DNA from: Eubacteriaceae bacterium ES3
GTDB lineage: Bacteria > Bacillota > Clostridia > Eubacteriales > Eubacteriaceae
Direction of reading: 5' to 3'
Length of the DNA: 64,000 bases
NCBI GenBank assembly: GCA_030586155.1
Contig: CP130741.1
Location: 552,680-616,679, forward strand
Of the stretch, positions 1 to 64,000 are shown piece by piece. Both the position numbers and the translations under genes were made by a program. Numbering within the stretch: position 1 is the first letter of the stretch; the number at the start of each line of letters is the position of its first letter. The notes under the pieces are model-generated. The model was not told where the DNA came from, ran no database searches, and worked only from the letters and a program-made list of their open reading frames with translations.

Positions 1-179
1 TCAACAACTGCCTGGTATTTTTTTATATACTGGGCTTTTTCCAGTTGTTCGATTCGTGCTGATACCGCCGGTGATGAAAGATAAACCTTTGCTGCAAGCT
101 CTTTAATAGATATGCGGGCATCCTTTTGAAGAATATTCAAAATTTTCCGATCAATCGAATCCAGTTCCTTGTTTTTCAT
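1..179 (-). CDS. Lrp/AsnC family transcriptional regulator (partial, N-terminus only)
   Basis: The first 59 codons of a regulator are visible; the rest lies beyond the window edge. The protein starts MKNKELDSIDRKILNILQKD and runs into an AsnC-type helix-turn-helix (LSSPAVSARIEQLEKAQYI, about residues 34-52). The ATG at 177-179 has AGGAGG four bases upstream. The family binds DNA as dimers or octamers and usually senses amino acids through a C-terminal RAM domain, which is not visible here. It is divergent from the aldehyde oxidoreductase gene about 620 bp away, so regulation of that gene is possible but not shown. Confidence 0.85.
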   Translation of the reverse strand, partial: MKNKELDSIDRKILNILQKDARISIKELAAKVYLSSPAVSARIEQLEKAQYIKKYQAVV

Positions 180-559
180 AAATCCTCCTGATACAAAGTC
201 TTGTGCCGGGATAAAAAAGGCAGAAGAAATTAAAAACTGCGACTATTATAGCATAAAATAATTAAGTAAGAAAGTGAAATGGATTAGTTATAAATAGTTG
301 TGATTTAAAATAATTAAGTACAGTGCTTTTTGATTGATTAATTGAAAAAATAAATTATAATGATTTGCTCTAATTAGTGAGTGGTATGCTTCTGTTCAAG
401 TTGCAAATAGAGAAAAATATTGTTTTGTAAGTCTGGCTGGGGTATGATAACGGTAACATAGTTATATGTAATATACAGTCCTGCCTTGTTTACAAACAAA
501 AAAGCGCAATATACTGTTTATATTAGTGATTATTTAAATTTTTATTGTAAGCAGCTCTA

Positions 560-799
560 ATGAATCAGAAATTTGAATGTCAGATGTTTTAATCCTCTAT
601 TTATCAGTCCGAGGTTCCTTGGTGACAAGGGCAGTAGGAACTTCTGATTATTTTAGGTTTATGGACTAACTTTAGCCATTTTGGTTAATTGGCTTGAAAA
701 TATAATAAGTCCAGAATAATTTTAAAACCTAAGAGTATTGCTTCACAAAACTTTAAATGGTACTGATCTAATAAATCCAAAAACCTAAAGGAGGAAGAA
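560..799 (+). promoter_or_regulatory. Structured 5' leader of aor, candidate riboswitch
   Basis: The 620-bp gap before aor is AT-rich, but its last 240 bases hold strong complementary segments. AATCAGAA (563-570) pairs with TTCTGATT (642-649). GTTCCT (614-619) pairs with AGGAAC (636-641), or alternatively CCTTG-GTGA-CAAGG (617-630) forms a GNRA-capped hairpin. GGACT (663-667) pairs with AGTCC (708-712). TTTTAGGTTT (651-660) can pair with AAACCTAA at 725-732 or with an identical copy at 781-788 that abuts the Shine-Dalgarno (787-794). That is the layout of a translational switch. A tungsten/molybdenum-cofactor RNA would fit the downstream enzyme, but the consensus could not be verified. Nothing is recognised in 190-555. 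Confidence 0.5.
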
Positions 800-2683
800 A
801 TGATTCAAGGTGGTTACATGGGAAAAGTATTAAGGGTTAATTTGTCAACGAAGGAAATATCCGTAGAGGAGTTACAGGAAAAAGTGGCAAAGGACTATAT
901 CGGTGGTGCTGGCTTTGGTATTAAATATCTGTTTGACGAAGTGCCGGGAGATACTGAACCATTAAGTCCGGAAAATAAATTGATTTTTGCACCAGGACCT
1001 TTGAGTGGAACCACTGCTCCTTGTGCGAGTAGAATGGCAGTTACTACAAAATCACCATTAACGGGAGCGGTAGGAATGTCTTTGTCGGGTGGCTATTTTC
1101 CGGTTGAGCTTAAATTCGCCGGTTATGATGTTCTGATTATTGAGGGGAAAGCGGAAAAACCTGTTTACCTACTAATTAAGGATGATAAAGTGTCTATTAG
1201 AAGCGCCCAAAAGGTTTGGGGGATGGATACAATGATGACCCAGACTGTCATTAAGCAGGATGTAAACGATCAGAATACCAGAATTGCCTGTATCGGTCCG
1301 GCTGGCGAAAACTTATCTAAAATGGCTTCAATCATTAATGAAAGACGTGCTTTTGGAAGAAAAGGTGTTGGCGCGGTTATGGGATCTAAAAACCTTAAAG
1401 CTATAGCTGTTCGGGGAACGAATCAGGTTCCGGTCGCTGATGTAGAAGCTTTTGATAAAGCCAGAAAATTTATGCTTGGTGCCATGAAAGAAAGTCCGGT
1501 GCTTTATCCGGAATTTTCCAAAATGGGTACACCAATGGTAGTTGATGCAACATCAGCTTTGGGGATCTTTCCGTCAGAAAATTATAAATCGACGGGAGAA
1601 AAAGATTATACAAAGGGTATCGGCGCTGAATCGAGTATCAGTCGAAATAAAGGAAGTGAACATTGCTACGGCTGTCCGGTCGGCTGTACTCAGCTAAAAC
1701 TGGCCAAGGGTAAGCTTTATGAAGGTGGGATGTCTGATCCCGAATATGAGACATATTATAGTTTGGGTAGTGTCGTGGGAGTGGATAATATCGACAGCAT
1801 TATTTACAATGATCACTTATGTGATAAACTTGGTATGGATACCATGTCGGTTGGGGTAACCATAGCTTTTGCCATGGAATTATTTGAAAAAGGGATTCTG
1901 ACTCTTGAAGACACTGATGGTCTCGATTTAAGCTTTGGTAATTATGAGGCGGTAACCCGGTTGATTTCGGATATCGCCTTTAGAAGAAAAGGTTTGGGAG
2001 GTCTTTTATGTGATGGATCGAAAGTGATGGCTGAAAAAATTGGCGGTGATGTTTCCAAATATGCCATGGAGATCAAAGGGCTTGAGCTGCCAGCCTATGA
2101 TCCCCGTGGAGCTAAAGCCCATGGTTTAAATTTTGCGACTAGTTATACCGGTGCAGATCATAACCGTGGATATGCATTCCAGGAAGTATTTGGCATTCCT
2201 GTACCGGAAGCAGTTGATCGTTTTGCTGTAGACGGGAAAGGGAAACTGACGAAATGGAATCAGGATATTCGTTGCGCCACAACTGATTGTCCGACAATGT
2301 GCGGATTTTTGATGGATATGGCAGTGCCAGCGATTGCCGAACAAAACACGGCAGACCTGGTTAATGCAGCAAGTGGTATTGGCCTTACAAAGGAAGATGT
2401 TGGAAAAGTAGGTGAGCGAGTTAATAATCTGGCACGGGTCTATAATATATCAGCAGGATTTACCAGAGCGGATGATACATTTCCGGAAAGAATTATGAAT
2501 GAAGCGATTAAGGAGGGGGGATCAAAAGGTCAGTTAATCAGCCATGATGACCTGGATTTGATGCTTAATGAGTATTATGAAGCCAGAAACTGGACCAATG
2601 AAGGGGTACCGACTCCGGATAAACTGGACGAACTTGATCTACCTGAGGCAAAAGAAGTGCTTAAAAATTTAGATCTGATATAA
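800..2683 (+). CDS. aor: Aldehyde:ferredoxin oxidoreductase (tungsten family)
   Basis: A 627-aa member of the AOR family, which interconverts aldehydes and carboxylic acids using ferredoxin and a tungsten bis-pterin cofactor in the cytoplasm. The [4Fe-4S] ligands appear as C289-x2-C292-x3-C296 (CYGCPVGC) plus a fourth Cys near 497-501 (CPTMC), close to the positions known in Pyrococcus AOR. Length is typical. In acetogens the enzyme links acids such as acetate to aldehydes and alcohols. The ATG at 800 follows AAAGGAGG; a second possible start is Met7. The next gene, a MoaD-like carrier, begins six bases after the stop and is probably cotranslated. Expression may be controlled by the structured leader upstream. 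Confidence 0.95.
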   Translation: MIQGGYMGKVLRVNLSTKEISVEELQEKVAKDYIGGAGFGIKYLFDEVPGDTEPLSPENKLIFAPGPLSGTTAPCASRMAVTTKSPLTGAVGMSLSGGYFPVELKFAGYDVLIIEGKAEKPVYLLIKDDKVSIRSAQKVWGMDTMMTQTVIKQDVNDQNTRIACIGPAGENLSKMASIINERRAFGRKGVGAVMGSKNLKAIAVRGTNQVPVADVEAFDKARKFMLGAMKESPVLYPEFSKMGTPMVVDATSALGIFPSENYKSTGEKDYTKGIGAESSISRNKGSEHCYGCPVGCTQLKLAKGKLYEGGMSDPEYETYYSLGSVVGVDNIDSIIYNDHLCDKLGMDTMSVGVTIAFAMELFEKGILTLEDTDGLDLSFGNYEAVTRLISDIAFRRKGLGGLLCDGSKVMAEKIGGDVSKYAMEIKGLELPAYDPRGAKAHGLNFATSYTGADHNRGYAFQEVFGIPVPEAVDRFAVDGKGKLTKWNQDIRCATTDCPTMCGFLMDMAVPAIAEQNTADLVNAASGIGLTKEDVGKVGERVNNLARVYNISAGFTRADDTFPERIMNEAIKEGGSKGQLISHDDLDLMLNEYYEARNWTNEGVPTPDKLDELDLPEAKEVLKNLDLI

Positions 2684-2689
2684 AAGGTT

Positions 2690-2980
2690 ATGATAAAGCT
2701 TAAAATTAAGGCAATCATCGGGCTGAAAGTCCTGATGAATGGAAATGGGGAAGATGAGATTGAACTTTCAGAGGGAACAACGGTTTATGATGCCTTAGTC
2801 ACTTTGTGCAGGATTTATGGACAACCACTGGAGCACAGACTTTTTGATGATCAAAAAAATTTGAATGCGGGGATTACTGTTTTTGTGAATGGGTGTGTGA
2901 TCTGGGCCATAAAAGGTTTAGCGACACAACTAAACGAGGGGGATGAAATTCTGATTTTTCCACCCTTGGGTGGCGGATGA
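2690..2980 (+). CDS. MoaD/ThiS-family sulfur carrier protein
   Basis: A 96-aa beta-grasp protein ending in PPLGGG. The terminal Gly-Gly is the thiocarboxylation site of MoaD/ThiS carriers. MoaD donates sulfur to form the dithiolene of molybdopterin, the organic part of both Mo and W cofactors. It lies six bases downstream of aor, so a role in supplying or specialising the tungsten-pterin cofactor for that enzyme is likely by context. MoaD-like genes beside AOR genes are common. The ribosome-binding site is weak (AAAAGG), suggesting translational coupling. A ThiS-like role cannot be excluded from sequence alone, but no thiamine genes are adjacent. Confidence 0.85.
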   Translation: MIKLKIKAIIGLKVLMNGNGEDEIELSEGTTVYDALVTLCRIYGQPLEHRLFDDQKNLNAGITVFVNGCVIWAIKGLATQLNEGDEILIFPPLGGG

Positions 2981-3198
2981 AATTTTTTGATGGGAAATTT
3001 TTCTATCCGGTGATTGGATTGAAAAGACAATAAAGAGCGAGAAGAATATAGGCGCAAGTAAATAAATGCAACTATATTCCTCTTATTTAAATAAAATGAT
3101 ATTGTTTTCTGGATAAAATTAAAAAAAATATAAAATACTGGATTTTATTGCGGAAATCCTATAAAATATAAGTGATTTTAATTTAGAAAGAGATAGGG

Positions 3199-3843
3199 AT
3201 GAAAAAACCAAAACTCAGTAAGAAAATAATATTGATCGCTGCAATTGTATTAGTTTTGATTGTTGCGGCAATAGCAGTTATATTTTTCGTTTTCCGCTCA
3301 GACGATGCCGTTGAAGCCAGTGACGAAAACGCGATAACGCTAGAAAGTGATTCGGAAACACCGACTGAGATCGCCAAAATCGGACAAGACAAAATTTATT
3401 ACAGTTTTTACAATCAGATCGGCCTGCTTATGAGTAAAGAGGCGGTTAATGCTCGTTTAGGGATGGAGCCAATAATGGAAGCGGACGGAGCCTTTCATTA
3501 TACCGATATTTCTACCGGATATTCAGTTGTCGTTTATTTTAATGTTAACGATCAGGTGGTTTTAAAAGCCCTGATTCCACCTATTGGCGGTGGCGATTGG
3601 ATTAAGCTTTGCAAGGCAAGAGTAACAGAGGACCAGGTTGAAGGAATCACCGAAGGGATGTCTTATCAGGAAGTGAAGGATTATCTGGGTGGCGAGGGTT
3701 TGCTGCGAATTGAAATGATCCAATCAGGGTCTGCCGATCATGAAGTATATGGTCTGGTCTGGATGAATCAGGATTCATCCTATATTCTTGTATCTTTTGA
3801 TGGAGTGACCGGTAAAGTTATAGGGTCTAAATATCAGCAATAA
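3199..3843 (+). CDS. Membrane-anchored hypothetical protein, BLIP/SmpA-like repeats
   Basis: A 214-aa protein with a basic N-terminus and one strong transmembrane segment (about residues 10-33, a run of I/L/V/A), followed by a hydrophilic, presumably extracytoplasmic domain. Two segments (SKEAVNARLGMEP, about residues 77-89, and EGMSYQEVKDYLGGEGLL, about 152-169) recall the repeated helix-loop units of BLIP/SmpA-like domains found in many Firmicute lipoproteins. There is no lipobox Cys, so it is probably anchored by the uncleaved helix. The function is unknown. It stands alone between moaD and a bidirectional terminator. Confidence 0.6.
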   Translation: MKKPKLSKKIILIAAIVLVLIVAAIAVIFFVFRSDDAVEASDENAITLESDSETPTEIAKIGQDKIYYSFYNQIGLLMSKEAVNARLGMEPIMEADGAFHYTDISTGYSVVVYFNVNDQVVLKALIPPIGGGDWIKLCKARVTEDQVEGITEGMSYQEVKDYLGGEGLLRIEMIQSGSADHEVYGLVWMNQDSSYILVSFDGVTGKVIGSKYQQ

Positions 3844-3861
3844 CAATTTAGGGAATGGTTA

Positions 3862-3893
3862 AAAAACAGGTGATTTTTATGCACCTGTTTTTT
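3862..3893. terminator. Bidirectional intrinsic terminator
   Basis: AAAAACAGGTG (3862-3872) pairs with CACCTGTTTTTT (3882-3893). The hairpin has A and T flanks on both sides, so it can end both the upstream plus-strand gene and the convergent ohrR, whose stop codon lies inside it. Confidence 0.85.
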
Positions 3894-4329
3894 TAATTGA
3901 GCAAAGATTGGAATCAAGGATTTTGTAAAGCAACTGATATAGGGTTTTTCCTTCTTCTTCCGTAAGGGGAAGGCAGGAGGCAATCTGCTCAGGAATTGAC
4001 ATGGCCTGATTTTTAAGCTCTTTTCCTGCATCAGTGAGGTTAATCAAAACATTTCTTTCGTCCTCCCTTGACCGGAAACGACTGATGTAGCCATTTTGCT
4101 CCAGACGCTTTAACAGCGGGGTCAGGGTTCCGGAATCCAGATGCAGATATTGCCCCAATGCTTTTACATTAATGGACTCATGCTCCCAGAGGACCATCAT
4201 GGTGATATATTGGGTATAGGTCAGTCCCAGACGGTCAAGCAAAGGTTTATACTGTCTGACGACTTCCTTGGCAACAGCGTATAGGGGGAAGCACAATTGG
4301 TTTTCCAGCTTTAAATGGTCTTCGTTCAT
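3877..4329 (-). CDS. ohrR: OhrR-type organic-peroxide-sensing MarR regulator
   Basis: About 150 aa, closely resembling Bacillus OhrR in LENQLC, QYKPLLD, LDSGTLTPLLKR and the wing EDER. The single peroxidatic Cys of the family is present in the N-terminal LENQLC motif. OhrR represses until this Cys is oxidised by organic hydroperoxides. I place the start at the ATG at 4327-4329, because AAAGGA sits eight bases upstream of it. The in-frame ATG nine bases further upstream overlaps that ribosome site and would have no spacing. The gene lies 62 bp downstream of the glutathione peroxidase gene on the same strand, so the pair is probably an autoregulated operon controlled by the operator near 4926. 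Confidence 0.9.
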   Translation of the reverse strand: MNEDHLKLENQLCFPLYAVAKEVVRQYKPLLDRLGLTYTQYITMMVLWEHESINVKALGQYLHLDSGTLTPLLKRLEQNGYISRFRSREDERNVLINLTDAGKELKNQAMSIPEQIASCLPLTEEEGKTLYQLLYKILDSNLCSIKKTGA

Positions 4330-4391
4330 CGGGTACATCCTTTTTGTTTTGCTCTATTTTACCCTTGTTTTAGAAACTTATCAATACTGAC

Positions 4392-4871
4392 TTAGAGGGT
4401 AAGTAATTTCTTAATATCAGCTTCTATTTTATCCGGAGTATCTTTAGGTGAAAATCGTTTAATGACATTTCCCTTGGAATCGATCAGAAATTTTGTAAAA
4501 TTCCATTTGATAGCTGAACCCAGCAGACCACCCTTTTCTGATTTCAAGTAAGTATATAAAGGGGATTCGTTAGCACCATTAACATCTATTTTGTCAAACA
4601 GACGAAAAGTCGTTCCAAAACGCGACTCGCAGAAGGTTTTTATTTCGTCGGTTGCTTCGGGAGCCTGATTGGCAAACTGATTGCAGGGAAAATCGAGGAT
4701 TTCAAAGCCGTCTTTCTGGTAGCGATCATAAAGATCCTGTAAGCCGGCATACTGGGGAGTCAAGCCACAGTGTGTAGCAGTATTGACAATCAGAAGGACT
4801 TTGCCTTCATACTCCTTTAAGAGGACATCTGAACCGTTGGCATCTTTAACAGTAATATCATATAATTTCAT
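4392..4871 (-). CDS. Glutathione peroxidase family protein (Cys type)
   Basis: A 159-aa thioredoxin-fold peroxidase. Visible motifs are NTATHCGLTPQY (peroxidatic Cys in place of selenocysteine), FPCNQF (Gln and resolving Cys region) and KWNFTKFL (Trp/Asn of the catalytic tetrad). Cys-type bacterial enzymes of this family usually take electrons from thioredoxin rather than glutathione and reduce lipid or organic hydroperoxides in the cytoplasm. The start is the ATG at 4869-4871, with AAAGGAG upstream; an extended N-terminus would lack family similarity. The link to an OhrR regulator and operator supports an organic-peroxide defence role, which suits an anaerobe facing oxygen stress. Confidence 0.93.
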   Translation of the reverse strand: MKLYDITVKDANGSDVLLKEYEGKVLLIVNTATHCGLTPQYAGLQDLYDRYQKDGFEILDFPCNQFANQAPEATDEIKTFCESRFGTTFRLFDKIDVNGANESPLYTYLKSEKGGLLGSAIKWNFTKFLIDSKGNVIKRFSPKDTPDKIEADIKKLLTL

Positions 4872-4914
4872 TTTCTTACTCCTTTTCTGGGACAGGAAAT
4901 TTATTTGTAAAATA

Positions 4915-4953
4915 ATTATAGCAAACAATTAAATTGCGCGCAATATAAAATTG
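4915..4953 (-). promoter_or_regulatory. gpx promoter with OhrR-like operator
   Basis: On the minus strand, TTGCGC (4943-4938) and TATAAT (4920-4915) are separated by 17 bases. The plus strand carries CAATTAAATTG (4926-4936), identical to the core repeat of the Bacillus OhrR operator as I recall it, followed by a looser copy CAATATAAAATTG (4941-4953). The operator overlaps the -35 element, as expected for repression relieved by peroxides. Confidence 0.7.
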
Positions 4954-5153
4954 GGATTACTTTAATGGATTTAAGAAAATCATTTTATCAGTTACTTACT
5001 GCTCAGGATTTTTGCAAACTTTTCGAGTTTGCTTCAGTTATTAGTTTCTTTAAAGGACAGTAAGTTATTTATAGTCGTTAAGTCACTAATCATCGACAAA
5101 AGGGAGCTTATATAATATAATGCTGAAAAACGGCTCGTCAACAGGAGGATAAG

Positions 5154-6092
5154 ATGATCAAAAAACAAAGCAATCTGATAAATTACTGGAATCAGTTTAT
5201 CCAAACGGGTGTTGTTCATGAAAATGTCCGAAAAGATATTGCTGAGGGCTGGAAGAGGTGCAAAAAAAATGGAATCGACTATCATTCAGCTATGGGCCTT
5301 GAAGTGGGGAGAGAAGAATTTACTCAAAAGCTGGAATATAATAAGGCGTTCATTCAAATTTCCAAAAGCGTAATGCAAAAAGCCTATCATACCGTTGCAA
5401 ACCTGGATACATTAGTTTTTATTACTGATGCCGAAGGCTGTATTCTGGCACAATATAAGGATTCGAGCACCTCTGTTCCGGCTAATGAAACGAAACTGCT
5501 GCCAGGCTATCGTTGGAGTGAGGACTTAAATGGAATGACCTCAATGGATTTGGCGATGCGGCTTGACAAACCGGTTCGTATTATTGGCGCGGAACACTTT
5601 TGTGTCAACCAGCAGATATGTGCCGGTTCTTCAGCTCCGATCCATGACGATTCCGGAAGAATAATCGGGAGTTTGAACTTAATCAGCCTTTTGGAGCAGT
5701 ACAGTAAGCATTCCTTGGGGATCGTAACCGCCGGAGCCGAACTAATCGAGAACCAGATGAGATTGGAACTGGCTTTGAGATTATTTAAAACGACTTTTAA
5801 TACAATGTCTGAAGGGATGATTTTGTTCGATCAGAATTATAAGATTGAAGAGATGAATGATAGTGCCAAAATGATTTTAGGGCTTTCCGAAGCAGGGCTT
5901 TATGAGTTTGATATTCGCAAATCGCTTCAATTTGATAAGCTTGAGGAATTGCTGCATAAAAAAGATAAAGAGCTGAATTTCCGCTTGAACAGGCGAACAA
6001 TACACTGCATCGGAGATGTGGAAATTGTCGAACTGAGCCACAATAGAATTTTTTATGCCATTGTATTTAAAGAGGCTAAAACCGGTCAATAA
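5154..6092 (+). CDS. Sigma-54 activator, sensory half (GAF/PAS); gene split by frameshift
   Basis: A 312-aa N-terminal portion of an AcoR-type enhancer-binding protein. The opening (WKRCKKNGID) matches the family's N-terminal helix. A GAF-like ligand domain follows (about residues 65-190, with ADLNGM-like LNGMTSMDLA), then a PAS-like segment (about 205-300, MSEGMILFDQNYKIEEMND). The frame stops at 6092, just where the linker to the AAA+ domain should continue. The continuation is encoded in the +1 frame from about 6070 (PVNKMINKMTGN). The ATG at 5154 follows AGGAGG. Either the gene is a recent pseudogene, the base is a sequencing error, or the two parts are expressed separately. It lies next to the sigma-54 operon starting at 7268. 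Confidence 0.75.
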   Translation: MIKKQSNLINYWNQFIQTGVVHENVRKDIAEGWKRCKKNGIDYHSAMGLEVGREEFTQKLEYNKAFIQISKSVMQKAYHTVANLDTLVFITDAEGCILAQYKDSSTSVPANETKLLPGYRWSEDLNGMTSMDLAMRLDKPVRIIGAEHFCVNQQICAGSSAPIHDDSGRIIGSLNLISLLEQYSKHSLGIVTAGAELIENQMRLELALRLFKTTFNTMSEGMILFDQNYKIEEMNDSAKMILGLSEAGLYEFDIRKSLQFDKLEELLHKKDKELNFRLNRRTIHCIGDVEIVELSHNRIFYAIVFKEAKTGQ

Positions 6093-7095
6093 AATGATTA
6101 ACAAAATGACCGGTAACTCAGCGATATATACCTTTGAGGATATCATTACCGAAGACCCCAAAATGCTTGATCTGATCAGGTATGCAAAAAAAATTGCTTC
6201 GATCGATTGTTGTGTCTTAATCACTGGTCCCAGTGGTACCGGAAAAGAACTTTTTGCCCATGCTCTGCATAATGAAAGCAGTCGCGCTAAGGGGCCTTTT
6301 ATCGCCCTTAACTGCGCCGCTCTGCCGGCTGATCTGGTTGAAAGCGAACTTTTTGGCTATGAGGCAGGTGCCTTTACAGGTGCCAAACAGGGAGGGCAAA
6401 CAGGAAAAATCGAGCTTGCTGATGGCGGGACCCTCTTTTTAGATGAAGTGGGAGAACTGCCGCTTAATATTCAGTCTAAGCTTTTAAGGGTTCTGGATAA
6501 TCACCGGATTATTCGGTTGGGCGGAAAAATGGAGAAGGAAATTGATATCCGGATTATCACAGCGACTAATCGGGATCTGGAAGAAGATGTAAAAAATAAA
6601 AACTTTCGATTGGATTTACTGCATCGGATCAATACCATCACGCTGGTAATTCCTCCTTTGTGCGAGAGAAAAGGTGATATTGTTCTTTTAAGTCAGTATT
6701 TTTTACAGCGACTGAACCGGGAAAATGATCGAAAAATATATACAATTGATGAGAGAGTGCTGGCAGCTTTTTCGGCCTTTGATTGGCCGGGAAATGTTCG
6801 ACAGTTACAGAATATGATGGTTCGTTCTTTTTGTATTAGTGAAGGCTCTAAATTATCAATAGAGGATTTACCCGATACGATAAGAGGAGTGGAGATGAAA
6901 GCGAAACCGATTAGAGTACCGACTGCCACCAGTAGAATTGAGGACGCTGAAAAAGCAGCAATTATGGAAGCGATAGAGAACTGTGGTGGTAATATGACGG
7001 CTGCAGCCAGACAACTGTCCATTGCTAAATCGACACTCTATCGAAAGGTTAAGCACCACAATATTGTTGTGGAAAAGATTTTTAGAAACAAGTAA
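6055..7095 (+). CDS. Sigma-54 activator, AAA+ and Fis-type DNA-binding half
   Basis: The C-terminal part of the same enhancer-binding protein, in the +1 frame relative to 5154-6092. It has Walker A GPSGTGKE, the sigma-54 contact motif GAFTGA, Walker B GGTLFLDEVGEL, the WPGNVRQLQN region and a Fis-type helix-turn-helix (MTAAARQLSIAKSTLYRKV). All motifs needed for sigma-54 activation are intact. The first ATG (6055) lies inside the upstream reading frame and lacks a clear ribosome site, so independent translation would more likely use an ATG near 6094 or not occur at all. A single extra base near the AAAA at 6072-6077 would explain the split. The probable target is the -24/-12 promoter at 7196, about 100 bp downstream. 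Confidence 0.8.
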   Translation: MPLYLKRLKPVNKMINKMTGNSAIYTFEDIITEDPKMLDLIRYAKKIASIDCCVLITGPSGTGKELFAHALHNESSRAKGPFIALNCAALPADLVESELFGYEAGAFTGAKQGGQTGKIELADGGTLFLDEVGELPLNIQSKLLRVLDNHRIIRLGGKMEKEIDIRIITATNRDLEEDVKNKNFRLDLLHRINTITLVIPPLCERKGDIVLLSQYFLQRLNRENDRKIYTIDERVLAAFSAFDWPGNVRQLQNMMVRSFCISEGSKLSIEDLPDTIRGVEMKAKPIRVPTATSRIEDAEKAAIMEAIENCGGNMTAAARQLSIAKSTLYRKVKHHNIVVEKIFRNK

Positions 7096-7122
7096 ACGTA
7101 GCAAAGCGAAACGCATCGTTCG

Positions 7123-7152
7123 AACAACCGTCCCATTTTTGGGACGGTTGTT
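7123..7152 (+). terminator. Intrinsic terminator
   Basis: AACAACCGTCCC (7123-7134) pairs perfectly with GGGACGGTTGTT (7141-7152) around a six-base loop, followed by a T-rich run (7151-7164). It ends the activator transcript before the sigma-54 promoter. Confidence 0.92.
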
Positions 7153-7195
7153 TTTATTTTTTTTGTTAAAAGCTTGTCAAAGCGTCAAAAAATAG

Positions 7196-7212
7196 TTGGC
7201 ATGATAGTTGCG
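7196..7212 (+). promoter_or_regulatory. Sigma-54 (-24/-12) promoter
   Basis: TTGGCATGATAGTTGCG matches the sigma-54 consensus TTGGCAC-N5-TTGCW, with GG (7198-7199) and GC (7210-7211) exactly 12 bases apart. It lies 55 bp upstream of the CooC-like gene. An imperfect inverted repeat with AACG/CGTT ends (7095-7120) could be the activator site, but that is weak. Confidence 0.85.
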
Positions 7213-7267
7213 TATTAGGTGTTGTATGAAATTGAGTTTGTTTAATGACTCAAGAAAGGAAAAATAA

Positions 7268-8029
7268 ATGGAGGATACAAGAATCATCGCCTTTTCAGGA
7301 AAAGGCGGTGTGGGAAAAACAAGCCTGGCAGCATTGACCGTTAGGCTTCTCATCGAAGAATATCCTGAGGCCCGGGTTTTGGCAATTGATGCAGACCCAG
7401 CTGTAGGTTTAGCAACTGCTCTAGGTGTAGAGGTGACCCATACAGTTGATGATGTCAGAAAGAAATTTGTCGAACATGTAGAGCAGGGAAAAAAGCGCGA
7501 AGCAATTTCTTTTTTGAATGAAGCCCATTATGAAATTACCGACAGCATTGTTGAAACGGAAAAATTTGCTTTTTTGGCTATTGGCCGTCCTGAAACCGCC
7601 GGTTGTTATTGTTCAGTCAACAGTTTTTTAAAGGAAACCATCAGTGTTTTAACAAAAGAATTTGACTTTGTGGTTATTGATGGAGAGGCGGGTATTGAAC
7701 AGGTCAATCGCCGGGTGATGGAAAAAGTTACCGATCTGATTCTGGTCAGCGATGCCAGTAAAAAAGGGATCGGAGTCATTCAAACGATCCGGGATGTGGC
7801 AAAGGATTTAGGAATGTACAATAAATCTGGTGCAATCATTAATCGGGTCAAAAATGATACGGTTAAAGGCTTGGTTGATACCGGAGATATTATGGTTCTA
7901 AATTTTATCCCGGAAGACGAAGACTTGAGTATGATGGATGTTAAGGGAAATAGTCTTTTACAACTGGATGTCAAAGCTTTGGCTTTAAAAGGGCTTAGAG
8001 AAGCTTTGATTCAAATAAATGTAATTTAA
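7268..8029 (+). CDS. CooC-like P-loop ATPase (metal-center maturation family)
   Basis: A 253-aa MinD/CooC-family ATPase. The deviant Walker A GKGGVGKTS (residues 11-19, signature Lys12), the DADPA switch motif near residue 41 and VVIDGEAGIE near 135 are intact. A C113-x-C115 pair (GCYCSVN) sits at the position where CooC of Carboxydothermus binds Ni/Zn at its dimer interface. CooC/AcsF proteins help insert nickel into CO dehydrogenase or acetyl-CoA synthase. Here no CODH gene is adjacent; instead the gene leads an operon of dehydratase-type iron-sulfur proteins. I infer a maturation or energising role for those proteins, or for the CxxC protein at 11991. The ribosome site is AAGAAAGGA. Confidence 0.85.
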   Translation: MEDTRIIAFSGKGGVGKTSLAALTVRLLIEEYPEARVLAIDADPAVGLATALGVEVTHTVDDVRKKFVEHVEQGKKREAISFLNEAHYEITDSIVETEKFAFLAIGRPETAGCYCSVNSFLKETISVLTKEFDFVVIDGEAGIEQVNRRVMEKVTDLILVSDASKKGIGVIQTIRDVAKDLGMYNKSGAIINRVKNDTVKGLVDTGDIMVLNFIPEDEDLSMMDVKGNSLLQLDVKALALKGLREALIQINVI

Positions 8030-8049
8030 GAAAGAAGAGGACGATTGAT

Positions 8050-9255
8050 ATGAAAGATCTTAAGCATATCCACTTTTATACTTCTCTGCTGGAAGAGGCC
8101 AACAATGAACTGGTCAGAGAAGCAAAAAAGCAGGGTGGAATAGCTGTTGGCTACACTTGTTATTATATTCCAGAAGCACTTTTGAATGTGGGAAAAGCCT
8201 TCTCAGTAAGGCTTAGAGCGCCTAAAACAGGAAGTCTTGATATCTCCCAATACTATATGGGGAGCCTAAATTGCTCATTTGTCAGGGCCCTTCTTGAACG
8301 GGCCTTTGAAGGCGGCTATAACTTTTTGGACGGCTTTTTTTCCAGTGAAACCTGTCAGCAGATGAATAGACTTGTGGAAAATATTTATGAATTGAAACTG
8401 ATTGGCAATGAAAGTTTTTATCACTCTATTATTGATGCCCCTTTGAAAGTAAGCCCACATGGAACCAAGCATTACATTAATCAGATTAGAACCAGATTTT
8501 TAGAACCCCTGCGCGATCAGTTTGGGATTGATATTTCAGAAACAGCCATTCGTAAAGCAGTAGAAGAGCACAATCGGATGTGTGCTATTTTTGAGGAAAT
8601 CTCTGAAATGAAAAAAGCTGACAACCCGCGTATTACAGCGACAGAGTTTCATATTCTAAATCTGGTCTCCTATACTTGTCCGACCAGCCTGATTCTGCCT
8701 TATCTGGAAGAAACACTGGTTGAACTTAAAAAGAGAAAACCGGATGATAAAAAGAGTTACCGTGCCCGTGTCGTGGTTGTCGGTTCGGAGATGGATGATT
8801 ACGGCTTTACTGAGCTGATGGAGTACTGTGGCGCCTATGTGGTTGCTGATCGCTACTGCTTTGGATCCACTCCTGGACGTCAGCAGATTCCAGTCAGAGA
8901 AGACGAAGATATTGTTGAAGCGGTCTGTCGCTTTTATCTGGAAAGTAATCAGTGTCCCCGTTTTATGTCTCAGGAAAAAATTCAGGAACGTCGGAATGTG
9001 GTTAAAGGTCTGTATGAAGATTACAATGCGGACGGAATTATCTACGAGCAGATTAAATTCTGTGACTACTGGGGATATGAACGGGCTGTGGCCTCGCATG
9101 TGCTACATGAAGAAATGGGTGCGCCGACAGTCGCTCTGGACCGAGAGTATTCAGTTCAGGCATCCGGCCAGTTAAAGACAAGGGTTCAGGCTTTTGTCGA
9201 AAGTCTGGAAATCAAAAAAATTCAGAAAGAAAAAGAAGAGGGGGATAAGAAATGA
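8050..9255 (+). CDS. 2-hydroxyacyl-CoA dehydratase/benzoyl-CoA reductase-type FeS subunit (HgdB-like)
   Basis: A 401-aa protein of the HgdB/FldC/BadE superfamily, cytoplasmic, expected to bind an iron-sulfur cluster reduced by an ATP-driven activator. Conserved features include GYTCYYIPEALL (Cys37), NCSFVRALLE (Cys75), SETCQQMNR (Cys102), and later ADRYCFGSTPGR and KFCDYWGYE. Family members include dehydratases, benzoyl-CoA reductases and double-cubane proteins of unknown substrate. Sequence alone cannot say which applies here. Its last four bases overlap the start of the next gene (ATGA), so the two products are probably translationally coupled and form a complex. Confidence 0.85.
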   Translation: MKDLKHIHFYTSLLEEANNELVREAKKQGGIAVGYTCYYIPEALLNVGKAFSVRLRAPKTGSLDISQYYMGSLNCSFVRALLERAFEGGYNFLDGFFSSETCQQMNRLVENIYELKLIGNESFYHSIIDAPLKVSPHGTKHYINQIRTRFLEPLRDQFGIDISETAIRKAVEEHNRMCAIFEEISEMKKADNPRITATEFHILNLVSYTCPTSLILPYLEETLVELKKRKPDDKKSYRARVVVVGSEMDDYGFTELMEYCGAYVVADRYCFGSTPGRQQIPVREDEDIVEAVCRFYLESNQCPRFMSQEKIQERRNVVKGLYEDYNADGIIYEQIKFCDYWGYERAVASHVLHEEMGAPTVALDREYSVQASGQLKTRVQAFVESLEIKKIQKEKEEGDKK

Positions 9256-10979
9256 CAGTGACAAGCAATAATCTGAAGGATAACGCTAAACTTTTCGGTG
9301 AAGTTTTTTCGGAAGCGATCAAGATGGAAATAGCCGACTATGATCGTAAAGAGATTTTAAGTGCCTTAAAAACAAAGTTTGATCCCAATAAATTAAAACC
9401 ATTGCTGACCGGTCAGGTTTCGATTAAAGAAGCGGTAGATCAGTACCTGACCGGAAATGGCCTGCAGGATATCATTGAAGATAAAACTGGAATCTACAAG
9501 CACCGAGAGTGGCGGGGTCCGGTAGATACACTTTATGATTACGGAAAATGGCTGGAGTTGTGGGGAATTCTTGGAAAATGGCTGTTAAAGCACCCGGTTA
9601 CCAATGTTTCAGCCCTGCTGCGTTACCGCTGGATGGCCATCTACCTGACCACACCATCATTTTTTGACCATAATGTACCAGGTTTTAAAGGGACCATGCT
9701 TAGGGCAGGTCGGAATAACCTAAATACAATTGCCAGACTGCTGACGGCCAACATGGAAGAGCTTTTCGGTGCCGACCGGAATATCAATCCCGGTAATGAG
9801 AAGGCTAAAAAATATATTTGCATCGATGCTTATATGCCAAAACTGATTGTTGCCGGATTTGCGGAACATCAGGGGGTTTTACAGCATCTGGTGCCCCATT
9901 ACCTGCCTTCAATCATCGATCACCGATCTCCCGAACATTATCTGGATGTTACTGAGAGTTATGGTGTTCCGGCCGATGTCTGCGGTTTGCCATCAATGGA
10001 ATGTGGAGTAGCGATTGAAGACGACTTTCCAAATATCGGCTGTTGCTATATTTCCTCCAATATGCCCTGTGATGGCTCGATTATGTCAAGTACTATCCTG
10101 GATCGCCGTTTTAAGCTGCCTACCTATGTATTGAACACGCCAATGCGGCATACCCGTGAGGATACCCAGGAATATGCGGTAGAGGAGTTAAAAGAATGTA
10201 TCAAGTTCATGGAAGAACATACCGGCGAAACTTATAACTACCAACTTTTACGGGAAGCCTGTGAACGCTGGAATGAGCAGAATGCTCTGCGCCTGGAAAA
10301 ATGGGAAATGAACGCTACAGATAATCCGACACACTATGGGGCTTCCAACTGGATGTATCGGGTATTCACTTATCAGGACAGTAGCGGAAATCCGGTAGCC
10401 ATTAAAAATGACCGCAAGGTTAATAAGATTATGCGAAAAAGTCTGGGCAAGCCAAGAAAATATCCGATAAAACCCCGTCACCGGGCAATTGTCTGGAACA
10501 CCATTGCCAATATGTACAGTGCCTTGGATGAATGGATGCTAAACTGTTGGGGGATAGAAGCAGTTTTTCAGTTTATTGAAAATCAGGGACATCGACCGAT
10601 TGACACTTCTTCAGTCGATTCCATGCTGTCTGGAGTCGCGAAGGTTATACAGGAAGCAACCATGAGGGTTCACAGTAAAGGTGGCTATAACGCCTATACG
10701 GATGATCTTTGGGTGAAGGTGGAAGAATATAATTGCGACATGATTGTGATGTTTGACCAGATTTCCTGTAAGGGACCGGCAGCAGTTGCTGGTTTAGTCG
10801 AGGAAGAGGCCCGCAGAAGAGGTATTAAACTGGTCTGGCTCAAGCAGGATCTGGTTGATGCCCGAACCATTAGTCGTCGGGATATGCGGGATCAGATCAG
10901 CACCTATATGGAAGCGGTCATGAATGAAACCCCTCTTGATCCGACGCTTAGAGATTTTGATGACAGTATTAGCTGGTAA
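9252..10979 (+). CDS. 2-hydroxyacyl-CoA dehydratase-family protein, large subunit
   Basis: A 575-aa paralogous member of the HgdB-like superfamily, longer than the usual 380-430 aa dehydratase subunit because of an N-terminal extension of about 150 residues. Cysteines cluster in VCGLPSMEC (about residues 247-255), NIGCCYISSNMPC (about 264-276) and QISCKGPAA (about 508). The C-terminal DARTISRRDMRDQISTYMEA resembles the terminal helix of this family. It overlaps the preceding 401-aa subunit by four bases, suggesting a heteromer. No CoA-transferase, acyl-CoA dehydrogenase or other fermentation enzyme is nearby, so the substrate is unknown and a non-CoA substrate is possible. Confidence 0.8.
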   Translation: MTVTSNNLKDNAKLFGEVFSEAIKMEIADYDRKEILSALKTKFDPNKLKPLLTGQVSIKEAVDQYLTGNGLQDIIEDKTGIYKHREWRGPVDTLYDYGKWLELWGILGKWLLKHPVTNVSALLRYRWMAIYLTTPSFFDHNVPGFKGTMLRAGRNNLNTIARLLTANMEELFGADRNINPGNEKAKKYICIDAYMPKLIVAGFAEHQGVLQHLVPHYLPSIIDHRSPEHYLDVTESYGVPADVCGLPSMECGVAIEDDFPNIGCCYISSNMPCDGSIMSSTILDRRFKLPTYVLNTPMRHTREDTQEYAVEELKECIKFMEEHTGETYNYQLLREACERWNEQNALRLEKWEMNATDNPTHYGASNWMYRVFTYQDSSGNPVAIKNDRKVNKIMRKSLGKPRKYPIKPRHRAIVWNTIANMYSALDEWMLNCWGIEAVFQFIENQGHRPIDTSSVDSMLSGVAKVIQEATMRVHSKGGYNAYTDDLWVKVEEYNCDMIVMFDQISCKGPAAVAGLVEEEARRRGIKLVWLKQDLVDARTISRRDMRDQISTYMEAVMNETPLDPTLRDFDDSISW

Positions 10980-11011
10980 ATAAAAAAATAAAAAAGGATA
11001 GGTAAAGATAA

Positions 11012-11806
11012 ATGAGTAAATATTTTGGTGGATGTGATGTTGGATCAACCTACGGGAAATGTGTGATTATTAATGAAAAGGGTGATATTTGCGGACACGC
11101 GATTGTGCGCAGTAAAATCAATCCGGTCGAGACAGCAAATTTTGCCCTGACCGAGGCGATGGACGGAATTGATGATTTGAATAACGTTGAAGCCCTTTCT
11201 TACCTTGTTGGTACCGGCTATGGCCGTAACAAGGTGCCTTTTGCGGATGAAAACATTTCAGAGATTAGTTGTCATGCTATGGGCGTTCATGTGACCAATC
11301 CTGACGTAACCGGTATTATTGATGTTGGCGGCCAGGATGTTAAAGGGATTGCTGTTGATGAAGACGGAACCGTTAAAAATTTTGCCATGAATGATAAATG
11401 TGCCGCTGGTACCGGGAAATTCTACGAGGCTATGGCCCGAGCCTTTGAAATGAGTCTGGACGATTTCTCCAAGCTGTCTTTGACCGCTGAAAATGTCATT
11501 CCGATTACCGCCCAGTGCACAGTATTTGCTGAATCAGAGGTTATCTCCCTGGTTGGTGACGGAAAACCACGAGATGAGATTGCCGCAGGTTTGCAGATGT
11601 CGATTGCCAAACGTTGCTTTGTCATGGCAAAAAAAGCCGGCACCGACGGTCTGATTACAATGACTGGCGGATGTGCTAAAAACGATGGTCTGGTTCATGC
11701 CATTGAGCATGTATTAAAGCTTAAAATTGCAGATTTAAAAACTGATCCACAGTTGATGGGTGCTTTGGGCGCTGCCGAATATGCACGACAAAAAGGTTTG
11801 GCATAG
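11012..11806 (+). CDS. BadF/HgdC-family activator ATPase
   Basis: A 264-aa ASKHA-fold ATPase. GGCDVGSTYGK is the phosphate-1 loop, DVGGQDVKGI the phosphate-2 loop and TGGCAKNDG the adenosine motif. Cys130 (NDKCAAGTGKF) and Cys169 (TAQCTVFAESE) match the two Cys per subunit that hold a bridging [4Fe-4S] cluster in the HgdC dimer. Such activators use ATP hydrolysis to push a low-potential electron onto a dehydratase or reductase partner. The two preceding genes are the obvious partners. Corrinoid activators are a different family, so that role is less likely. The length is normal for HgdC. Confidence 0.92.
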   Translation: MSKYFGGCDVGSTYGKCVIINEKGDICGHAIVRSKINPVETANFALTEAMDGIDDLNNVEALSYLVGTGYGRNKVPFADENISEISCHAMGVHVTNPDVTGIIDVGGQDVKGIAVDEDGTVKNFAMNDKCAAGTGKFYEAMARAFEMSLDDFSKLSLTAENVIPITAQCTVFAESEVISLVGDGKPRDEIAAGLQMSIAKRCFVMAKKAGTDGLITMTGGCAKNDGLVHAIEHVLKLKIADLKTDPQLMGALGAAEYARQKGLA

Positions 11807-11817
11807 GAGGGTAAAAG

Positions 11818-11985
11818 ATGAGTAATTTTATAAATCTATTAACAATTACAGGAAAAGTCTTGGCCTGTTTCTTTGGGATTACCTTTATTATCTACTGGTT
11901 TAATCTCGATAGTAAACTTGTACATAAATTGTTCCCGGTTTTCAATGCATATTATGACCGCTTGCCTAGAGACAGAAGGCTGTAA
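11818..11985 (+). CDS. Small single-pass membrane peptide (55 aa)
   Basis: A short open frame with a very strong ribosome site (AGGAGGGTAAAAG then ATG). The product has one hydrophobic segment (about residues 6-26, ending FIIYWF) and a basic, aromatic C-terminal tail ending LPRDRRL. It sits 11 bp after the activator ATPase gene and 5 bp before the next gene, fully inside the operon. The spacing and ribosome site argue that it is real. It could tether the redox complex to the membrane or act as a regulator. I recognise no family. Confidence 0.7.
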   Translation: MSNFINLLTITGKVLACFFGITFIIYWFNLDSKLVHKLFPVFNAYYDRLPRDRRL

Positions 11986-11990
11986 AAGAA

Positions 11991-12701
11991 ATGGATATTT
12001 TCGATCAATATGCCGAAAAAATAGAAAATAGGCTGGGGATTGAGACATTACAGCGATTGGACAGGGAGCAGAAACTTTGGACAACAGCGGATAAGAATAC
12101 CTTCATCATGGAAAGGGATACCGCTTTGGAGCTGGGAGGATATCCCAAAGAAAGCCTGAATTTGATGGTTTCTTCACAAAATTTTGATTTCAAAAACCAG
12201 GGTGGGGTGTATCTTATCGGTGATCCGGCACTTTTATCTGGAAAAGCCAAACACCTTTCATTTGGTAAAATCGTCCTGATTAAAAGTAATGCAATTGAAA
12301 CTGAAGGGGTATATGATTATCTGAAGTCTTTGGAATTTTCGGATATTCGTTTGCACTTTACGGATGTGATGGTGCGGATGTCTTCCGAGAAGTTTTTTAC
12401 CAATCTGCGGATTGGTAAAAAAGCCATGAAAAATGGTTTTACCCTTGGGAGAATGGGGGCATCCATGTATCAAGGTTTTCTGGCCTTGCCGGAGGTTGAG
12501 GATGTCAAAATAATCATGATAGTGGGAGAGAGTCCTTTGTATAAAGAATTTCTGCCTATTGCTGAAAAGATTAAAGATGCCACTTCAGCACTCAATACGA
12601 TGTTTGATGGAATTAATCTGGATTGCCAGTCCTGTCAGCTCAGTGATATCTGTGATGAGGTTGAGGGGCTTAAAAAAATGCATCAATCTGTTAGTGCGTA
12701 A
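11991..12701 (+). CDS. Hypothetical protein with C-terminal CxxC(x5)C motif
   Basis: A 236-aa soluble protein, last gene of the sigma-54 operon. A mixed alpha/beta domain fills most of it (VYLIGDPALLSGK, KIVLIKSNAI, KIIMIVGESP look like strand-loop elements). The C-terminus has CQSCQLSDICDEVEGLKK, a three-Cys arrangement suitable for a metal or Fe-S centre, at about residues 213-230. I recognise no family with confidence; the Cys tail vaguely recalls subunits of CODH/ACS-type systems, which would fit the CooC-like ATPase at the head of the operon, but this is only an impression. It starts five bases after the small membrane peptide gene. Confidence 0.65.
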   Translation: MDIFDQYAEKIENRLGIETLQRLDREQKLWTTADKNTFIMERDTALELGGYPKESLNLMVSSQNFDFKNQGGVYLIGDPALLSGKAKHLSFGKIVLIKSNAIETEGVYDYLKSLEFSDIRLHFTDVMVRMSSEKFFTNLRIGKKAMKNGFTLGRMGASMYQGFLALPEVEDVKIIMIVGESPLYKEFLPIAEKIKDATSALNTMFDGINLDCQSCQLSDICDEVEGLKKMHQSVSA

Positions 12702-12704
12702 AGA

Positions 12705-12743
12705 AAAAAATCGGCAGGTCTACAGAGCCTGTCCGATTTTTTT
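12705..12743. terminator. Intrinsic terminator after the sigma-54 operon
   Basis: AAAAAATCGG-CAGG (from 12705) pairs with CCTG-t-CCGATTTTTTT (to 12743) with one bulged base and T and A tails on opposite sides. It may serve both the operon and the convergent helicase gene. Confidence 0.85.
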
Positions 12744-12782
12744 ATTGTTTTAAAAATTAGTCTTCAAGATTTGAAGGTGTTT

Positions 12783-15140
12783 TTAATCTTCTTGTCCTTG
12801 CCAGAAGGCATTGGAAAAATTTTTCACATCATCTGTCGTTGTAACGATTTGTTGGGGAAACCAGTCTTGGGGAAAGAGTTTCTGATAGCGGTTATGGGAA
12901 AAACGACTGTCGATCAGTAAGATTAGGCCTTGATCGGTTTCAGTTCTGATGACTCGACCGGCGGCCTGGAAAACTTTGTTCATCCCCGGATAGACATAGG
13001 CGTAGTCAAAACCTTGGTGGTTTTTCAGGTTAAAATAGTCTTTAATCAGATCGCGTTCGCTGCAGATTTGTGGAAGTCCCACACCGATAATTATTGAGCC
13101 GATTAGAGAATCGCCAGCAAGGTCAACGCCTTCAGAAAAAATACCACCCAGGACGCAAAAGCCGATCAGTTCAGATTCTGAATCGATTCTGAATTGGTTC
13201 AGAAAAATCTCGCGATCACCTTCAGTCATTTCCGCTTCCTGTTTTAAACAGTTATGCTCAGGAAAACGTGCAATAAAATTCTCATAAACCATATTCATAT
13301 ATTGGTAGGACGGAAAAAAAACAAGATAATGACCGGTTTTAGAAGAAACAGTGGCATCAATTAGAGCTGCTATATAGTTCTTTGTGTTCTCCCGTTCAGT
13401 ATACTTTGTTGAAATGTTGTTGGCAATCAGAAGAGCGCGCCTTTTTTTATTAAAAGGTGATGGAAAGAGCAGATGGTAGTTTTCTTCTTTACCCCCCAAT
13501 AACTCAGAGTAGTAAGAGAGTGGCGATAGGGTGGCAGAAAAGAAGAGGGTAGCCTCAGCTGTGTTTAAAGATTGGCTTAACAGCTTGGAAGGATCTAGGC
13601 AAAAGCGTTTAATTCTGGTATCATTGCCACTATTTTCGACATAAGTGATATATCGCTCATCTAAAAATTCTCCAGTTCTCAAATAAGCAAGGGCAAGGAA
13701 ATAAAAAGCTAAGAGCTCAGCATGGTAAGGATGGGATTCATTTTCTGTCAGCCATTCTTCGGCTGTCGAAATAAAATGATAGAGATGCCCTTCGAGTTCT
13801 TTAGGCTCTTCACTAAGAACAGACAGGGATTTGTTTTCGCTGTTCTTTTTTAAGTTGAGCATCAGACTGTTTAGGTTTTTTAATGATGAAAGAACTTTTT
13901 TATCTTCGCCTTTAAGCTGGCGCTTGAGATCCAGAATCATTTTTTTGCTGAGTTGGGCAGAAAACATTTCCCGGCCCCGATCCACCAGATTATGAGCTTC
14001 ATCAATTAGAAATACCGTGTTTTTACTATCCCCTAAAAAATGTTTTAAAGAAACCCGGGGGTCAAAGACATAATTATAATCGCAGATAATGACATCACAA
14101 AAGGCGGCTAAATCCAGTGAAAACTCAAAGGGACAGACCCGATGTTTTCGGGAAAAATCTTCAATAAGCCTCCGGGTGATCTGGTTATTGGAGTTGAGCA
14201 GATCATATAAGGCATCATTGACCCGATCGAAATGGCCTTTGGCGTAAGTGCAGTGCTCGGGGCTACAAATACGCGTTTCTAAAAAACAGATTTTATCCTT
14301 TGCTGTCAGGGTGATGCTTTTAAGGAGTAGTCCTTTATTAGCCATGGTGTTTAGTGATTCTTCTGCCACTTCCCTGACGATGGTTTTGGCGGTTAAATAG
14401 AAAATTCGCTCAGTTTGATGCTCTGCGATAGACTTTATGGCAGGAAATAGGGTTGAGATGGTTTTGCCGATGCCGGTAGGGGCCTGGATAAATGTTTTTT
14501 GTTTTTCGACGATGGTTTTATAAACTGAGATGGCCAGTTGGCGCTGTCCTTTGCGGTAGTTTGGATAAGGAAAGGACAGGTTTTTGATGGACTGATTGCG
14601 GGTAATTCGTGAACTTGTTTCAAGTTTAGCCCAATTAAGGTAGTGGTCGAGCAGGGTGTGAAAATAAGTTTTAAGATCTGATAAGAGGTATATTTCACGA
14701 AAGTGTTGGACAGTTTCGGTTTCCAGTTGAAAATAAGTTAGCTGCACACCGATTTGGGAAAGGTTATTTTGAGTCGCAAAGATAAAAGCGTAGATTTTTG
14801 CCTGTGCCCAATGAACAGTGTAGCCAGAAGCTGGCAGATCTTCCAGGGGACGGGTGGTCGATTTTATTTCATCGATAACGGGAAATTCGTCGTGATTGGT
14901 AAAAATACCATCGGCGCGCCCTTCAATTATAAAATTAAAGCTTTTATAGCTAAGCGAATATTTAAGAGGGACTTCTGCCAGGTAGTCACTTTCAGAATAA
15001 GATTTTTGCACTTTCTGATGAGCTTTTGTACCTTCCACAGCGCGTTGGCTTTTCATAAATTGTGAATCAATATCTCCGTGACGATGAAGAAACTCCACAA
15101 AGCTTCTGACTGATAACTTAATTTCTGTTAGATTATCCAT
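12783..15140 (-). CDS. DinG/Rad3-like ATP-dependent DNA helicase with N-terminal nuclease-like domain
   Basis: A 785-aa superfamily 2 helicase. An N-terminal PD-(D/E)xK-like segment (GRADG followed by DEIKST, about residues 75-100) precedes Walker A APTGIGKTIS and the DEAH box. Four Cys between them (CFLETRIC, EHC, VCPF) fit the XPD-type [4Fe-4S] domain. C-terminal motifs include FFPSYQYMN, GVDLAG and QAAGRVIRTETD. Such proteins unwind damaged or structured DNA 5'-3'. The start is the ATG at 15138-15140 with AAAGGA upstream; the longer in-frame start lies in the preceding gene's terminator. The DNA repair role is inferred from the family. Confidence 0.88.
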   Translation of the reverse strand: MDNLTEIKLSVRSFVEFLHRHGDIDSQFMKSQRAVEGTKAHQKVQKSYSESDYLAEVPLKYSLSYKSFNFIIEGRADGIFTNHDEFPVIDEIKSTTRPLEDLPASGYTVHWAQAKIYAFIFATQNNLSQIGVQLTYFQLETETVQHFREIYLLSDLKTYFHTLLDHYLNWAKLETSSRITRNQSIKNLSFPYPNYRKGQRQLAISVYKTIVEKQKTFIQAPTGIGKTISTLFPAIKSIAEHQTERIFYLTAKTIVREVAEESLNTMANKGLLLKSITLTAKDKICFLETRICSPEHCTYAKGHFDRVNDALYDLLNSNNQITRRLIEDFSRKHRVCPFEFSLDLAAFCDVIICDYNYVFDPRVSLKHFLGDSKNTVFLIDEAHNLVDRGREMFSAQLSKKMILDLKRQLKGEDKKVLSSLKNLNSLMLNLKKNSENKSLSVLSEEPKELEGHLYHFISTAEEWLTENESHPYHAELLAFYFLALAYLRTGEFLDERYITYVENSGNDTRIKRFCLDPSKLLSQSLNTAEATLFFSATLSPLSYYSELLGGKEENYHLLFPSPFNKKRRALLIANNISTKYTERENTKNYIAALIDATVSSKTGHYLVFFPSYQYMNMVYENFIARFPEHNCLKQEAEMTEGDREIFLNQFRIDSESELIGFCVLGGIFSEGVDLAGDSLIGSIIIGVGLPQICSERDLIKDYFNLKNHQGFDYAYVYPGMNKVFQAAGRVIRTETDQGLILLIDSRFSHNRYQKLFPQDWFPQQIVTTTDDVKNFSNAFWQGQED

Positions 15141-15174
15141 AAAAATTCCTTTTGTTTTTAGACCAATAAGAGAA

Positions 15175-15201
15175 AAAGGGTGCACATTTGTGCAGCCCTT
15201 T
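15175..15201 (-). terminator. Intrinsic terminator between DUF389 and helicase genes
   Basis: AAAGGG-TGCACA pairs with TGTGCA-g-CCCTTT, followed on the minus strand by five T. It overlaps the DUF389 stop codon and precedes the helicase start, so the helicase likely has its own promoter or depends on read-through. Confidence 0.75.
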
Positions 15202-16261
15202 AATTCTCTATGGTAATAATGTTTTTCGAGACGCCATCATCATTAATTTTGGAAAAATAACGGTATAAAATGTCGCGAATATCCTGGGATATACTTACTG
15301 TGTAGTCCTCCAGGCCGTAATCGTCTTTTTGGGAGATGATTGAGGCGAGTTCCTCGTCGGTGTAAGGGTCTCCCATCAAATCGATTTCCAGCGTTTTATT
15401 GGAGCGATTGATAATGGCACGGATAGTCGTCGTTGTTGAACTGTCCACCTCAGTATTGATGTAGTTTTCCACAACGGTTGTAACTACGGTATTTTGAAAT
15501 GTGTTATAGGCGGTATACAGGGTGGTTATCGTTGCCGGCAAAGCAATTAGAATGATACCGACAATAATGATTCTTTTAATAAAGATATTATAATTTTTAT
15601 AAACGCTAAGTTCTGGTCTGAGTTTCATAATTTTTACAATCAAAAAGGTAGCCAGAATGATAAAAAAAGCATTGATGGTAAATAGATATCCGGCGCCTAA
15701 AATAAAGTCGATCTTCTGGTTGGCAATCCCATAGCCAACGGTACACATAGGCGGCATTAAAGCGGTGGCAATAGCAACACCAGGGATAACATTTGACTTT
15801 TCCCGGCGGGTGGAGCCGATAATTCCAGCTGCGCCTCCAAAGAAAGCAATCAGCATATCAAAAAATGATGGGGAAGTTCTGGCGACTAGTTCGCTGGTCG
15901 CGGTATCCAGTGGTGAAAATAAAAAATAGATGCTGGAAGCGATCAGGGCGATAATCACCTGAAGGCCGAATTTAACAAAGGCATCGCGCAAAAGAAATCC
16001 ATCATAAATAGCGGCACTGTAGCCAATTGTAATGATAGGGTTCATCAGTGGCGAAATCAGCATAGCCCCAATAATAACGGCAGTGGAGTTTACGTTTAAT
16101 CCTACCGAGGCAACGATGATAGCACAAAACAAAATGATTAAGGGGGCACCATTAAGTCTAATTCCTGAAACTATAGAAGCATGGATTTCTTCAGTAGTTA
16201 ACTGATCATCATTTAAGTTGTCAATCAGCGAGTTAAACAAATTCAAAAAATATTCTTTCAT
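15200..16261 (-). CDS. DUF389 family membrane protein
   Basis: About 353 aa with a hydrophilic N-terminal segment, then several transmembrane helices (LIILFCAIIVASVGL, AVIIGAMLISPLMNPI, VIIALIASSIYFLF, AFFGGAAGIIG and others) and a soluble C-terminal domain. The conserved SPLMNPI and ATALMPPMCTVGYG motifs identify DUF389 (TIGR00341-like). The biochemical function of the family is unknown. The start is the ATG at 16259-16261, preceded by AGGAG; upstream codons in the same frame have no ribosome site. It is transcribed towards the helicase gene, with a terminator between them. Confidence 0.88.
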   Translation of the reverse strand: MKEYFLNLFNSLIDNLNDDQLTTEEIHASIVSGIRLNGAPLIILFCAIIVASVGLNVNSTAVIIGAMLISPLMNPIITIGYSAAIYDGFLLRDAFVKFGLQVIIALIASSIYFLFSPLDTATSELVARTSPSFFDMLIAFFGGAAGIIGSTRREKSNVIPGVAIATALMPPMCTVGYGIANQKIDFILGAGYLFTINAFFIILATFLIVKIMKLRPELSVYKNYNIFIKRIIIVGIILIALPATITTLYTAYNTFQNTVVTTVVENYINTEVDSSTTTTIRAIINRSNKTLEIDLMGDPYTDEELASIISQKDDYGLEDYTVSISQDIRDILYRYFSKINDDGVSKNIITIEN

Positions 16262-16416
16262 AAAATCTCCTGTAAAAATTTTTAAGTAAAATTTTGTATC
16301 ACGAACTGAAGAAAGGATTGTTTGCAGAAAGCTTATTGACATTAAGACTATTCAGTTGTGATTTATGAGTAATCTCCAAGATAGGAGCTTTTAATATGCT
16401 TAAAAATTTAAAAGAA

Positions 16417-16968
16417 TCAGGTAGATTCACCAATTTCTGCAATACATTCTTCCAGCCATCTGATATAAGTTTTTTCGCGCATGATAGCTCCTTTTAAAAC
16501 CAGGTAATCACAGAATTCCGGAGAAATTTTATTGTCTTGATGATGAAAACAGGGTTGGGATATCATCGTATTCTCTAGCTTTTCGACTTTTTCCTGACGT
16601 TGCGTGAGTTGAGAGTGAAAATGTCTCAAAATATCTTGGGCAGCAAGCGCTTCCATGAAGAATGCCTTAAGTCTAAAAATATCCTTTGGTGTTGGTTCGA
16701 GCGGATCGATTGTTGCCAGCCAGGAATAAAGGTCGCTGCGACCAGCCTCGGTGATAGAATAAAGTTTTTTCTCGAGTTTCTCTCCCTGCAGGACAACTTC
16801 GTAAGTGATGAGACCTTCTTTGGTCAGTTTTTTGAGTTCGGGATAAATTTGTGAATGGTTGGCATACCAGAAATTGACTAGATCTTTGTTAAAAACTTTC
16901 GATAAATCGTATCCGGTCATGGATTCCCGATTAATTAGACCAAGAATGGCATATTTAAGTGTTCGCAT
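16417..16968 (-). CDS. PadR family transcriptional regulator
   Basis: A 183-aa regulator with the N-terminal winged helix typical of PadR (LKYAILGLINRESMTGYDLS, then SQIYPELKKL) and a C-terminal virulence-activator-like helical domain (about residues 90-180). PadR proteins repress detoxification or efflux genes and release DNA on binding phenolics or drugs. It is divergent from the flavoenzyme gene at 17196, and the intergenic region holds a perfect palindrome with the ATGT-N8-ACAT spacing known for PadR-type LmrR. It very probably represses the flavoenzyme. The ribosome site is AGAGGA. Confidence 0.92.
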   Translation of the reverse strand: MRTLKYAILGLINRESMTGYDLSKVFNKDLVNFWYANHSQIYPELKKLTKEGLITYEVVLQGEKLEKKLYSITEAGRSDLYSWLATIDPLEPTPKDIFRLKAFFMEALAAQDILRHFHSQLTQRQEKVEKLENTMISQPCFHHQDNKISPEFCDYLVLKGAIMREKTYIRWLEECIAEIGEST

Positions 16969-17060
16969 AGTGTCCTCTCTGAGAATTGATTTTCAATCCT
17001 ATTTTACAACAAGTTAACACATTTGTCATGATTTTGTTAGAGTGATCTCTTTATTTGTCA

Positions 17061-17108
17061 AAATTCAAACATGTATACATTGACATGTTTGAATTTCAGG
17101 GTTATAAT
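17061..17108 (+). promoter_or_regulatory. Sigma-A promoter overlapped by PadR-type operator
   Basis: AAATTCAAACATGT (17061-17074) and ACATGTTTGAATTT (17083-17096) are perfect 14-bp inverted arms around 8 bp, containing ATGT-N8-ACAT. TTGACA (17080-17085) and TATAAT (17103-17108) are 17 bp apart, an ideal sigma-A promoter lying within and beside the operator. Binding would block the promoter for the flavoenzyme gene. Confidence 0.88.
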
Positions 17109-17195
17109 GACTTCAATAAATTTTTTAAACCAGAAGCATTAATATAAGACAGTTTAAAAGTAAATCTGGAACACTTAATATTGAAGGAGTAAAAT

Positions 17196-19145
17196 ATGGA
17201 AAGAAAGTACCCTAATTTATGTAAACCTATACAGATAGGTGATGTTGTTTTTAGAAACAGAATGTTTTCGGCCCCAATGGGTGGAACTGATATAACCGCA
17301 GACTGTACTATAGGACCCAAAACAACAGCTTTTTATGAACTTAGAGCTAAGGGTGGTGCAGCCTCTGTAACGGTTAGTGAAGTCGTTGTTCATCCGGAAA
17401 CAGAAGGATCGCATATGTTTCATTTGGATCTGCAGACTGTGGGATCGCTCTCAAGTTTTACCTATACAGCTGATGCGATTCGCCGACATGGAGCAATAGC
17501 CAGTGTAGAACTTTCCCATTCGGGTCAATATGCTGGAACTTACCTGACTGATAAAGATAAAAAACAGGGATTGGCACAATGGGGACCAAGTGAAACTGTT
17601 CGACCTGACGGTTTACCTGTAAAAGAGCTGACAGTTGAATTGATTGCTGATATTGTTGCAGCCTATGGCCGCTGTGCGGCTCTGGCCAAACGTGCAGGAT
17701 ACGAAATGATTATGGTACATGGTGGTCATGGTTGGCTGATTAACCAGTTTTTGTCACCTTATTTCAACAAGCGAAAAGACCAGTACGGTGGCAGCCTTGA
17801 AAACCGTGTTCGTTTTGCCCAGGAGGTTCTTGATTGCGTCCGGGAAAATGTCGGACCAGGCTTCCCGATTGAGTTTAGAATGAGTGGATCTGAGCTGTTT
17901 GACGGAGGCTATACTCTGGAAGACGGAGTAGAAATTGCCAAGCTGATGGAATCAAGAGTTGATCTTCTGCATATTTCAGCAGGAACCTATCAGCGGGGAT
18001 TTGGAACCACCCATCCTTCAATGTTTGTGCCCCATGGATGCAATGTTTATCTGGCGGCAGAGATTAAAAAACACGTCAGTGTTCCAGTTGCAACACTTGG
18101 TGGTCTTAATGATCCGGAAATGATGGAAGAAATCATTGCCAGCGGAAAAGCTGATGTGGTCGATATGGCCAGAGCACTTCTGGCTGATCCGGAACTTCCG
18201 GAAAAGGTTATGGAAAATCGCGATGAAGATATTGTTAAATGTCTGCGTTGTTTTGTCTGTATGGCTGAGCGGGCTGTCACCTCAACTAGACGTTGTGCAG
18301 TCAATCCGTTAATCGGTCGGGAAATGGACGGTATGGAAATATTGCCTGCTGCCAAAAAGAAAAAAGTACTGGTAGCTGGTGCCGGACCTGGCGGATTACA
18401 GGCGGCACTGATTGCAGCAAAACGTGGTCATCAGGTTATATTATGTGAAGCTAGTGATGAAGTAGGCGGAATCCTTAAGGGCGAACGGGCAATTCCTTTT
18501 AAATACGAAATGTATGAATTAGGCAAAACTCTGGGTAAGCTGGCTAAGGATGAAGGGGTAGAAATTCGTTTGAATACCAAAGTCACTAGAGACTATGCCT
18601 TAACTGAAAGAGCAGATGCACTGATTATTGCAGTGGGATCTGAACCGTTGATTCCCCCGATCAAAGGGATTGATGGTAAAAATGTCATTGTAGTCAATGA
18701 TTATTATCTAAAAAAAGACCAGGTTAAAGACAGTGTGATTGTGCTGGGCGGTGGTCTGGCTGGTTGCGAGGCAGCAATTCATTTTGCCAGAGAAGGAAAA
18801 AAAGTCAGTCTCGTAGAAATGCGTGATGAACTGGCGGTTGATGCTAATATTCGTCATCGGCCTTTATTACTGGATGAAATTAAAAAATGTGAGATTGATG
18901 TGCGAACAGGACTAAAAGGTGTTGAAGTTAAGCCGGATGGAATTATTTGTGAAGATGAAAATGGTGAGCATGTTATCATTTCCGGGGAAACAATTGTCGC
19001 TGCCATGGGACAGAAAGCTTTAAGACAAACGGTAGAAGAGCTGTATGATTGTGCTCCTCGAGTTTCAACAATTGGTGATTGTGTTAAACCGGCAAATATT
19101 ACAGCAGCGGTTTATCAGGGGCATCATGCAGCATTAGATATTTAA
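17196..19145 (+). CDS. NADH:flavin oxidoreductase / Old Yellow Enzyme with FeS and FAD domains
   Basis: A 649-aa three-domain reductase. Residues about 1-340 form an FMN TIM barrel (MVHGGHGWLINQFLSP and RKDQYGGSLENR are signature motifs). A Cys group C349, C352, C355, C367 (CLRCFVC, RRCAVNP) should hold a [4Fe-4S] cluster. Residues about 385-649 form a FAD/NAD(P) domain (VLVAGAGPGGLQAA, VIVLGGGLAGCEAA). The family includes 2,4-dienoyl-CoA reductase, enoate reductases, bile-acid reductases and trimethylamine dehydrogenase. The substrate is unknown; the PadR regulator suggests an unsaturated or phenolic xenobiotic. It reduces activated C=C bonds with NAD(P)H in the cytoplasm, by family inference. 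The start has GAAGGAG. Confidence 0.93.
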   Translation: MERKYPNLCKPIQIGDVVFRNRMFSAPMGGTDITADCTIGPKTTAFYELRAKGGAASVTVSEVVVHPETEGSHMFHLDLQTVGSLSSFTYTADAIRRHGAIASVELSHSGQYAGTYLTDKDKKQGLAQWGPSETVRPDGLPVKELTVELIADIVAAYGRCAALAKRAGYEMIMVHGGHGWLINQFLSPYFNKRKDQYGGSLENRVRFAQEVLDCVRENVGPGFPIEFRMSGSELFDGGYTLEDGVEIAKLMESRVDLLHISAGTYQRGFGTTHPSMFVPHGCNVYLAAEIKKHVSVPVATLGGLNDPEMMEEIIASGKADVVDMARALLADPELPEKVMENRDEDIVKCLRCFVCMAERAVTSTRRCAVNPLIGREMDGMEILPAAKKKKVLVAGAGPGGLQAALIAAKRGHQVILCEASDEVGGILKGERAIPFKYEMYELGKTLGKLAKDEGVEIRLNTKVTRDYALTERADALIIAVGSEPLIPPIKGIDGKNVIVVNDYYLKKDQVKDSVIVLGGGLAGCEAAIHFAREGKKVSLVEMRDELAVDANIRHRPLLLDEIKKCEIDVRTGLKGVEVKPDGIICEDENGEHVIISGETIVAAMGQKALRQTVEELYDCAPRVSTIGDCVKPANITAAVYQGHHAALDI

Positions 19146-19668
19146 TTTTAAGAAAAGATTAAGATGTAAATAATCACGACTGATAATAGATGAAAGACAA
19201 AAGTTAATATAAACACCTGGCACTGTCGATTGTCATTTCATTGTCCCCAAAGGGAAGAACATCTACTTTGGTGAATAGTTGCTGGGAACACTAATAATTG
19301 CCGATTATAAATTGGGTAATTATATGAATCTAAGTGTAAACTACGAAATCCAATAAGTCGATATGGTGTCCGATTACACCCTGAAATCCCAAATTTTATA
19401 ATTTGGGATTTTTTAAATTTATACAAATGTTAAAAGCTTGTTAAATAAAATAATTGAATTATTGATAGAAATGATTTAAAATATATAAACGGGTATAATA
19501 CTAATAATTACGATAATTAGAGCTTTAGAAGTACGCATTATAGCATCTTTAGTCGATTTTAAGGATGGTTAAGAAATTTAATCACTGATTGGATGAGATG
19601 GTTTGTAAACGAAATCAATACAATACAAGGCAAATTCAAATTACCCAAATGATAAAAGGAGGTAGAAA
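19146..19668. other. 523-bp noncoding interval
   Basis: No convincing gene is seen. The first part has short complementary segments (CCAAAG 19248-19253 with CTTTGG 19267-19272; GGTGT 19365-19369 with ACACC 19376-19380), then a terminator at 19384. The segment after it (19416-19668) is AT-rich and should carry the chemoreceptor promoter; a TATAAT lies near 19494. I looked for a cyclic-di-GMP riboswitch and did not find its consensus. Confidence 0.5.
19384..19415 (+). terminator. Intrinsic terminator
   Basis: AAATCCCAAAT (19384-19394) pairs with ATTTGGGATTT (19401-19411), followed by TTTT. It lies 240 bp after the flavoenzyme stop and ends either that transcript or a short RNA from the intervening region. 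Confidence 0.85.
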
Positions 19669-22425
19669 ATGAAATCATTATCTATCAAAACCAAATTACT
19701 GATGTTAGTCGCAATTCCAGTCATTGCGCTTATCCTAATCACCGTTACGGCAGTACGAAATGTTAGCGGAATCAGTACACGATTAACAGAGACTCTTTAT
19801 GAACAGGGTTTTCAGAGTATTGCGCTGGTATTAAATGCTGATCGCGATGCCTATCAGGCGATTGACAGTATTAATACCATGAACCGAATAATGCTTTCTG
19901 GCGATTTATCTGAAGATATGATGAACAGTATTTCTGCGGACTATGCCGAGAATATTGATCAGGTGAATGAACGGATGCAGGAGGCGGTTGACATTCTTGC
20001 TGGCGACCAGGTTTTCTGGGAAACATTTAAAGATGAAGAAAATGGCTTGACCATTTTCGAGCATTATGAACAATTTGTAAAAGCGTTCTCTGATTGGCAG
20101 GATGTTGCCGAAGAGGAACTTGCGGGAAATACCGGAAATACTGATTTTATAACGAAATTTGATGATGCCAGATCGCATATTAATGCCATAGGCGAGCTGG
20201 TTGAAATGGGCCTTCAGGAATCTATCGTTCGAAGCCAGGATCAAAAAAGCAGCATGATAACATCAATGGTTCTTATTGATGTGGTGGGTTTGATCATTGT
20301 GCTTCTGTTCTCGATGTATCTGATAAAAATTATAACTGGGCCGTTAAAACGATCAGTAGCAATGCTTCATGATATGGTTAAAGGAAAACTCAGTGGACGG
20401 CTTAATCTTGACCAGCGGGATGAAGTTGGTGTTCTAGCTGAGAATCTGGATTTGTTTGCTGATAATTTACAGCAGAATGTACTTGGGACTATGAAGAAGA
20501 TCTCGGTGGGGGATTTGAGCCAATCATTCACTATTGATGATCCAGAGGACGAAATTACTCCGGTAATGAAAACGACGGTTGAAAATTTAAGTGCGCTGGT
20601 TGAAGAAGTGGATAATTTGTCCCAGGCTGCCGTTCAAGGGAAACTTGAAACGCGGGGAAGTTTGGATAAATTTGAAGGCGGCTATCGTGAAACTGTTGAG
20701 GGCTTTAATAATACCCTTGATGCTATCGTTGAACCACTCAATACTGCAGCTGGTTACATTGATAAAATTGGCAAAGGGCAGATTCCGGAAAAAATTACGG
20801 AACCTTATCAGGGTGATTTTGAAACAATCCGCAATAATATCAACGCCTGTATTGATGGTTTGGAAGGCCTTGTAGAAGGCAGTCAGGTAATTGAGCGAAT
20901 GACGGTTAACGATTTCGATGCTCGGGTAGCGGGATCATACCAGGGGATCTATAAAAATATTGCTGATTCAGTCAACAAACTTGGTGTTCAGATTGGCATG
21001 ATGATTGAAGTTCTGGAAAATGTATCCAATGGCGATCTAAAAGATCTGGAGAACTTAGAGAATATCGGCAGAATGAGTGATCAGGATCGACTCATTCCAA
21101 CAGCACTTCAGATGATTAAGAACCTAAATTATTTAACACGAGAAACAGAGCTGTTGTCAAAATCTGCGATTGAAGGAGAGCTATCCAAGCGTGGCAATGC
21201 AGAGAAATTTACTGGTGAATATAAGAAGATTATTGTCGGGATTAATGAGACTTTAGATGCAGTGATTCAACCGATTAATGAGGCGTCTCAGGTTCTTCAG
21301 GAAATGGCCAGAGGAAATCTTTCTGTTTCAATGCAGGGAGATTATAGTGGAGATCATGCGGCTATAAAAATTGCTTTGAATGATACAATCAATAATCTGA
21401 AAGAATATGTCTATGAAATTTCTCGTGTCCTGGAGGAAATGGGAAATGGTAATCTAAATCAGGAAATTACTGCTGATTATTTGGGTGATTTTGTGTCAAT
21501 CAAAAATTCTTTTAATAATATTATCAGTTCAATGAGCCAGGTTATGGGTGATATTGGCGATGCAGCCGAACAGGTAGCTTCCGGTTCCAAACAAGTATCG
21601 GATGGCAGTCAGGCCTTGTCTCAGGCTTCAACAGAACAGGCCAGCACGACTCAGGAAGTAGCAGCATCAATCACCGAAATTGCCGATCAGACTAAGCGGA
21701 ACGCGACTAATGCCAATCAGGCCAATGAACTTTCTGCCGAAGCAAAACAGAAGGCCCTTGAAGGGAATAGTCAGATGTCAATGATGCTTTCTTCAATGGA
21801 AGAAATTAACCGGTCTTCCCAGGATATTTCAAAAATTATCAGGGTTATTGATGATATTGCATTCCAGACTAATATTCTGTCTTTAAATGCTGCGGTTGAA
21901 GCGGCACGGGCAGGAGAACACGGTAAAGGTTTTGCAGTGGTTGCTGAAGAAGTCAGATCGCTTGCGGCTAGAAGTGCAGAAGCGGCAAATAATACTACGA
22001 TATTAATCGAAGGATCGATTGATAAGGTTAAAACTGGTACAGAGATTGCCAATGAAACTGCTGAATCTCTGGTGGAAATTGTTAAAGGGATTGAAAAATC
22101 AGCAGTACTGGTCGAAGAAATTGCTAAAGCATCAAATGATCAGGCATTTAGTATTACTCAGGTGAGTCAGGGAATTGAGCAGGTTTCCCAGGTGGTGCAA
22201 AATAATTCGGCAACAGCAGAACAAAGTGCAGCTGCCAGTGAAGAACTTTTCAGTCAGGCGGAAATGCTAAAAGAAATGGTTGCTGCTTTTAAAATAAAAC
22301 AGCAGACATTGAATAAAAAGGTATCCCATAAGCCGGTTGAAAGCATAGCTAATGAGAGTTCGTTTGAATCGGAGTTTGTTTCAGAACCTGTAATCGACTT
22401 GGATGAAGGATTTGACAAGTATTAA
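19669..22425 (+). CDS. Methyl-accepting chemotaxis protein with multiple HAMP repeats
   Basis: A 918-aa receptor. TM1 spans about residues 9-29 and TM2 about 199-221, bracketing an extracellular sensor domain of about 170 residues, probably a four-helix bundle. Then comes a HAMP domain (about 222-275) and a long run of HAMP-like repeats to about 600, with recurring [15 protein letters not shown]-type helices. The signalling hairpin tip near residues 725-765 ([20 protein letters not shown]) is intact. The C-terminal tail has no clear CheB/CheR tether. It relays a signal to CheA/CheW at the cell pole. The ligand is unknown. The ribosome site is AAAGGAGG; a monocistronic unit bounded by terminators. 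Confidence 0.95.
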
Positions 22426-22452
22426 TTTAAATATTACATTTGAAATATGATG

Positions 22453-22501
22453 AAAACCATCTAAAACTATTGGATTATATGATTTAGTTTTAGATGGTTT
22501 T
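22453..22501 (+). terminator. Strong intrinsic terminator after the chemoreceptor
   Basis: A perfect 17-bp stem, AAAACCATCTAAAACTA (22453-22469) with TAGTTTTAGATGGTTTT (22485-22501), followed by TTT. Confidence 0.92.
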
Positions 22502-22634
22502 TTTAATTCCTTTCAATTTTAGAAGATATGGAGTATTATTAAGAAGAATGTAAAAAATATGAAAGCTTTTGGAAATGCTGGTTAGACGTTAAAAATAAAT
22601 TGAAAAAAATATAATAAAAAATCGGGGAGATACT

Positions 22635-23243
22635 ATGAGTGTGCAGATTGTTTTAGCAAGTCAATCACCGCGTCGAGCAGAACTGATGAAATTGATCACC
22701 GATGACTTTCAGGTAGAAGTGGCAGATGTAGATGAAAAGAAAATTGAAAAAAGTCTTTTCGACGGGCACAGACCTTCAAAAAAAATGGCGAGAGAGCTGG
22801 TAAAAATGCTGTCATTTGAAAAAGCAATGGCGGTTTATAAAAGCTATCCTGATAAATTGGTGATTGGGGCTGATACGGTAGTTGTTCTGGGAAAAGAAAT
22901 ACTAGGGAAGCCGCAGAATAAAGACCATGCCTATCTGATGATTAAAAAACTTTCCGGGAAAATGCATATGGTAATGACTGGTGTGACCTTAATTGAAAAT
23001 GGCAAGTATGAACAATTTGTAGCCTGCTCAAGAATTCGTTTTCGTCCTTGGAATAAAGAGATGCAAAGGGCTGTGAATCATTACGTCGACACTGGAAAAC
23101 CCATGGATAAGGCGGGGGCATACGGAATACAGGAAGAAGCCGGATTGTTTGTCAAATGGATAAAAGGCGATTACAACAATATTGTTGGTCTACCTGTTGG
23201 AGAACTTTATAAAAGAATATACAAATTGGAGAAATTTAAGTAA
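22635..23243 (+). CDS. maf: Maf family nucleotide pyrophosphatase
   Basis: A 202-aa house-cleaning enzyme that hydrolyses non-canonical or modified nucleoside triphosphates to monophosphates. The family motifs are clear: LASQSPRRAELM near the N-terminus, GADTVVVLG (about residue 76) and KAGAYGIQEEAG (about 157). It is cytoplasmic. In Firmicutes Maf is associated with septum control and dTTP/UTP pyrophosphatase activity. The ribosome site is GGGGAG. It is followed by a histidine phosphatase gene on the same strand after about 90 bp. Confidence 0.93.
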   Translation: MSVQIVLASQSPRRAELMKLITDDFQVEVADVDEKKIEKSLFDGHRPSKKMARELVKMLSFEKAMAVYKSYPDKLVIGADTVVVLGKEILGKPQNKDHAYLMIKKLSGKMHMVMTGVTLIENGKYEQFVACSRIRFRPWNKEMQRAVNHYVDTGKPMDKAGAYGIQEEAGLFVKWIKGDYNNIVGLPVGELYKRIYKLEKFK

Positions 23244-23335
23244 GTGGGAAAGTAATAGAAAGACTAAAGTAAGATTTTGACATGCGTTTTCCAATAGTTT
23301 TTTAAACGTGAAATAAATTTAGGAAGGGGAATAAT

Positions 23336-23839
23336 ATGGAGTTAATTTTAATTCGTCATGGCAAAGCGGAACAGAGAGGTTCTGTTTCACCGGACGAGAA
23401 CCGTCAGCTGGTACCGAAAGGGATAGAAAAATTAGAACGGGATTTGCCATATTTACTGATTCATCTGAAAAACAGGTCGGAGGTTTTTTTATGGACAAGT
23501 GGAATACGGCGAGCCAGGGAAACCGCAGACCTGGTTTCTCGGATTTGTGACATCAAAAAGATCTACACAAAAGAGTTTTTAGAAACCGGTGAATATAAAG
23601 AATTATTGAAAAGTTTAAAAAATATGCCGGAAGAGGCGACGATTATCATGGTCGGCCATGAGCCAGACTTGTCTTTCTGGAGTGAAAGACTTTGTCGCAA
23701 AACTATTGTGTATAAAAAAGGCGGGGCGGCTATCATAAAAGTGGATAAAGAAGCAGAAATCAAAGGGAAACTGGTTCAGGCTTTGAAACCTGGTGAATTT
23801 CATCGTCTAACGAATGGAAAAAAAGTAAAGAAGGATTAA
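23336..23839 (+). CDS. SixA-like histidine phosphatase family protein
   Basis: A 167-aa member of the histidine phosphatase superfamily. The catalytic LIRHGKAEQRG motif is at residues 5-15, the second Arg is probably in SGIRRARETADL (about 60) and the distal His in MVGHEPDLSFW (about 105). The small size and RHGKAE motif fit SixA-type phosphohistidine phosphatases, which act on phosphorelay or PTS proteins. The substrate here is unknown. AGGAAGGGG precedes the ATG. Confidence 0.88.
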   Translation: MELILIRHGKAEQRGSVSPDENRQLVPKGIEKLERDLPYLLIHLKNRSEVFLWTSGIRRARETADLVSRICDIKKIYTKEFLETGEYKELLKSLKNMPEEATIIMVGHEPDLSFWSERLCRKTIVYKKGGAAIIKVDKEAEIKGKLVQALKPGEFHRLTNGKKVKKD

Positions 23840-23844
23840 CCATG

Positions 23845-23880
23845 AAAGATCGGTTTGTAATTAAGCAAACCGATCTTTTT
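23845..23880. terminator. Bidirectional intrinsic terminator
   Basis: AAAGATCGGTTTG (23845-23857) pairs with CAAACCGATCTTT (23866-23878) and is followed by TT. It ends sixA and probably the convergent pucR gene. Confidence 0.88.
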
Positions 23881-23893
23881 AGTGCAAACGAAA

Positions 23894-25384
23894 CTAACGT
23901 AATAAAATATTGCAGGACAGAAACAACTGAAACAGAGCATGATCTTGAATTTTTTCATAGTTGAGGCCGGTGAGTTTTTCGATGTTTTTTAATCGGTATA
24001 CAACAGTATGACGATGAATATTAAGTGTCGTTGCTGCAGCTGAAATATTTTTACCATTTACAATATAGGCGCTGAGGCATAAAAGCAGTTCTTTGGTATA
24101 AGGATCATTCATATTAAGATTTTTCAGCTGAGGTGTAATCAGAAGGTCAAGTTCCGTATTTTTGTCAAGGATGTTCAGGACAAAGTCAGAATAAATATCT
24201 TCAAAGAAAGTGATTTTAAAGGCTCTTTCGTCACTGAATTCCTTTGAGACCTGACATTGTGCATAAGCCAGATTGAGCTCAAAGAGGTTATTAAAAACCA
24301 TACTGGTTGTGGCTTGAAATTCGTTTTTCAAAAGAAAATTTCGAATTGGTTCAGTTTTATCACTTTTTTTAAGAAGCATTTCATAATCACAGACGAGTAT
24401 TTCCGAATGATAAGAAAAGATAATTCTTTTATTAAACAGTTTAGAAAGCTGATTGATATAGCCATTCAAATTGTTGATCTGACTGGATGGACTAAAACAC
24501 CATAAGAGAAAAGGATCGTTTATTTTTTTCCCTTTTTGTTCCAGGTGGTGGGCAAGAATATTGCTATCTATATAAGTTTTATTGAGTAGTCGATAAATAT
24601 ACCAGGGAGCTTCATGGTTTTTTCTGAATTCATCATTGATTTTAAGGGCATTTTCGATCATTTGCTGAACCAGGTATAGGTTGGTAAATTCAGAATCGGT
24701 AAATGGACAGATCAGTTCAGTCATTCCTAACGAACCAAAGATTTGTCCATTGACTGTGATAGGAGCAATCAGGCGTTTAATATTACCGAAGGAATCGGGA
24801 GACTGATAATAAAAGGGCATATGTTCGGACTTGAAATTTTCATTAAGGGCGATACTGTCGGCTTCCTTAAAAGAATAACCTTTATCCAAAACATGTTTCC
24901 AGATAGCATCAACCTTATCGGGGTCCTTTAGACTGGTATACATGAGGAGACCTTGAGAGTCATCAAATAAAGCAACGGGATTTTTAAGGTGGGCACAGGC
25001 AGCATCAAAAATGGTTTGTAAAGGTTGGCCATTAAAAATGTAATCATCAATACGGCTGGACCAGTTATGATAACGATCAAAGATTACCTGAAACACTTCA
25101 AAAATTTCGATTTTATCCGATTGTGAAGGCATAATGATAACAGACCATTGACTGGGAAGCTGAGTCTCATCGATATCTCCGAGACAAATGAAAGAAGCGC
25201 TTTCTTGTGATTTCAAGCTGATTAATTGTTGAGCGTTGATGAGATAAATAAATTCGTCACTTAAAGCATTATTTTTATGAAAAAAATGAATGCCGGAGAG
25301 ATTCAACTTAATGTTTTGACTGGTGACAAGCCGTGTATCTGAAAAGGTAATCATTTCAAACAAGATTTGAATACTTAATTTCAT
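23894..25384 (-). CDS. PucR/CdaR-type transcriptional regulator
   Basis: A 496-aa regulator. The C-terminal PucR helix-turn-helix is diagnostic (KNISAAATTLNIHRHTVVYR, about residues 440-460, then LKNIEKLTGLNY). Upstream lie a GGDEF-like PucR domain and an N-terminal sensory part with a GAF-like stretch. Family members activate purine, sugar-acid or amine catabolism when they bind substrate. It is divergent from the GcvT-like methyltransferase gene at 25542, which is its likely target. I chose the ATG at 25382-25384 because GGAGG lies six bases upstream; the longer frame has no ribosome site. Confidence 0.88.
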   Translation of the reverse strand: MKLSIQILFEMITFSDTRLVTSQNIKLNLSGIHFFHKNNALSDEFIYLINAQQLISLKSQESASFICLGDIDETQLPSQWSVIIMPSQSDKIEIFEVFQVIFDRYHNWSSRIDDYIFNGQPLQTIFDAACAHLKNPVALFDDSQGLLMYTSLKDPDKVDAIWKHVLDKGYSFKEADSIALNENFKSEHMPFYYQSPDSFGNIKRLIAPITVNGQIFGSLGMTELICPFTDSEFTNLYLVQQMIENALKINDEFRKNHEAPWYIYRLLNKTYIDSNILAHHLEQKGKKINDPFLLWCFSPSSQINNLNGYINQLSKLFNKRIIFSYHSEILVCDYEMLLKKSDKTEPIRNFLLKNEFQATTSMVFNNLFELNLAYAQCQVSKEFSDERAFKITFFEDIYSDFVLNILDKNTELDLLITPQLKNLNMNDPYTKELLLCLSAYIVNGKNISAAATTLNIHRHTVVYRLKNIEKLTGLNYEKIQDHALFQLFLSCNILLR

Positions 25385-25404
25385 TGTAACCTCCATCATG
25401 ATTG

Positions 25405-25479
25405 TACAATATTGTATAAACAAAGGGCTTATTTTTTTATTATATGAATAATGACTTGTAAAAGCAAGAAGAATATAAT
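25405..25479 (+). promoter_or_regulatory. Palindrome and probable promoter between pucR and gcvT-like gene
   Basis: TACAATATTGTA (25405-25416) is a perfect 12-bp palindrome just upstream of pucR, a plausible autoregulatory site. For the plus-strand gene, TATAAT (25474-25479) has ATGACT 17 bp upstream, a moderate sigma-A promoter. Confidence 0.45.
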
Positions 25480-25541
25480 AATGGAAAGTAACGAATGATA
25501 AGGATTACAAAGCTGAAATCATTCGAAAGAAGGAGAAGAAT

Positions 25542-26870
25542 ATGTTAAATTCTATTATCCAGGACGCGTTCACGTTGTTTAACCAAGGTGGAAATTTGAT
25601 TGCTTATGAGTATACGGGCTATGAAAATGAGATTTTAGCATCAAAATCGACAGCATGGTTTGGGACAACATTGAATAATTCACCTATTTATGATGTTAAA
25701 GGACCTGAAGCTGCAAAATTTTTAACCTCAATTTGTGTAAACAGTTTTATGAAGATGAAGCCAGGTAGCATTCGTCATGCGGTTATGTGCAATGAAAAAG
25801 GCCAGATTCTCACAGATGGAGTGGTTATGATGATTGCGGATAATCATTTCAGAACCTATTGGTTAAATCCGGTGGTCGGCTATTATGCATCTATTTCCAA
25901 AATGGATATTGAAGGCGTTGATTTATCAGGTAAGGAATTCTTTTTTCAGTTGGCTGGCCCAAAATCTCTGGAAATTCTGGAACAGGCTTCAGAGAGTGAT
26001 CTTCACGATATTGCCTTTACCAAACACCGAATGTCAAAAATTGCCGGAATTGATGTTAGAATCCTAAGACTTGGTATGGCAGGAACCCTGGGTTATGAAG
26101 TACATGGCGATATGGCAGATATTGAAACAGTCTATAATTGTATATGGGAAGTGGCGCAAAAATATGATGCAAAAAAACTGGGACAGGTTGCTTATACCAT
26201 GAATCATACAGAAGCGGGATTTCCTAACATCAATATGCATTATCCGCTGCCATGGTATGAAACTGAAGGTTTGAAAGACTATCTTGCCACACGTCCGATG
26301 GAGGGTTTTTTTAATCTTAACCGCGTTCTTGTTGGCAGTGTTGGAAATGATCTGGAAAGCCGTTTTGTGACACCCTATGATTTGGGATGGGAGTACCTGA
26401 TTAAATTTGAACATGATTTTCCCGGTAAAGCGGCTCTTGAAAAGATTGCACAGAATCCTGCAAGAACTTTGGTAACTCTGGAATGGCATCCCGATGATCT
26501 GGGTGAAATTTTTGCCTCTCAGTTTAGAGGACAAGACGTTGAGCCGTTTGAAACTATGGATGACCGTCCAATGGATATGTACTATAACAGTGGATTTTCG
26601 ATGTTCTATCATGCCGACAAAGTTGTTGCTGATGGGAATGAGATCGGAATTTCCAGCGGTCGTCTGAATAGCTATTATTACAGACGGATGATTTCACTGG
26701 CCTTTATCAATCCTGAATATGCAGTTGAAGGAAAAGAATTTACACTTATATGGGGAACACCGGGAAAACCGCAAAAAGAAATTCGTGTTAAAGTTGCTCG
26801 TACACCATATATGAATTTGGAAAATAATAAAGAAATTGATGTGAATGAAATACCGAAGTTTAGTAAATAA
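25542..26870 (+). CDS. GcvT-like (aminomethyltransferase family) folate-dependent methyltransferase
   Basis: A 442-aa protein of the glycine-cleavage T / DmdA / LigM superfamily. PIYDVKGPEAAKFLTSICVN matches the N-terminal folate domain and LRLGMAGTLGYEVHG the central fold motif; the C-terminal barrel is present (about residues 345-440). It is longer than true GcvT (about 360 aa) and close to tetrahydrofolate-dependent O- or S-demethylases. No gcvH or gcvP is adjacent, and a PucR-type substrate-sensing regulator is divergent, so a catabolic demethylase feeding methyl-THF into acetogenesis is more likely than glycine cleavage. The substrate cannot be read from the sequence. GAAGGAG precedes the ATG. 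Confidence 0.85.
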   Translation: MLNSIIQDAFTLFNQGGNLIAYEYTGYENEILASKSTAWFGTTLNNSPIYDVKGPEAAKFLTSICVNSFMKMKPGSIRHAVMCNEKGQILTDGVVMMIADNHFRTYWLNPVVGYYASISKMDIEGVDLSGKEFFFQLAGPKSLEILEQASESDLHDIAFTKHRMSKIAGIDVRILRLGMAGTLGYEVHGDMADIETVYNCIWEVAQKYDAKKLGQVAYTMNHTEAGFPNINMHYPLPWYETEGLKDYLATRPMEGFFNLNRVLVGSVGNDLESRFVTPYDLGWEYLIKFEHDFPGKAALEKIAQNPARTLVTLEWHPDDLGEIFASQFRGQDVEPFETMDDRPMDMYYNSGFSMFYHADKVVADGNEIGISSGRLNSYYYRRMISLAFINPEYAVEGKEFTLIWGTPGKPQKEIRVKVARTPYMNLENNKEIDVNEIPKFSK

Positions 26871-26904
26871 CAGTTACCATGAGTTTAGAATGGGACGTAT
26901 TAAA

Positions 26905-26937
26905 AAAACAGCATTCTCGCAACGAGAATGCTGTTTT
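26905..26937. terminator. Bidirectional intrinsic terminator
   Basis: AAAACAGCATTCTCG (26905-26919) pairs with CGAGAATGCTGTTTT (26923-26937) around a CAA loop, a perfect 15-bp stem between the convergent gcvT-like and eutL genes. Confidence 0.92.
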
Positions 26938-26949
26938 AATAACAATATC

Positions 26950-27594
26950 TTAATAATCCAGCGGATCTTCAACCAGATCCATTATAGCATTTTTAAAAGC
27001 TTCACAGGCAGTTTTACAATTAGCCTGAGTACCAGTTAAAATCACGCCACTCAAGTTCGAGTTGGTTGGCGGAGTGAAGAATTTAACTACTTCAACATCA
27101 GCAACGGTTAAAGCTTCATCAATTCCGACAATCCCTTCCAATGCTCCGGCAAATAAAAAAGCAATTGAAGAACCCATTGGCAAGTCGTAGGTTTCGGAAA
27201 AATATTTTCCGATTTTGGGCACCAATTGAGCATAAATCAGGTTTGAATCATCATCATTAACACTATAAACAGATGATTTATTTTCAGAATAATCTCTTAT
27301 ATAGCGAAGGCCGCTTTCAACGTCAGATACAGTTGGTCCGGTAATAACCCCAAAGACCTGACCATCATTGAGGCCAGCACCGTATCCGTAAAGCGTTTTA
27401 AGATAACAGACTTCTACATTGGCGGATTTGGTCGCTTCATCAGCAGCGCAATAGCCAACACCGTCATATTGGGTGGTGAATATTCCAATATCTATACAGC
27501 CCTCGGGCAGTTCAAATTCCTCGAGATAAATATCTTCAACATCGGTTAAAAGCTTACTGTAAACTAGATTACATTTCACACGGTCTCCGGTCAT
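26950..27594 (-). CDS. eutL: EutL-like tandem-BMC microcompartment shell protein
   Basis: A 214-aa shell protein with two fused BMC domains. It matches EutL from memory in YCAADEATKSANVEVCY, LKTLYGYGAG, TVADVEVVKFFTPP and ILTGTQANCKTACEAFKNAI. EutL trimers tile bacterial microcompartment shells and have a gated central pore. No ethanolamine, propanediol or other shell gene is nearby, so this is an orphan shell component that may join a compartment encoded elsewhere. The gene is convergent with the GcvT-like gene and about 270 bp downstream of gltD on the same strand. The ribosome site is AAAGGAG. Confidence 0.92.
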   Translation of the reverse strand: MTGDRVKCNLVYSKLLTDVEDIYLEEFELPEGCIDIGIFTTQYDGVGYCAADEATKSANVEVCYLKTLYGYGAGLNDGQVFGVITGPTVSDVESGLRYIRDYSENKSSVYSVNDDDSNLIYAQLVPKIGKYFSETYDLPMGSSIAFLFAGALEGIVGIDEALTVADVEVVKFFTPPTNSNLSGVILTGTQANCKTACEAFKNAIMDLVEDPLDY

Positions 27595-27829
27595 CTTAGA
27601 TCTCCTTTAACTTCATTTTCTCTATCTTACCATTTTTTCAGGCATTCGTAAATTAAAATCATTGTTGCATAATGACAAAATTTATGTACAGACGAATAAT
27701 AATCCTAGTAAAACGGTACTAAAATCTTATTGAACAGTTACGCAAGATAGCATATTAGATTTTTAGCTGGGCTATTATCTGTTAGTTATAACTAGAATGG
27801 ATCAGCAGTGAGATTTAAAGTAAAATAAA

Positions 27830-27855
27830 AAGCTCAGACTAAATTGCCTGAGCTT
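27830..27855 (-). terminator. Intrinsic terminator after gltD
   Basis: AAGCTCAG (27830-27837) pairs with CTGAGCTT (27848-27855). On the minus strand the stem is followed by TTTATTTTA. Confidence 0.75.
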
Positions 27856-27860
27856 CAAGA

Positions 27861-29324
27861 TTATTTTGTTAAGAAAGCATGAACCGAACGGGCTGCTTCA
27901 CGACCTTCATGGATAGCCCAGACAACCAGGCTTTGTCCGCGGTGCATATCGCCAGCGGTAAAGTATTTTTCCCGGCTGGTCTGATAACTTGCGTCACTAA
28001 CAATGTTAGAACGACCATCGCGTTCAAGTTCAAGCTGATCGACTAACTGATCATCGGGACCTAAGAAGCCCATAGCCAGAAGAACCAGATCGGCATCAAG
28101 TACTTTTTCAGTGCCGGGGATCTCTTTCATGGTCATACGGCCACTATCATCTTTAACCCATTCAATAGAAACGGTATCCAAAGCAGTTACAGCGTCATCT
28201 CCCACCATCTTTTTGGTCGTGACGCAGTATTGACGGGGCTCATCACCGTATAAAGCAGCTGCTTCTTCCTGGCCGTAATCTAATTTATAGGTTTTAGGCC
28301 ATTCCGGCCAAGGGTTATTCGCTGTACGCTCGAGTGACGGTTTTGGCATGATTTCCAGCTGAACCACAGATTTACAGCCATGTCTGATGGAAGTAGCAAC
28401 ACAGTCTGTACCGGTATCACCACCACCAATAACAACAACATTCTTATCTTTGGCAGAGATATAAGCATTGTCACTCAATCCTGAGTCTAACAGACTCTTT
28501 GTATTTGCCGATAAAAAGTCGATTGCGAAGTGAACGCCGGAAAGATTTCGGCCTTCGATAGGCAGGTCTCTAGGTTTAGTGGCACCACCGCAAAGTACTA
28601 CGGCATCAAAGTTCTGGTCTAATTCAGAAACTGAATAGTCTTTTCCAACTTCGGTGGAAGTAACAAACTCGATTCCTTCTTCTTTCATCAGGTTAATACG
28701 GCGGCCAACGATTTTTTCTTTATCCAATTTCATATTGGGGATACCGTACATTAGAAGTCCGCCAACACGGTCTGCCCGTTCAAAAACGGTAACCAGGTGG
28801 CCAGCTTTGTTGAGTTCATCAGCGCAGGCAAGTCCGGCTGGGCCAGATCCGACAACAGCTACTTTTTTACCGCTGCGAACAGCAGGTGGAGCTGCTTTAA
28901 TCCAGCCTTCTTCGTAAGCCCGGTCAATTATATTACATTCGTTGACTTTAATAGTAACCTGGGGTTCATTTAATCCGACAGTACAGGCACCTTCACATGG
29001 TGCCGGACAAACACGACCGGTAAATTCCGGAAAATTGTTGGTTTTCATCAGTCGTTTAAAGGCTTCTTCCCACAAGCCTTTATAAATAAGATCATTCCAT
29101 TCCGGGATCAGGTTGTGAATAGGGCAGCCGGAAGCGCCGCCTGCTAAAAGAATTCCGGAGTGACAGTAGGGGACGCCGCAATCCATGCAGCGTGCTCCCT
29201 GAATTTCCTGTTTTTCTTTGGGCAGGTGGAGATGAAATTCATCCCAGTCTTTGATACGTTCCAGTGGCTCTCGATCATCCGGAACCTCACGTTTATATTC
29301 TAAAAATCCTGTTGATTTTCCCAT
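27861..29324 (-). CDS. gltD: Glutamate synthase (NADPH) small subunit
   Basis: A 487-aa subunit that passes electrons from NAD(P)H to GltB. N-terminal Cys groups [15 protein letters not shown] and CPAPCEGAC bind two [4Fe-4S] clusters. The FAD site is [17 protein letters not shown] and the NADPH site [13 protein letters not shown]. Full length for the family. It lies 12 bp downstream of gltB with AAAGGAGG before the ATG, forming the usual gltBD operon, which makes two glutamates from glutamine and 2-oxoglutarate. Confidence 0.96.
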
Positions 29325-29336
29325 GATTCGCCTCCT

Positions 29337-32300
29337 TTAATTGCCGCTTACGCGTGATAAATCATTGATGTTATCCTGGAAAGCAGCCATTAGGGCATCA
29401 TCTCCAGTCAGTCCTTGTGCGGTTACCCGTTCCATGGCTTTTAGCATCCGATTATAGTCGCGAGGCAGTATTTTTGTAAACTTCGGTAGATATGCATCAA
29501 AATTGTCGATTATTTTCTGAGCCAGATCGCTTTTAGTGTATTGCAGATGTTTCTCGATCAAAGATTTTAAATAGCCAATTTCAGTAGGATCTGTCAGTTT
29601 AACCAGATCAACCATATCCTGATTGCAGTGGTTGGCAAAAGTCCCATCTTCATCCAGTACATAGGCAATCCCGCCTGACATTCCGGCAGCAAAGTTTCGG
29701 CCGGTCTGACCAAGAACAACCACTGTTCCTCCAGTCATATATTCACAACCATGATCGCCGATTGCTTCAACTACTGCGGTAGCACCACTGTTACGAACAC
29801 AGAAACGTTCACCGGCAGCTCCTCTGATGAAGGCTTCCCCCTGAGTTGCGCCGAAGAAGGCGACATTTCCGACAATAATATTTTCTTCTGCTACAAAGCT
29901 GGCGTTCTTAGGCGGATAAACGATCATTTTACCACCGGATAAGCCTTTTCCGGAATAGTCATTGGCATCACCTTCCAGCTGAATGGTCATACCTTTAGGC
30001 ATAAATGCACCCAAACTCTGACCGGCAGAACCTTTTAATTTGAGTTTGATGGTGTCTTCCGGTAAACCGTCAACGCCGTATTTCTTGGTAACTTCATTAC
30101 CGATAACGGTACCGACCACACGATTAGTGTTTTTGATTTTTGCTGAAATCTTGACTGGCTTCTGATCTTCAATTGCTGGTTTGCATTGTTCAAGAAGTTC
30201 AGTTAAATCCAAAGACTGATCAATTCGGTGATCCTGTTCAATTTGGCAGTATTGTCCTACGTTTTTAGACACCTTAGGCTGATAAAGAATATTGGAGAAA
30301 TCCAGCCCTTTTGCCTTCCAGTGGTCGATAGCGGCACGCATCTGCAGCTTATCAGAACGACCAACCATTTCATCGATGGTTTTAAAACCAAGTTCAGCCA
30401 TAATTTCTCTTAATTCCTGTGCAATAAAGTACATGAAATTAACAATATGTCCAGGATCGCCTGTGAAGCGCTTACGCAGTTCAGGATTTTGTGTAGCAAC
30501 ACCGACTGGACAGGTATCCAGGTGGCAGACTCGCATCATGACGCAGCCAAGGATAACCAGCGGAGCAGTAGCAAAACCATATTCTTCAGCACCTAAAAGG
30601 GTAGCAACAGCAAGGTCTTTACCGGTTAAGAGTTTTCCGTCTGTTTCAACTTTGACCCGGCTTCGCAGGTTGTTTAATACCAGAGTCTGGTGGGTTTCAG
30701 CCAGTCCCAGTTCCCATGGCAGGCCGGCATGACGAATAGAGGTTCGTGGAGATGCTCCAGTACCGCCATCGTAGCCGCTGATTAAAATAACATCGGCACG
30801 GGCTTTGGCAACACCAGCAGCGATTGTGCCAACACCAACTTCTGATACCAGTTTAACATTGATCTTAGCTTCGCGATTGGCGTTTTTCAGGTCATGGATC
30901 AGTTCGGCCAGATCTTCGATCGAATAGATATCGTGATGAGGAGGTGGTGAGATTAAGCCTACACCAGGTGTCGAGTAACGGGTTTTAGCTACCCAGGGAT
31001 AAACTTTTCTTCCCGGTAATTGTCCACCTTCACCAGGTTTAGCGCCCTGGGCCATTTTGATCTGAATTTCTTTGGCAGTGCTCAGGTATTGACTGGTAAC
31101 CCCAAAACGACCTGAAGCGACCTGTTTGATGGCACTTAATTTAGAGTCTCCATTGGCTAAAGGAATAAGTCTTTCTAAATCTTCACCGCCCTCACCGGTA
31201 TTACTCTTAGCACCAATACGGTTCATAGCAATGGCCAGCGCTTCATGGGCTTCCTTGCTTAGAGAGCCGTAAGACATGGCACCGGTTTTAAAGCGCTTGC
31301 AGATTGATTCAACAGATTCAACCTCATCAATAGAAATTGGACTCAAGTCTTTAAACTCCATTAGACCGCGCAGGGTACACTGCTTTTGTGTCTGCTCGTC
31401 GATTTGCGAAGTATAGTTTTTATAGAGCGCATAATCATTATTGCGGCAGGCATTCTGCAGGGTGTAAATAGTTTCCGGGTTATAAGTATGGAATTCTCCA
31501 TCAGAACGCCATTGGAAATTTCCACCAGCATCCAGTGGCTGGTTATGAGTGAATGGGTTATTGTAAGCTTCATCATGACGTAATTGCGATTCCTTAGCGA
31601 TTTCGTCCAGACCGATTCCGCCGATTCTTGATGGTGTTCGGGTGAAATAATCTTCGATAACTTCCTCATGAATTCCAATAGCTTCAAAAATCTGGGCGCC
31701 CTGATAACTTAAAATCGTAGAGATTCCCATTTTTGATAAAACTTTAATGACCCCTTTAACCGAGGCTTTCATATAGGTTTTTTCAGCTTTTTCAAAGCTG
31801 ATGCCAGGTAGGATACCTGTTTTTACCATATCTTCAACTGTTTCAAAAACAAGATACGGATTGATAGCAGAAGCGCCGTAACCGATCAGCAGGGCAAAGT
31901 GATGAACTTCTCGTGGTTCACCGGACTCTACAATTAAGCTGACCTGAGTACGGGTACGGTTTCTGATCAGGTGATGATGCAGAGCAGCAACAGCCAGCAG
32001 TGAAGGAATAGGCAGTTCTTCTTTACTGGTAGCGCGGTCTGAAAGAATGATGATTGTAGCACCATTTTTAATCGCTTCATCGGCTTGATCAAATAATTGA
32101 TTAAGCGCTTTTTTAAGTCCGTCACCGCCTGAACCACTTGGGAACAGAGTTTTTAAAGTGACAGAACGGAAATGTTCTTCGTCGAGGGCTCTGATTTTTT
32201 CCAGCTGGCAGTTATCAAGTATTGGGTGATCCAGCTGAATTTGACGACAGCTTTCCGGCACTGGATTAATCAGGTTGCCTTCACCGCCCAGATAAACTTC

Positions 32301-33920
32301 GCTACCGGTGATCAGTTCTTCACGGATGGCATCGATGGGGGGATTGGTTACTTGAGCAAACAACTGCTTGAAGTAGTTAAAGAGAAGCTGTGGTTTATCA
32401 GAAAGCACGGCTAGAGGCACATCATTACCCATCGCACCGAGAGGATCAACCCCGTCTCTGGCCATTGGTAGAATGATGTCCATCAATTCTTCATGATTAT
32501 AGCCAAAGGCTTTTTGACGACACAGAAGTGATTCCAGTTCCGCATCAGCACAAGAATCGGTTTCCGGGAAATCGGACAGCTTTCTTAAATTTGCTGCTAT
32601 CCATTCCTGATAAGGTTGTTCAGAAGCAACTTCATTTTTCAAATCCTCATCGTTGATGATTTGACCTTTTTCGGTATCGATCATCAGCATACGGCCTGGT
32701 TTTAGACGTTCTTTTAAAACAACGTCTTCTGGTGCAATATCGATAACGCCAACTTCCGAAGCTAAAATTACCAGATCATCTTTGGTGACATAGTATCTGG
32801 ATGGTCGCAGACCATTTCGGTCAAGAACTGCTCCTAATCGGACACCATCGGTGAAGGCGACTGCTGCCGGTCCATCCCATGGTTCCATTAAAGCTGAATG
32901 ATAGGCATAGAAAGCTCGTTTTTTCGGTGACATGGATTCATGTTTTGACCATGGTTCCGGAATCATCATCATGGCACTGTGAGCTAAAGACCGACCAGTC
33001 AGGCTTAAGAATTCAAAACAGTTATCAAATACGGCAGAGTCAGAGCCGTCGACATCGAGAACGGGGAAAGTTTTTTCCAGTTCGTTGTCAAATAACTCGC
33101 TCTGAAGCAGTGACTGGCGGGCATACATCCAGTTGACATTACCGCGGAGGGTGTTAATTTCGCCGTTGTGGATCATATAACGGTTTGGATGGGCGCGTTC
33201 CCAGCTGGGGAAGGTATTGGTACTGAAACGGGAGTGAACCATGGCAATAGCGGTGGTTACATCCTCTTCCTGCAGATCCTTGTAGAAGAGTCCGACCTGA
33301 TCTTCAGTCAGCATGCCCTTGTAAACAACGGTTCTCGATGAAAAGCTGGCGGCATAGAAATAAAGGTCACTCTTTTTTGCCTGTTTTTCCATTTGTTTTC
33401 GGATTGTGTAAAGCTTACGCTCAAAGGCGAGAGTATCCTTTATTTCAGGATTTTTGCCAATAAAGACCTGTCTGATAAATGGCATGCTTTCCAGAGCTGT
33501 GTTGCCTAGTCCTTCAGGATTAGTCGGTACATCACGGAAACCGATCAGGCGCTGGCCTTCGGCTTTAATGATTTCTGATAGCATGGCTTCTGCCTGAGCT
33601 CGTTTCGCTTCATCAGTCGGGAGATAAAGCATCCCCAATCCGTAATCGCCGGATTGCGGCAAAATAAAGCCTTCCTCAACGGATACCCGCTTTAAAAAGT
33701 CATGAGGGATTTGGATTAGAATACCGGCACCATCTCCAGTATTGGTTTCTGCACCTCTACCACCACGATGCTGGAGGTTAGTAAGTGTTTGAAGTCCCTG
33801 TTTAACAATGGAATTTGATTTTTTTCCTTTAATATGTACGATTGCACCAATTCCGCAGGCATCATGTTCATAATCAGGATTATAGAGTCCCTGCTTTGGT
33901 GGAATACCGGTGTTTTTCAT
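29337..33920 (-). CDS. gltB: Glutamate synthase (NADPH) large subunit
   Basis: A 1527-aa enzyme that moves the glutamine amide to 2-oxoglutarate. The catalytic Cys22 (HDACGIG) becomes N-terminal after removal of a 21-residue propeptide, as in other class II glutaminases. The central and FMN/synthase domains follow ([25 protein letters not shown]), then the [3Fe-4S] site C-x5-C-x4-C ([12 protein letters not shown]) and the C-terminal beta-helix with glycine repeats ([20 protein letters not shown]). It is first in a gltBD operon. AAAGGA is upstream of the ATG. Regulation is not evident; a TATAAT lies on the minus strand near 33980. Confidence 0.97.
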
Positions 33921-34821
33921 AGGCGTGTTTCCTTTCTACTGTGGTTTTATTCATAAAGAATCGTCTTTTTATTATGTTATTATATCAGAATAAATAATAA
34001 ATGGATTAATAAGAAAATCAAACCGAATAATTTATTCTTAATCATATTAAAATTTCGAAGATTTTTCAAGAGGATAATTTAGTTTATTAAAGTAAAATCA
34101 AAAAAAAATTAACAAAATTAAGAAAAAAGGGTATATGGATTAATAAAAAAAGAATCTTATCATAACTTATCTATTATGAAGAAACTTTTAAGGTGAAAAA
34201 TTGAGGGGGATTACAAATACGATACAAACGTTTACACAATGTCTATTTACATTATTTTAGAAGATGTTATAATAAAGTTAAATCAAAGATCATTATTCAA
34301 TAAACAAAGAATCATTTATAAGATTCAAGGTGAAAAGAATTTAGAAAAATATAAAATTTTAAAACTAAAAATTTTCACTGATCCAGAAAAATAAATAATC
34401 AAAGTAATGAATACATTTCTTTGAAATCGGTATTAGATTTATGAAAAATCAAAAGATGATTTATAAAACAAATAATAGATTGATAGAAGATGGTTCATAA
34501 AAGATTAAAAACTGGATAATTTTTTAAAATTGAGTTATTGTTGGAAAGAAAGTTAAGATTAATCAAAATTGAAATGATTAAAAACGAAGGAGACTGATAA
34601 AACATTTCAAAAAAGATTAGTTAGAACAGAAATAAAAGCAATAAACAAAATTTAAGAAAAGTTTCTAAAATGATTATTGATTGAAAAAAGAATAAGAGAT
34701 TTGATTAATATCAGAAGGAGGATTCCAATAGGATGACGACTGAGATTCAAAACTAGAACCGGTTCTGCAGATTAAATGTGGAATCGGTTTTAGTTTTTAT
34801 TACAGAAATGGAGGAGAGATC
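33921..34821. other. 900-bp A-rich noncoding region with a plus-strand promoter
   Basis: The left end carries the gltB promoter region. A plus-strand promoter is likely at TTTACA (34246-34251) and TATAAT (34268-34273), 16 bp apart. From there to about 34710 the plus strand is extremely A-rich with no gene, many purine runs and no stable hairpin. At 34733-34756 a seven-codon frame (ATG ACG ACT GAG ATT CAA AAC stop) follows AAGGAGG, and a terminator-like hairpin follows it. The whole looks like a long untranslated leader to the small secreted peptide gene. Confidence 0.5.
34749..34797 (+). terminator. Terminator or attenuator hairpin before the secreted-peptide gene
   Basis: AAAACTAGAACCG (34749-34761) pairs with CGGTTTTAGTTTT (34785-34797) with one G-T pair, followed by TATTA. 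It overlaps the stop of the seven-codon leader frame, so attenuation is possible. Confidence 0.65.
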
Positions 34822-34986
34822 ATGAAAAAAGGAATTGCGATTCTACTGATGGCTTTACTTCTGTTAAGTTTTAGTAGTATGGTATTTGCCGGAGGAGATA
34901 AAAACCAGATAAAGAATCCTGGCATTAATGATAATTCACCTTCATATGGCGAATTAAATCCTGACCCATATCAGGAAAATAGATAG
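34822..34986 (+). CDS. Small secreted peptide precursor (54 aa)
   Basis: A short gene with an excellent ribosome site (GGAGGAGAG then ATG). The product has a classic signal peptide: MKKG, a hydrophobic core (IAILLMALLLLSFSS) and a VFA cleavage site before GGDKN. The predicted mature peptide is about 31 residues, hydrophilic and rich in Asn, Pro, Gly and Asp. No Cys, no known pheromone motif. It is bounded by a hairpin upstream and a strong terminator downstream, so it is monocistronic. Function unknown; a signalling or cell-surface peptide is possible. Confidence 0.7.
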   Translation: MKKGIAILLMALLLLSFSSMVFAGGDKNQIKNPGINDNSPSYGELNPDPYQENR

Positions 34987-35004
34987 ATTAAAGCCCTATA
35001 AGAA

Positions 35005-35046
35005 AAGATCATTCTTAAGTCTTTTAAACGACTAAAGGATGATCTT
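35005..35046. terminator. Bidirectional intrinsic terminator
   Basis: AAGATCATTCTTAAGTC and GACTAAAGGATGATCTT form a 17-bp stem with one wobble and one mismatch. It separates the secreted-peptide gene from the convergent thiT. Confidence 0.85.
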
Positions 35047-35054
35047 ATTATTAT

Positions 35055-35699
35055 TTATATAGTGACCGTCTGTTTGACCTGAAGAATAAGCCTTTTAATG
35101 GCTGGAATGGTCAGTACAATAACAGTCAATACAGCTTCACCAAAAAGGTATGAACCATTATAGACCAGGGACCAGGTAAAACCGTTAAAACCCTCCGGGG
35201 CATACATACCAAAAAAGATTAGTCCGGATAGAAAGCTGAATATAAAGCGACCACTTACTCCTAGTAAATAAGCAGGAATGACAGATTCTTTATCTTTTAA
35301 GAGACCGGAAAGTCCCAGAGCGCCAAAAGCGAGGGGATAATCGACTAACATCTGGATTGGTGAGATAACATAAGGATTAATCATCAAATCCAGAAGACCA
35401 AAGCAGATACCGGCAAGTACACCCTGTCGAACCCCGAAAAAGTAGCCGACAAGGATGATGAAGAGCATCGAAAGCGGAGTAATGGAACCTCCCTGGGGTA
35501 AGCGAAATAGGGTAATCTGATTTAGCACAAAAGCAAAAGCTATGGCAATGGCTGAAAAAGTCATGGCTTTTGGTTTTGTAGAATCTGATTTTTTGTCTGT
35601 GATCAGAAAGATGACCAGTAAACCGGAAAAAATCAGCAGGGCAATGATGGCCTTGGCCATCGTCGATTCGAGCATAGATTGAAATAATTCTTCCGACAT
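35055..35699 (-). CDS. thiT: ThiT-type thiamine transporter (ECF substrate-binding subunit)
   Basis: A 214-aa integral membrane protein with about six helices. The S-component signature around LFRLPQGGSITPLSMLFI and GVRQGVLAGICFGLLDLMINP, and the acidic/aromatic VDYPLAFGALGLSG loop, match ThiT (YuaJ). It binds thiamine and works with an ECF energising module encoded elsewhere. A TPP riboswitch lies directly upstream, which independently supports the substrate. I chose the ATG at 35697-35699, which follows AAGGAGG-TTTTTTT; an upstream in-frame codon falls inside the riboswitch expression platform. Confidence 0.93.
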   Translation of the reverse strand: MSEELFQSMLESTMAKAIIALLIFSGLLVIFLITDKKSDSTKPKAMTFSAIAIAFAFVLNQITLFRLPQGGSITPLSMLFIILVGYFFGVRQGVLAGICFGLLDLMINPYVISPIQMLVDYPLAFGALGLSGLLKDKESVIPAYLLGVSGRFIFSFLSGLIFFGMYAPEGFNGFTWSLVYNGSYLFGEAVLTVIVLTIPAIKRLILQVKQTVTI

Positions 35700-35706
35700 A
35701 AAAAAA

Positions 35707-35728
35707 CCTCCTTTTATATAAAAGGAGG
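35707..35728 (-). terminator. TPP expression platform: terminator that contains the thiT ribosome site
   Basis: CCTCCTTTTAT-ATAAAAGGAGG is a perfect palindrome followed on the minus strand by seven T and the thiT ATG. The GGAGG of the stem is the thiT Shine-Dalgarno. The same hairpin could stop transcription and hide the ribosome site. A competing hairpin is TGTTGT (35733-35738) with ACAACA (35747-35752). Confidence 0.8.
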
Positions 35729-35752
35729 GGGATGTTGTGTGGGCGTACAACA

Positions 35753-35829
35753 AAAGGCTTCCCTCCGCTGGTATTAACCAGATCAGGTAATAAGGGTAAA
35801 TCTCAGCACATGGCTCCCCCAGCTTTTAC
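35753..35829 (-). promoter_or_regulatory. TPP (THI-box) riboswitch aptamer
   Basis: Reading the minus strand, the conserved TPP aptamer segments occur in order: GGGGGAGCC, CTGAGA, ACCCTT, ACCTGATCTGG, TAATACCAGCG and GAGGGAAGC. It precedes thiT and ends in the hairpin at 35707-35728, giving repression when thiamine pyrophosphate is plentiful. Confidence 0.95.
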
Positions 35830-35871
35830 TATGGGACTATCCTAACTTGTAAACAATAAAATGTCAAGGCT

Positions 35872-35912
35872 AAAAAATCCCCACCTGTATCAAAAATTGA
35901 TTGCGGCGGGGA
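35872..35912 (-). terminator. Intrinsic terminator
   Basis: On the minus strand CCCCGCC (from 35911) pairs with GGTGGGG (to 35879), with an inner ATCAA/TTGAT pair, followed by ATTTTTT. It ends the two-helix membrane protein gene ahead of the riboswitch. Confidence 0.75.
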
Positions 35913-35919
35913 ACTTGTG

Positions 35920-36393
35920 TTACTTTTCTTCAGGTTCAGCTTCACCAGGAAGGGCGGTTTCAATTTTTTCATCGGCTTCAGTTTCTGCTGCAGAAGCTTC
36001 CTGAGTTGCTGAAATTTCTTCTTGATAGTCTCCTTCAATACTTGCTGATTCGCTGGTCATATCAGTCAGTTCGGTTGAAATCTCAATTGCTTCCAAACTT
36101 TCGGTACTCATTAAAGTCAGTTTTTGATAAGCAACGCTGGCAAAAAAAAGTAACAGAGCTATTCCACCATAAAGGACAACACCTTCTAAAAGAGTTGGTA
36201 GAAGTTGTGTGGGGAAGAGTTGACCCATCACTTCAGAAGAGTCATAACCCATGGAAACATAGTAGTCCAGGTTGTCTTTAAACATTACGATTGATACAAT
36301 AATGTTGGTTGCACCAAAAAGGGCCGCAATAATACCACCGATAAAAAGAGACAGTGAAAGCTTTGTTTTACCGGCATTTTGAGTCTGATTCAT
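35920..36393 (-). CDS. Hypothetical two-helix membrane protein with acidic tail
   Basis: 157 aa. Two hydrophobic segments (about residues 13-37 and 66-89) bracket a short loop, followed by a long, very acidic Glu/Ser/Ala-rich tail (about 95-157) that is probably disordered. I recognise no family. CGGAG lies seven bases before the ATG. The gene stands alone on the minus strand between terminators. Confidence 0.6.
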   Translation of the reverse strand: MNQTQNAGKTKLSLSLFIGGIIAALFGATNIIVSIVMFKDNLDYYVSMGYDSSEVMGQLFPTQLLPTLLEGVVLYGGIALLLFFASVAYQKLTLMSTESLEAIEISTELTDMTSESASIEGDYQEEISATQEASAAETEADEKIETALPGEAEPEEK

Positions 36394-36576
36394 TTAGTAC
36401 TCCGTTTCCGCCATAAGGCAATAAATTAAGTTAATTAGTTCGCAGATATATTATCATTTTCAACCTGTAATCCACCTTTAGCTGGAATACCGATTTAAGA
36501 CTATATTCAGGAAAATGTAAGTATTATAAGTTTAAATTCAGCACTTTTAGTTAGACTGTTTGGAAAGGGGAGTAAA

Positions 36577-36957
36577 ATGAAGTATTCGAAAAATATCATA
36601 ATTATTTTTATCGGTCTGGTGTTGGTAGTTTTTATTGCATTTCTATCAACTGATAACAGAATCAATAATCAGGAGGAAACGATGATTGGCAGTATGGACG
36701 AAATTGAGCTTCTTGATAGTAATGAAAACCTTGAAAGACAGGTGGTAATCATTTATAATGAAGGTGTTAAAGCGGATATCGGATTGCTGAATTTAGATAG
36801 CAGTGAGGTAATAAAAGGGCGGAATTTGTCTGAGCATGTTGATGTTATCGAGGTTGATGAGTCGATTAACCTGGATGAATTTATTAGGAGACTCAATGAG
36901 AATGAAGTTGTTATGATTGCTGATTATAATGGAGTAATCAGAACAACAAATGAATAA
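36577..36957 (+). CDS. Hypothetical membrane-anchored protein
   Basis: 126 aa with a single N-terminal hydrophobic segment (about residues 6-24, rich in I, F, L, V) and an acidic domain presumably outside the cell. No lipobox and no recognised family. GGAAAGGGGAG precedes the ATG. Nine bases after its stop comes the next small gene, so they are probably cotranscribed. Confidence 0.6.
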   Translation: MKYSKNIIIIFIGLVLVVFIAFLSTDNRINNQEETMIGSMDEIELLDSNENLERQVVIIYNEGVKADIGLLNLDSSEVIKGRNLSEHVDVIEVDESINLDEFIRRLNENEVVMIADYNGVIRTTNE

Positions 36958-36966
36958 GGAGAGAAA

Positions 36967-37221
36967 ATGATACTAGCTTGGGATGATATTAAAGAACTGA
37001 ATGACCGGATTGAAGAAAGACATTTAGATTGCAAAGTGCACCTCAGCGATGCCTGCAGCGGACAAAGTATGTGGCTGGAAGATCTTTCTGGTAGTGGCTT
37101 TAAAAAAATGGATGAGATTCATCAGTTGATTAAAGACTTCTTTACTGAGAAAAAAGTTGAAATTGATTTCAGTTGGGATAAAAAATCTTTCTGGACAAAA
37201 GAACGACTGAAAAAGTCCTAG
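36967..37221 (+). CDS. Small conserved-looking hypothetical protein with DAC-xGQS motif
   Basis: 84 aa, soluble, no transmembrane segment. It has LSDACSGQSMWLED near residues 26-39 and a basic C-terminus. The arrangement recalls a small clostridial family I remember as RDAC, but that assignment is from memory only. GGAGAG precedes the ATG, and the gene follows the membrane-anchored protein after nine bases. The single DAC cysteine pattern might bind a ligand; function unknown. Confidence 0.6.
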   Translation: MILAWDDIKELNDRIEERHLDCKVHLSDACSGQSMWLEDLSGSGFKKMDEIHQLIKDFFTEKKVEIDFSWDKKSFWTKERLKKS

Positions 37222-37235
37222 AGTGAAATATTTTT

Positions 37236-37290
37236 AAAAGAACTGATAGAGGCAACAGGTTTACCTGTTGCCTCTATCAGTTCTTTTTTT
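37236..37290. terminator. Very long perfect terminator hairpin
   Basis: AAAAGAACTGATAGAGGCAA and the next five bases (37236-37260) pair perfectly over 25 bp with 37263-37287 around a two-base TT gap, followed by TTT. It sits between convergent genes and likely serves both. Confidence 0.9.
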
Positions 37291-37297
37291 TATCACT

Positions 37298-38740
37298 TTA
37301 CGAATGCTTTTTTTCAGGGTCAGGAACATATTTTTTTACCAGTCGATAAGCTGTGGTTTGACTTAGCCCAAGTAAGTCTGCAATTTCTGAAACATTTTCG
37401 CAGGAGTCATAATAATTTTGAATCAGGCTTTTTTTATAGTTTTCCACCAGGTCATCGAAGACTAATTTTTTTTCTGTAATTTCCTGATGTTGATAAAAAT
37501 CTACGATCTGCTCAGGAAGTTTATCGATTCCGATGACACTTCCCATACTCATAACTGCCATTTGTTCAACGGCATTTTTGAGTTGACGAATATTTCCGGG
37601 CCAATTATATTGAATAAGTGCATCAATTACGTTGTTGGAAAAGACTTTATTCTGATTATATTTTTGATTATAGTTCTTCAGGTAATATTGGGCAATCGGA
37701 TAAATATCATCCTGTCTTTCTCGAAGGGCGGGGATTGTTTGAGTTATCCCATTTATACGCCAGAATAAATCTTCTCTGAATTTATTGTTTTTCACCTGTT
37801 CTTCAAGGTTTTTATTGGTGGCGGTGATAATACGTGTATCAACCTGTTTAGCTTCTGTGCCGCCGACAGAGATAAAACGTTGATTTTCCAGAAATTCCAG
37901 CAGTTTAACCTGGATGTTAGGTTGGAGTTCACCGATTTCATCTAAAAACAGAGTCCCATTATTTGCCATTTCAACTAGCCCCTTTTTGCCTTTCGGACTA
38001 GCGCCTGTAAAAGCATAAGGGACATAGCCAAATAGCTCGCTTTCGATCAGATTATCGGGAATGGAAGCACAATTGATTGAGACAAAAGGTTCATTTTTAC
38101 GGGCGCTGTAGTCATGAATAAATTTAGCAATCAGACTTTTTCCAACGCCGCTTTCTCCCAACAGTAGAATCGGAATATCTGATTTTGAGGCCTTCTTCAG
38201 TTTATGAAGGGTCTGGTAGATCACGTAAGATCTGCCGACCAGATTGTTTTCATTTTTGGTTTTTTCATTTAATACTTGTTTACTGGCAGCTTTGCTGTCT
38301 GTTATTTCTTCTTCTGCTGATTCCGGTTTTCGGTAATCAAGGTCAAAATGGACAAAGGATTCCTGTTTCAAGGTATTGTAAACAAGCAGTGACAGATGAT
38401 CAGAAGGATCATATAAAGGTGTTGTGATGGTGATATGTTCCTCGTTGGTTAAAATTGATTTCTGTCGGGAAATAATGGTTCTTTTTTTTTCGATGGCACA
38501 GTCTGTTGAAGGTGGTGTCCAGAAGCCCTGAAAGGATGTTCTGAAGTTTAGTTTCCACATTTTTTCTGCTGTTAGTCCGTGGTATTGCAGACAGGCAGGG
38601 TTAGCATAAAGCACATTTCCTTTTTCATCAGTTACCGTGATTTCAAAAAAACAATTTTCCAAAATATTTAAATAGAATTCTGCAGGTAAAGATTTTAGGT
38701 AATTCAAATATTCTTCATTATGTTCGTATTGATAATCCAT
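37298..38740 (-). CDS. Sigma-54-dependent PAS-AAA+ regulator of the betaine operon
   Basis: A 480-aa enhancer-binding protein. An N-terminal PAS domain (about residues 20-130, NCFFEITVTDEKGNVLYANP) precedes an AAA+ core with Walker A GESGVGKS, Walker B GTLFLDEIGEL and WPGNIRQLKN. A Fis-type helix-turn-helix lies at the C-terminus (SEIADLLGLSQTTAYRLVKK). The sigma-54 contact loop reads YAFTGA rather than GAFTGA. It is divergent from the mtgA operon, whose promoter is a perfect -24/-12 site with nearby direct repeats, so it is almost certainly the operon's activator. AAAGGTG precedes the ATG. The signal is probably the betaine or a metabolite sensed by the PAS domain. Confidence 0.92.
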   Translation of the reverse strand: MDYQYEHNEEYLNYLKSLPAEFYLNILENCFFEITVTDEKGNVLYANPACLQYHGLTAEKMWKLNFRTSFQGFWTPPSTDCAIEKKRTIISRQKSILTNEEHITITTPLYDPSDHLSLLVYNTLKQESFVHFDLDYRKPESAEEEITDSKAASKQVLNEKTKNENNLVGRSYVIYQTLHKLKKASKSDIPILLLGESGVGKSLIAKFIHDYSARKNEPFVSINCASIPDNLIESELFGYVPYAFTGASPKGKKGLVEMANNGTLFLDEIGELQPNIQVKLLEFLENQRFISVGGTEAKQVDTRIITATNKNLEEQVKNNKFREDLFWRINGITQTIPALRERQDDIYPIAQYYLKNYNQKYNQNKVFSNNVIDALIQYNWPGNIRQLKNAVEQMAVMSMGSVIGIDKLPEQIVDFYQHQEITEKKLVFDDLVENYKKSLIQNYYDSCENVSEIADLLGLSQTTAYRLVKKYVPDPEKKHS

Positions 38741-39008
38741 TGTTGCACCTTTCTTGTTAACGACTTCATTGTCGAAAGGCCATGACGCTTTTTCATATAA
38801 TCGTCAGAGCGGGTAATTGTTATTATATTAATAAACTATATAAATGTAAAGAATACCAATAATAAAATTTTTCGAGATAAAACTCCAAAAAAGAAAAACA
38901 ACGCAGAAACAGCCTATTATAAGGAAAGTAAATTGCTTTTGTAAGTGGTAGAAGTGTAATTCAAAAGCGAAGAAATAATAAAATTATAGAATTTACCAAA
39001 AATGAAAT

Positions 39009-39113
39009 AAAATGGTGGATGATTTCCACATCTGAAAAAGATTACATTTTTAACGTATTCAAAAGCCCTTAAAATGGTGGAAAAGTTTCTTGAAAACTTG
39101 GCACGGGACTTGC
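39009..39113 (+). promoter_or_regulatory. Sigma-54 promoter with candidate upstream activator sites
   Basis: TTGGCACGGGACTTGCG (39098-39114) is a near-perfect -24/-12 promoter, with GG (39100-39101) and GC (39112-39113) 12 bp apart. AAAATGGTGGA occurs at 39009-39019 and again at 39071-39081. The first copy is followed by TCCAC (39025-39029), giving a GTGGA-N5-TCCAC dyad, a likely binding site of the divergent regulator. Confidence 0.9.
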
Positions 39114-39170
39114 GTTACTAAATGCCAAACAAACGAAAGGAGCAGGGCTTAAAATTTCTAAAGCTTATAA

Positions 39171-40103
<933 letters not shown>

Positions 40104-40127
40104 AATTTAAAAGGGGAGTGTAGAAAA

Positions 40128-41690
40128 GTGGAGAAGAACGCGAAAAGTAATACGGTACTATATGTATCGATTGGGATAACCGCTGCGTTTGTGATAGCAA
40201 GTATCGTTTTTACAGAGGGAATGAGTAATGTTTTTGGAAATCTCTTTTCCCTCATTACAACAAACTTTGGCTGGCTATATCTGGTAGCAGTTGCGTTTTT
40301 TATTGTTGTTGCCTTGGGCCTGGCACTAAGCCCTTACGGGAAAATAAAGCTGGGCAAAGATGATGATAAACCAGAATTCACCAATTTCCAGTGGTTTTCC
40401 ATGTTGTTTGGTGGTGGAATGGGAATTGGCCTGGTATTCTGGTCGGTGGCGGAACCGATTATGCATTATCTATCGCCACCGATAGGTGAAGGCGGTACCC
40501 AGGCAGCTATGGATCTGGCAATGACGAAAGTTTTCTTTCATTGGGGATTTCATCCCTGGATCATTTTTGCAATAGGTGGTTTGGCTTTAGCCTATTTTCA
40601 GTTCCGCAAAGATATGCCATTCTTGATTAGTTCAGCTTTTTATCCTTTAATTGGAGAAAAAGTGCACGGACCGATCGGCAAAACAATCGATATTCTAGCA
40701 GTCTTTGCAACAATTTTTGGTGTTGCAACCAGTCTTGGTTTTGGTTCCAACCAGATTGCAACAGGTCTTGAATATATTTTTGGAATCGAATCGTCACCTT
40801 TGATTGTTTCGATTATTATTGCAATTATCACTGCAATGTTTACCCTGGCAACGATGTCGGGACTGCACAGTGCAATGCAGAAGGTAGCGGATGTAAAAAT
40901 CTGGCTGTCTATAGCATTTATGGCCTTTATCTTTGTTTTCGGTGGAATGGTTTATATTTTAAATAATTTCACTAACAGTTTAGGTGTGTATCTGCAGGAT
41001 ATCATTGGTCAGACTTTCTGGATGGGGAATGTTGAATGGTTAAACAGCTGGACTGTCTTTTATTGGGCATGGTGGATCGCCTGGGCACCTTTTGTTGGAC
41101 AGTTTGTGGCTCGAGTCTCAAAAGGCCGAACCGTACGTGAGTTTATAATTGCTGTGTCTCTCTTGCCATCAGGATTTTCTTTAATCTGGATTGCCATTTA
41201 TGGAGGTGCTGCCTTTAATCTCAACAGTCTGTCAGGTGGCGCCATTGAAACCGCCGTCAGTGCAAATTATACCACTGCATTATTTGCTCTGTTGGAACAG
41301 TTGCCATTATATACAATCACATCAGTTTTAGCGATTGTCCTGATTGTTGCCTGTTTTATAGGTGCCGCTAATTCAGCAACTTATGTTCTGGCGATGTTAA
41401 CGTCAGGCGGTGACATGGATCCTGGTAAAAAACTTCGAGGTGGTTGGGGAGTCGCCCAGGGTTTGATTACCATCGTTCTGATCGTTGTCGGCGGAACCTC
41501 AGCTTTAAGCGTTTTGCAGACTGCTTCGATTGCAGCTGCCTTTCCCTTCATGCTGATTATGATTGTGATGTGTTTTAGTATGGTTAAGGCTTTGAAAGAG
41601 GATTATGAAACGAACTACTTAAAAAAAGTTAAACTTCCAGACAATGAAATTGTTGTGGAACAAGATATTAATTTAAAGGAAGGTGCATGA
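40128..41690 (+). CDS. BCCT family betaine/choline/carnitine transporter
   Basis: A 520-aa transporter with about 12 helices. The family motifs GMGIGLVFWSVAEPIMHY and WTVFYWAWWIAWAPFVGQFVARVSKG are intact. BCCT carriers bring in quaternary amines with Na+ or H+, or exchange them for their demethylated product. Placement between mtgA and the methyltransferase supports uptake of the operon's substrate. Translation starts at GTG 40128, with AAGGGGAG upstream. Its stop overlaps the next gene by ATGA, so the two are translationally coupled. Confidence 0.95.
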   Translation: MEKNAKSNTVLYVSIGITAAFVIASIVFTEGMSNVFGNLFSLITTNFGWLYLVAVAFFIVVALGLALSPYGKIKLGKDDDKPEFTNFQWFSMLFGGGMGIGLVFWSVAEPIMHYLSPPIGEGGTQAAMDLAMTKVFFHWGFHPWIIFAIGGLALAYFQFRKDMPFLISSAFYPLIGEKVHGPIGKTIDILAVFATIFGVATSLGFGSNQIATGLEYIFGIESSPLIVSIIIAIITAMFTLATMSGLHSAMQKVADVKIWLSIAFMAFIFVFGGMVYILNNFTNSLGVYLQDIIGQTFWMGNVEWLNSWTVFYWAWWIAWAPFVGQFVARVSKGRTVREFIIAVSLLPSGFSLIWIAIYGGAAFNLNSLSGGAIETAVSANYTTALFALLEQLPLYTITSVLAIVLIVACFIGAANSATYVLAMLTSGGDMDPGKKLRGGWGVAQGLITIVLIVVGGTSALSVLQTASIAAAFPFMLIMIVMCFSMVKALKEDYETNYLKKVKLPDNEIVVEQDINLKEGA

Positions 41691-43120
41691 AATTGATCAC
41701 AAAATTTGATATTTTAACACAGGATGAAATTGATAAGATTCATCAAAACAGTATGCGTATTTTAAGAGAAATCGGAGTTGAATTCTCTTATGAACCGGCT
41801 CTTGAAGTATTTAGAAAGAACAATCAGCGAGTTGAAGGACATCGCGTTTATCTGGATACTGAATTTGTAGAAAATATGATTGAAAAAGCCCCTCAAAGCT
41901 TTACCCTTCATGCTCGTAATCCAGAGAACAATTTAGTCTGTGGCGGCGGCGAATCCCTTTATATGCCAGGTTATGGGGCCCCATTTATCTATGAAGCTGA
42001 TGGGACCAAACGGGATGCAACAATGGCTGACTATGATAACTTTGTCAAACTGGCTGGTGCCAGCAAGCATCTTCATATGACAGGTGGAACTGTCTGTGAA
42101 CCAACTGATATTAACGAAAATATCCGACACATGAAAATGGCATACAGCCATATCACCAATTCAGACAAGGTCTTTATGGGTTCTTCATCCGGTTATGAAT
42201 ATGCGATGGATGCAATCGAAATGGCAGCAATCCTCCATGGCGGCAAAGATGTAATCAAAGAAAAACCGGCTCTGATTTGTCTGATTAATTCAGTTACACC
42301 ACTTAAATACGATGACCGTATGTTAGGCGGACTGATGGCTTACGCCCAAACTGGACAGGCCATGGTTATTGCTTCACTTGTTATGTCTGGTTCAACTGGA
42401 CCTGCCACATTAGCAGGTGCCTTGTCCTTACAAAATGCTGAAGTACTGGCAGGAATTACCCTGGCACAGTGTATCAATCCTGGAACACCTGTAGTTTATG
42501 GCTCGACATCAGCGATTTCTGACATGGGAACAGGTTCATTATCGATTGGTAATCCGGAAAATGCATTATTCACCTCAGCTAGTGCCCAGTTATCCAGATT
42601 CTATGGTGTTCCATGCCGAGGCGGCGGTGGTTTGACTGATGCTAAAACTGTTGATGCACAGGCTGGTTACGAATCAATGATGTTATTAATGGCAGCCAGC
42701 ACAACAGGTGTTAGTTTTGTTCTTCATTCAGCAGGAATTATGCAATACTATATGGCTATGTCTTATGAAAAGTTCATTATTGATGAAGAAATGTGTGGAA
42801 TGCTCAAACGTTATCTGGCTGGTTTTGATATGTCCAGCGATGAAAAAATGGCCTTTGAAGTTATTGAAAAAGTTGGTCCTGGGGGACATTTCCTGACTCA
42901 GAAACATACCCGAAAGAATTTTAAAACTGAATTTTACCGACCAGGTTTAAGCGATCGTCAGTCTTATGATGGTTGGGCAAAAGAAAGTCTGACTGCTTGT
43001 GATCGGGCTACTGCTAAATGGAAAGCAGTGCTTGAAAGTTACCAGCCACCGGCTTTAGATGAAGCTGTTAATAAAGAATTACTGGCCTATATGGAAAAAA
43101 GAACAAAGGAATTAATCTAG
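41687..43120 (+). CDS. MttB-family trimethylamine/betaine methyltransferase, non-pyrrolysine (MtgB type)
   Basis: A 477-aa member of the MttB superfamily. There is no in-frame amber codon, so it lacks pyrrolysine and belongs to the MtgB/MtpB/MtcB group that demethylates quaternary amines. MPGYGAPFIYEADGTKRDAT, TGGTVCEPTDI and the glycine-rich CRGGGGLTDAK segment are typical. It would move a methyl group from glycine betaine (or a related betaine) to the corrinoid protein encoded next. Glycine betaine is the best guess, given the BCCT carriers and the known Acetobacterium system. Carnitine or proline betaine are alternatives. It overlaps the upstream gene by four bases. Confidence 0.92.
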   Translation: MKLITKFDILTQDEIDKIHQNSMRILREIGVEFSYEPALEVFRKNNQRVEGHRVYLDTEFVENMIEKAPQSFTLHARNPENNLVCGGGESLYMPGYGAPFIYEADGTKRDATMADYDNFVKLAGASKHLHMTGGTVCEPTDINENIRHMKMAYSHITNSDKVFMGSSSGYEYAMDAIEMAAILHGGKDVIKEKPALICLINSVTPLKYDDRMLGGLMAYAQTGQAMVIASLVMSGSTGPATLAGALSLQNAEVLAGITLAQCINPGTPVVYGSTSAISDMGTGSLSIGNPENALFTSASAQLSRFYGVPCRGGGGLTDAKTVDAQAGYESMMLLMAASTTGVSFVLHSAGIMQYYMAMSYEKFIIDEEMCGMLKRYLAGFDMSSDEKMAFEVIEKVGPGGHFLTQKHTRKNFKTEFYRPGLSDRQSYDGWAKESLTACDRATAKWKAVLESYQPPALDEAVNKELLAYMEKRTKELI

Positions 43121-43133
43121 GAGGAGAAAAAAG

Positions 43134-43781
43134 ATGAGTATTTTTGATGAATTAAGAGAAGCAATTATTGAAGGCGATGAAGATGTAGCTATTGAATTGG
43201 CAGAAAAAGTAATTGAGGAAAATGTTAATCCTGTTGAAGCGGTTCAGAATGGTTTAATTAAAGGAATTGAAGAAGTAGGTAAAGCCTGGATTGATGGCGA
43301 AGCATTTTTACCGGATGTCATGATGGCTGCTGATGCGATGAGTGCAGGAATGAAAGTACTGGAACCAGAGCTGGCAAAAGCCCAAGCTTCAGGGGATGGT
43401 TATGAAGATAAAGGAAAAATTATTCTGGGTACCGTTGCCGGAGATATCCATGATATAGGTAAAAACATCGTTGGGGCGCTATTGACAGCTGCAGGGTTTA
43501 AAGTGTACGATATTGGAATTGACTTACAAGCTGAGGATTTCCTTAACAAAGCAAAAGAAGTTGATGCTAAGATAATTGCTGCCAGTGCTCTTTTAACAAC
43601 GACAATGAAGTCGCAAAAAGAATTAATTGACTTCCTAGTTGAACAGGGTGTTAGAGATCAGTATAAAGTTATCATTGGTGGTGGTCCTACCAGTCTTAAA
43701 TGGGGCGAAGATATTGGCGCCGATGGCTGGGCAGAAACTGCTGATGAAGCCGTTGAACTTTGTCAGAAATTATTAGCTTAA
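43134..43781 (+). CDS. Corrinoid protein (MttC/MtgC type)
   Basis: A 215-aa methyl carrier. A four-helix cap (about residues 1-85, IEEVGKAWIDGEAFLPDVMMAADAM) precedes a B12-binding Rossmann domain with the base-off His signature GDIHDIGKNIVG (DxHxxG, about residue 103) and later GGGPTSLKWGEDIGADG. The cobalt accepts the methyl from the upstream methyltransferase and hands it to MtgA. No reductive activator gene is seen in the window. AGGAGGAG lies upstream of the ATG. Confidence 0.95.
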   Translation: MSIFDELREAIIEGDEDVAIELAEKVIEENVNPVEAVQNGLIKGIEEVGKAWIDGEAFLPDVMMAADAMSAGMKVLEPELAKAQASGDGYEDKGKIILGTVAGDIHDIGKNIVGALLTAAGFKVYDIGIDLQAEDFLNKAKEVDAKIIAASALLTTTMKSQKELIDFLVEQGVRDQYKVIIGGGPTSLKWGEDIGADGWAETADEAVELCQKLLA

Positions 43782-43798
43782 GAAAATTTATTGGTAAA

Positions 43799-43822
43799 AG
43801 GCACCAGTTTACACTGGTGCCT
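43799..43822 (+). other. Intercistronic hairpin in the betaine operon
   Basis: AGGCACCAGT (43799-43808) pairs perfectly with ACTGGTGCCT (43813-43822) around TTAC, without a T tract. It may protect the 3' end of the upstream mRNA or limit expression of the second transporter; it is not a standard terminator. Confidence 0.6.
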
Positions 43823-43846
43823 ATTGGTGTTTTAGAAGGAGGAACC

Positions 43847-45310
43847 ATGAAAGTATTTTATAGTTCGCTGCTTTTTATTGTGTTGTTTCTGGGAATTGGT
43901 TTTTTCAGTCCAGACGAATTTGCGGCAGTTACAGGATTTTTATTCACGGTGATCACGAATGATTGGGGATGGTTATACTTAGTTGTAGTTTTAGGTGTCT
44001 TATTTTTTGTACTTTATCTTGCCTTCAGTCGATATGGACATATTCGCCTGGGAAAGAATGAGGATCGTCCGGAATATTCAAACTTTTCCTGGTTTGCCAT
44101 GCTTTTTTCGGCAGGAATGGGGATCGGTCTTGTTTTTTGGGGAGTCGCAGAGCCCGTTTTTCATTTCTCAGCCCCACCAATAGGAATAGAGGCAAATTCA
44201 TTAGATGCCGCAGCATCATCATTCAAGTTTGTTTTTTTACATTGGGGCTTTCATCCTTGGGCTGTTTATGCGATTGTAGGCTTGTCCCTTGCTTATGTTA
44301 CCTATCGAAAAGATTTACCTTGTCTCATCAGTTCGATTTTCAAACCCTTTTTGCCAGAAAAGCAATTTAAAATTGCTGGTGGTATCATTGATACATTATC
44401 TCTGCTAATCACTGTATTTGGGGTGGCAACATCTCTGGGAATGGGGGCACTTCAAGTTGCTGGTGGATTGACTGGTATCTTTAATCTGCCCAACTCGATC
44501 TGGGTTCAGGTTATTATTATTCTAGTCATTACGGTTATGTTTTTACTATCGGCTACGACAGGACTAAACAAGGGAATACGTATTCTCAGTAACTCAAACA
44601 TTATTATTGCACTAAGTCTTTTGTTTTTCGTTTTTCTATTTGGACCAACAGCCTTTCTAATTAAGTTGTTTTTTAATACATTGGGGGGGTATTTAGGGAA
44701 TTTTCTGACACTGAGTTTGCCCTTAGATCCGTTTCTGAAAGATCCCTGGGTAGGCGATTGGACAATTTTTTATTGGGCCTGGTGGGTTTCATGGGGACCA
44801 TTTGTTGGAACATTTATCGCACGGGTTTCAAAGGGCAGAAGAATAAAAGAGTTTGTGTTAGGGGTTTTGATTGTTCCGGCAGGATTTTGTTTTATCTGGT
44901 TTTCTGTCTTCGGTGGGACAGCGCTTTATCAGGAGATTTTTCAGGGATTTGATATTGTCTCCGTAGTCAATTCGGATGTCGCAGTGGGATTGTTTGTGAC
45001 ATTGGCTCATTTGCCTTTTGGAAGTTTAATCTCATTGATAGCTATTTTACTGATTACGACTTTCTTCGTGACATCTGCAGATTCTGCGACTTTTGTATTG
45101 GGTATGTACTCGCAACAGGGTAAATTAAATCCCGACAACTGGATTAAAATTGTTTGGGGACTAATTCTTTCTTTGATGGCAATCCTGCTGCTTAACAGCG
45201 GCGGCCTGGAGGCAATGCGTAACACCTCAATTATGATGGCGCTTCCCTTTTTATTTGTGATGATCTTCATTTGTGTGTCGATTGGTAAATCTTTAAAGGA
45301 TGAAATTTAA
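43847..45310 (+). CDS. Second BCCT family transporter
   Basis: A 487-aa paralogue of the transporter at 40128, with the same landmarks (GMGIGLVFWGVAEPVFHF; WTIFYWAWWVSWGPFVGTFI). The start is the ATG at 43847 with AGAAGGAGG upstream; an upstream extension would run through the intercistronic hairpin and has no ribosome site. Two carriers in one demethylation operon suggest different roles, for example uptake of the betaine and export or exchange of its demethylated product, or different affinities. This is inference. Confidence 0.93.
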   Translation: MKVFYSSLLFIVLFLGIGFFSPDEFAAVTGFLFTVITNDWGWLYLVVVLGVLFFVLYLAFSRYGHIRLGKNEDRPEYSNFSWFAMLFSAGMGIGLVFWGVAEPVFHFSAPPIGIEANSLDAAASSFKFVFLHWGFHPWAVYAIVGLSLAYVTYRKDLPCLISSIFKPFLPEKQFKIAGGIIDTLSLLITVFGVATSLGMGALQVAGGLTGIFNLPNSIWVQVIIILVITVMFLLSATTGLNKGIRILSNSNIIIALSLLFFVFLFGPTAFLIKLFFNTLGGYLGNFLTLSLPLDPFLKDPWVGDWTIFYWAWWVSWGPFVGTFIARVSKGRRIKEFVLGVLIVPAGFCFIWFSVFGGTALYQEIFQGFDIVSVVNSDVAVGLFVTLAHLPFGSLISLIAILLITTFFVTSADSATFVLGMYSQQGKLNPDNWIKIVWGLILSLMAILLLNSGGLEAMRNTSIMMALPFLFVMIFICVSIGKSLKDEI

Positions 45311-45344
45311 AAAGCTGTCCGGAATTTTTCCGGACAGCTTTTAT
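45309..45344. terminator. Intrinsic terminator after the betaine operon
   Basis: AAAAGCTGTCCGGAA pairs with TTCCGGACAGCTTTT (45328-45342), followed by ATTTTAT. Ends the operon; may also help the convergent gene at 45423. Confidence 0.9.
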
Positions 45345-45422
45345 TTTATAAAAAAAGATTTATAAGTTAATAAATAGAGTGAGAAATTTTGATTTTTAAG
45401 CGATAAATTTTGAGGACTGCAT

Positions 45423-46571
45423 CTAAATTTTGGCAAGCAATTCTTTCTTTTTCTCAAGAAATTCTGATTCTGTTAAAACACCTTTTTCTTTAAGTACGCC
45501 CAGCCGTTCAAGGAGAGTAACAGGGTCGGCTTCATTGTTATTCAAGGTTTTGTATTTAGTATAAAGGTCTACAACGTGTTGGGCCTCCTTGGAATAAAGA
45601 ATACTGATAGTTTCAGTTGACTGGGATGTTTCAATAATAATATCATCCGGATTTATACCAATGGATAAAGAAATATCAAAGAGATTGACGGTATTGGGTT
45701 TAGTGGTTAAACGAGTGATCTCTTTGTAGAGGTATTCTTTTTCTGAACTGATTTCCTCATCAAAGACGATTATTTTTAAAGTGGTACAGATTAAAAATTT
45801 ATTGGAATTCATATTATCCAGGCCCCAGGCAAAATATAGAAGTTCCTCATGCTCAGAAAGATGAGGCTTGATTTTTTCGATGTGATCGATATCAAGTTTG
45901 GAGAAAATAAAGTCATGAATTTGTCTGGTCGAGATACTGTAATCCTGGCTATTTAAGCGTTTCAGATAGGCCAAAAGACTTAAACTGTCGGTTGGACTAA
46001 AAGAGGTTTTGGGAATCAGAATCAGCGGATATCCATTGACAAGAAAGGCAAGAGAGTCTTCAGTATCGACAAGATTTAAGTCACAGAGTTCCTCTTTTTT
46101 AAGTTTTCCAATCACATAAAAGGCGGCATTTTCTGGAAAGAGTACTTTAAAGTGCAAACCGGTTGTTGTGAGAATCAGTGTTTGCCCCTGAGCATCTTTA
46201 AATTGCATCAGAAATTGTTCATCATCAGTGTAGTTGAAGAAATATTTCCTAATACTTTTAATGGCATTCTGATGATTGGGATAAAAGACCAGTTTTGAGC
46301 TGGCAGAATTATTCACTGGCAGATAATAGTACTGAGAAAACGACTCAGTAAATGAAACGATTACATCTGTGTCGGTGTTAAGCAGACAGGCGGGACTTGC
46401 GTTTTCGGTCAGTTTTTTTACCAAAGTATCGGTATAAGCACTGATCCTTCGGTTCATTTCCTCCCGCAGTCGTTGTTGAGCTTCTTTTTTAAGGGCAATT
46501 TCTGACTGGATTGAGTCGATACTGTCCTGGGCCAAATCAGTTACATCTTGGATCAGATCTTTAAAACCCAT
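45423..46571 (-). CDS. Hypothetical protein with C-terminal SHOCT-like domain
   Basis: 382 aa, soluble, N-terminal helical region with a heptad-like run (about residues 5-45). The middle is a mixed fold with no clear family, perhaps PH-like. The last 35 residues (ERLGVLKEKGVLTESEFLEK) form a SHOCT motif, an oligomerisation element common at protein C-termini. AAAGGAG precedes the ATG. No functional inference is possible from neighbours: the betaine operon is convergent and the lipoate gene divergent. Confidence 0.7.
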   Translation of the reverse strand: MGFKDLIQDVTDLAQDSIDSIQSEIALKKEAQQRLREEMNRRISAYTDTLVKKLTENASPACLLNTDTDVIVSFTESFSQYYYLPVNNSASSKLVFYPNHQNAIKSIRKYFFNYTDDEQFLMQFKDAQGQTLILTTTGLHFKVLFPENAAFYVIGKLKKEELCDLNLVDTEDSLAFLVNGYPLILIPKTSFSPTDSLSLLAYLKRLNSQDYSISTRQIHDFIFSKLDIDHIEKIKPHLSEHEELLYFAWGLDNMNSNKFLICTTLKIIVFDEEISSEKEYLYKEITRLTTKPNTVNLFDISLSIGINPDDIIIETSQSTETISILYSKEAQHVVDLYTKYKTLNNNEADPVTLLERLGVLKEKGVLTESEFLEKKKELLAKI

Positions 46572-46778
46572 AGTTTTCTCCTTTGATGGTACTTAAGTGA
46601 AATTTACTTCTGTTACTATATTTTACAGGTCCATGAAAAATTGTGCAATATAAATTTGTAAATTCTTCTATCCTTCAGATTTATACAAAATGGATGTTTT
46701 TGAGAGATAGAATTATATTGATGAAATAATCATATAGTGATAGAATATTAAAAAAAATACAAGAATTAGGTGAAATTA

Positions 46779-48602
46779 ATGATTTTTATTGAGAATGACA
46801 GTTTAAATCCTTTCTATAATCATGCGATAGAAGAATATATTTTAACAGAAATGGAAGATGAAGTTTTTATCTTATGGAGAAATCGAAAGAGTATCTTAAT
46901 CGGTCGAAATCAGAATACATTTCAAGAAATTGATGTCGAGTTTGCTGAACAAAATGGTATCGAAATTGTCCGCCGATTATCAGGAGGTGGTACCGTTTTT
47001 TGTGATGAGGGTAATATAAATTTTACATTTATAACCAACAAAAAAGGAAAAAATACAGGATTTGAAAAATTTGCCACACCAGTTGTTAATGCCATTAAAT
47101 ATCTTGGGATAGCGGCAGAATTTTCAGGACGAAACGATATTTTGGTCGAAGGTCAGAAAGTTTCTGGAAATGCTCAGTATCATTTCAAGAATCGATTACT
47201 TCATCATGGAACGATTTTATATTCAGGGGATTTATCCCTCTTAGCTGGTGCATTGAAGCCAAATCCGTTAAAGTTTAAGGATAAAAGTGTACGTTCTGTA
47301 GCTTCGAGAGTTACCAATATTAACAAGTATCTGAAAAATCCGATGAATGTTGAAAAATTTAAAAAATATCTTCAGGATTTTATTATTCAGGAAAATGAAA
47401 TTAAAGAAATTAGAAGATTGAATGAAGATGAAGATGAACAGGTAAAGTTGATTATGAAGTCACGTTTTATGGATAGGGAATGGAACTATGGCAATAATAA
47501 CAAATATAACTATAAACATTGCGAAAAGTATCCCTTTGGACTTGTCGAATTTTATCTGGATGTGGAAGATGGAGTGATCAAACACTTGACAGTTAAAGGG
47601 GATTTTTTTGGTAAAGAAACAATTGAAAAGCTGGAAGGGCGATTGATTGGGATTAAACATGAAAAAAAAGCAATGACGGTGGCGTTAAAGGATGTAATGA
47701 TTGATAATTACATAGATGGAATGAAAAAAAGTCAATTCGTGAATGGTTTTTTTGAAAATAAAAAGAAGCCGGATTGGCTGAAAGTTCAGTTTAAGAGCAC
47801 ACCTGAAATGAAGACAGTTAAAAATCTGATATCAGATCTTTCATTAAATACGATTTGTCTTGAAGCTAACTGTCCGAATCGTGTAGAATGCTATAATCGC
47901 AAGACTGCCACTTTTATGATTCTTGGTCGAAACTGCACTAGAAACTGTACTTTTTGTAATGTCACAAAAAATGAACCAGATCCGGTTGATCAGGATGAGG
48001 CGCGACGTATAGGCGAAGCGGTTAAAAACCTTGGATTACGTCATGCAGTGATTACCTCTGTTACGCGAGATGACTTACCAGATCAGGGAGCCAAACAGTT
48101 TGCTCAAGTTGTATATGAAATCAGGAAGGCTTCACCGGAAACAAGGATTGAGCTTCTGATTCCAGATATGCAGGGACAGGAGGAATTGATTGATATCGTC
48201 CTTGATTCTGAACCGGATTTTTTGAACCATAACATTGAAACAATAGCAAGATTATATGGTCGGGTTAGGCCGACGGCATCCTACCAACGGTCACTAGATG
48301 TTATTAGATATGCCAAACAAACAAGACCTGATTTAAAAACCAAATCTGGAATGATGCTGGGTCTTGGAGAAACAGAAGCAGAAGTAATTGAAACAATGAA
48401 CGATTTAATTGAATATGGTTGTGATATTTTGACTTTGGGACAATATCTGCAACCGTCAAAAGAGCATTTAGAAATTGAAGAGTACATTTCGCCAAATCAG
48501 TTTGATGATTATAAAAAAATTGCATTAGAACTAGGTTTTAAATCAGTTGCTTCTGCTCCGTTGGTGCGAAGTTCTTACCATGCCGATGAACTGGATTTTT
48601 AA
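46779..48602 (+). CDS. Lipoate-protein ligase A fused to lipoyl synthase
   Basis: A single 607-aa protein joining two normally separate enzymes. Residues about 1-330 are LplA-like: RRLSGGGTVFCDEGNINFTF binds lipoate/ATP and RLLHHGTILYSGD follows; an accessory C-terminal domain lies at about 250-330. Residues about 335-607 are LipA: C360-x4-C365-x5-C371 for the auxiliary cluster, C386-x3-C390-x2-C393 for the radical-SAM cluster, and the RSSYHADE Ser ligand near the end. It could attach octanoate or lipoate to a carrier and insert sulfur in one chain. The ATG at 46779 has AGGTG suitably spaced; a GTG nine bases earlier is less likely. Lipoyl acceptors are not in the window. Confidence 0.9.
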   Translation: MIFIENDSLNPFYNHAIEEYILTEMEDEVFILWRNRKSILIGRNQNTFQEIDVEFAEQNGIEIVRRLSGGGTVFCDEGNINFTFITNKKGKNTGFEKFATPVVNAIKYLGIAAEFSGRNDILVEGQKVSGNAQYHFKNRLLHHGTILYSGDLSLLAGALKPNPLKFKDKSVRSVASRVTNINKYLKNPMNVEKFKKYLQDFIIQENEIKEIRRLNEDEDEQVKLIMKSRFMDREWNYGNNNKYNYKHCEKYPFGLVEFYLDVEDGVIKHLTVKGDFFGKETIEKLEGRLIGIKHEKKAMTVALKDVMIDNYIDGMKKSQFVNGFFENKKKPDWLKVQFKSTPEMKTVKNLISDLSLNTICLEANCPNRVECYNRKTATFMILGRNCTRNCTFCNVTKNEPDPVDQDEARRIGEAVKNLGLRHAVITSVTRDDLPDQGAKQFAQVVYEIRKASPETRIELLIPDMQGQEELIDIVLDSEPDFLNHNIETIARLYGRVRPTASYQRSLDVIRYAKQTRPDLKTKSGMMLGLGETEAEVIETMNDLIEYGCDILTLGQYLQPSKEHLEIEEYISPNQFDDYKKIALELGFKSVASAPLVRSSYHADELDF

Positions 48603-48630
48603 AAGCTGAATGTATCAGGGATTCATAATC

Positions 48631-48663
48631 AAAAGAAAGAAGGACGTTGTCCTTCTTTCTTTT
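48631..48663. terminator. Bidirectional intrinsic terminator
   Basis: AAAAGAAAGAAGGAC (48631-48645) pairs with GTCCTTCTTTCTTTT (48649-48663) around GTT, a perfect 15-bp stem between convergent genes. Confidence 0.88.
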
Positions 48664-48683
48664 GATAGGTCTTAATCAGGTGC

Positions 48684-49373
48684 TTAAATAAATACTTTTT
48701 CTTCTGGGATATCCAGATTTAGAACAATGGTCAGGTTACCATTACGACAGCGGAGGCGGTCGATAAATTCTTTTTGATTTACACTGTTTTTTAATTGAAT
48801 ACTGTAAAAAACTTCAAATAGTGAGCCGAAATCACAGGTTTTAACTTTGTTAATGCGATAAGAATCAGTATAGTCTTCAAGGATGTCGTTAAAATTGTCC
48901 TGGTAATCAAGGTCTTCGGGGACTGTGATTTTAAGCTGCATTTTTGAGTTCTTAGGATGCCCAAAACGAGTAATGCTTAAGAGGATCATGACACAGCATA
49001 AAACAATCGCAAAGACAACGCCGTAGAAAATATAGCCCATTCCACAAGCTAAACCAATACCTAGAGTAAAGAAAACATAGGCTATATCAATAGGGTCGCC
49101 AGGGGCACTTCGAAATCGGATCAGACTAAATGCGCCCGCCAAACTGAAAGCCCTTGCGACGTTATTGCCAACAAGCAGAATAATGATTGCGATAATGGTT
49201 GGCAGCATAATTAGTGTAATGGTGAAGCCTGGTGAATAGCCTTCCTTACCGCGGGTTTTAATATAAACGATGCTGATTAAAAGCCCTAGCGCCAGTGCAG
49301 AAAAGAGAACGGAAAGTGTTGTCCCTAGGGTAAGGGTTTCATCGACAACAGATGATAAAATAGTATCTAACAT
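48684..49373 (-). CDS. DUF4956 family membrane protein
   Basis: A 229-aa protein with four to five helices in the N-terminal 130 residues and a soluble C-terminal domain. The family signature ARAFSLAGAFSLIRFRSAPGDP identifies DUF4956, and the FFTLGIGLACGMGYI region fits. DUF4956 genes commonly sit beside VTC-domain polyphosphate polymerase genes, as here. A role in polyphosphate synthesis or export at the membrane is suggested by association only. The ATG at 49371-49373 follows AAAAGGAG. It starts 22 bp after the VTC gene ends. Confidence 0.88.
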   Translation of the reverse strand: MLDTILSSVVDETLTLGTTLSVLFSALALGLLISIVYIKTRGKEGYSPGFTITLIMLPTIIAIIILLVGNNVARAFSLAGAFSLIRFRSAPGDPIDIAYVFFTLGIGLACGMGYIFYGVVFAIVLCCVMILLSITRFGHPKNSKMQLKITVPEDLDYQDNFNDILEDYTDSYRINKVKTCDFGSLFEVFYSIQLKNSVNQKEFIDRLRCRNGNLTIVLNLDIPEEKVFI

Positions 49374-49395
49374 ATTAACTCCTTTTAAATTCTGA

Positions 49396-50208
49396 TTAGC
49401 TGATGCACAAATTTTTGGCATTCAGTTGAGTATTTTTGGTGGGTAATTTTGTGGTAGCTGCAGGTACCGGTAAATGATTTCGCTGTTTCGCAAGGCAACG
49501 GATGCGTTCGTTTTTATAAGCAGTACCATATTTTGAAAAACTGGAAGAAAAAATTCCTAATTCAGAAAAAGCATGAGCCAGCCATATTGGGATGGTACCT
49601 GGTATTTTAACTTCCATTAAATAAGTTGATTCAGGAATCAGGTTATCCCCGTAGGCACCTTTTTCAAGGGAGAGATCAAACTGGCGTGATTTAAGATTGA
49701 AATCAAAGGTGATCCGCATATCAGGATTGGATTTTCCGACATAGGCAGCCCGGTCATAACTGATAAAAGCTTTTGGTTCTAAATGATGAGTCTGAAGGAA
49801 ATAGTCAATTTCATCCAGGACCTGATTATCCAAACTGTTTTCAGTATGGGGTTTTTTACGATTCGAAATAAATGAATAAGCATCGGTAAGCGGGATAGTA
49901 GCTCGTCTTTTATTGACAATGCCACCGATTTTTTTCTTGAGTTCAATAAAAACTGGCTCGTCAGCTTTGTTGGGGATCGAGTAACTGCGAATCCGCAGTT
50001 TTTCTTTGAAATATGGCTTGCTTAGGGAATGGCGAATCAGATCATACTGGGGGGTATCAAAATAAATATTATAGATAGAATAAAACTGATTTTCTTTAGT
50101 ATAAAGGTCTGGTTCCATTTCTTTTAATAGAATAGGAAGCAGCTGCTCGTATTGTGATACAGTCAGCTGATATTTTTTTTCATAGCGTTTAAATGTTTTG
50201 ATTACCAT
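49396..50208 (-). CDS. VTC-domain protein (polyphosphate polymerase-like)
   Basis: A 270-aa protein of the VTC/CYTH-like tunnel fold. KRYEKKYQLT at the N-terminus, YSIYNIYFDTPQYDLIRHSL, LRIRSY and PVFIELKKKIGG carry the basic and acidic residues that line the catalytic tunnel of yeast Vtc4. Its role would be ATP-dependent polyphosphate synthesis. The gene is followed by DUF4956, the usual pairing, but the CotH-like kinase often found with them is absent. The upstream region has two TTAACA boxes (see 50237-50270) resembling those before the two-component operon, suggesting phosphate-linked control. AGGAGG is upstream of the ATG. Confidence 0.85.
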   Translation of the reverse strand: MVIKTFKRYEKKYQLTVSQYEQLLPILLKEMEPDLYTKENQFYSIYNIYFDTPQYDLIRHSLSKPYFKEKLRIRSYSIPNKADEPVFIELKKKIGGIVNKRRATIPLTDAYSFISNRKKPHTENSLDNQVLDEIDYFLQTHHLEPKAFISYDRAAYVGKSNPDMRITFDFNLKSRQFDLSLEKGAYGDNLIPESTYLMEVKIPGTIPIWLAHAFSELGIFSSSFSKYGTAYKNERIRCLAKQRNHLPVPAATTKLPTKNTQLNAKNLCIS

Positions 50209-50236
50209 AACAGGGCCTCCTTTATTTTATAATCAT

Positions 50237-50270
50237 ATTATAGAGGGGTACTTTGTTAAAAGCATGTTAA
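50237..50270 (-). promoter_or_regulatory. VTC promoter with PhoP-like tandem boxes
   Basis: On the minus strand, TTAACA (50270-50265), five bases, TTAACA (50259-50254), then TATAAT (50242-50237). The 11-bp repeat spacing around the -35 position is that of OmpR-family activators and matches the Bacillus PhoP box as I recall it (TTAACA-N5-TTAACA). Confidence 0.65.
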
Positions 50271-50292
50271 GTATGTGTTTTTTTGGTGAAGA

Positions 50293-50320
50293 AAAGCTCG
50301 CCTGAATTCAGGTGAGCTTT
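50293..50320. terminator. Intrinsic terminator after the histidine kinase
   Basis: AAAGCTC-GCCTGAA pairs with TTCAGGT-GAGCTTT with one wobble. The T tract is short on the minus strand (TTTTC), so efficiency is uncertain. Confidence 0.6.
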
Positions 50321-50323
50321 CGT

Positions 50324-51901
50324 TTAAATTTCAGTTTTCAGGGTGAACCAGAAACTGGAGCCTTGACCAACTGTGGAATCTACACCGTATTGGCCCTGGT
50401 GCATTTCAATGATTGAACGGACAATGGATAAGCCCAATCCTGTCCCGGTAACTGCCCGTTTATGGGTTTTGTCAATTTTGTAATAGCGTTCCCAGATATA
50501 GGGAAGATCATCCTTTTCGATCCCTTCGCCAGTATCGTTGATTTCGATTTTAACTAAAGGTTGAGACTGATCTGAGATTAACTGCTGAACGACAGTAACG
50601 CTTTTATCATGACCGGTATAGTTAATGGCATTGATAACCAGATTATAGAAGGCCTGGGAAATGCGGGTTTCGTCTCCAATGACGGTAACGTCCTGATTCG
50701 CCTCGAAAATAATCTGATATCCGTCTTTTTGAAGCAGTTTGTTCATTCGGCTGATTGTATTAGACAGACTTTTGGTTAAATTGTATGGTTGCATATGGAC
50801 GGCATAATTGCCAGACTGATATTTTGAAATATCCATTACATCATTGACCAGGGTGGTTAGACGATGGGTTTCATCCACGATGATTTGTGCATTTTCCGGT
50901 GTGTTTTCATCAGGCAGATCCCGCATGGCTTCGGCATAACCGCTAATTAAAGTTAAAGGGGTACGCAAGTCATGGGAAATATTGGCAATTAATTCCTGGC
51001 GGAGCCGCTCCACCTGCGAGAGTTCTTTTGCGGTATAATTCAAGGTATCGGAGAGTTCGGTAATTTCCTTATATCCTTTCCCTGAAAAAGTGGCTGAATA
51101 ATCGCCGGTAGCTAAAACTTTAGCACTCTCATTAATGGCCTCAATAGGACGAGATATCCATTTCGATAGAATCAAAGCTAGAATGACTGAAAAGAAAATC
51201 ATAAATCCCGTAATATAGTATAGTTGTACCCGCAAAGTATTAACAGTAGCGTCAACAGGTGAAATAACCGAATTTAGAACAAGTGTATACTGAGAGCCTT
51301 GTGAATCATAAATGTTTTTAGAATAAATAATTGAATTTTGCCCCTCATGTTTATCATCCGGTAAAGTTTTTTGGTCAGATTCGTCCTCGATGTTTTGAGA
51401 ATCCTGGTTATAGTCTGAACCATTTTCACTTGAATCAGGAGGAGCATCCAAGTCAATACCTTCTGCTGCAGCAAGTTCAGCCATGGTTTGAGAAAAAAAC
51501 TGATAGAGTTCACCATCGTTGTTTTTTACTTTTCCTGGCAGGCCGTCTTCTTCGAAACCCTCATGGGCGTGAATAATACAGTTTTTCAGGACATGAGAGG
51601 AATAAATAATTTCTCCTTCCTGATCAAGCAGTTCAATGCAGATTTCATTATTATGGGATATTGAATAAATAAGCGAAGTCAGGTCTTCATCGTTAATGCT
51701 TTCCTCGATTGTTGTGGCAGCGGTTTTGATTTCATTGATTTTAATGGATTTGTAAAAATTGTTTAGGAAAACGACCTGAAACAGCCAAAGCAGAACCAGC
51801 AGCAGGCCGCAAAAACCAAGAAGAAACAAAAATATTTTCCACTTAACGCTGATATTTCGCGGTTTTTTTGGAGAATCACTAAATGGATTTGTGATAATCA
51901 T
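50324..51901 (-). CDS. Two-component sensor histidine kinase
   Basis: A 525-aa kinase. TM1 (about residues 23-47) and TM2 (about 224-246) flank an extracellular domain with a notably acidic stretch (Asp/Glu/Ser, about 150-190). Then HAMP (about 247-300), HisKA with ANISHDLRTPLTLIS (phospho-His) and a HATPase_c domain (VINAINYTGHD, NDTGEGIEKDDL, GTGLGLSIV). It lies three bases after its response-regulator gene. The stimulus is not readable from sequence. The PhoP-like boxes upstream suggest phosphate, but the extracellular domain is not recognised as PhoR-like. Confidence 0.92.
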   Translation of the reverse strand: MIITNPFSDSPKKPRNISVKWKIFLFLLGFCGLLLVLLWLFQVVFLNNFYKSIKINEIKTAATTIEESINDEDLTSLIYSISHNNEICIELLDQEGEIIYSSHVLKNCIIHAHEGFEEDGLPGKVKNNDGELYQFFSQTMAELAAAEGIDLDAPPDSSENGSDYNQDSQNIEDESDQKTLPDDKHEGQNSIIYSKNIYDSQGSQYTLVLNSVISPVDATVNTLRVQLYYITGFMIFFSVILALILSKWISRPIEAINESAKVLATGDYSATFSGKGYKEITELSDTLNYTAKELSQVERLRQELIANISHDLRTPLTLISGYAEAMRDLPDENTPENAQIIVDETHRLTTLVNDVMDISKYQSGNYAVHMQPYNLTKSLSNTISRMNKLLQKDGYQIIFEANQDVTVIGDETRISQAFYNLVINAINYTGHDKSVTVVQQLISDQSQPLVKIEINDTGEGIEKDDLPYIWERYYKIDKTHKRAVTGTGLGLSIVRSIIEMHQGQYGVDSTVGQGSSFWFTLKTEI

Positions 51902-51904
51902 AGC

Positions 51905-52576
51905 TTAGCCTTCAAAGCGATACCCCACTCCGCGAAGGGTAGTAATCAGGGAGGCGTAATCACCAAGACTTTTTCGCAGCAGTTTGATATGTGTATCAAG
52001 GGTTCTATCATCGCCATAAAAATCATATCCCCAGACTTCAGTGATCAGTTTATCGCGGGTTAAGGCAATATTTCTGTTTTTAATCATAAAGAATAAAAGG
52101 TCATATTCTTTTGGAGACATTTCCACTTCCAGATCATTAATGGTTACGCGTCTGGCTGTGAAATCGGCTGACAGTCCTTCCTTCGAAAATATTTCGTGAT
52201 CTGTCTGATGATTCCTGGTAGACCGCTTCATGATCGCATCAATGCGCATCATCAGCTCTTTGGGAGAAAAGGGTTTAACCACATAGTCATCAATTCCCAG
52301 CTCGAAGCCATGTATCTTATCATATTCTTCACCACGGGCGGAAAGCATAATGACTGGGATATCCTGAGTTTTTCTGATTTCTTTAACTGCTGAAAAGCCG
52401 TCAAGCTCTGGCATCATGATGTCCATCAGAATAATATCAAACTGTTCTTTCTGACAATATTCTACTGCTTCCATTCCATTAGCAGCTTCGTAAGCCTCGT
52501 GGCCTTCAAAACGGATATATTTTTTAATCAGGGCTCTTATTTTTTCTTCATCATCTGTAATAAGTATTTTATACAT
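51905..52576 (-). CDS. OmpR/PhoB-family response regulator
   Basis: A 223-aa regulator. Receiver: DDEE acidic pocket at residues 9-12, phospho-Asp in IILMDIMMPELDG, and KPFSPKEL. DNA-binding winged helix: SPKEYDLLFFMIKN, RDKLITEVWGYDF, DTHIKLLRKSLG, LRGVGYRF. First gene of the kinase operon. I chose the ATG at 52574-52576, because AGAGG is eight bases upstream; two earlier in-frame starts (GTG, ATG) overlap that ribosome site. Tandem 11-bp repeats upstream indicate probable autoregulation. Confidence 0.93.
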   Translation of the reverse strand: MYKILITDDEEKIRALIKKYIRFEGHEAYEAANGMEAVEYCQKEQFDIILMDIMMPELDGFSAVKEIRKTQDIPVIMLSARGEEYDKIHGFELGIDDYVVKPFSPKELMMRIDAIMKRSTRNHQTDHEIFSKEGLSADFTARRVTINDLEVEMSPKEYDLLFFMIKNRNIALTRDKLITEVWGYDFYGDDRTLDTHIKLLRKSLGDYASLITTLRGVGYRFEG

Positions 52577-52596
52577 CGTCATCACCTCTTTAAAGC

Positions 52597-52637
52597 ATTA
52601 TAATATAAATAGGGTACCCTTGTTAAGTGTTTATTAA
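52597..52637 (-). promoter_or_regulatory. Response-regulator promoter with PhoP-like boxes
   Basis: On the minus strand TTAATA (52637-52632), five bases, TTAACA (52626-52621), then 18 bp to TATAAT (52602-52597). The layout copies that at 50237-50270, including a shared GGGTAC-like segment between boxes and -10. Confidence 0.6.
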
Positions 52638-52760
52638 GTGAAGAAGCCTTGAAGAGAACTTGAAAATTTTAGGTGATTCAGTTACAGAAATGAAATAGGA
52701 TTCAGGTTAGAATGTAATTAACAAAAACGAAATTAATTTTTATATAAAAGGAGAGTTACG

Positions 52761-53111
52761 ATGTTTAATTTTTTTTCAAAGGATAGTGTAAAACGAATTG
52801 GTCAGGATGAGGCAAAAAAAAGGTTGGATTCTGGAGAAAAAATTGTTCTTGTTGATGTTAGAGAAGAAAATGAATATGTACAGGGGCATATTCCTGGCAG
52901 TATTAATATACCGCTAAGTCGAATTGAACAGGCAGAAAAAGTGTTGAAAGATAAGGCCGCAAAGATTTTTGTCTATTGTTTAAGTGGCGGGAGATCATCT
53001 CGTGCCGGAGAATACCTTTCAAAAGTTGGCTATTCAGATGTAACCAATATTGGCGGGATTTCAACCTGGCCATATGAAATTGAAAGAAGCAAGGGACGGG
53101 CAGCAGTATAA
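52761..53111 (+). CDS. Rhodanese-like domain protein
   Basis: A 116-aa single-domain rhodanese. LVDVREENEYVQGHIPGSINIPL is the N-terminal signature and VYCLSGGRSSRA the active loop with catalytic Cys (about residue 74). The short length and loop size suggest a thiosulfate sulfurtransferase or persulfide carrier of the GlpE/PspE type. AAAGGAGAG precedes the ATG. It is divergent from the two-component operon. The physiological sulfur donor is unknown. Confidence 0.93.
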   Translation: MFNFFSKDSVKRIGQDEAKKRLDSGEKIVLVDVREENEYVQGHIPGSINIPLSRIEQAEKVLKDKAAKIFVYCLSGGRSSRAGEYLSKVGYSDVTNIGGISTWPYEIERSKGRAAV

Positions 53112-53116
53112 AAAGT

Positions 53117-53157
53117 AAAAGGGACGATTCTGAAAAATTCAGAATCGTCCCTTTTTT
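53117..53157. terminator. Bidirectional intrinsic terminator
   Basis: AAAAGGGACGATTCTGAA (53117-53134) pairs perfectly with TTCAGAATCGTCCCTTTT (53138-53155), followed by TT, between convergent rhodanese and trpB2 genes. Confidence 0.93.
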
Positions 53158-53159
53158 AT

Positions 53160-54524
53160 TTAATCGATTTTTGGGAGTGAATCAAATCCGATTTGAAGTT
53201 CTTCATCAGTTGGAATGTGGTCGGTCATATTCCCGGCATTGTAATTCATATAAGCTGTCATATCGAAATATCCGGTTCCAGTTAATCCGAAAATAATGGT
53301 TTTCTTTTCGCCGGTTCTCTTGCATTCCAGAGCCGCATCCATAGCTGCCTTGATGGCGTGAGAGGATTCTGGCGCGGGTAGGATTCCTTCAACTCGGGTG
53401 AAAGCAACTGCCGCATCAAAAACTTCTTTCTGAGCATAGGATTTAGCATTGATATAGCCATCATGATAGAGTTTTGATATGATTGGACTCATTCCATGGT
53501 ATCTTAGGCCACCAGCGTGATTTGGTGAAGGCATAAAACCACTGCCCAAAGTATACATCCGGATGAGCGGAGTGGTTCGGCCGGTATCGCCAAAATCAAG
53601 GGCGTATTTTCCACGGGTCAGTGATGGACAGGAGGAGGGTTCAACCGCCGTAAATTCGATGTCGTTTTTACCATTGATTTTATCGGCCATAAAGGGCGCA
53701 ATCAGACCTAATAAATTGGAGCCACCACCGGCACAGCCAATGATCATGTCTGGTTTGATGTCGTATTTGTCACAGGCCAGCTTGGTTTCCATTCCGATGA
53801 CGGATTGATGAATACCGACATGGTTCAAGACACTCCCCAGGACATACTTGCAGTTTTCGGTGGTTACGGCTACTTCGATAGCTTCGCTAATGGCGCACCC
53901 TAATGAGCCGTTGGTATCAGGGGTTTCAGCCAGAATTTTACGACCGGCTTCAGTCGTATTAGAAGGTGAGGCGATAACTTTGGCGCCGTAAGTTTCCATG
54001 ACAGCTTTACGGTGAGGTTTTTGTTCAGCAGAAACTTTAACCATGTAAACTGACAGGTCCAGTCCGAAATAAGCGCAAGCCATTGATAATGCGGTCCCCC
54101 ATTGACCGGCACCGGTTTCTGTGGTTAGACAGGTTAATCCCTGTTTTTTTGCATAGTAAGCCTGCGCGACTGCTGAATTTAGCTTATGTGAACCGGAGGT
54201 ATTGGTACCTTCATATTTAAAATAGATTTCAGCTGGAGTATCCAGTTCTTTTTCCAGATTATAGGCACGGACCAGTGGGGAGGGACGATACATCCGGTAA
54301 TAGTTCTGAATTTCTTCCGGGATATCGATATAGGTATCGGTTACATTAAGCTCCTGATCGACCAGCTCTTCACAAAATACTGGAAGTAATTCTTCTTTTG
54401 TGCAGTATTCACCAGTTGCAGGGTTCACAAATGGTTCAGGCAATTCTTTCATCTGGGCACGTAGGTTGAACCATTGTTTGGGCATCTCATCTTCACTTAA
54501 GTAAATTTTGTAGGGAATTTTCAT
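53160..54524 (-). CDS. trpB2: TrpB2-type tryptophan synthase beta chain
   Basis: A 454-aa PLP enzyme. SGSHKLNSA contains the Schiff-base Lys114, ETGAGQWGTA the substrate loop and GCAGGGSNLLG the phosphate cup. The extended N-terminus (about 75 residues before YRPSPLVRA) and overall length place it in the TrpB2 class, which joins serine and indole to give tryptophan, often without TrpA. No trpA or other trp genes are nearby. A T-box leader with a plausible UGG specifier precedes it, supporting a role in tryptophan supply or indole salvage. AAAGGA lies upstream of the ATG. Confidence 0.93.
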   Translation of the reverse strand: MKIPYKIYLSEDEMPKQWFNLRAQMKELPEPFVNPATGEYCTKEELLPVFCEELVDQELNVTDTYIDIPEEIQNYYRMYRPSPLVRAYNLEKELDTPAEIYFKYEGTNTSGSHKLNSAVAQAYYAKKQGLTCLTTETGAGQWGTALSMACAYFGLDLSVYMVKVSAEQKPHRKAVMETYGAKVIASPSNTTEAGRKILAETPDTNGSLGCAISEAIEVAVTTENCKYVLGSVLNHVGIHQSVIGMETKLACDKYDIKPDMIIGCAGGGSNLLGLIAPFMADKINGKNDIEFTAVEPSSCPSLTRGKYALDFGDTGRTTPLIRMYTLGSGFMPSPNHAGGLRYHGMSPIISKLYHDGYINAKSYAQKEVFDAAVAFTRVEGILPAPESSHAIKAAMDAALECKRTGEKKTIIFGLTGTGYFDMTAYMNYNAGNMTDHIPTDEELQIGFDSLPKID

Positions 54525-54632
54525 CAGTCTAATCCTTTCTGGTTTTGAATTTTTAATGGGAGTGCATTTAAATCGTTTAAATCAGGGCGATATAAGACTA
54601 AAAAGTTGAACAAGTGGCAAATTTTGGTAAAT

Positions 54633-54895
54633 AAAAAACTCGTCCTTTAAGAAACTTAAAGGACGAGATACGCTCGTGGTGCCACCTTTTTTCGCAGAAT
54701 GATCTGCCTCATTAAGAATACTATCATATTCCTCAACACTGACGTAGTTGTGACGTCATGGAATACTCGACAAAAGTCTTTGACCATGCCCTCAGCGGTC
54801 CATTTACCAGGGGGCGTTCTGTAAAGATCTCAGCATTCTTTACTCTCTGTAAGTGCTCTTCCTGATTTTATCTCCGCTTCAACGGTTTAAAGATT
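54633..54895 (-). promoter_or_regulatory. T-box riboswitch, probably tRNA-Trp specific
   Basis: Reading the minus strand: a stem I region with GCTGAG, the T-box core GGTGGCACCACG (54686-54675) and a terminator with 13-bp arms (54667-54655 and 54651-54639) followed by T6. A UGG triplet at 54802-54800, in AAATGGACCGCTGAG, is in a credible specifier position. Uncharged tRNA-Trp would favour the antiterminator and trpB2 expression. The specifier call is by eye; the T-box itself is certain. Confidence 0.9.
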
Positions 54896-54974
54896 TAATT
54901 ACTTAAATTCTATTTGATCAGTAAACGTTTGTCAATTAAAATATTTGAAAAAGTTAAGGTTGACAAAAGAATTC

Positions 54975-55003
54975 TTGACAGATTGTCGGGAATCAGGTAA
55001 AAT
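54975..55003 (+). promoter_or_regulatory. Sigma-A promoter for the G5/3D protein gene
   Basis: TTGACA (54975-54980) and TAAAAT (54998-55003) are 17 bp apart. A short hairpin, ATCAGC/GCTGAT, lies just before the GGAGG of the gene. Confidence 0.8.
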
Positions 55004-55058
55004 TCTATTTGTAAACAAAATGTAACAAAAATCAGCCTTACGTGCTGATGGAGGTTGA

Positions 55059-56192
55059 ATGAGAGAGAATTTTAATAAATTTAGTAATACCGGGAAAATG
55101 GTACTTAAAGCCCTAACAACTGGTATCCTGACAACCAGTCTAATTGGGGTAACAGGGACCTTTGTACTGGCTAAAGAAGTAACCATTTCTGTTGATGAAC
55201 AGGAAACTGTCATTAGCGGAAAACTTTTCGAAAATGTTGGCAGTGTTCTTGAAAACCATGGTATTGAAGTTACGGATGACTACACTTTAAATGTCGATTC
55301 CGATACTTTTCTGGTGGCTGTTGATGAAATTGAAGTAACACGAAAAAATACCGGAAAACTGAGAGTGGACGGTCGCGTGATTTTTTATGACACTGGCGCC
55401 CAAACAGTGGCTGACTTGCTCGAAGAACAGGGGATTACGCTTGCGGACCTGGATCGGGTTGAACCTTCAAAGGATGAGTCATTATCAGACGTCTCAGAAG
55501 TAGATGTGATTCGCGTCGAAGTCGGAGAGCTGCCTGAAACCCTGAGTGTTCCTTACAAAACGGTTGAACTGGAAAATGAAAACCTGGAACAGGGAGCAAG
55601 ACAAGTGGTTCAGCAAGGCGAGAATGGTACTAAATCGGTTGTAGAACGTGTTTTGTATGAAAATAATGAAGAAGTTTTACGCGTAACTACCTCGGAGATC
55701 GTTACCAAAGAAGCGGTCGATGAAATTGTTGAATTCGGAACCAAAGTTGTTGAAGCTACTCCAGATGTTGTTGTTTCAGATGATGTAGCTTCGGAGGCTG
55801 TTCCGGAAACAGTTGCGCCAGTGGTTACTGAAGATAAGACCCAGACAGCTGAAAAACCGGCAGCAGTAGAAGAAACACCTGCCGATAATATGGGTTCTGC
55901 AGCGGGAATCCCTGAAGAGGCAGTGAAAATGACCTTAAACTGTACTGCTTACACCGCGACAGGAAATGCCACTGCATCAGGTGTAATGCCGACGGCTAAT
56001 CATACGATTGCTGCCTGGAGCGGACTACCTTTTGGGACAAAAGTGTATATTCCAGCGCTCAATACGACCTTCACGGTTGAAGACCGGGGTGGCGCTGTTA
56101 CAGCAGGAATTATTGATATCTATATGGATACATACGAACAGTGTATTCAGTTTGGTCGACAAAATCTGGAAGCCTATATCGTTTATCCTTAA
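55059..56192 (+). CDS. Secreted G5 and 3D domain cell-wall protein (YabE/Rpf-like)
   Basis: 377 aa with a signal anchor (about residues 14-38, LTTGILTTSLIGVTGTFVLA). Two DUF348 repeats follow (about 40-95 and 98-150), a G5 domain (about 160-232, TVELENENLEQGARQVVQQG) and a low-complexity Val/Glu/Pro linker. A C-terminal 3D domain (about 290-377) holds CTAYTATGNATASGVMP and the DRGG, DIYMDT Asp residues of the active site. Such proteins are lytic transglycosylase-like muralytic enzymes related to resuscitation factors. GGAGG precedes the ATG. In Firmicutes yabE is often origin-proximal. Confidence 0.93.
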   Translation: MRENFNKFSNTGKMVLKALTTGILTTSLIGVTGTFVLAKEVTISVDEQETVISGKLFENVGSVLENHGIEVTDDYTLNVDSDTFLVAVDEIEVTRKNTGKLRVDGRVIFYDTGAQTVADLLEEQGITLADLDRVEPSKDESLSDVSEVDVIRVEVGELPETLSVPYKTVELENENLEQGARQVVQQGENGTKSVVERVLYENNEEVLRVTTSEIVTKEAVDEIVEFGTKVVEATPDVVVSDDVASEAVPETVAPVVTEDKTQTAEKPAAVEETPADNMGSAAGIPEEAVKMTLNCTAYTATGNATASGVMPTANHTIAAWSGLPFGTKVYIPALNTTFTVEDRGGAVTAGIIDIYMDTYEQCIQFGRQNLEAYIVYP

Positions 56193-56289
56193 GGCTTCAC
56201 AACATAGAATTGAGTTTGATGGACTGATATGCCCCTGTCTACCTGACAGGGGGTATATCACAGCCATTAGACTCATTTTTTTATACAAA

Positions 56290-56316
56290 AAAAGATGGTT
56301 GATATAACCATCTTTT
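56290..56316. terminator. Bidirectional intrinsic terminator
   Basis: AAAAGATGGTT (56290-56300) pairs with AACCATCTTTT (56306-56316) around GATAT. It overlaps the stop of the convergent gene at 56315. An additional CCCCTGTC/GACAGGGG hairpin lies at about 56230-56250 without a T tract. Confidence 0.85.
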
Positions 56317-57790
56317 ATTGTTCCAGATGTTTGAATAGAAGGGCCCGATAATCAAAGGGGTTACTGATTTCGCGGGAATACGGAACAGAAATAATTTTCA
56401 GCTCAACGCCGCTGTCATCATCAATGCTGTCATAGGAGACGAGCAGTTGCTTAAATTCATTTTGAATTTCCTGGTTGATTAACGCCTGGTTTTTACCGGA
56501 AGTATTTTCCATAATAATGCTGAATACATTACCTTCCAGGATATAAATCAGGTGTGAACTATAGCAGTGCCTTTTGATGATTTTCAGGGTTTTAAAAAGG
56601 ATTTCGTCCCACAATCTTGAACCGTTGATGGAACGCAAGGTACTAAGATGGGGAATCGCCAGTAGTTCCAATACCAGCACTGTTTCATTCTTTGAAGCCC
56701 GTTCCATGGCTTGTTTGAGGTCCTTGTAATAAGCCTTTTCAGCAGTAAGTCCGGGACTGCTTTCCATACTGTCATAAGAAGAAATCTGGTTTTCCAGTTC
56801 TTTCTTAAAGAGAAATACTTCCCGGATGCGTTTAACCAATAGGGCACTACCGGTCAGAGTCAGCGGAATCAGTAAGAACCATCCGAATTGATATGCCGCT
56901 AGCGGTATCTTGATATAGAGGGTTGAAAAGATGATAAATAGGCCGTACCCTACGGTGATAAATACCATAAAAAAGATACTGGCACTGTATGGCAGGGCAA
57001 TGGTAAAGATTAAGCAGGTCAGTAGAATAAACAAAATACTGTAATCTATAAAACTGAAGTTGCTTGAGAAGCCAATAAAATAGACGGAACAGGCAACAAT
57101 TCCTAAAATGAATAGAACAGCAGGTAAAAGGATATCCTGAATTTTAGGTTGTAGTAATGGATTGGAGTCCGTTCTTTTTTCTTTGACTTTTCGATTCTGC
57201 TTAGGCTTTTCTGTTTCAAAAATTTCGGAGTTTTCTGTCTGCTCCTGTTCCGGCTCAAGAAGCTTTTCTGATTGTTCATTCGAAGATTCTGCTTCGGTCA
57301 GAGTAACAGAAGCCTGTTCTGCAGGAGCGGCTGTTACCTCTGTTGTTGGTTCTTCGAGAGCAAAATTGACTTCTGCATGTTCATTTTCTGGCAGGATTTC
57401 AGGATTGAGATCTTCATCATCGGAGACAGAAAAGATCAGACTTTCGTTAAAGCTGGGCTCTTGGGAGCTTTCGGGCAGATAAGAGACTGGTTTGGATTTC
57501 AAAACAGCCTGGTCAAGAGCGGCATCATCGGTCAAATCAATATTTGCGAAAACATCTTCCTGCTCCTGTTCAATAATGGGCTGAACGACAGGAGCTGATT
57601 CCTCAAGTTCAATGATATTTTCAGAAACATGACCTTTTTCTGGAATAAAGCCATCAGCAACCAGGGAAGATATTTTTTCATCGATTCTTTTTTCATAATC
57701 TTCGATGGTAGCTTCCAGATCCTGTTTCTTATGAAGGATATTATTCAGTTTTTCATTCTGGAGGCTGACATCAATTGTCTTTTTTTCCAT
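56315..57790 (-). CDS. Membrane protein with acidic N-terminus and degenerate GGDEF-like domain
   Basis: 491 aa. The N-terminal 205 residues are soluble, with a coiled-coil start and a very acidic Glu/Ser/Pro-rich stretch. Four to five transmembrane helices follow (about 220-325). The C-terminal 165 residues look like a diguanylate cyclase fold (GLTAEKAYYKDLKQAMERA, then ILFKTLKIIKRHC), but the GGDEF signature position reads EGNVF. It is therefore probably catalytically inactive and might bind a nucleotide or a partner. The ribosome site is weak. It is convergent with the G5/3D gene and divergent from the replication-linked region. Confidence 0.6.
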   Translation of the reverse strand: MEKKTIDVSLQNEKLNNILHKKQDLEATIEDYEKRIDEKISSLVADGFIPEKGHVSENIIELEESAPVVQPIIEQEQEDVFANIDLTDDAALDQAVLKSKPVSYLPESSQEPSFNESLIFSVSDDEDLNPEILPENEHAEVNFALEEPTTEVTAAPAEQASVTLTEAESSNEQSEKLLEPEQEQTENSEIFETEKPKQNRKVKEKRTDSNPLLQPKIQDILLPAVLFILGIVACSVYFIGFSSNFSFIDYSILFILLTCLIFTIALPYSASIFFMVFITVGYGLFIIFSTLYIKIPLAAYQFGWFLLIPLTLTGSALLVKRIREVFLFKKELENQISSYDSMESSPGLTAEKAYYKDLKQAMERASKNETVLVLELLAIPHLSTLRSINGSRLWDEILFKTLKIIKRHCYSSHLIYILEGNVFSIIMENTSGKNQALINQEIQNEFKQLLVSYDSIDDDSGVELKIISVPYSREISNPFDYRALLFKHLEQ

Positions 57791-57934
57791 CGCTTTACAC
57801 CTATATAATTAATACGTAGAAAATTTAAATTACGGCAAAAATGTGATATGATACTAAAACACCTTTACAAATTAATATTATAGCAAAGAAAATGCTGAGT
57901 TAAAAGGAAAATGTAACAAAGGTTTGGAAAAGAT

Positions 57935-58235
57935 TTATCAACAGTAAATAATTTGTAATATAATTGAGCAGTTGTAGGTTTTTAGGCTGTTGAGTATGGA
58001 TAAAATTTATTAAAATAAGAACCTGTGAATTTGTGGATAAATCCTTTAGCGTTTATCCACAAATGTTAAAAAATGTTATAGATGTTAAAAGCCTGTTAAG
58101 AGTGGACTTAAGGCTAAAGAAAGCAATTTTATCCACAATCTGTGCACAAATCGAAGAGGTATGTGGATAAAGTCGGCAAAAAACTGGGGAAATCTTCAAA
58201 AAGGTGTGGAATTAGGAGAAAATTACTGTGGATAA
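57935..58235. promoter_or_regulatory. DnaA-box cluster in a 437-bp AT-rich region
   Basis: Five exact TTATCCACA boxes occur on either strand: 58032-58040 (-), 58053-58061 (+), 58129-58137 (+), 58162-58170 (-) and 58227-58235 (-). Near matches are at 57935-57943 (TTATCAACA) and 57995-58003 (TATGGATAA). The flank at 57840-57990 is AT-rich. Five perfect copies within about 205 bp is far above chance. It may be all or part of a replication origin, or a DnaA-titration/regulatory site. No dnaA gene is in the window. Confidence 0.8.
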
Positions 58236-58965
58236 CTACAAAAATGAGCGACTTGAAGACTTGGGGTTAAAAGGGCTAAAAATTATTCAGAATCCGGATT
58301 TTTTTTGTTTTGGTATGGATGCGGTACTTTTATCATGGTTTTCAACAAAGGAAATAAAAAAAAATCTAAAAATACTTGATCTTGGAACAGGTACTGGGAT
58401 TATACCATTACTGATCTATGGAAAATCTCAAAATTGTCTGATTGATGGACTGGAGATTCAGGCAGCCCTGGTTGAAATGGCACAGCGTAGTATCAAATTC
58501 AATGGTCTTTGTGAACAAATTAGAATTATTCAGGGAGATCTCAAAAACATCAATGAAGGTATTTTACCAAATACTTATGATGTAGTGGTCAGTAATCCGC
58601 CCTATATGCGTGGCAGCGGAGGTCTGAAGAATGAGCGGCAAACAAAGACGATTTCCAGGCATGAAGTAGCCTGTACACTTGAGGATGTGATTGTGACCAG
58701 TAAGCGGGTATTAAAAGATCATGGCCGTTTGTACCTGGTACACCGACCAGAACGATTGAATGATATTTTTTTCTTGATGCGACAGTATGGATTAGAGGTG
58801 AAACAATTACAGATGGTCCATACAAAAATTGACAAGGAAGCAAATCTTGTTTTGATTGAGGGAAGAAAGAGCGGAAAACCTGGTCTTGTGGTTAATCCGC
58901 CCCTGATAGTTTATAATGATGATGGAGAGTATTCAGAAGAACTCAGGCGGATTTACGGATTTTAG
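58228..58965 (+). CDS. TrmN6-like tRNA(adenine-N6)-methyltransferase
   Basis: A 245-aa SAM-dependent methyltransferase. ILDLGTGTGIIPLLI is the SAM-binding motif and VVSNPPYMRG the catalytic NPPY for adenine-N6. FFCFGMDAVLLSWF is typical of the YfiC/YabB group that modifies adenine-37 of tRNA1-Val. It starts at GTG 58228 after AGGAG; this start codon lies inside a DnaA box. The stop overlaps the convergent dnaI-like gene by four bases. Confidence 0.9.
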   Translation: MDNYKNERLEDLGLKGLKIIQNPDFFCFGMDAVLLSWFSTKEIKKNLKILDLGTGTGIIPLLIYGKSQNCLIDGLEIQAALVEMAQRSIKFNGLCEQIRIIQGDLKNINEGILPNTYDVVVSNPPYMRGSGGLKNERQTKTISRHEVACTLEDVIVTSKRVLKDHGRLYLVHRPERLNDIFFLMRQYGLEVKQLQMVHTKIDKEANLVLIEGRKSGKPGLVVNPPLIVYNDDGEYSEELRRIYGF

Positions 58966-59924
58966 CGGGCACCTCGTTTTTTAAGCAGACGGATATCGTC
59001 TCCGATAAAGGGATAAACGGTAAAATTACCAGTAATTCTTGAAGATAGGCGTTCATCATAAATTTCTCTGATTTTTTCGACTGAGAGATTAGTGGAAATA
59101 ATCATATTCTGCTGATTATTCAGTCGTCCGTCGATAACCTCATAAAGCTGTTTCTGACCGTAGTCAGATAAATGTTCAGCGCCCAGATCATCAATAATTA
59201 AAAGGTCGCACAAGGAAAAGGGTTTAAAAACCTCCAGTTGGCTTTTTTTATCACGAAATAGCTGGTCTTGAACTGTTGCAACCAGATGGGCAGCAGTGAT
59301 ATAAATGATACTGTAGCCCTTTTCCATTAGAGCATTGGTTATACAATTGGAAGTGAAGGTTTTTCCAATTCCAGGTGGTCCGGTAAATAGCAGGCTGGTT
59401 TTTATTCGTGAGAAATTATCACTATACCAGGTCATGCTGTCAAAAATTTTCTTGGCGTTTTGGCGAGGACTTAGTCCGCCTTCTTTAAGTGCTTCTTCTG
59501 AATAGAGTTTTAAATCGAAGCAATCAAAACGCTGATTAAGAGCAGCATTCTTAAAATCGCTTTCTAAAGAACTGGTTTCTAAAATACAGTCGGCAAGACA
59601 CTGACAAATATGGTGGTTTATAAAACCTTTATCTTTACACAATGGGCAGTAATACTCAGAAAGTGGTTCAATTTTATGGTCTTTCAGATAGGTTTGAATG
59701 CGAGTATCGGTAAGCGTCATTTCCTTCCTGATTGTTTCGACCATTTCAGGATTTTGTGTAGCGGTTTCTTTCATTAATCTGATCCCCAGACTATTTAACT
59801 GCTGATGGAGTTCGTTTAGTTCTGGGTATTTTTCTTCATTATGTTCCTGCTTCAGTCGTCTTTGGTTGTAGTAGGCACGTTGTCGGCTTAATAAAAGGGC
59901 ATTGGCTTTTCTGTTAGTTTTCAT
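58962..59924 (-). CDS. DnaI/DnaC-like helicase-loader ATPase
   Basis: A 320-aa AAA+ protein. An N-terminal zinc-finger-like CPLCKDKGFINHHICQC (about residues 92-108) is characteristic of DnaI-type loaders. The AAA+ core has Walker A GPPGIGKTF, Walker B LLIIDDLGAEH, sensor 1 IISTNL and Arg-finger RLSSRI. It loads the replicative helicase at origins or stalled forks. I chose the ATG at 59922-59924, with GGAG seven bases upstream. It overlaps the dnaD-like gene by 11 bases, consistent with joint translation. Confidence 0.92.
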   Translation of the reverse strand: MKTNRKANALLLSRQRAYYNQRRLKQEHNEEKYPELNELHQQLNSLGIRLMKETATQNPEMVETIRKEMTLTDTRIQTYLKDHKIEPLSEYYCPLCKDKGFINHHICQCLADCILETSSLESDFKNAALNQRFDCFDLKLYSEEALKEGGLSPRQNAKKIFDSMTWYSDNFSRIKTSLLFTGPPGIGKTFTSNCITNALMEKGYSIIYITAAHLVATVQDQLFRDKKSQLEVFKPFSLCDLLIIDDLGAEHLSDYGQKQLYEVIDGRLNNQQNMIISTNLSVEKIREIYDERLSSRITGNFTVYPFIGDDIRLLKKRGAR

Positions 59925-60924
59925 CACTAATCTCCAGTTCATCCCATAAATCTACGGCATATTCCGGGCTCATATCGACATATGCCTGTTTTCGTGATTC
60001 GCTGATCGGATCCATGCTTGTTTCCTTTCGGGTGGACGGTCGTGTTTCGCTCTGCACAGCTTCAAGCGTTGTAAAACCTTTATCCTGCCACTTTTTGAGA
60101 ATTCCATCAATATATTTGAGATTCGGCTGATTGCTGCGCGAAAGCGCTTCTTTGATTATTTCCATGGGAAATGCTGTAAGCCAGCGGTCCATAATAGCCT
60201 GCTCTGAGGCCATGGGATTTCTTCTGAGTCCCAACAGATTCAAAATTTCATAATAATTTTTTCGGCGTGTCCGCAACTTTTCGATATGTTTTTCCACATC
60301 AAGATGGTCGCGAACGCCCGAACCATAGAAGCTTTCCGCAACTTTTTCCAGATAATTTTTAACTTGGGCGGGAGTAAAACTTTTTTCCTTGTTGTTGATC
60401 ATATTTATGGAATATTCAACAATTAAAATGACGGCTTCTGGAGTAAAGTTATAATTCTGTAACCAGTGCTTGAACATCAGCATTTCGGCCTTTGAAACCG
60501 ATCGGCTCTCATACATATCCTGAATTTTATCGTACATCTGCTGAATTCGCTTTTCCATTTCATTAAGGGCAGTACTATCTTTAGCAGGTGTTTCTATTGG
60601 CTTATTTTTATAGAGATAGGTGCCGGTAATATTTAAAAAGCAGATATTGGCATCTGAAGTACCAATGTAATCAATACTGATTATTCCTTCTTCAGCCCAA
60701 TAATCCCATGCCCGCTTCACATCCGTTTCCAGCAGTCTCAGATCTTTTGCAATTTCAGTATTTGATATTGATGACAATTTGCTGTTATAGCAGCGTTTAA
60801 GCCCATATAAATAGACTTTAACATAGTCTCCCCGGGCTGAGGGCATATAATGATTGATGAAAATATTTTCCAGAGGAGTAACCCCCAGGTCATCATGATT
60901 GAGAACAAATTTAAAATGGTTCAT
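59914..60924 (-). CDS. DnaD/DnaB-family replication initiation protein
   Basis: A 336-aa primosome-type protein. The N-terminal winged-helix part (about residues 1-110, YGLKRCYNSK, LLETDVKRAWDYWAEEGII) is followed by two DnaD/DnaB_2-like repeats (about 130-205 and 215-290) with YIDGILKKWQDKGF near the end, the conserved DnaD tail motif. Known family members remodel DNA and recruit the helicase loader. Being cotranscribed with a DnaI-like loader and close to a DnaA-box cluster fits replication initiation. GAGG precedes the ATG. Confidence 0.92.
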   Translation of the reverse strand: MNHFKFVLNHDDLGVTPLENIFINHYMPSARGDYVKVYLYGLKRCYNSKLSSISNTEIAKDLRLLETDVKRAWDYWAEEGIISIDYIGTSDANICFLNITGTYLYKNKPIETPAKDSTALNEMEKRIQQMYDKIQDMYESRSVSKAEMLMFKHWLQNYNFTPEAVILIVEYSINMINNKEKSFTPAQVKNYLEKVAESFYGSGVRDHLDVEKHIEKLRTRRKNYYEILNLLGLRRNPMASEQAIMDRWLTAFPMEIIKEALSRSNQPNLKYIDGILKKWQDKGFTTLEAVQSETRPSTRKETSMDPISESRKQAYVDMSPEYAVDLWDELEISDEN

Positions 60925-61139
60925 GGATACCTCTATATTTTAATATTACAAAATGAATTTTTAATTCATCTTTTTATTATAGCACATAGAATAATTTTTG
61001 CTATAAGTTCATGATAGCCTTAAGCTTAAGAATTTACAAATAAATGGGGGAAAGGCAAGAGTTTGCTTGATAATCTGCCTATATATGTTATAATAAGCAA
61101 TTGATATTGCAAACTTTTTTTTGTGAAAGGTAAGTATAA

Positions 61140-62399
61140 ATGGATGCTTTTATTATAGAAGGAGGCAATCCGCTTTGCGGAGAAGTCTCAATTTCGGGTG
61201 CAAAAAATGCGGTTCTGGGAATCATTCCAGCAGCTGTTCTCTGTGCCTGCTCAAGTAAGATTGAAAATGTACCGGATATTAAGGATGTCAACAAAATGGT
61301 GGATATTCTGGAAAAACTGGGTGCAGATATATATAGAGAAGAAGATACAGTTATTATTAATACAGCCAAACCGATTTCATATGATGTCTCAGAATATGAA
61401 GAAGAAACAGGCCAGATGCGAGCTTCATATTATTTAATGGGCGCTTTACTAGGTCGTTATAAAAAAGCTATTGTACCGCTTCCAGGAGGTTGTAATATTG
61501 GAGATCGGCCAATTGATCAGCATATTAAAGGCTTTGAAGCTCTTGGGGCTGAAGTTGTCATTGAACATGGACAGGCAAAACTTGATGCACCACAGCTGAA
61601 GGGTGCACATATTTTTTTGGATGTGGTAAGTGTGGGGGCAACCATCAATATTATGTTGGCTGCCTGTCGGGCTGAGGGTAAAACCATTATTGAGAATGCC
61701 GCTAAAGAACCCCATATTGTTGATGTAGCCAACTTTTTAAACTTAATGGGTGCCAATATCAAGGGGGCAGGAACTGATGTGATCAAAATTGTTGGTGTGG
61801 AGTCCATGCATGGTTGTGAATATTCGGTAATTCCCGATCAGATTACAACTGGGACTTATATGATGGCGGCAGCAGCGACCGGCGGTAATGTACTAATCAG
61901 AAACATTATACCTAAACATATGGAAGCAATTACAGCGAAACTGACGGAAATGGGTGTTTCGGTAACGGAAGAAGATAATGGTATTCGGGTGGCAAGAACC
62001 AAGCCACTGAAGGCCTGTAATGTAAAAACAATGCCCTATCCAGGTTTTCCAACTGACCTCCAGCAGCCGATGGCAGTTTTAATGACCATTGCTGAGGGTA
62101 CCAGTACTATTACTGAAAGTATTTTTGAAAGTCGTTTTAAATATGTGGATGAACTGCGTAGAATGGGGGCAAATATCTCAATTAATGGTCGGACAGCGAC
62201 GATTAATGGGGTGAAAGAATTATCGGCAACCAAAATTAAGGCCACAGATTTGCGGGCTGGAGCAGCTATGGTATTGGCTGGCCTGGTGGCTGACGGGGAA
62301 ACGAAGGTTACCGATATTGTTCATATAGATCGTGGTTATGAAAAACTTCAGGAAAATATGCGCAGTCTGGGCGCCGTGATTCGCCGTATAGCTCTGTAA
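61140..62399 (+). CDS. murA: UDP-N-acetylglucosamine 1-carboxyvinyltransferase
   Basis: A 419-aa enzyme making the first committed step of peptidoglycan synthesis: it adds enolpyruvate from PEP to UDP-GlcNAc. LPGGCNIGDRPIDQH carries the catalytic Cys118, equivalent to Cys115 of E. coli and the target of fosfomycin. ISGAKNAVLG and the C-terminal DLRAGAAMVLAGLVADG are conserved. AAAGG precedes the ATG. It is divergent from the dnaD-like gene, followed by walJ. Confidence 0.97.
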   Translation: MDAFIIEGGNPLCGEVSISGAKNAVLGIIPAAVLCACSSKIENVPDIKDVNKMVDILEKLGADIYREEDTVIINTAKPISYDVSEYEEETGQMRASYYLMGALLGRYKKAIVPLPGGCNIGDRPIDQHIKGFEALGAEVVIEHGQAKLDAPQLKGAHIFLDVVSVGATINIMLAACRAEGKTIIENAAKEPHIVDVANFLNLMGANIKGAGTDVIKIVGVESMHGCEYSVIPDQITTGTYMMAAAATGGNVLIRNIIPKHMEAITAKLTEMGVSVTEEDNGIRVARTKPLKACNVKTMPYPGFPTDLQQPMAVLMTIAEGTSTITESIFESRFKYVDELRRMGANISINGRTATINGVKELSATKIKATDLRAGAAMVLAGLVADGETKVTDIVHIDRGYEKLQENMRSLGAVIRRIAL

Positions 62400-62543
62400 G
62401 AGTTTTTCGGATAGTTATTTCTTAAATCGGATAAAGTTCCGTTAAGTCATCTTTAAGTATGCTTCGATAGGATAAGGAAGCAATCAGATCCCGGTTTAAC
62501 AAAGAAACTTTAACCATTGAGTCAATAAACAAGGGAGAAATGA

Positions 62544-63332
62544 TTGAAATTTTGTAGCTTATATAGCGGAAGTTCTGGAAACAGTTTATTTGTTTCACAC
62601 GGGCAAACGAGCTTGCTGATTGATGCAGGAATGAGTGGCATAAAGATTCAGAATGCAATGAAAGCCATCGAGGAAGACCCCAAAAAATTAAAAGGGATTC
62701 TGGTGACCCATGAACACCGGGATCATATTCATGGGATTGGTGTTTTATCGCGGCGTTTTGATTTGCCTGTTTATGCGACCACAAAAACCTGGGAGGCAAT
62801 GGGTGAAAGTCTGGGGAAAATTGCTGAGAATAATCGAAAGACTTTTGAATCCGGTGAGGACCTGAACATTGAAGAACTGCAGATCAGGCCTTTTAAAACC
62901 TCTCATGATGCAGCTGAATCATGTGGTTTTGTAATTGATGACGGTACTTGCCAAATGGGTATTGCAACGGATACCGGCGTTGTTACAGAACAGATGATTG
63001 AAGCATTGATGGGATGCAAGCTTACCGTGATTGAGTCCAATCACGATCTGGGTATGCTGGAAGCTGGTGCTTATCCTTTCTATCTAAAGCAGAGGATAAA
63101 AAGTGACTTTGGACATTTATCTAATGAAGTAGCCGGGAATCTCGTGAAAACACTGGTTGAGAATGGAACCGAAACTGTTTTACTGGCACATCTGAGTCAG
63201 GAAAACAATTTTCCTTTGCTGGCCTATGAAACAACCTCGCGAATTCTATCGGAAGCAGGGATTAACCCTCAAAAGGATATTTGTTTAGCGGTTGCCAAGC
63301 GAAGTTGCGTGAGTGAAATAATTAAATTGTAA
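62544..63332 (+). CDS. walJ: WalJ/YycJ metallo-beta-lactamase-fold protein
   Basis: A 262-aa MBL-fold hydrolase. FCSLYSGSSGNSLFV at the N-terminus and the metal motif THEHRDHIHGIGVL are diagnostic of YycJ; a later DTG and HLSQENNFP complete the site. The family is a double-strand exonuclease implicated in mismatch repair and coupled to the WalRK locus in other Firmicutes. Start is TTG 62544: the nearby ATG at 62540 stops after five codons, and GGGAG is eight bases upstream of the TTG. The usual walRK neighbours are not adjacent; the two-component genes at 50-52 kb are 10 kb away. Confidence 0.93.
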   Translation: MKFCSLYSGSSGNSLFVSHGQTSLLIDAGMSGIKIQNAMKAIEEDPKKLKGILVTHEHRDHIHGIGVLSRRFDLPVYATTKTWEAMGESLGKIAENNRKTFESGEDLNIEELQIRPFKTSHDAAESCGFVIDDGTCQMGIATDTGVVTEQMIEALMGCKLTVIESNHDLGMLEAGAYPFYLKQRIKSDFGHLSNEVAGNLVKTLVENGTETVLLAHLSQENNFPLLAYETTSRILSEAGINPQKDICLAVAKRSCVSEIIKL

Positions 63333-63361
63333 AGACTTCAAAAAAAATTTGAGGTGGAACA

Positions 63362-64000
63362 ATGAATGATGATTTAAAAATCCCCAAACAATCGAAAGTA
63401 AGTCTCTTTCTGGTCGGAATAATCGGTGCAATTATTGGCGGACTAATCGTAGGTGGTGCTTTTTTGGCTTTTTTTACCCTAAATGGCAGTGCTGATACGG
63501 TAGTTGAAGGTGCTACTCAGCAGATTGTTGTCAGTGATTCCAATGCGGATTCAGTGGTAGAAGCTGTAGCTCAGGTAGTTCCCCAGTCGGTGGTGGGTAT
63601 AGAAACCACCGTTACGACGATGACAGTAATGGGAGCGGCTGAAGGCACCAGTGTCGGTTCGGGTTTTATTTTAACAAGTGATGGATATATTGCAACAAAT
63701 CACCATGTTGTCGAAGGGGGAAGTACAATCACCGTTTCTCTTGATGATGGCAGTACTTATGAGGGCGATCTGATTTGGTCAGATTCAGTTCTCGATATGG
63801 CAATTATTAAAATTGATGCCAAAGATTTACCGGTGTTGGAATTAGGTGATTCTGATGATATTTCTGTGGGCGAGTTGGCTGTTGCAGTTGGGAATCCCAT
63901 GGGTTTAAATTTTGAACGGACAGTTACCTCCGGGATTGTTTCAGCACTTAATCGAAGCATTCCACTGGATAACGGTTTGGCTGAAGACCTGATTCAGACT
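63362..64000 (+). CDS. HtrA/DegP-type trypsin-like protease (partial, C-terminus outside window)
   Basis: 213 residues visible. An N-terminal signal anchor (about 12-40, IIGAIIGGLIVGGAFLAFF) tethers the protease outside the membrane. The catalytic His lies in ATNHHVVEGG and the Asp in SVLDMAIIKID; the GNSGG serine and PDZ domain should follow beyond the edge. It degrades misfolded exported proteins. GAGG precedes the ATG. It follows walJ by 29 bp, the same order as yycJ-htrC in Bacillus. Confidence 0.95.
   Translation, partial: MNDDLKIPKQSKVSLFLVGIIGAIIGGLIVGGAFLAFFTLNGSADTVVEGATQQIVVSDSNADSVVEAVAQVVPQSVVGIETTVTTMTVMGAAEGTSVGSGFILTSDGYIATNHHVVEGGSTITVSLDDGSTYEGDLIWSDSVLDMAIIKIDAKDLPVLELGDSDDISVGELAVAVGNPMGLNFERTVTSGIVSALNRSIPLDNGLAEDLIQT

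Follow-up and report, generated by a model that had tools for sequence, protein, structure and literature searches.

Relatives of benzoyl-CoA reductase (BCR), of DCCP, of acetyl-CoA synthase (ACS) and of CooC are known; what appears to be new, judging by sequence, is a cassette that combines genes of a double-cubane-type reductase with CooC and a trimmed ACS. We found it in a stretch of 64,000 nucleotides from Eubacteriaceae bacterium ES3 (contig CP130741.1; here called the window). The cassette probably encodes a membrane-tethered, ATP-driven reductase of the BCR/2-hydroxyacyl-CoA dehydratase/DCCP superfamily with its own metal module, which would be derived from ACS and served by CooC. It would thereby join two normally separate metalloenzyme worlds, that of the ATP-driven Birch-type reductases and that of the nickel enzyme ACS. 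No published description of this combination was found among the matches listed from the open-licence literature.

Organization of the locus

According to the ORF list, six genes at 7268-12701, all on the forward strand, follow one another in the order CooC-HgdB1-HgdB2-HgdC-mp55-CdhCl. The features of the region are:

5154-6092, forward strand: N-terminal part (GAF-PAS) of a sigma-54 activator (Pfam), out of frame with the following ORF
6055-7095, forward strand: AAA+ and Fis-type HTH part of the sigma-54 activator (PF00158, PF02954)
7122-7153, forward strand: terminator-like hairpin 3' of the regulator (consensus match)
7197-7211, forward strand: -24/-12 (sigma-54) promoter TGGCAT-N5-TTGC, a perfect match, kept in Acetobacterium dehalogenans
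7268-8029, forward strand: CooC-like P-loop ATPase, 253 aa, C113/C115 (PDB 3kje CooC)
8050-9255, forward strand: HgdB1, BzdN/DCCP-like subunit, 401 aa, six double-cubane cysteines (PDB match to BzdN)
9252-10979, forward strand: HgdB2, MbdO/BzdO-like catalytic-type subunit with an N-terminal extension, 575 aa, cysteines 244/273/506
11012-11806, forward strand: HgdC-type ATP-dependent activator, 264 aa, C130/C169 (TIGR00241)
11818-11985, forward strand: mp55, a one-helix membrane peptide of 55 aa with the conserved tail FNLD...YD...RD.RL
11991-12701, forward strand: CdhCl, ACS A2-domain protein, 236 aa, CxxCx5C at 212/215/221 (CdhC family profile, PDB, fold comparison)
12713-12733, forward strand: terminator-like hairpin 3' of the cassette (consensus match only)

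The perfect -24/-12 sequence upstream of cooC (TGGCATGATAGTTGC, 7197-7211) is one of two perfect matches in the whole window, where 0.25 are expected. In A. dehalogenans the same site lies about 100 bases behind the regulator (L019:3574-3588), which is a single unbroken ORF of 645 aa in that organism; in the window a one-base frameshift near 6077 splits it. The HgdB2 of A. dehalogenans DSM 11527 is 87% identical, and its cooC has AOR, Fe-ADH and a ferredoxin-like ORF ahead of it. With this promoter and an adjoining enhancer-binding protein (frameshifted in the window), the cassette is a predicted sigma-54 regulated operon. Terminator-like hairpins are not enriched in the region (9 versus 8.4 in shuffles).

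The ORFs and the promoter match a first-pass annotation of this DNA, which had described a -24/-12 promoter followed by tightly packed genes and a 55-aa membrane peptide. It had also remarked on the lack of CO dehydrogenase (CODH) and CoA-transferase genes, and neither is present among the ORFs at 5154-15185.

Reductase subunits, activator and membrane peptide

Pfam and NCBIfam assign both HgdB1 and HgdB2 to the HGD-D family and place HgdC in the activator family, in agreement with the two HgdB-like genes and HgdC-type activator first annotated. Against the PDB, HgdB1 matches BzdN at 3.5e-28, and its cysteines 37/75/102/270/302/338 align with BzdN Cys36/73/100/263/293/327, which an excerpt of PMC11971306 gives as ligands of the [8Fe-9S] double cubane. 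All six are present in 75/75 aligned rows and in 11/11 further relatives, and within the cassette such ligands occur in this 401-aa subunit only. The initial idea of a double-cubane-type, ATP-driven reductase accompanied by a metal-handling ATPase is supported. The best NCBIfam match of HgdB1 is the double-cubane reductase equivalog NF040772, at 140 bits, below the curated cut-off of 350. Here and below, the window is counted among the aligned rows; for every family except mp55, copies less than 75% as long as the window protein are excluded, and loci L017 and L019 (the latter a repeat of L020) were left out of the row counts.

HgdB2 has MbdO as its best match (2.9e-12), and MbdO-type chains (9gai_E, 9gai_A and 9g87_A) head the Foldseek results. 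Its cysteines C244/C273/C506, found in 82/82 rows and 11/11 further relatives, align with those of MbdO; HgdB2 has the three cysteines of a catalytic cluster subunit of the BzdO type (Cys95/128/380). The length that had been called unusual is real, but it is not peculiar to this protein: HgdB2 is long (575 aa) because its whole clade carries an N-terminal extension, aligned copies measuring 509-575 aa and paralogues 621 aa. The additional cysteines C265 and C432 were considered as a ligand set linked to CdhCl and rejected, as both are absent from the three HgdB2 copies of the CdhCl-bearing genomes G304 and G634.

The activator scores 205.7 bits against TIGR00241 (cut-off 125.4) and is 74-91% identical to 15 relatives; both of the cluster cysteines noted at first (C130/C169) are kept in 56/56 aligned rows. 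The peptide mp55 forms a conserved family, present in 65 of the 68 testable loci, with a best-19 hydropathy of at least 1.89 in 74/74 rows. In a distant clade CdhCl and CooC are present, mp55 was not detected and C432 of HgdB2 is absent, which suggests that the membrane part is clade-specific.

Like class I BCR (BzdNOPQ, MbdONPQ), the cassette has a double-cubane N-type subunit with six aligned cysteines, a three-cysteine catalytic O-type subunit and an HgdC-type ATP-driven activator. Unlike it, the cassette has one activator gene instead of two, a long N-terminal extension on HgdB2, the added mp55, CooC and CdhCl, and no CoA ligase or ring-degradation gene within its bounds. A plain BCR was rejected because no equivalog cut-off was reached (TIGR03190, 94 of 454 bits; TIGR02260, 15 of 487; TIGR03192, 168 of 380). 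With DCCP/DCCP-R the cassette shares the [8Fe-9S] ligand set and the HgdC-type partner, whereas it is heteromeric. A plain DCCP was likewise rejected, given the unmatched NF040772 cut-off and a control in which none of 30 classical DCCP genes (from 43 matches above the cut-off) was flanked by CooC and 23 of the 30 were flanked by HgdC; this control spans 1.5 kb and the window CdhCl lies 2.7 kb from HgdB1, so it tests CooC and hardly CdhCl. The (R)-2-hydroxyisocaproyl-CoA dehydratase HadBC/HadI resembles the cassette in the HgdB2 fold (TMt 0.82 to 3o3m_A) and in activator type, but HadC has no cysteine aligned with C270 of HgdB1, and we know of no CooC, CdhCl or mp55 as part of that system.

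A CooC-like ATPase and a trimmed acetyl-CoA synthase

The first protein of the cassette has CooC (3kje) as its best PDB match (1.3e-15). Its deviant Walker A motif (GKGGVGKT) and C113/C115 align with CooC1, and the cysteine pair, the CxC from which the protein was originally recognized as CooC-like, occurs in 57/57 aligned rows. CooC is described as a nickel chaperone in excerpts of PMC9164220 and PMC6006190; the former also reports a CooC1 crystal structure with bound zinc and poor nickel binding by Rhodospirillum CooC.

The last protein, CdhCl, is a trimmed ACS, consisting of the A2 domain and a CxxCx5C motif that aligns with the first A-cluster cysteines. Taken singly, the window protein gave just E 0.021 against CdhC and no PDB match, so that a family alignment was required for its identification. 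Pfam CdhC is matched by 52 of 53 family members (best 2.4e-14), and a family profile run against the PDB retrieved 14 sequences, every one of them ACS (best 5.6e-10). The AF2 model (pLDDT 88) compares with ACS at Z 16.9, versus 4.8 for the next non-ACS fold. The motif noticed in the first-pass annotation (212/215/221) is indeed kept in 54/54 aligned rows, and DCxxCx5C together with R129/R140 is invariant across 53 sequences; that it belongs to an ACS A2-domain/A-cluster fragment had gone unrecognized.

A complete A-cluster comprises four Fe-S cysteines and a CGC nickel site. CdhCl keeps three cysteines only, the window protein ending 15 residues past the third, and alignment with ACS reveals neither the fourth nor the CGC site, for which reason CdhCl was rejected as a true ACS. 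While it has the A2 domain and the start of the cysteine motif in common with AcsB/CdhC, it further differs from them in having no A1, in missing most of A3 and in occurring in genomes without detected CODH.

Distribution and trans-acting copies

The gene-neighbourhood search that had been suggested as a check was strongly positive: of the 56 homologous loci with full flanks, 40 carry all six genes and the other 16 lack at least one, and this co-occurrence rules out chance neighbours. The cassette recurs almost unaltered in numerous gut anaerobes, the main hosts being gut Clostridia, and also in rumen anaerobes. A search for CODH was negative in 28 of the 30 host genomes examined (completeness not stated). 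CooC therefore probably does not serve CODH, and a general role as a CODH accessory was rejected.

Linkage to CdhCl is imperfect. Among 22 genomes with split loci, a full CdhCl is encoded elsewhere in 15, and the seven without one comprise one with a contig-end fragment, one with only a true AcsB and five with nothing. Each of ten Mogibacterium-type genomes has 4-6 HgdB2 matches (some being contig-end fragments), exactly one CdhCl and exactly one close HgdC in addition to weaker activators; seven have one CooC and three have none. That several HgdB2 matches share a single CdhCl, a single close HgdC and no more than one CooC points to a module acting in trans. The window genome itself has a second HgdB pair with CooC and without CdhCl. 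Around the distant copy in G304 no benzoyl-CoA pathway genes were recognized when L163/L164 were read by eye, and two adjoining acyl-CoA dehydrogenases fall far below every NCBIfam cut-off.

Given the many gut and rumen hosts, some with 4-6 HgdB2 matches, it is probable that strong reductions of an unrecognized class take place in them, and conservation of the cassette in the cultured A. dehalogenans opens the question to experiment now.

Proposed mechanism and alternatives

What the sequences show is homology, ligand conservation, gene order, co-occurrence, hosts in which CODH was not detected, and one CdhCl/HgdC set for several HgdB pairs; the electron path, the membrane tether, the maturation role and nickel are inferred, and so would be any substrate or special metal. 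Ferredoxin would reduce an HgdC homodimer whose [4Fe-4S] cluster is held by C130/C169 of both chains, and ATP hydrolysis would lift single electrons to the [8Fe-9S] double cubane of HgdB1. HgdB1 could store two electrons and pass them to HgdB2, at whose [4Fe-4S] cluster (C244/C273/C506) the substrate would be reduced at very low potential, while mp55 and the HgdB2 extension may keep the complex at the membrane. CooC, as a CxC dimer of the nickel type, would load the three-cysteine site of CdhCl, whose ACS A2 domain has retained counterparts of the first three [4Fe-4S] cysteines of the A-cluster, and the CdhCl-CooC pair would mature, or keep active, a metallocluster of the reductase in trans. 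BzdNO produced in E. coli carried the double cubane (excerpt of PMC11971306), and so the fold in general can do without a dedicated CooC or ACS-like helper, which speaks against this reading.

More tentatively, CdhCl-CooC might build a new hetero-metal site (for example Ni-Fe-S), derived from the ACS A-cluster and working inside the double-cubane, ATP-driven reductase family. The CODH/ACS lineage would then have given rise to a further kind of nickel chemistry, by which gut Clostridia without detected CODH reduce substrates at the membrane that are difficult to reduce and possibly lipophilic. The putative isoprene reductase operon (isr) of Acetobacterium wieringae, as far as an excerpt of PMC10134865 describes it, differs in having another oxidoreductase with HypA/HypB and ferredoxin, no HgdB, HgdC or ACS fragment being named there; it is similar in that dedicated nickel chaperones accompany the reductase, and in its Cys6 cluster site.

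It is unlikely that CdhCl is instead a catalytic or substrate-binding subunit, whose three-cysteine cluster (possibly with CooC-inserted nickel) would be a second active site or whose A2 domain would position a CoA/thiol substrate. Its place within the cassette in 40/56 full loci, its invariant DCxxCx5C and R129/R140 and its ACS homology fit such a role; however, a single CdhCl for several HgdB1/HgdB2 pairs per genome is easier to reconcile with a shared helper than with a subunit specific to one substrate, and the CGC motif and fourth A-cluster cysteine are missing. We found no support for CoA binding by the ACS A2 domain in the literature excerpts consulted.

Somewhat less probable still is an iron-sulphur electron carrier feeding HgdC, with CooC merely aiding cluster assembly and no nickel involved. 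The CxxCx5C site would suit a carrier, as would the sharing of a single CdhCl and a single close HgdC in trans, but ferredoxin-like ORFs (read by eye) already adjoin the reductase genes in A. dehalogenans and L037, and the description of CooC as a nickel chaperone (PMC9164220, PMC6006190, in excerpts) speaks against it, although the CooC1 crystal structure has zinc bound and the Rhodospirillum protein is a poor nickel binder.

Maturation of the reductase by the CdhCl-CooC pair remains our preferred reading. An ordinary 2-hydroxyacyl-CoA dehydratase/BCR member lying by chance beside a CODH/ACS accessory remnant is very improbable: HgdB-type proteins are widespread, with NF040772 matches at 1e-20 in 50 of 291 class genomes, but the gene order is kept in 49 of 80 loci, mostly in genomes without detected CODH, and the HgdC-CdhCl-CooC core is conserved in a distant lineage.

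Genomic context of the cassette

The genes encode, in order, a CooC-like ATPase (CooC, 253 aa), two HgdB-like proteins (HgdB1, 401 aa; HgdB2, 575 aa), an ATP-dependent activator (HgdC, 264 aa), a one-helix membrane peptide (mp55, 55 aa) and a trimmed acetyl-CoA synthase (ACS) protein (CdhCl, 236 aa), in a genome of 3.39 Mb.

7268 to 12701, + strand: six-gene cassette (ORF calls)

As the first-pass annotation had it, a sigma-54 promoter leads a tight gene row: a perfect -24/-12 site and a sigma-54 activator gene precede the six genes. The closest named relative for the cassette is Acetobacterium dehalogenans DSM 11527 (87% identity in the 575-aa protein), where the site is conserved about 100 bases behind an intact regulator and a ferredoxin-like ORF (by eye), an aldehyde:ferredoxin oxidoreductase (AOR) and an iron alcohol dehydrogenase (Fe-ADH) lie upstream of cooC. 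In contrast, the window lacks these three genes and its promoter sits directly 5' of cooC. The window's activator gene (5154-7095), a single 645-aa ORF in A. dehalogenans, is split near 6077 by a one-base frameshift that is either real or a sequencing error; its halves are alike in silent and amino-acid-changing codon differences. A second perfect -24/-12 match (39099-39113) lies just upstream of an ORF at 39183, and a TPP riboswitch occupies 35743-35830 on the - strand.

Few genomes of the family carry a close HgdB2 copy: of the 40 searched, only the window genome and G535 do, and relatives at the 23-25% level occur in four further genomes and at another site in the window genome. Scanning 84,980 species genomes with an HgdB2 alignment gave 131 relatives, of which the best 80 loci were examined; built on two peptide patterns, the scan says nothing on abundance. 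The gene-neighbourhood check proposed at first pass bears out the grouping, with all six genes in 40 of 56 fully flanked loci; 11 others have only HgdB1 and mp55 beside HgdB2, and five have other sets. HgdB1 lies upstream of HgdB2 in 70/73 testable loci, and mp55 and HgdC downstream in 65/68 and 52/71. The set is complete in 49 of the 80 loci (45 in window order, four with CooC shifted behind mp55). At one locus (L088) two cassettes follow each other head to tail, and HgdC is missing from one of them. By title, the hosts are mostly MAGs of gut or rumen Clostridia, with Treponema, Erysipelotrichaceae and Bacteroides represented singly. Among the open-licence PMC papers listed, none dealt with the combination of CooC, HgdB, HgdC and an ACS fragment.

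A variant reductase and a trimmed ACS protein

The reductase itself is a variation on an already known type. HgdB1 aligns best in the PDB with the class I benzoyl-CoA reductase subunit BzdN (3.5e-28). Six of its cysteines, invariant in 75/75 rows (window row counted), align with BzdN Cys36/73/100/263/293/327, which PMC11971306 gives as [8Fe-9S] cluster ligands. With all six on ligand positions, HgdB1 is probably the double-cubane subunit of the double-cubane-type enzyme offered earlier as one option. For HgdB2, MbdO is nearest (profile, 2.9e-12), and the predicted structure (pLDDT 79, poor over the first 70 residues) matches MbdO-type chains first and HadB and BzdO next. C244, C273 and C506 are invariant in 82/82 rows and 11/11 further relatives; C432 is found in 82/82 rows and C265 in 80/82. 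Four distant copies lack both C265 and C432, and two gut paralogues also lack C265. HgdC, 74-91% identical to 15 relatives, keeps the cluster cysteines already recognised in the window (C130 and C169) in 56/56 rows.

CdhCl is the central domain of ACS, called A2 after PMC11474084. The window sequence alone has a sole family match (CdhC, E 0.021) and no PDB match. Pfam CdhC is matched by 52 of 53 CdhCl relatives in the alignment (E up to 1; best 2.4e-14), and the profile retrieves 14 PDB sequences, every one ACS (E up to 10; best 5.6e-10), covering ACS residues 335-482. All 23 Foldseek matches under 0.001 to the AF2 model (pLDDT 88) are ACS, with a VIA Z of 16.9 to ACS versus 4.8 to the best non-ACS fold. 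In a MAFFT alignment with the window genome's own AcsB (true ACS), C212/C215/C221 fall on the first three A-cluster cysteines, and there is no counterpart of the fourth or of the CGC site. In the Moorella enzyme these positions are Cys506/509/518/528 and 595/597, and the CGC of ACS is a Ni site. The window genome carries two AcsB genes a few kb apart (G000:C1:2745653-2752104), with nearly identical C-terminal halves and diverged N-terminal parts.

CODH was not found in 28 of 30 cassette genomes (TIGR01702, E 1e-10), and is present only in A. dehalogenans and G585; incomplete assemblies could account for single absences but hardly for 28. An ACS-derived three-cysteine protein acting outside CODH/ACS is the new element here. 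G585 lacks CdhCl and CooC at its HgdB1-HgdB2-HgdC-mp55 locus; elsewhere it has a CODH and a true AcsB accompanied by a CooC/AcsF-like gene.

In the 1.5-kb flanks of 30 classical double-cubane genes, taken one per genome from 43 matches over the NF040772 cut-off, HgdC is present in 23 cases and CooC in none; CdhCl is also absent from these flanks, which says little because in the window 2.7 kb separate CdhCl from HgdB1. Of 28 genomes tested for CdhCl linkage, six had been picked for CdhCl in the locus; among the remaining 22, a full CdhCl lies elsewhere in 15 and a contig-end fragment in one, G585 has only a true AcsB, and five have nothing. Linkage to the reductase is thus good, not perfect. 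A search with the single window sequence, which is less sensitive than the profile, found CdhCl in 2/148 class and 2/398 phylum genomes, each time the window genome and one other. In a distant group, free-standing CdhCl occurs in 4/60 genomes (G304 among them), adjoining HgdC and CooC in all four; weak profile matches to long AcsB-looking frames in most of the 60 serve as a built-in positive control. In G634, CdhCl is part of a gene run in which HgdB1 and HgdB2 each occur twice and HgdC three times.

Central and satellite copies

Ten Mogibacterium-type genomes (6/10 titled so) have 4-6 HgdB2 matches each, some of them contig-end fragments, with one CdhCl and one close HgdC (~541 bits; next activators <=199 bits). 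One CooC is present in seven and none in three (1e-20); in these three the HgdB2 adjoining CdhCl is a fragment, probably cut off where the contig ends, which makes an assembly gap the likely reason for the absence of CooC. Satellite copies (HgdB1-HgdB2-mp55 units away from the CdhCl-bearing central cassette) neighbour a flavin enoate-reductase/SDR fusion, a tocopherol-cyclase-like protein, AOR, Fe-ADH or an amidohydrolase, and these differing enzymes suggest several substrate-specific reductases sharing one activation/maturation set. At L026, L031 and L037 the fusion (~1000 aa) and the tocopherol-cyclase-like protein occur together, pointing to a possible lipophilic substrate. At L158-L160 and L162, in three Mogibacterium-type genomes, an HSP90/HtpG-like gene (by eye) lies directly 5' of the central cassette, with several HgdB1-HgdB2 pairs close by.

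Possible electron flow, metal and substrates

By analogy with BzdNOPQ, electrons would pass from ferredoxin to HgdC, to the [8Fe-9S] and then to a [4Fe-4S] cluster. The peptide mp55 may tether the reductase to the membrane, CooC could load CdhCl, and the two would act in trans. The metal that they handle could be nickel, and PMC9164220 reports CooC to be a Ni chaperone. Zinc, bound at Cys112/Cys114 in the CooC1 structure according to PMC6006190, or pure iron-sulphur chemistry could take its place.

The window genome has another HgdB pair (L188, G000:C1 about 3,121,800-3,131,600) with its own CooC-like ATPase and no CdhCl, and CooC may therefore act for a broader range of HgdB-type enzymes. This pair is accompanied by two activators, one above the BzdQ cut-off (420.7 vs 380.2 bits), and by CoA-ligase-like and CoA-transferase-like genes, with two transposase-looking ORFs (by eye) in between; the pair may belong to a reductase of the class I benzoyl-CoA type in a relative of Acetobacterium. 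There are three settings with AOR next to the reductase: A. dehalogenans and the satellites of gut genomes, both by Pfam, and G605 by eye. In addition, acyl-CoA dehydrogenase pairs occur in two distant loci, G304 (NCBIfam matches below cut-off) and G634 (by eye).
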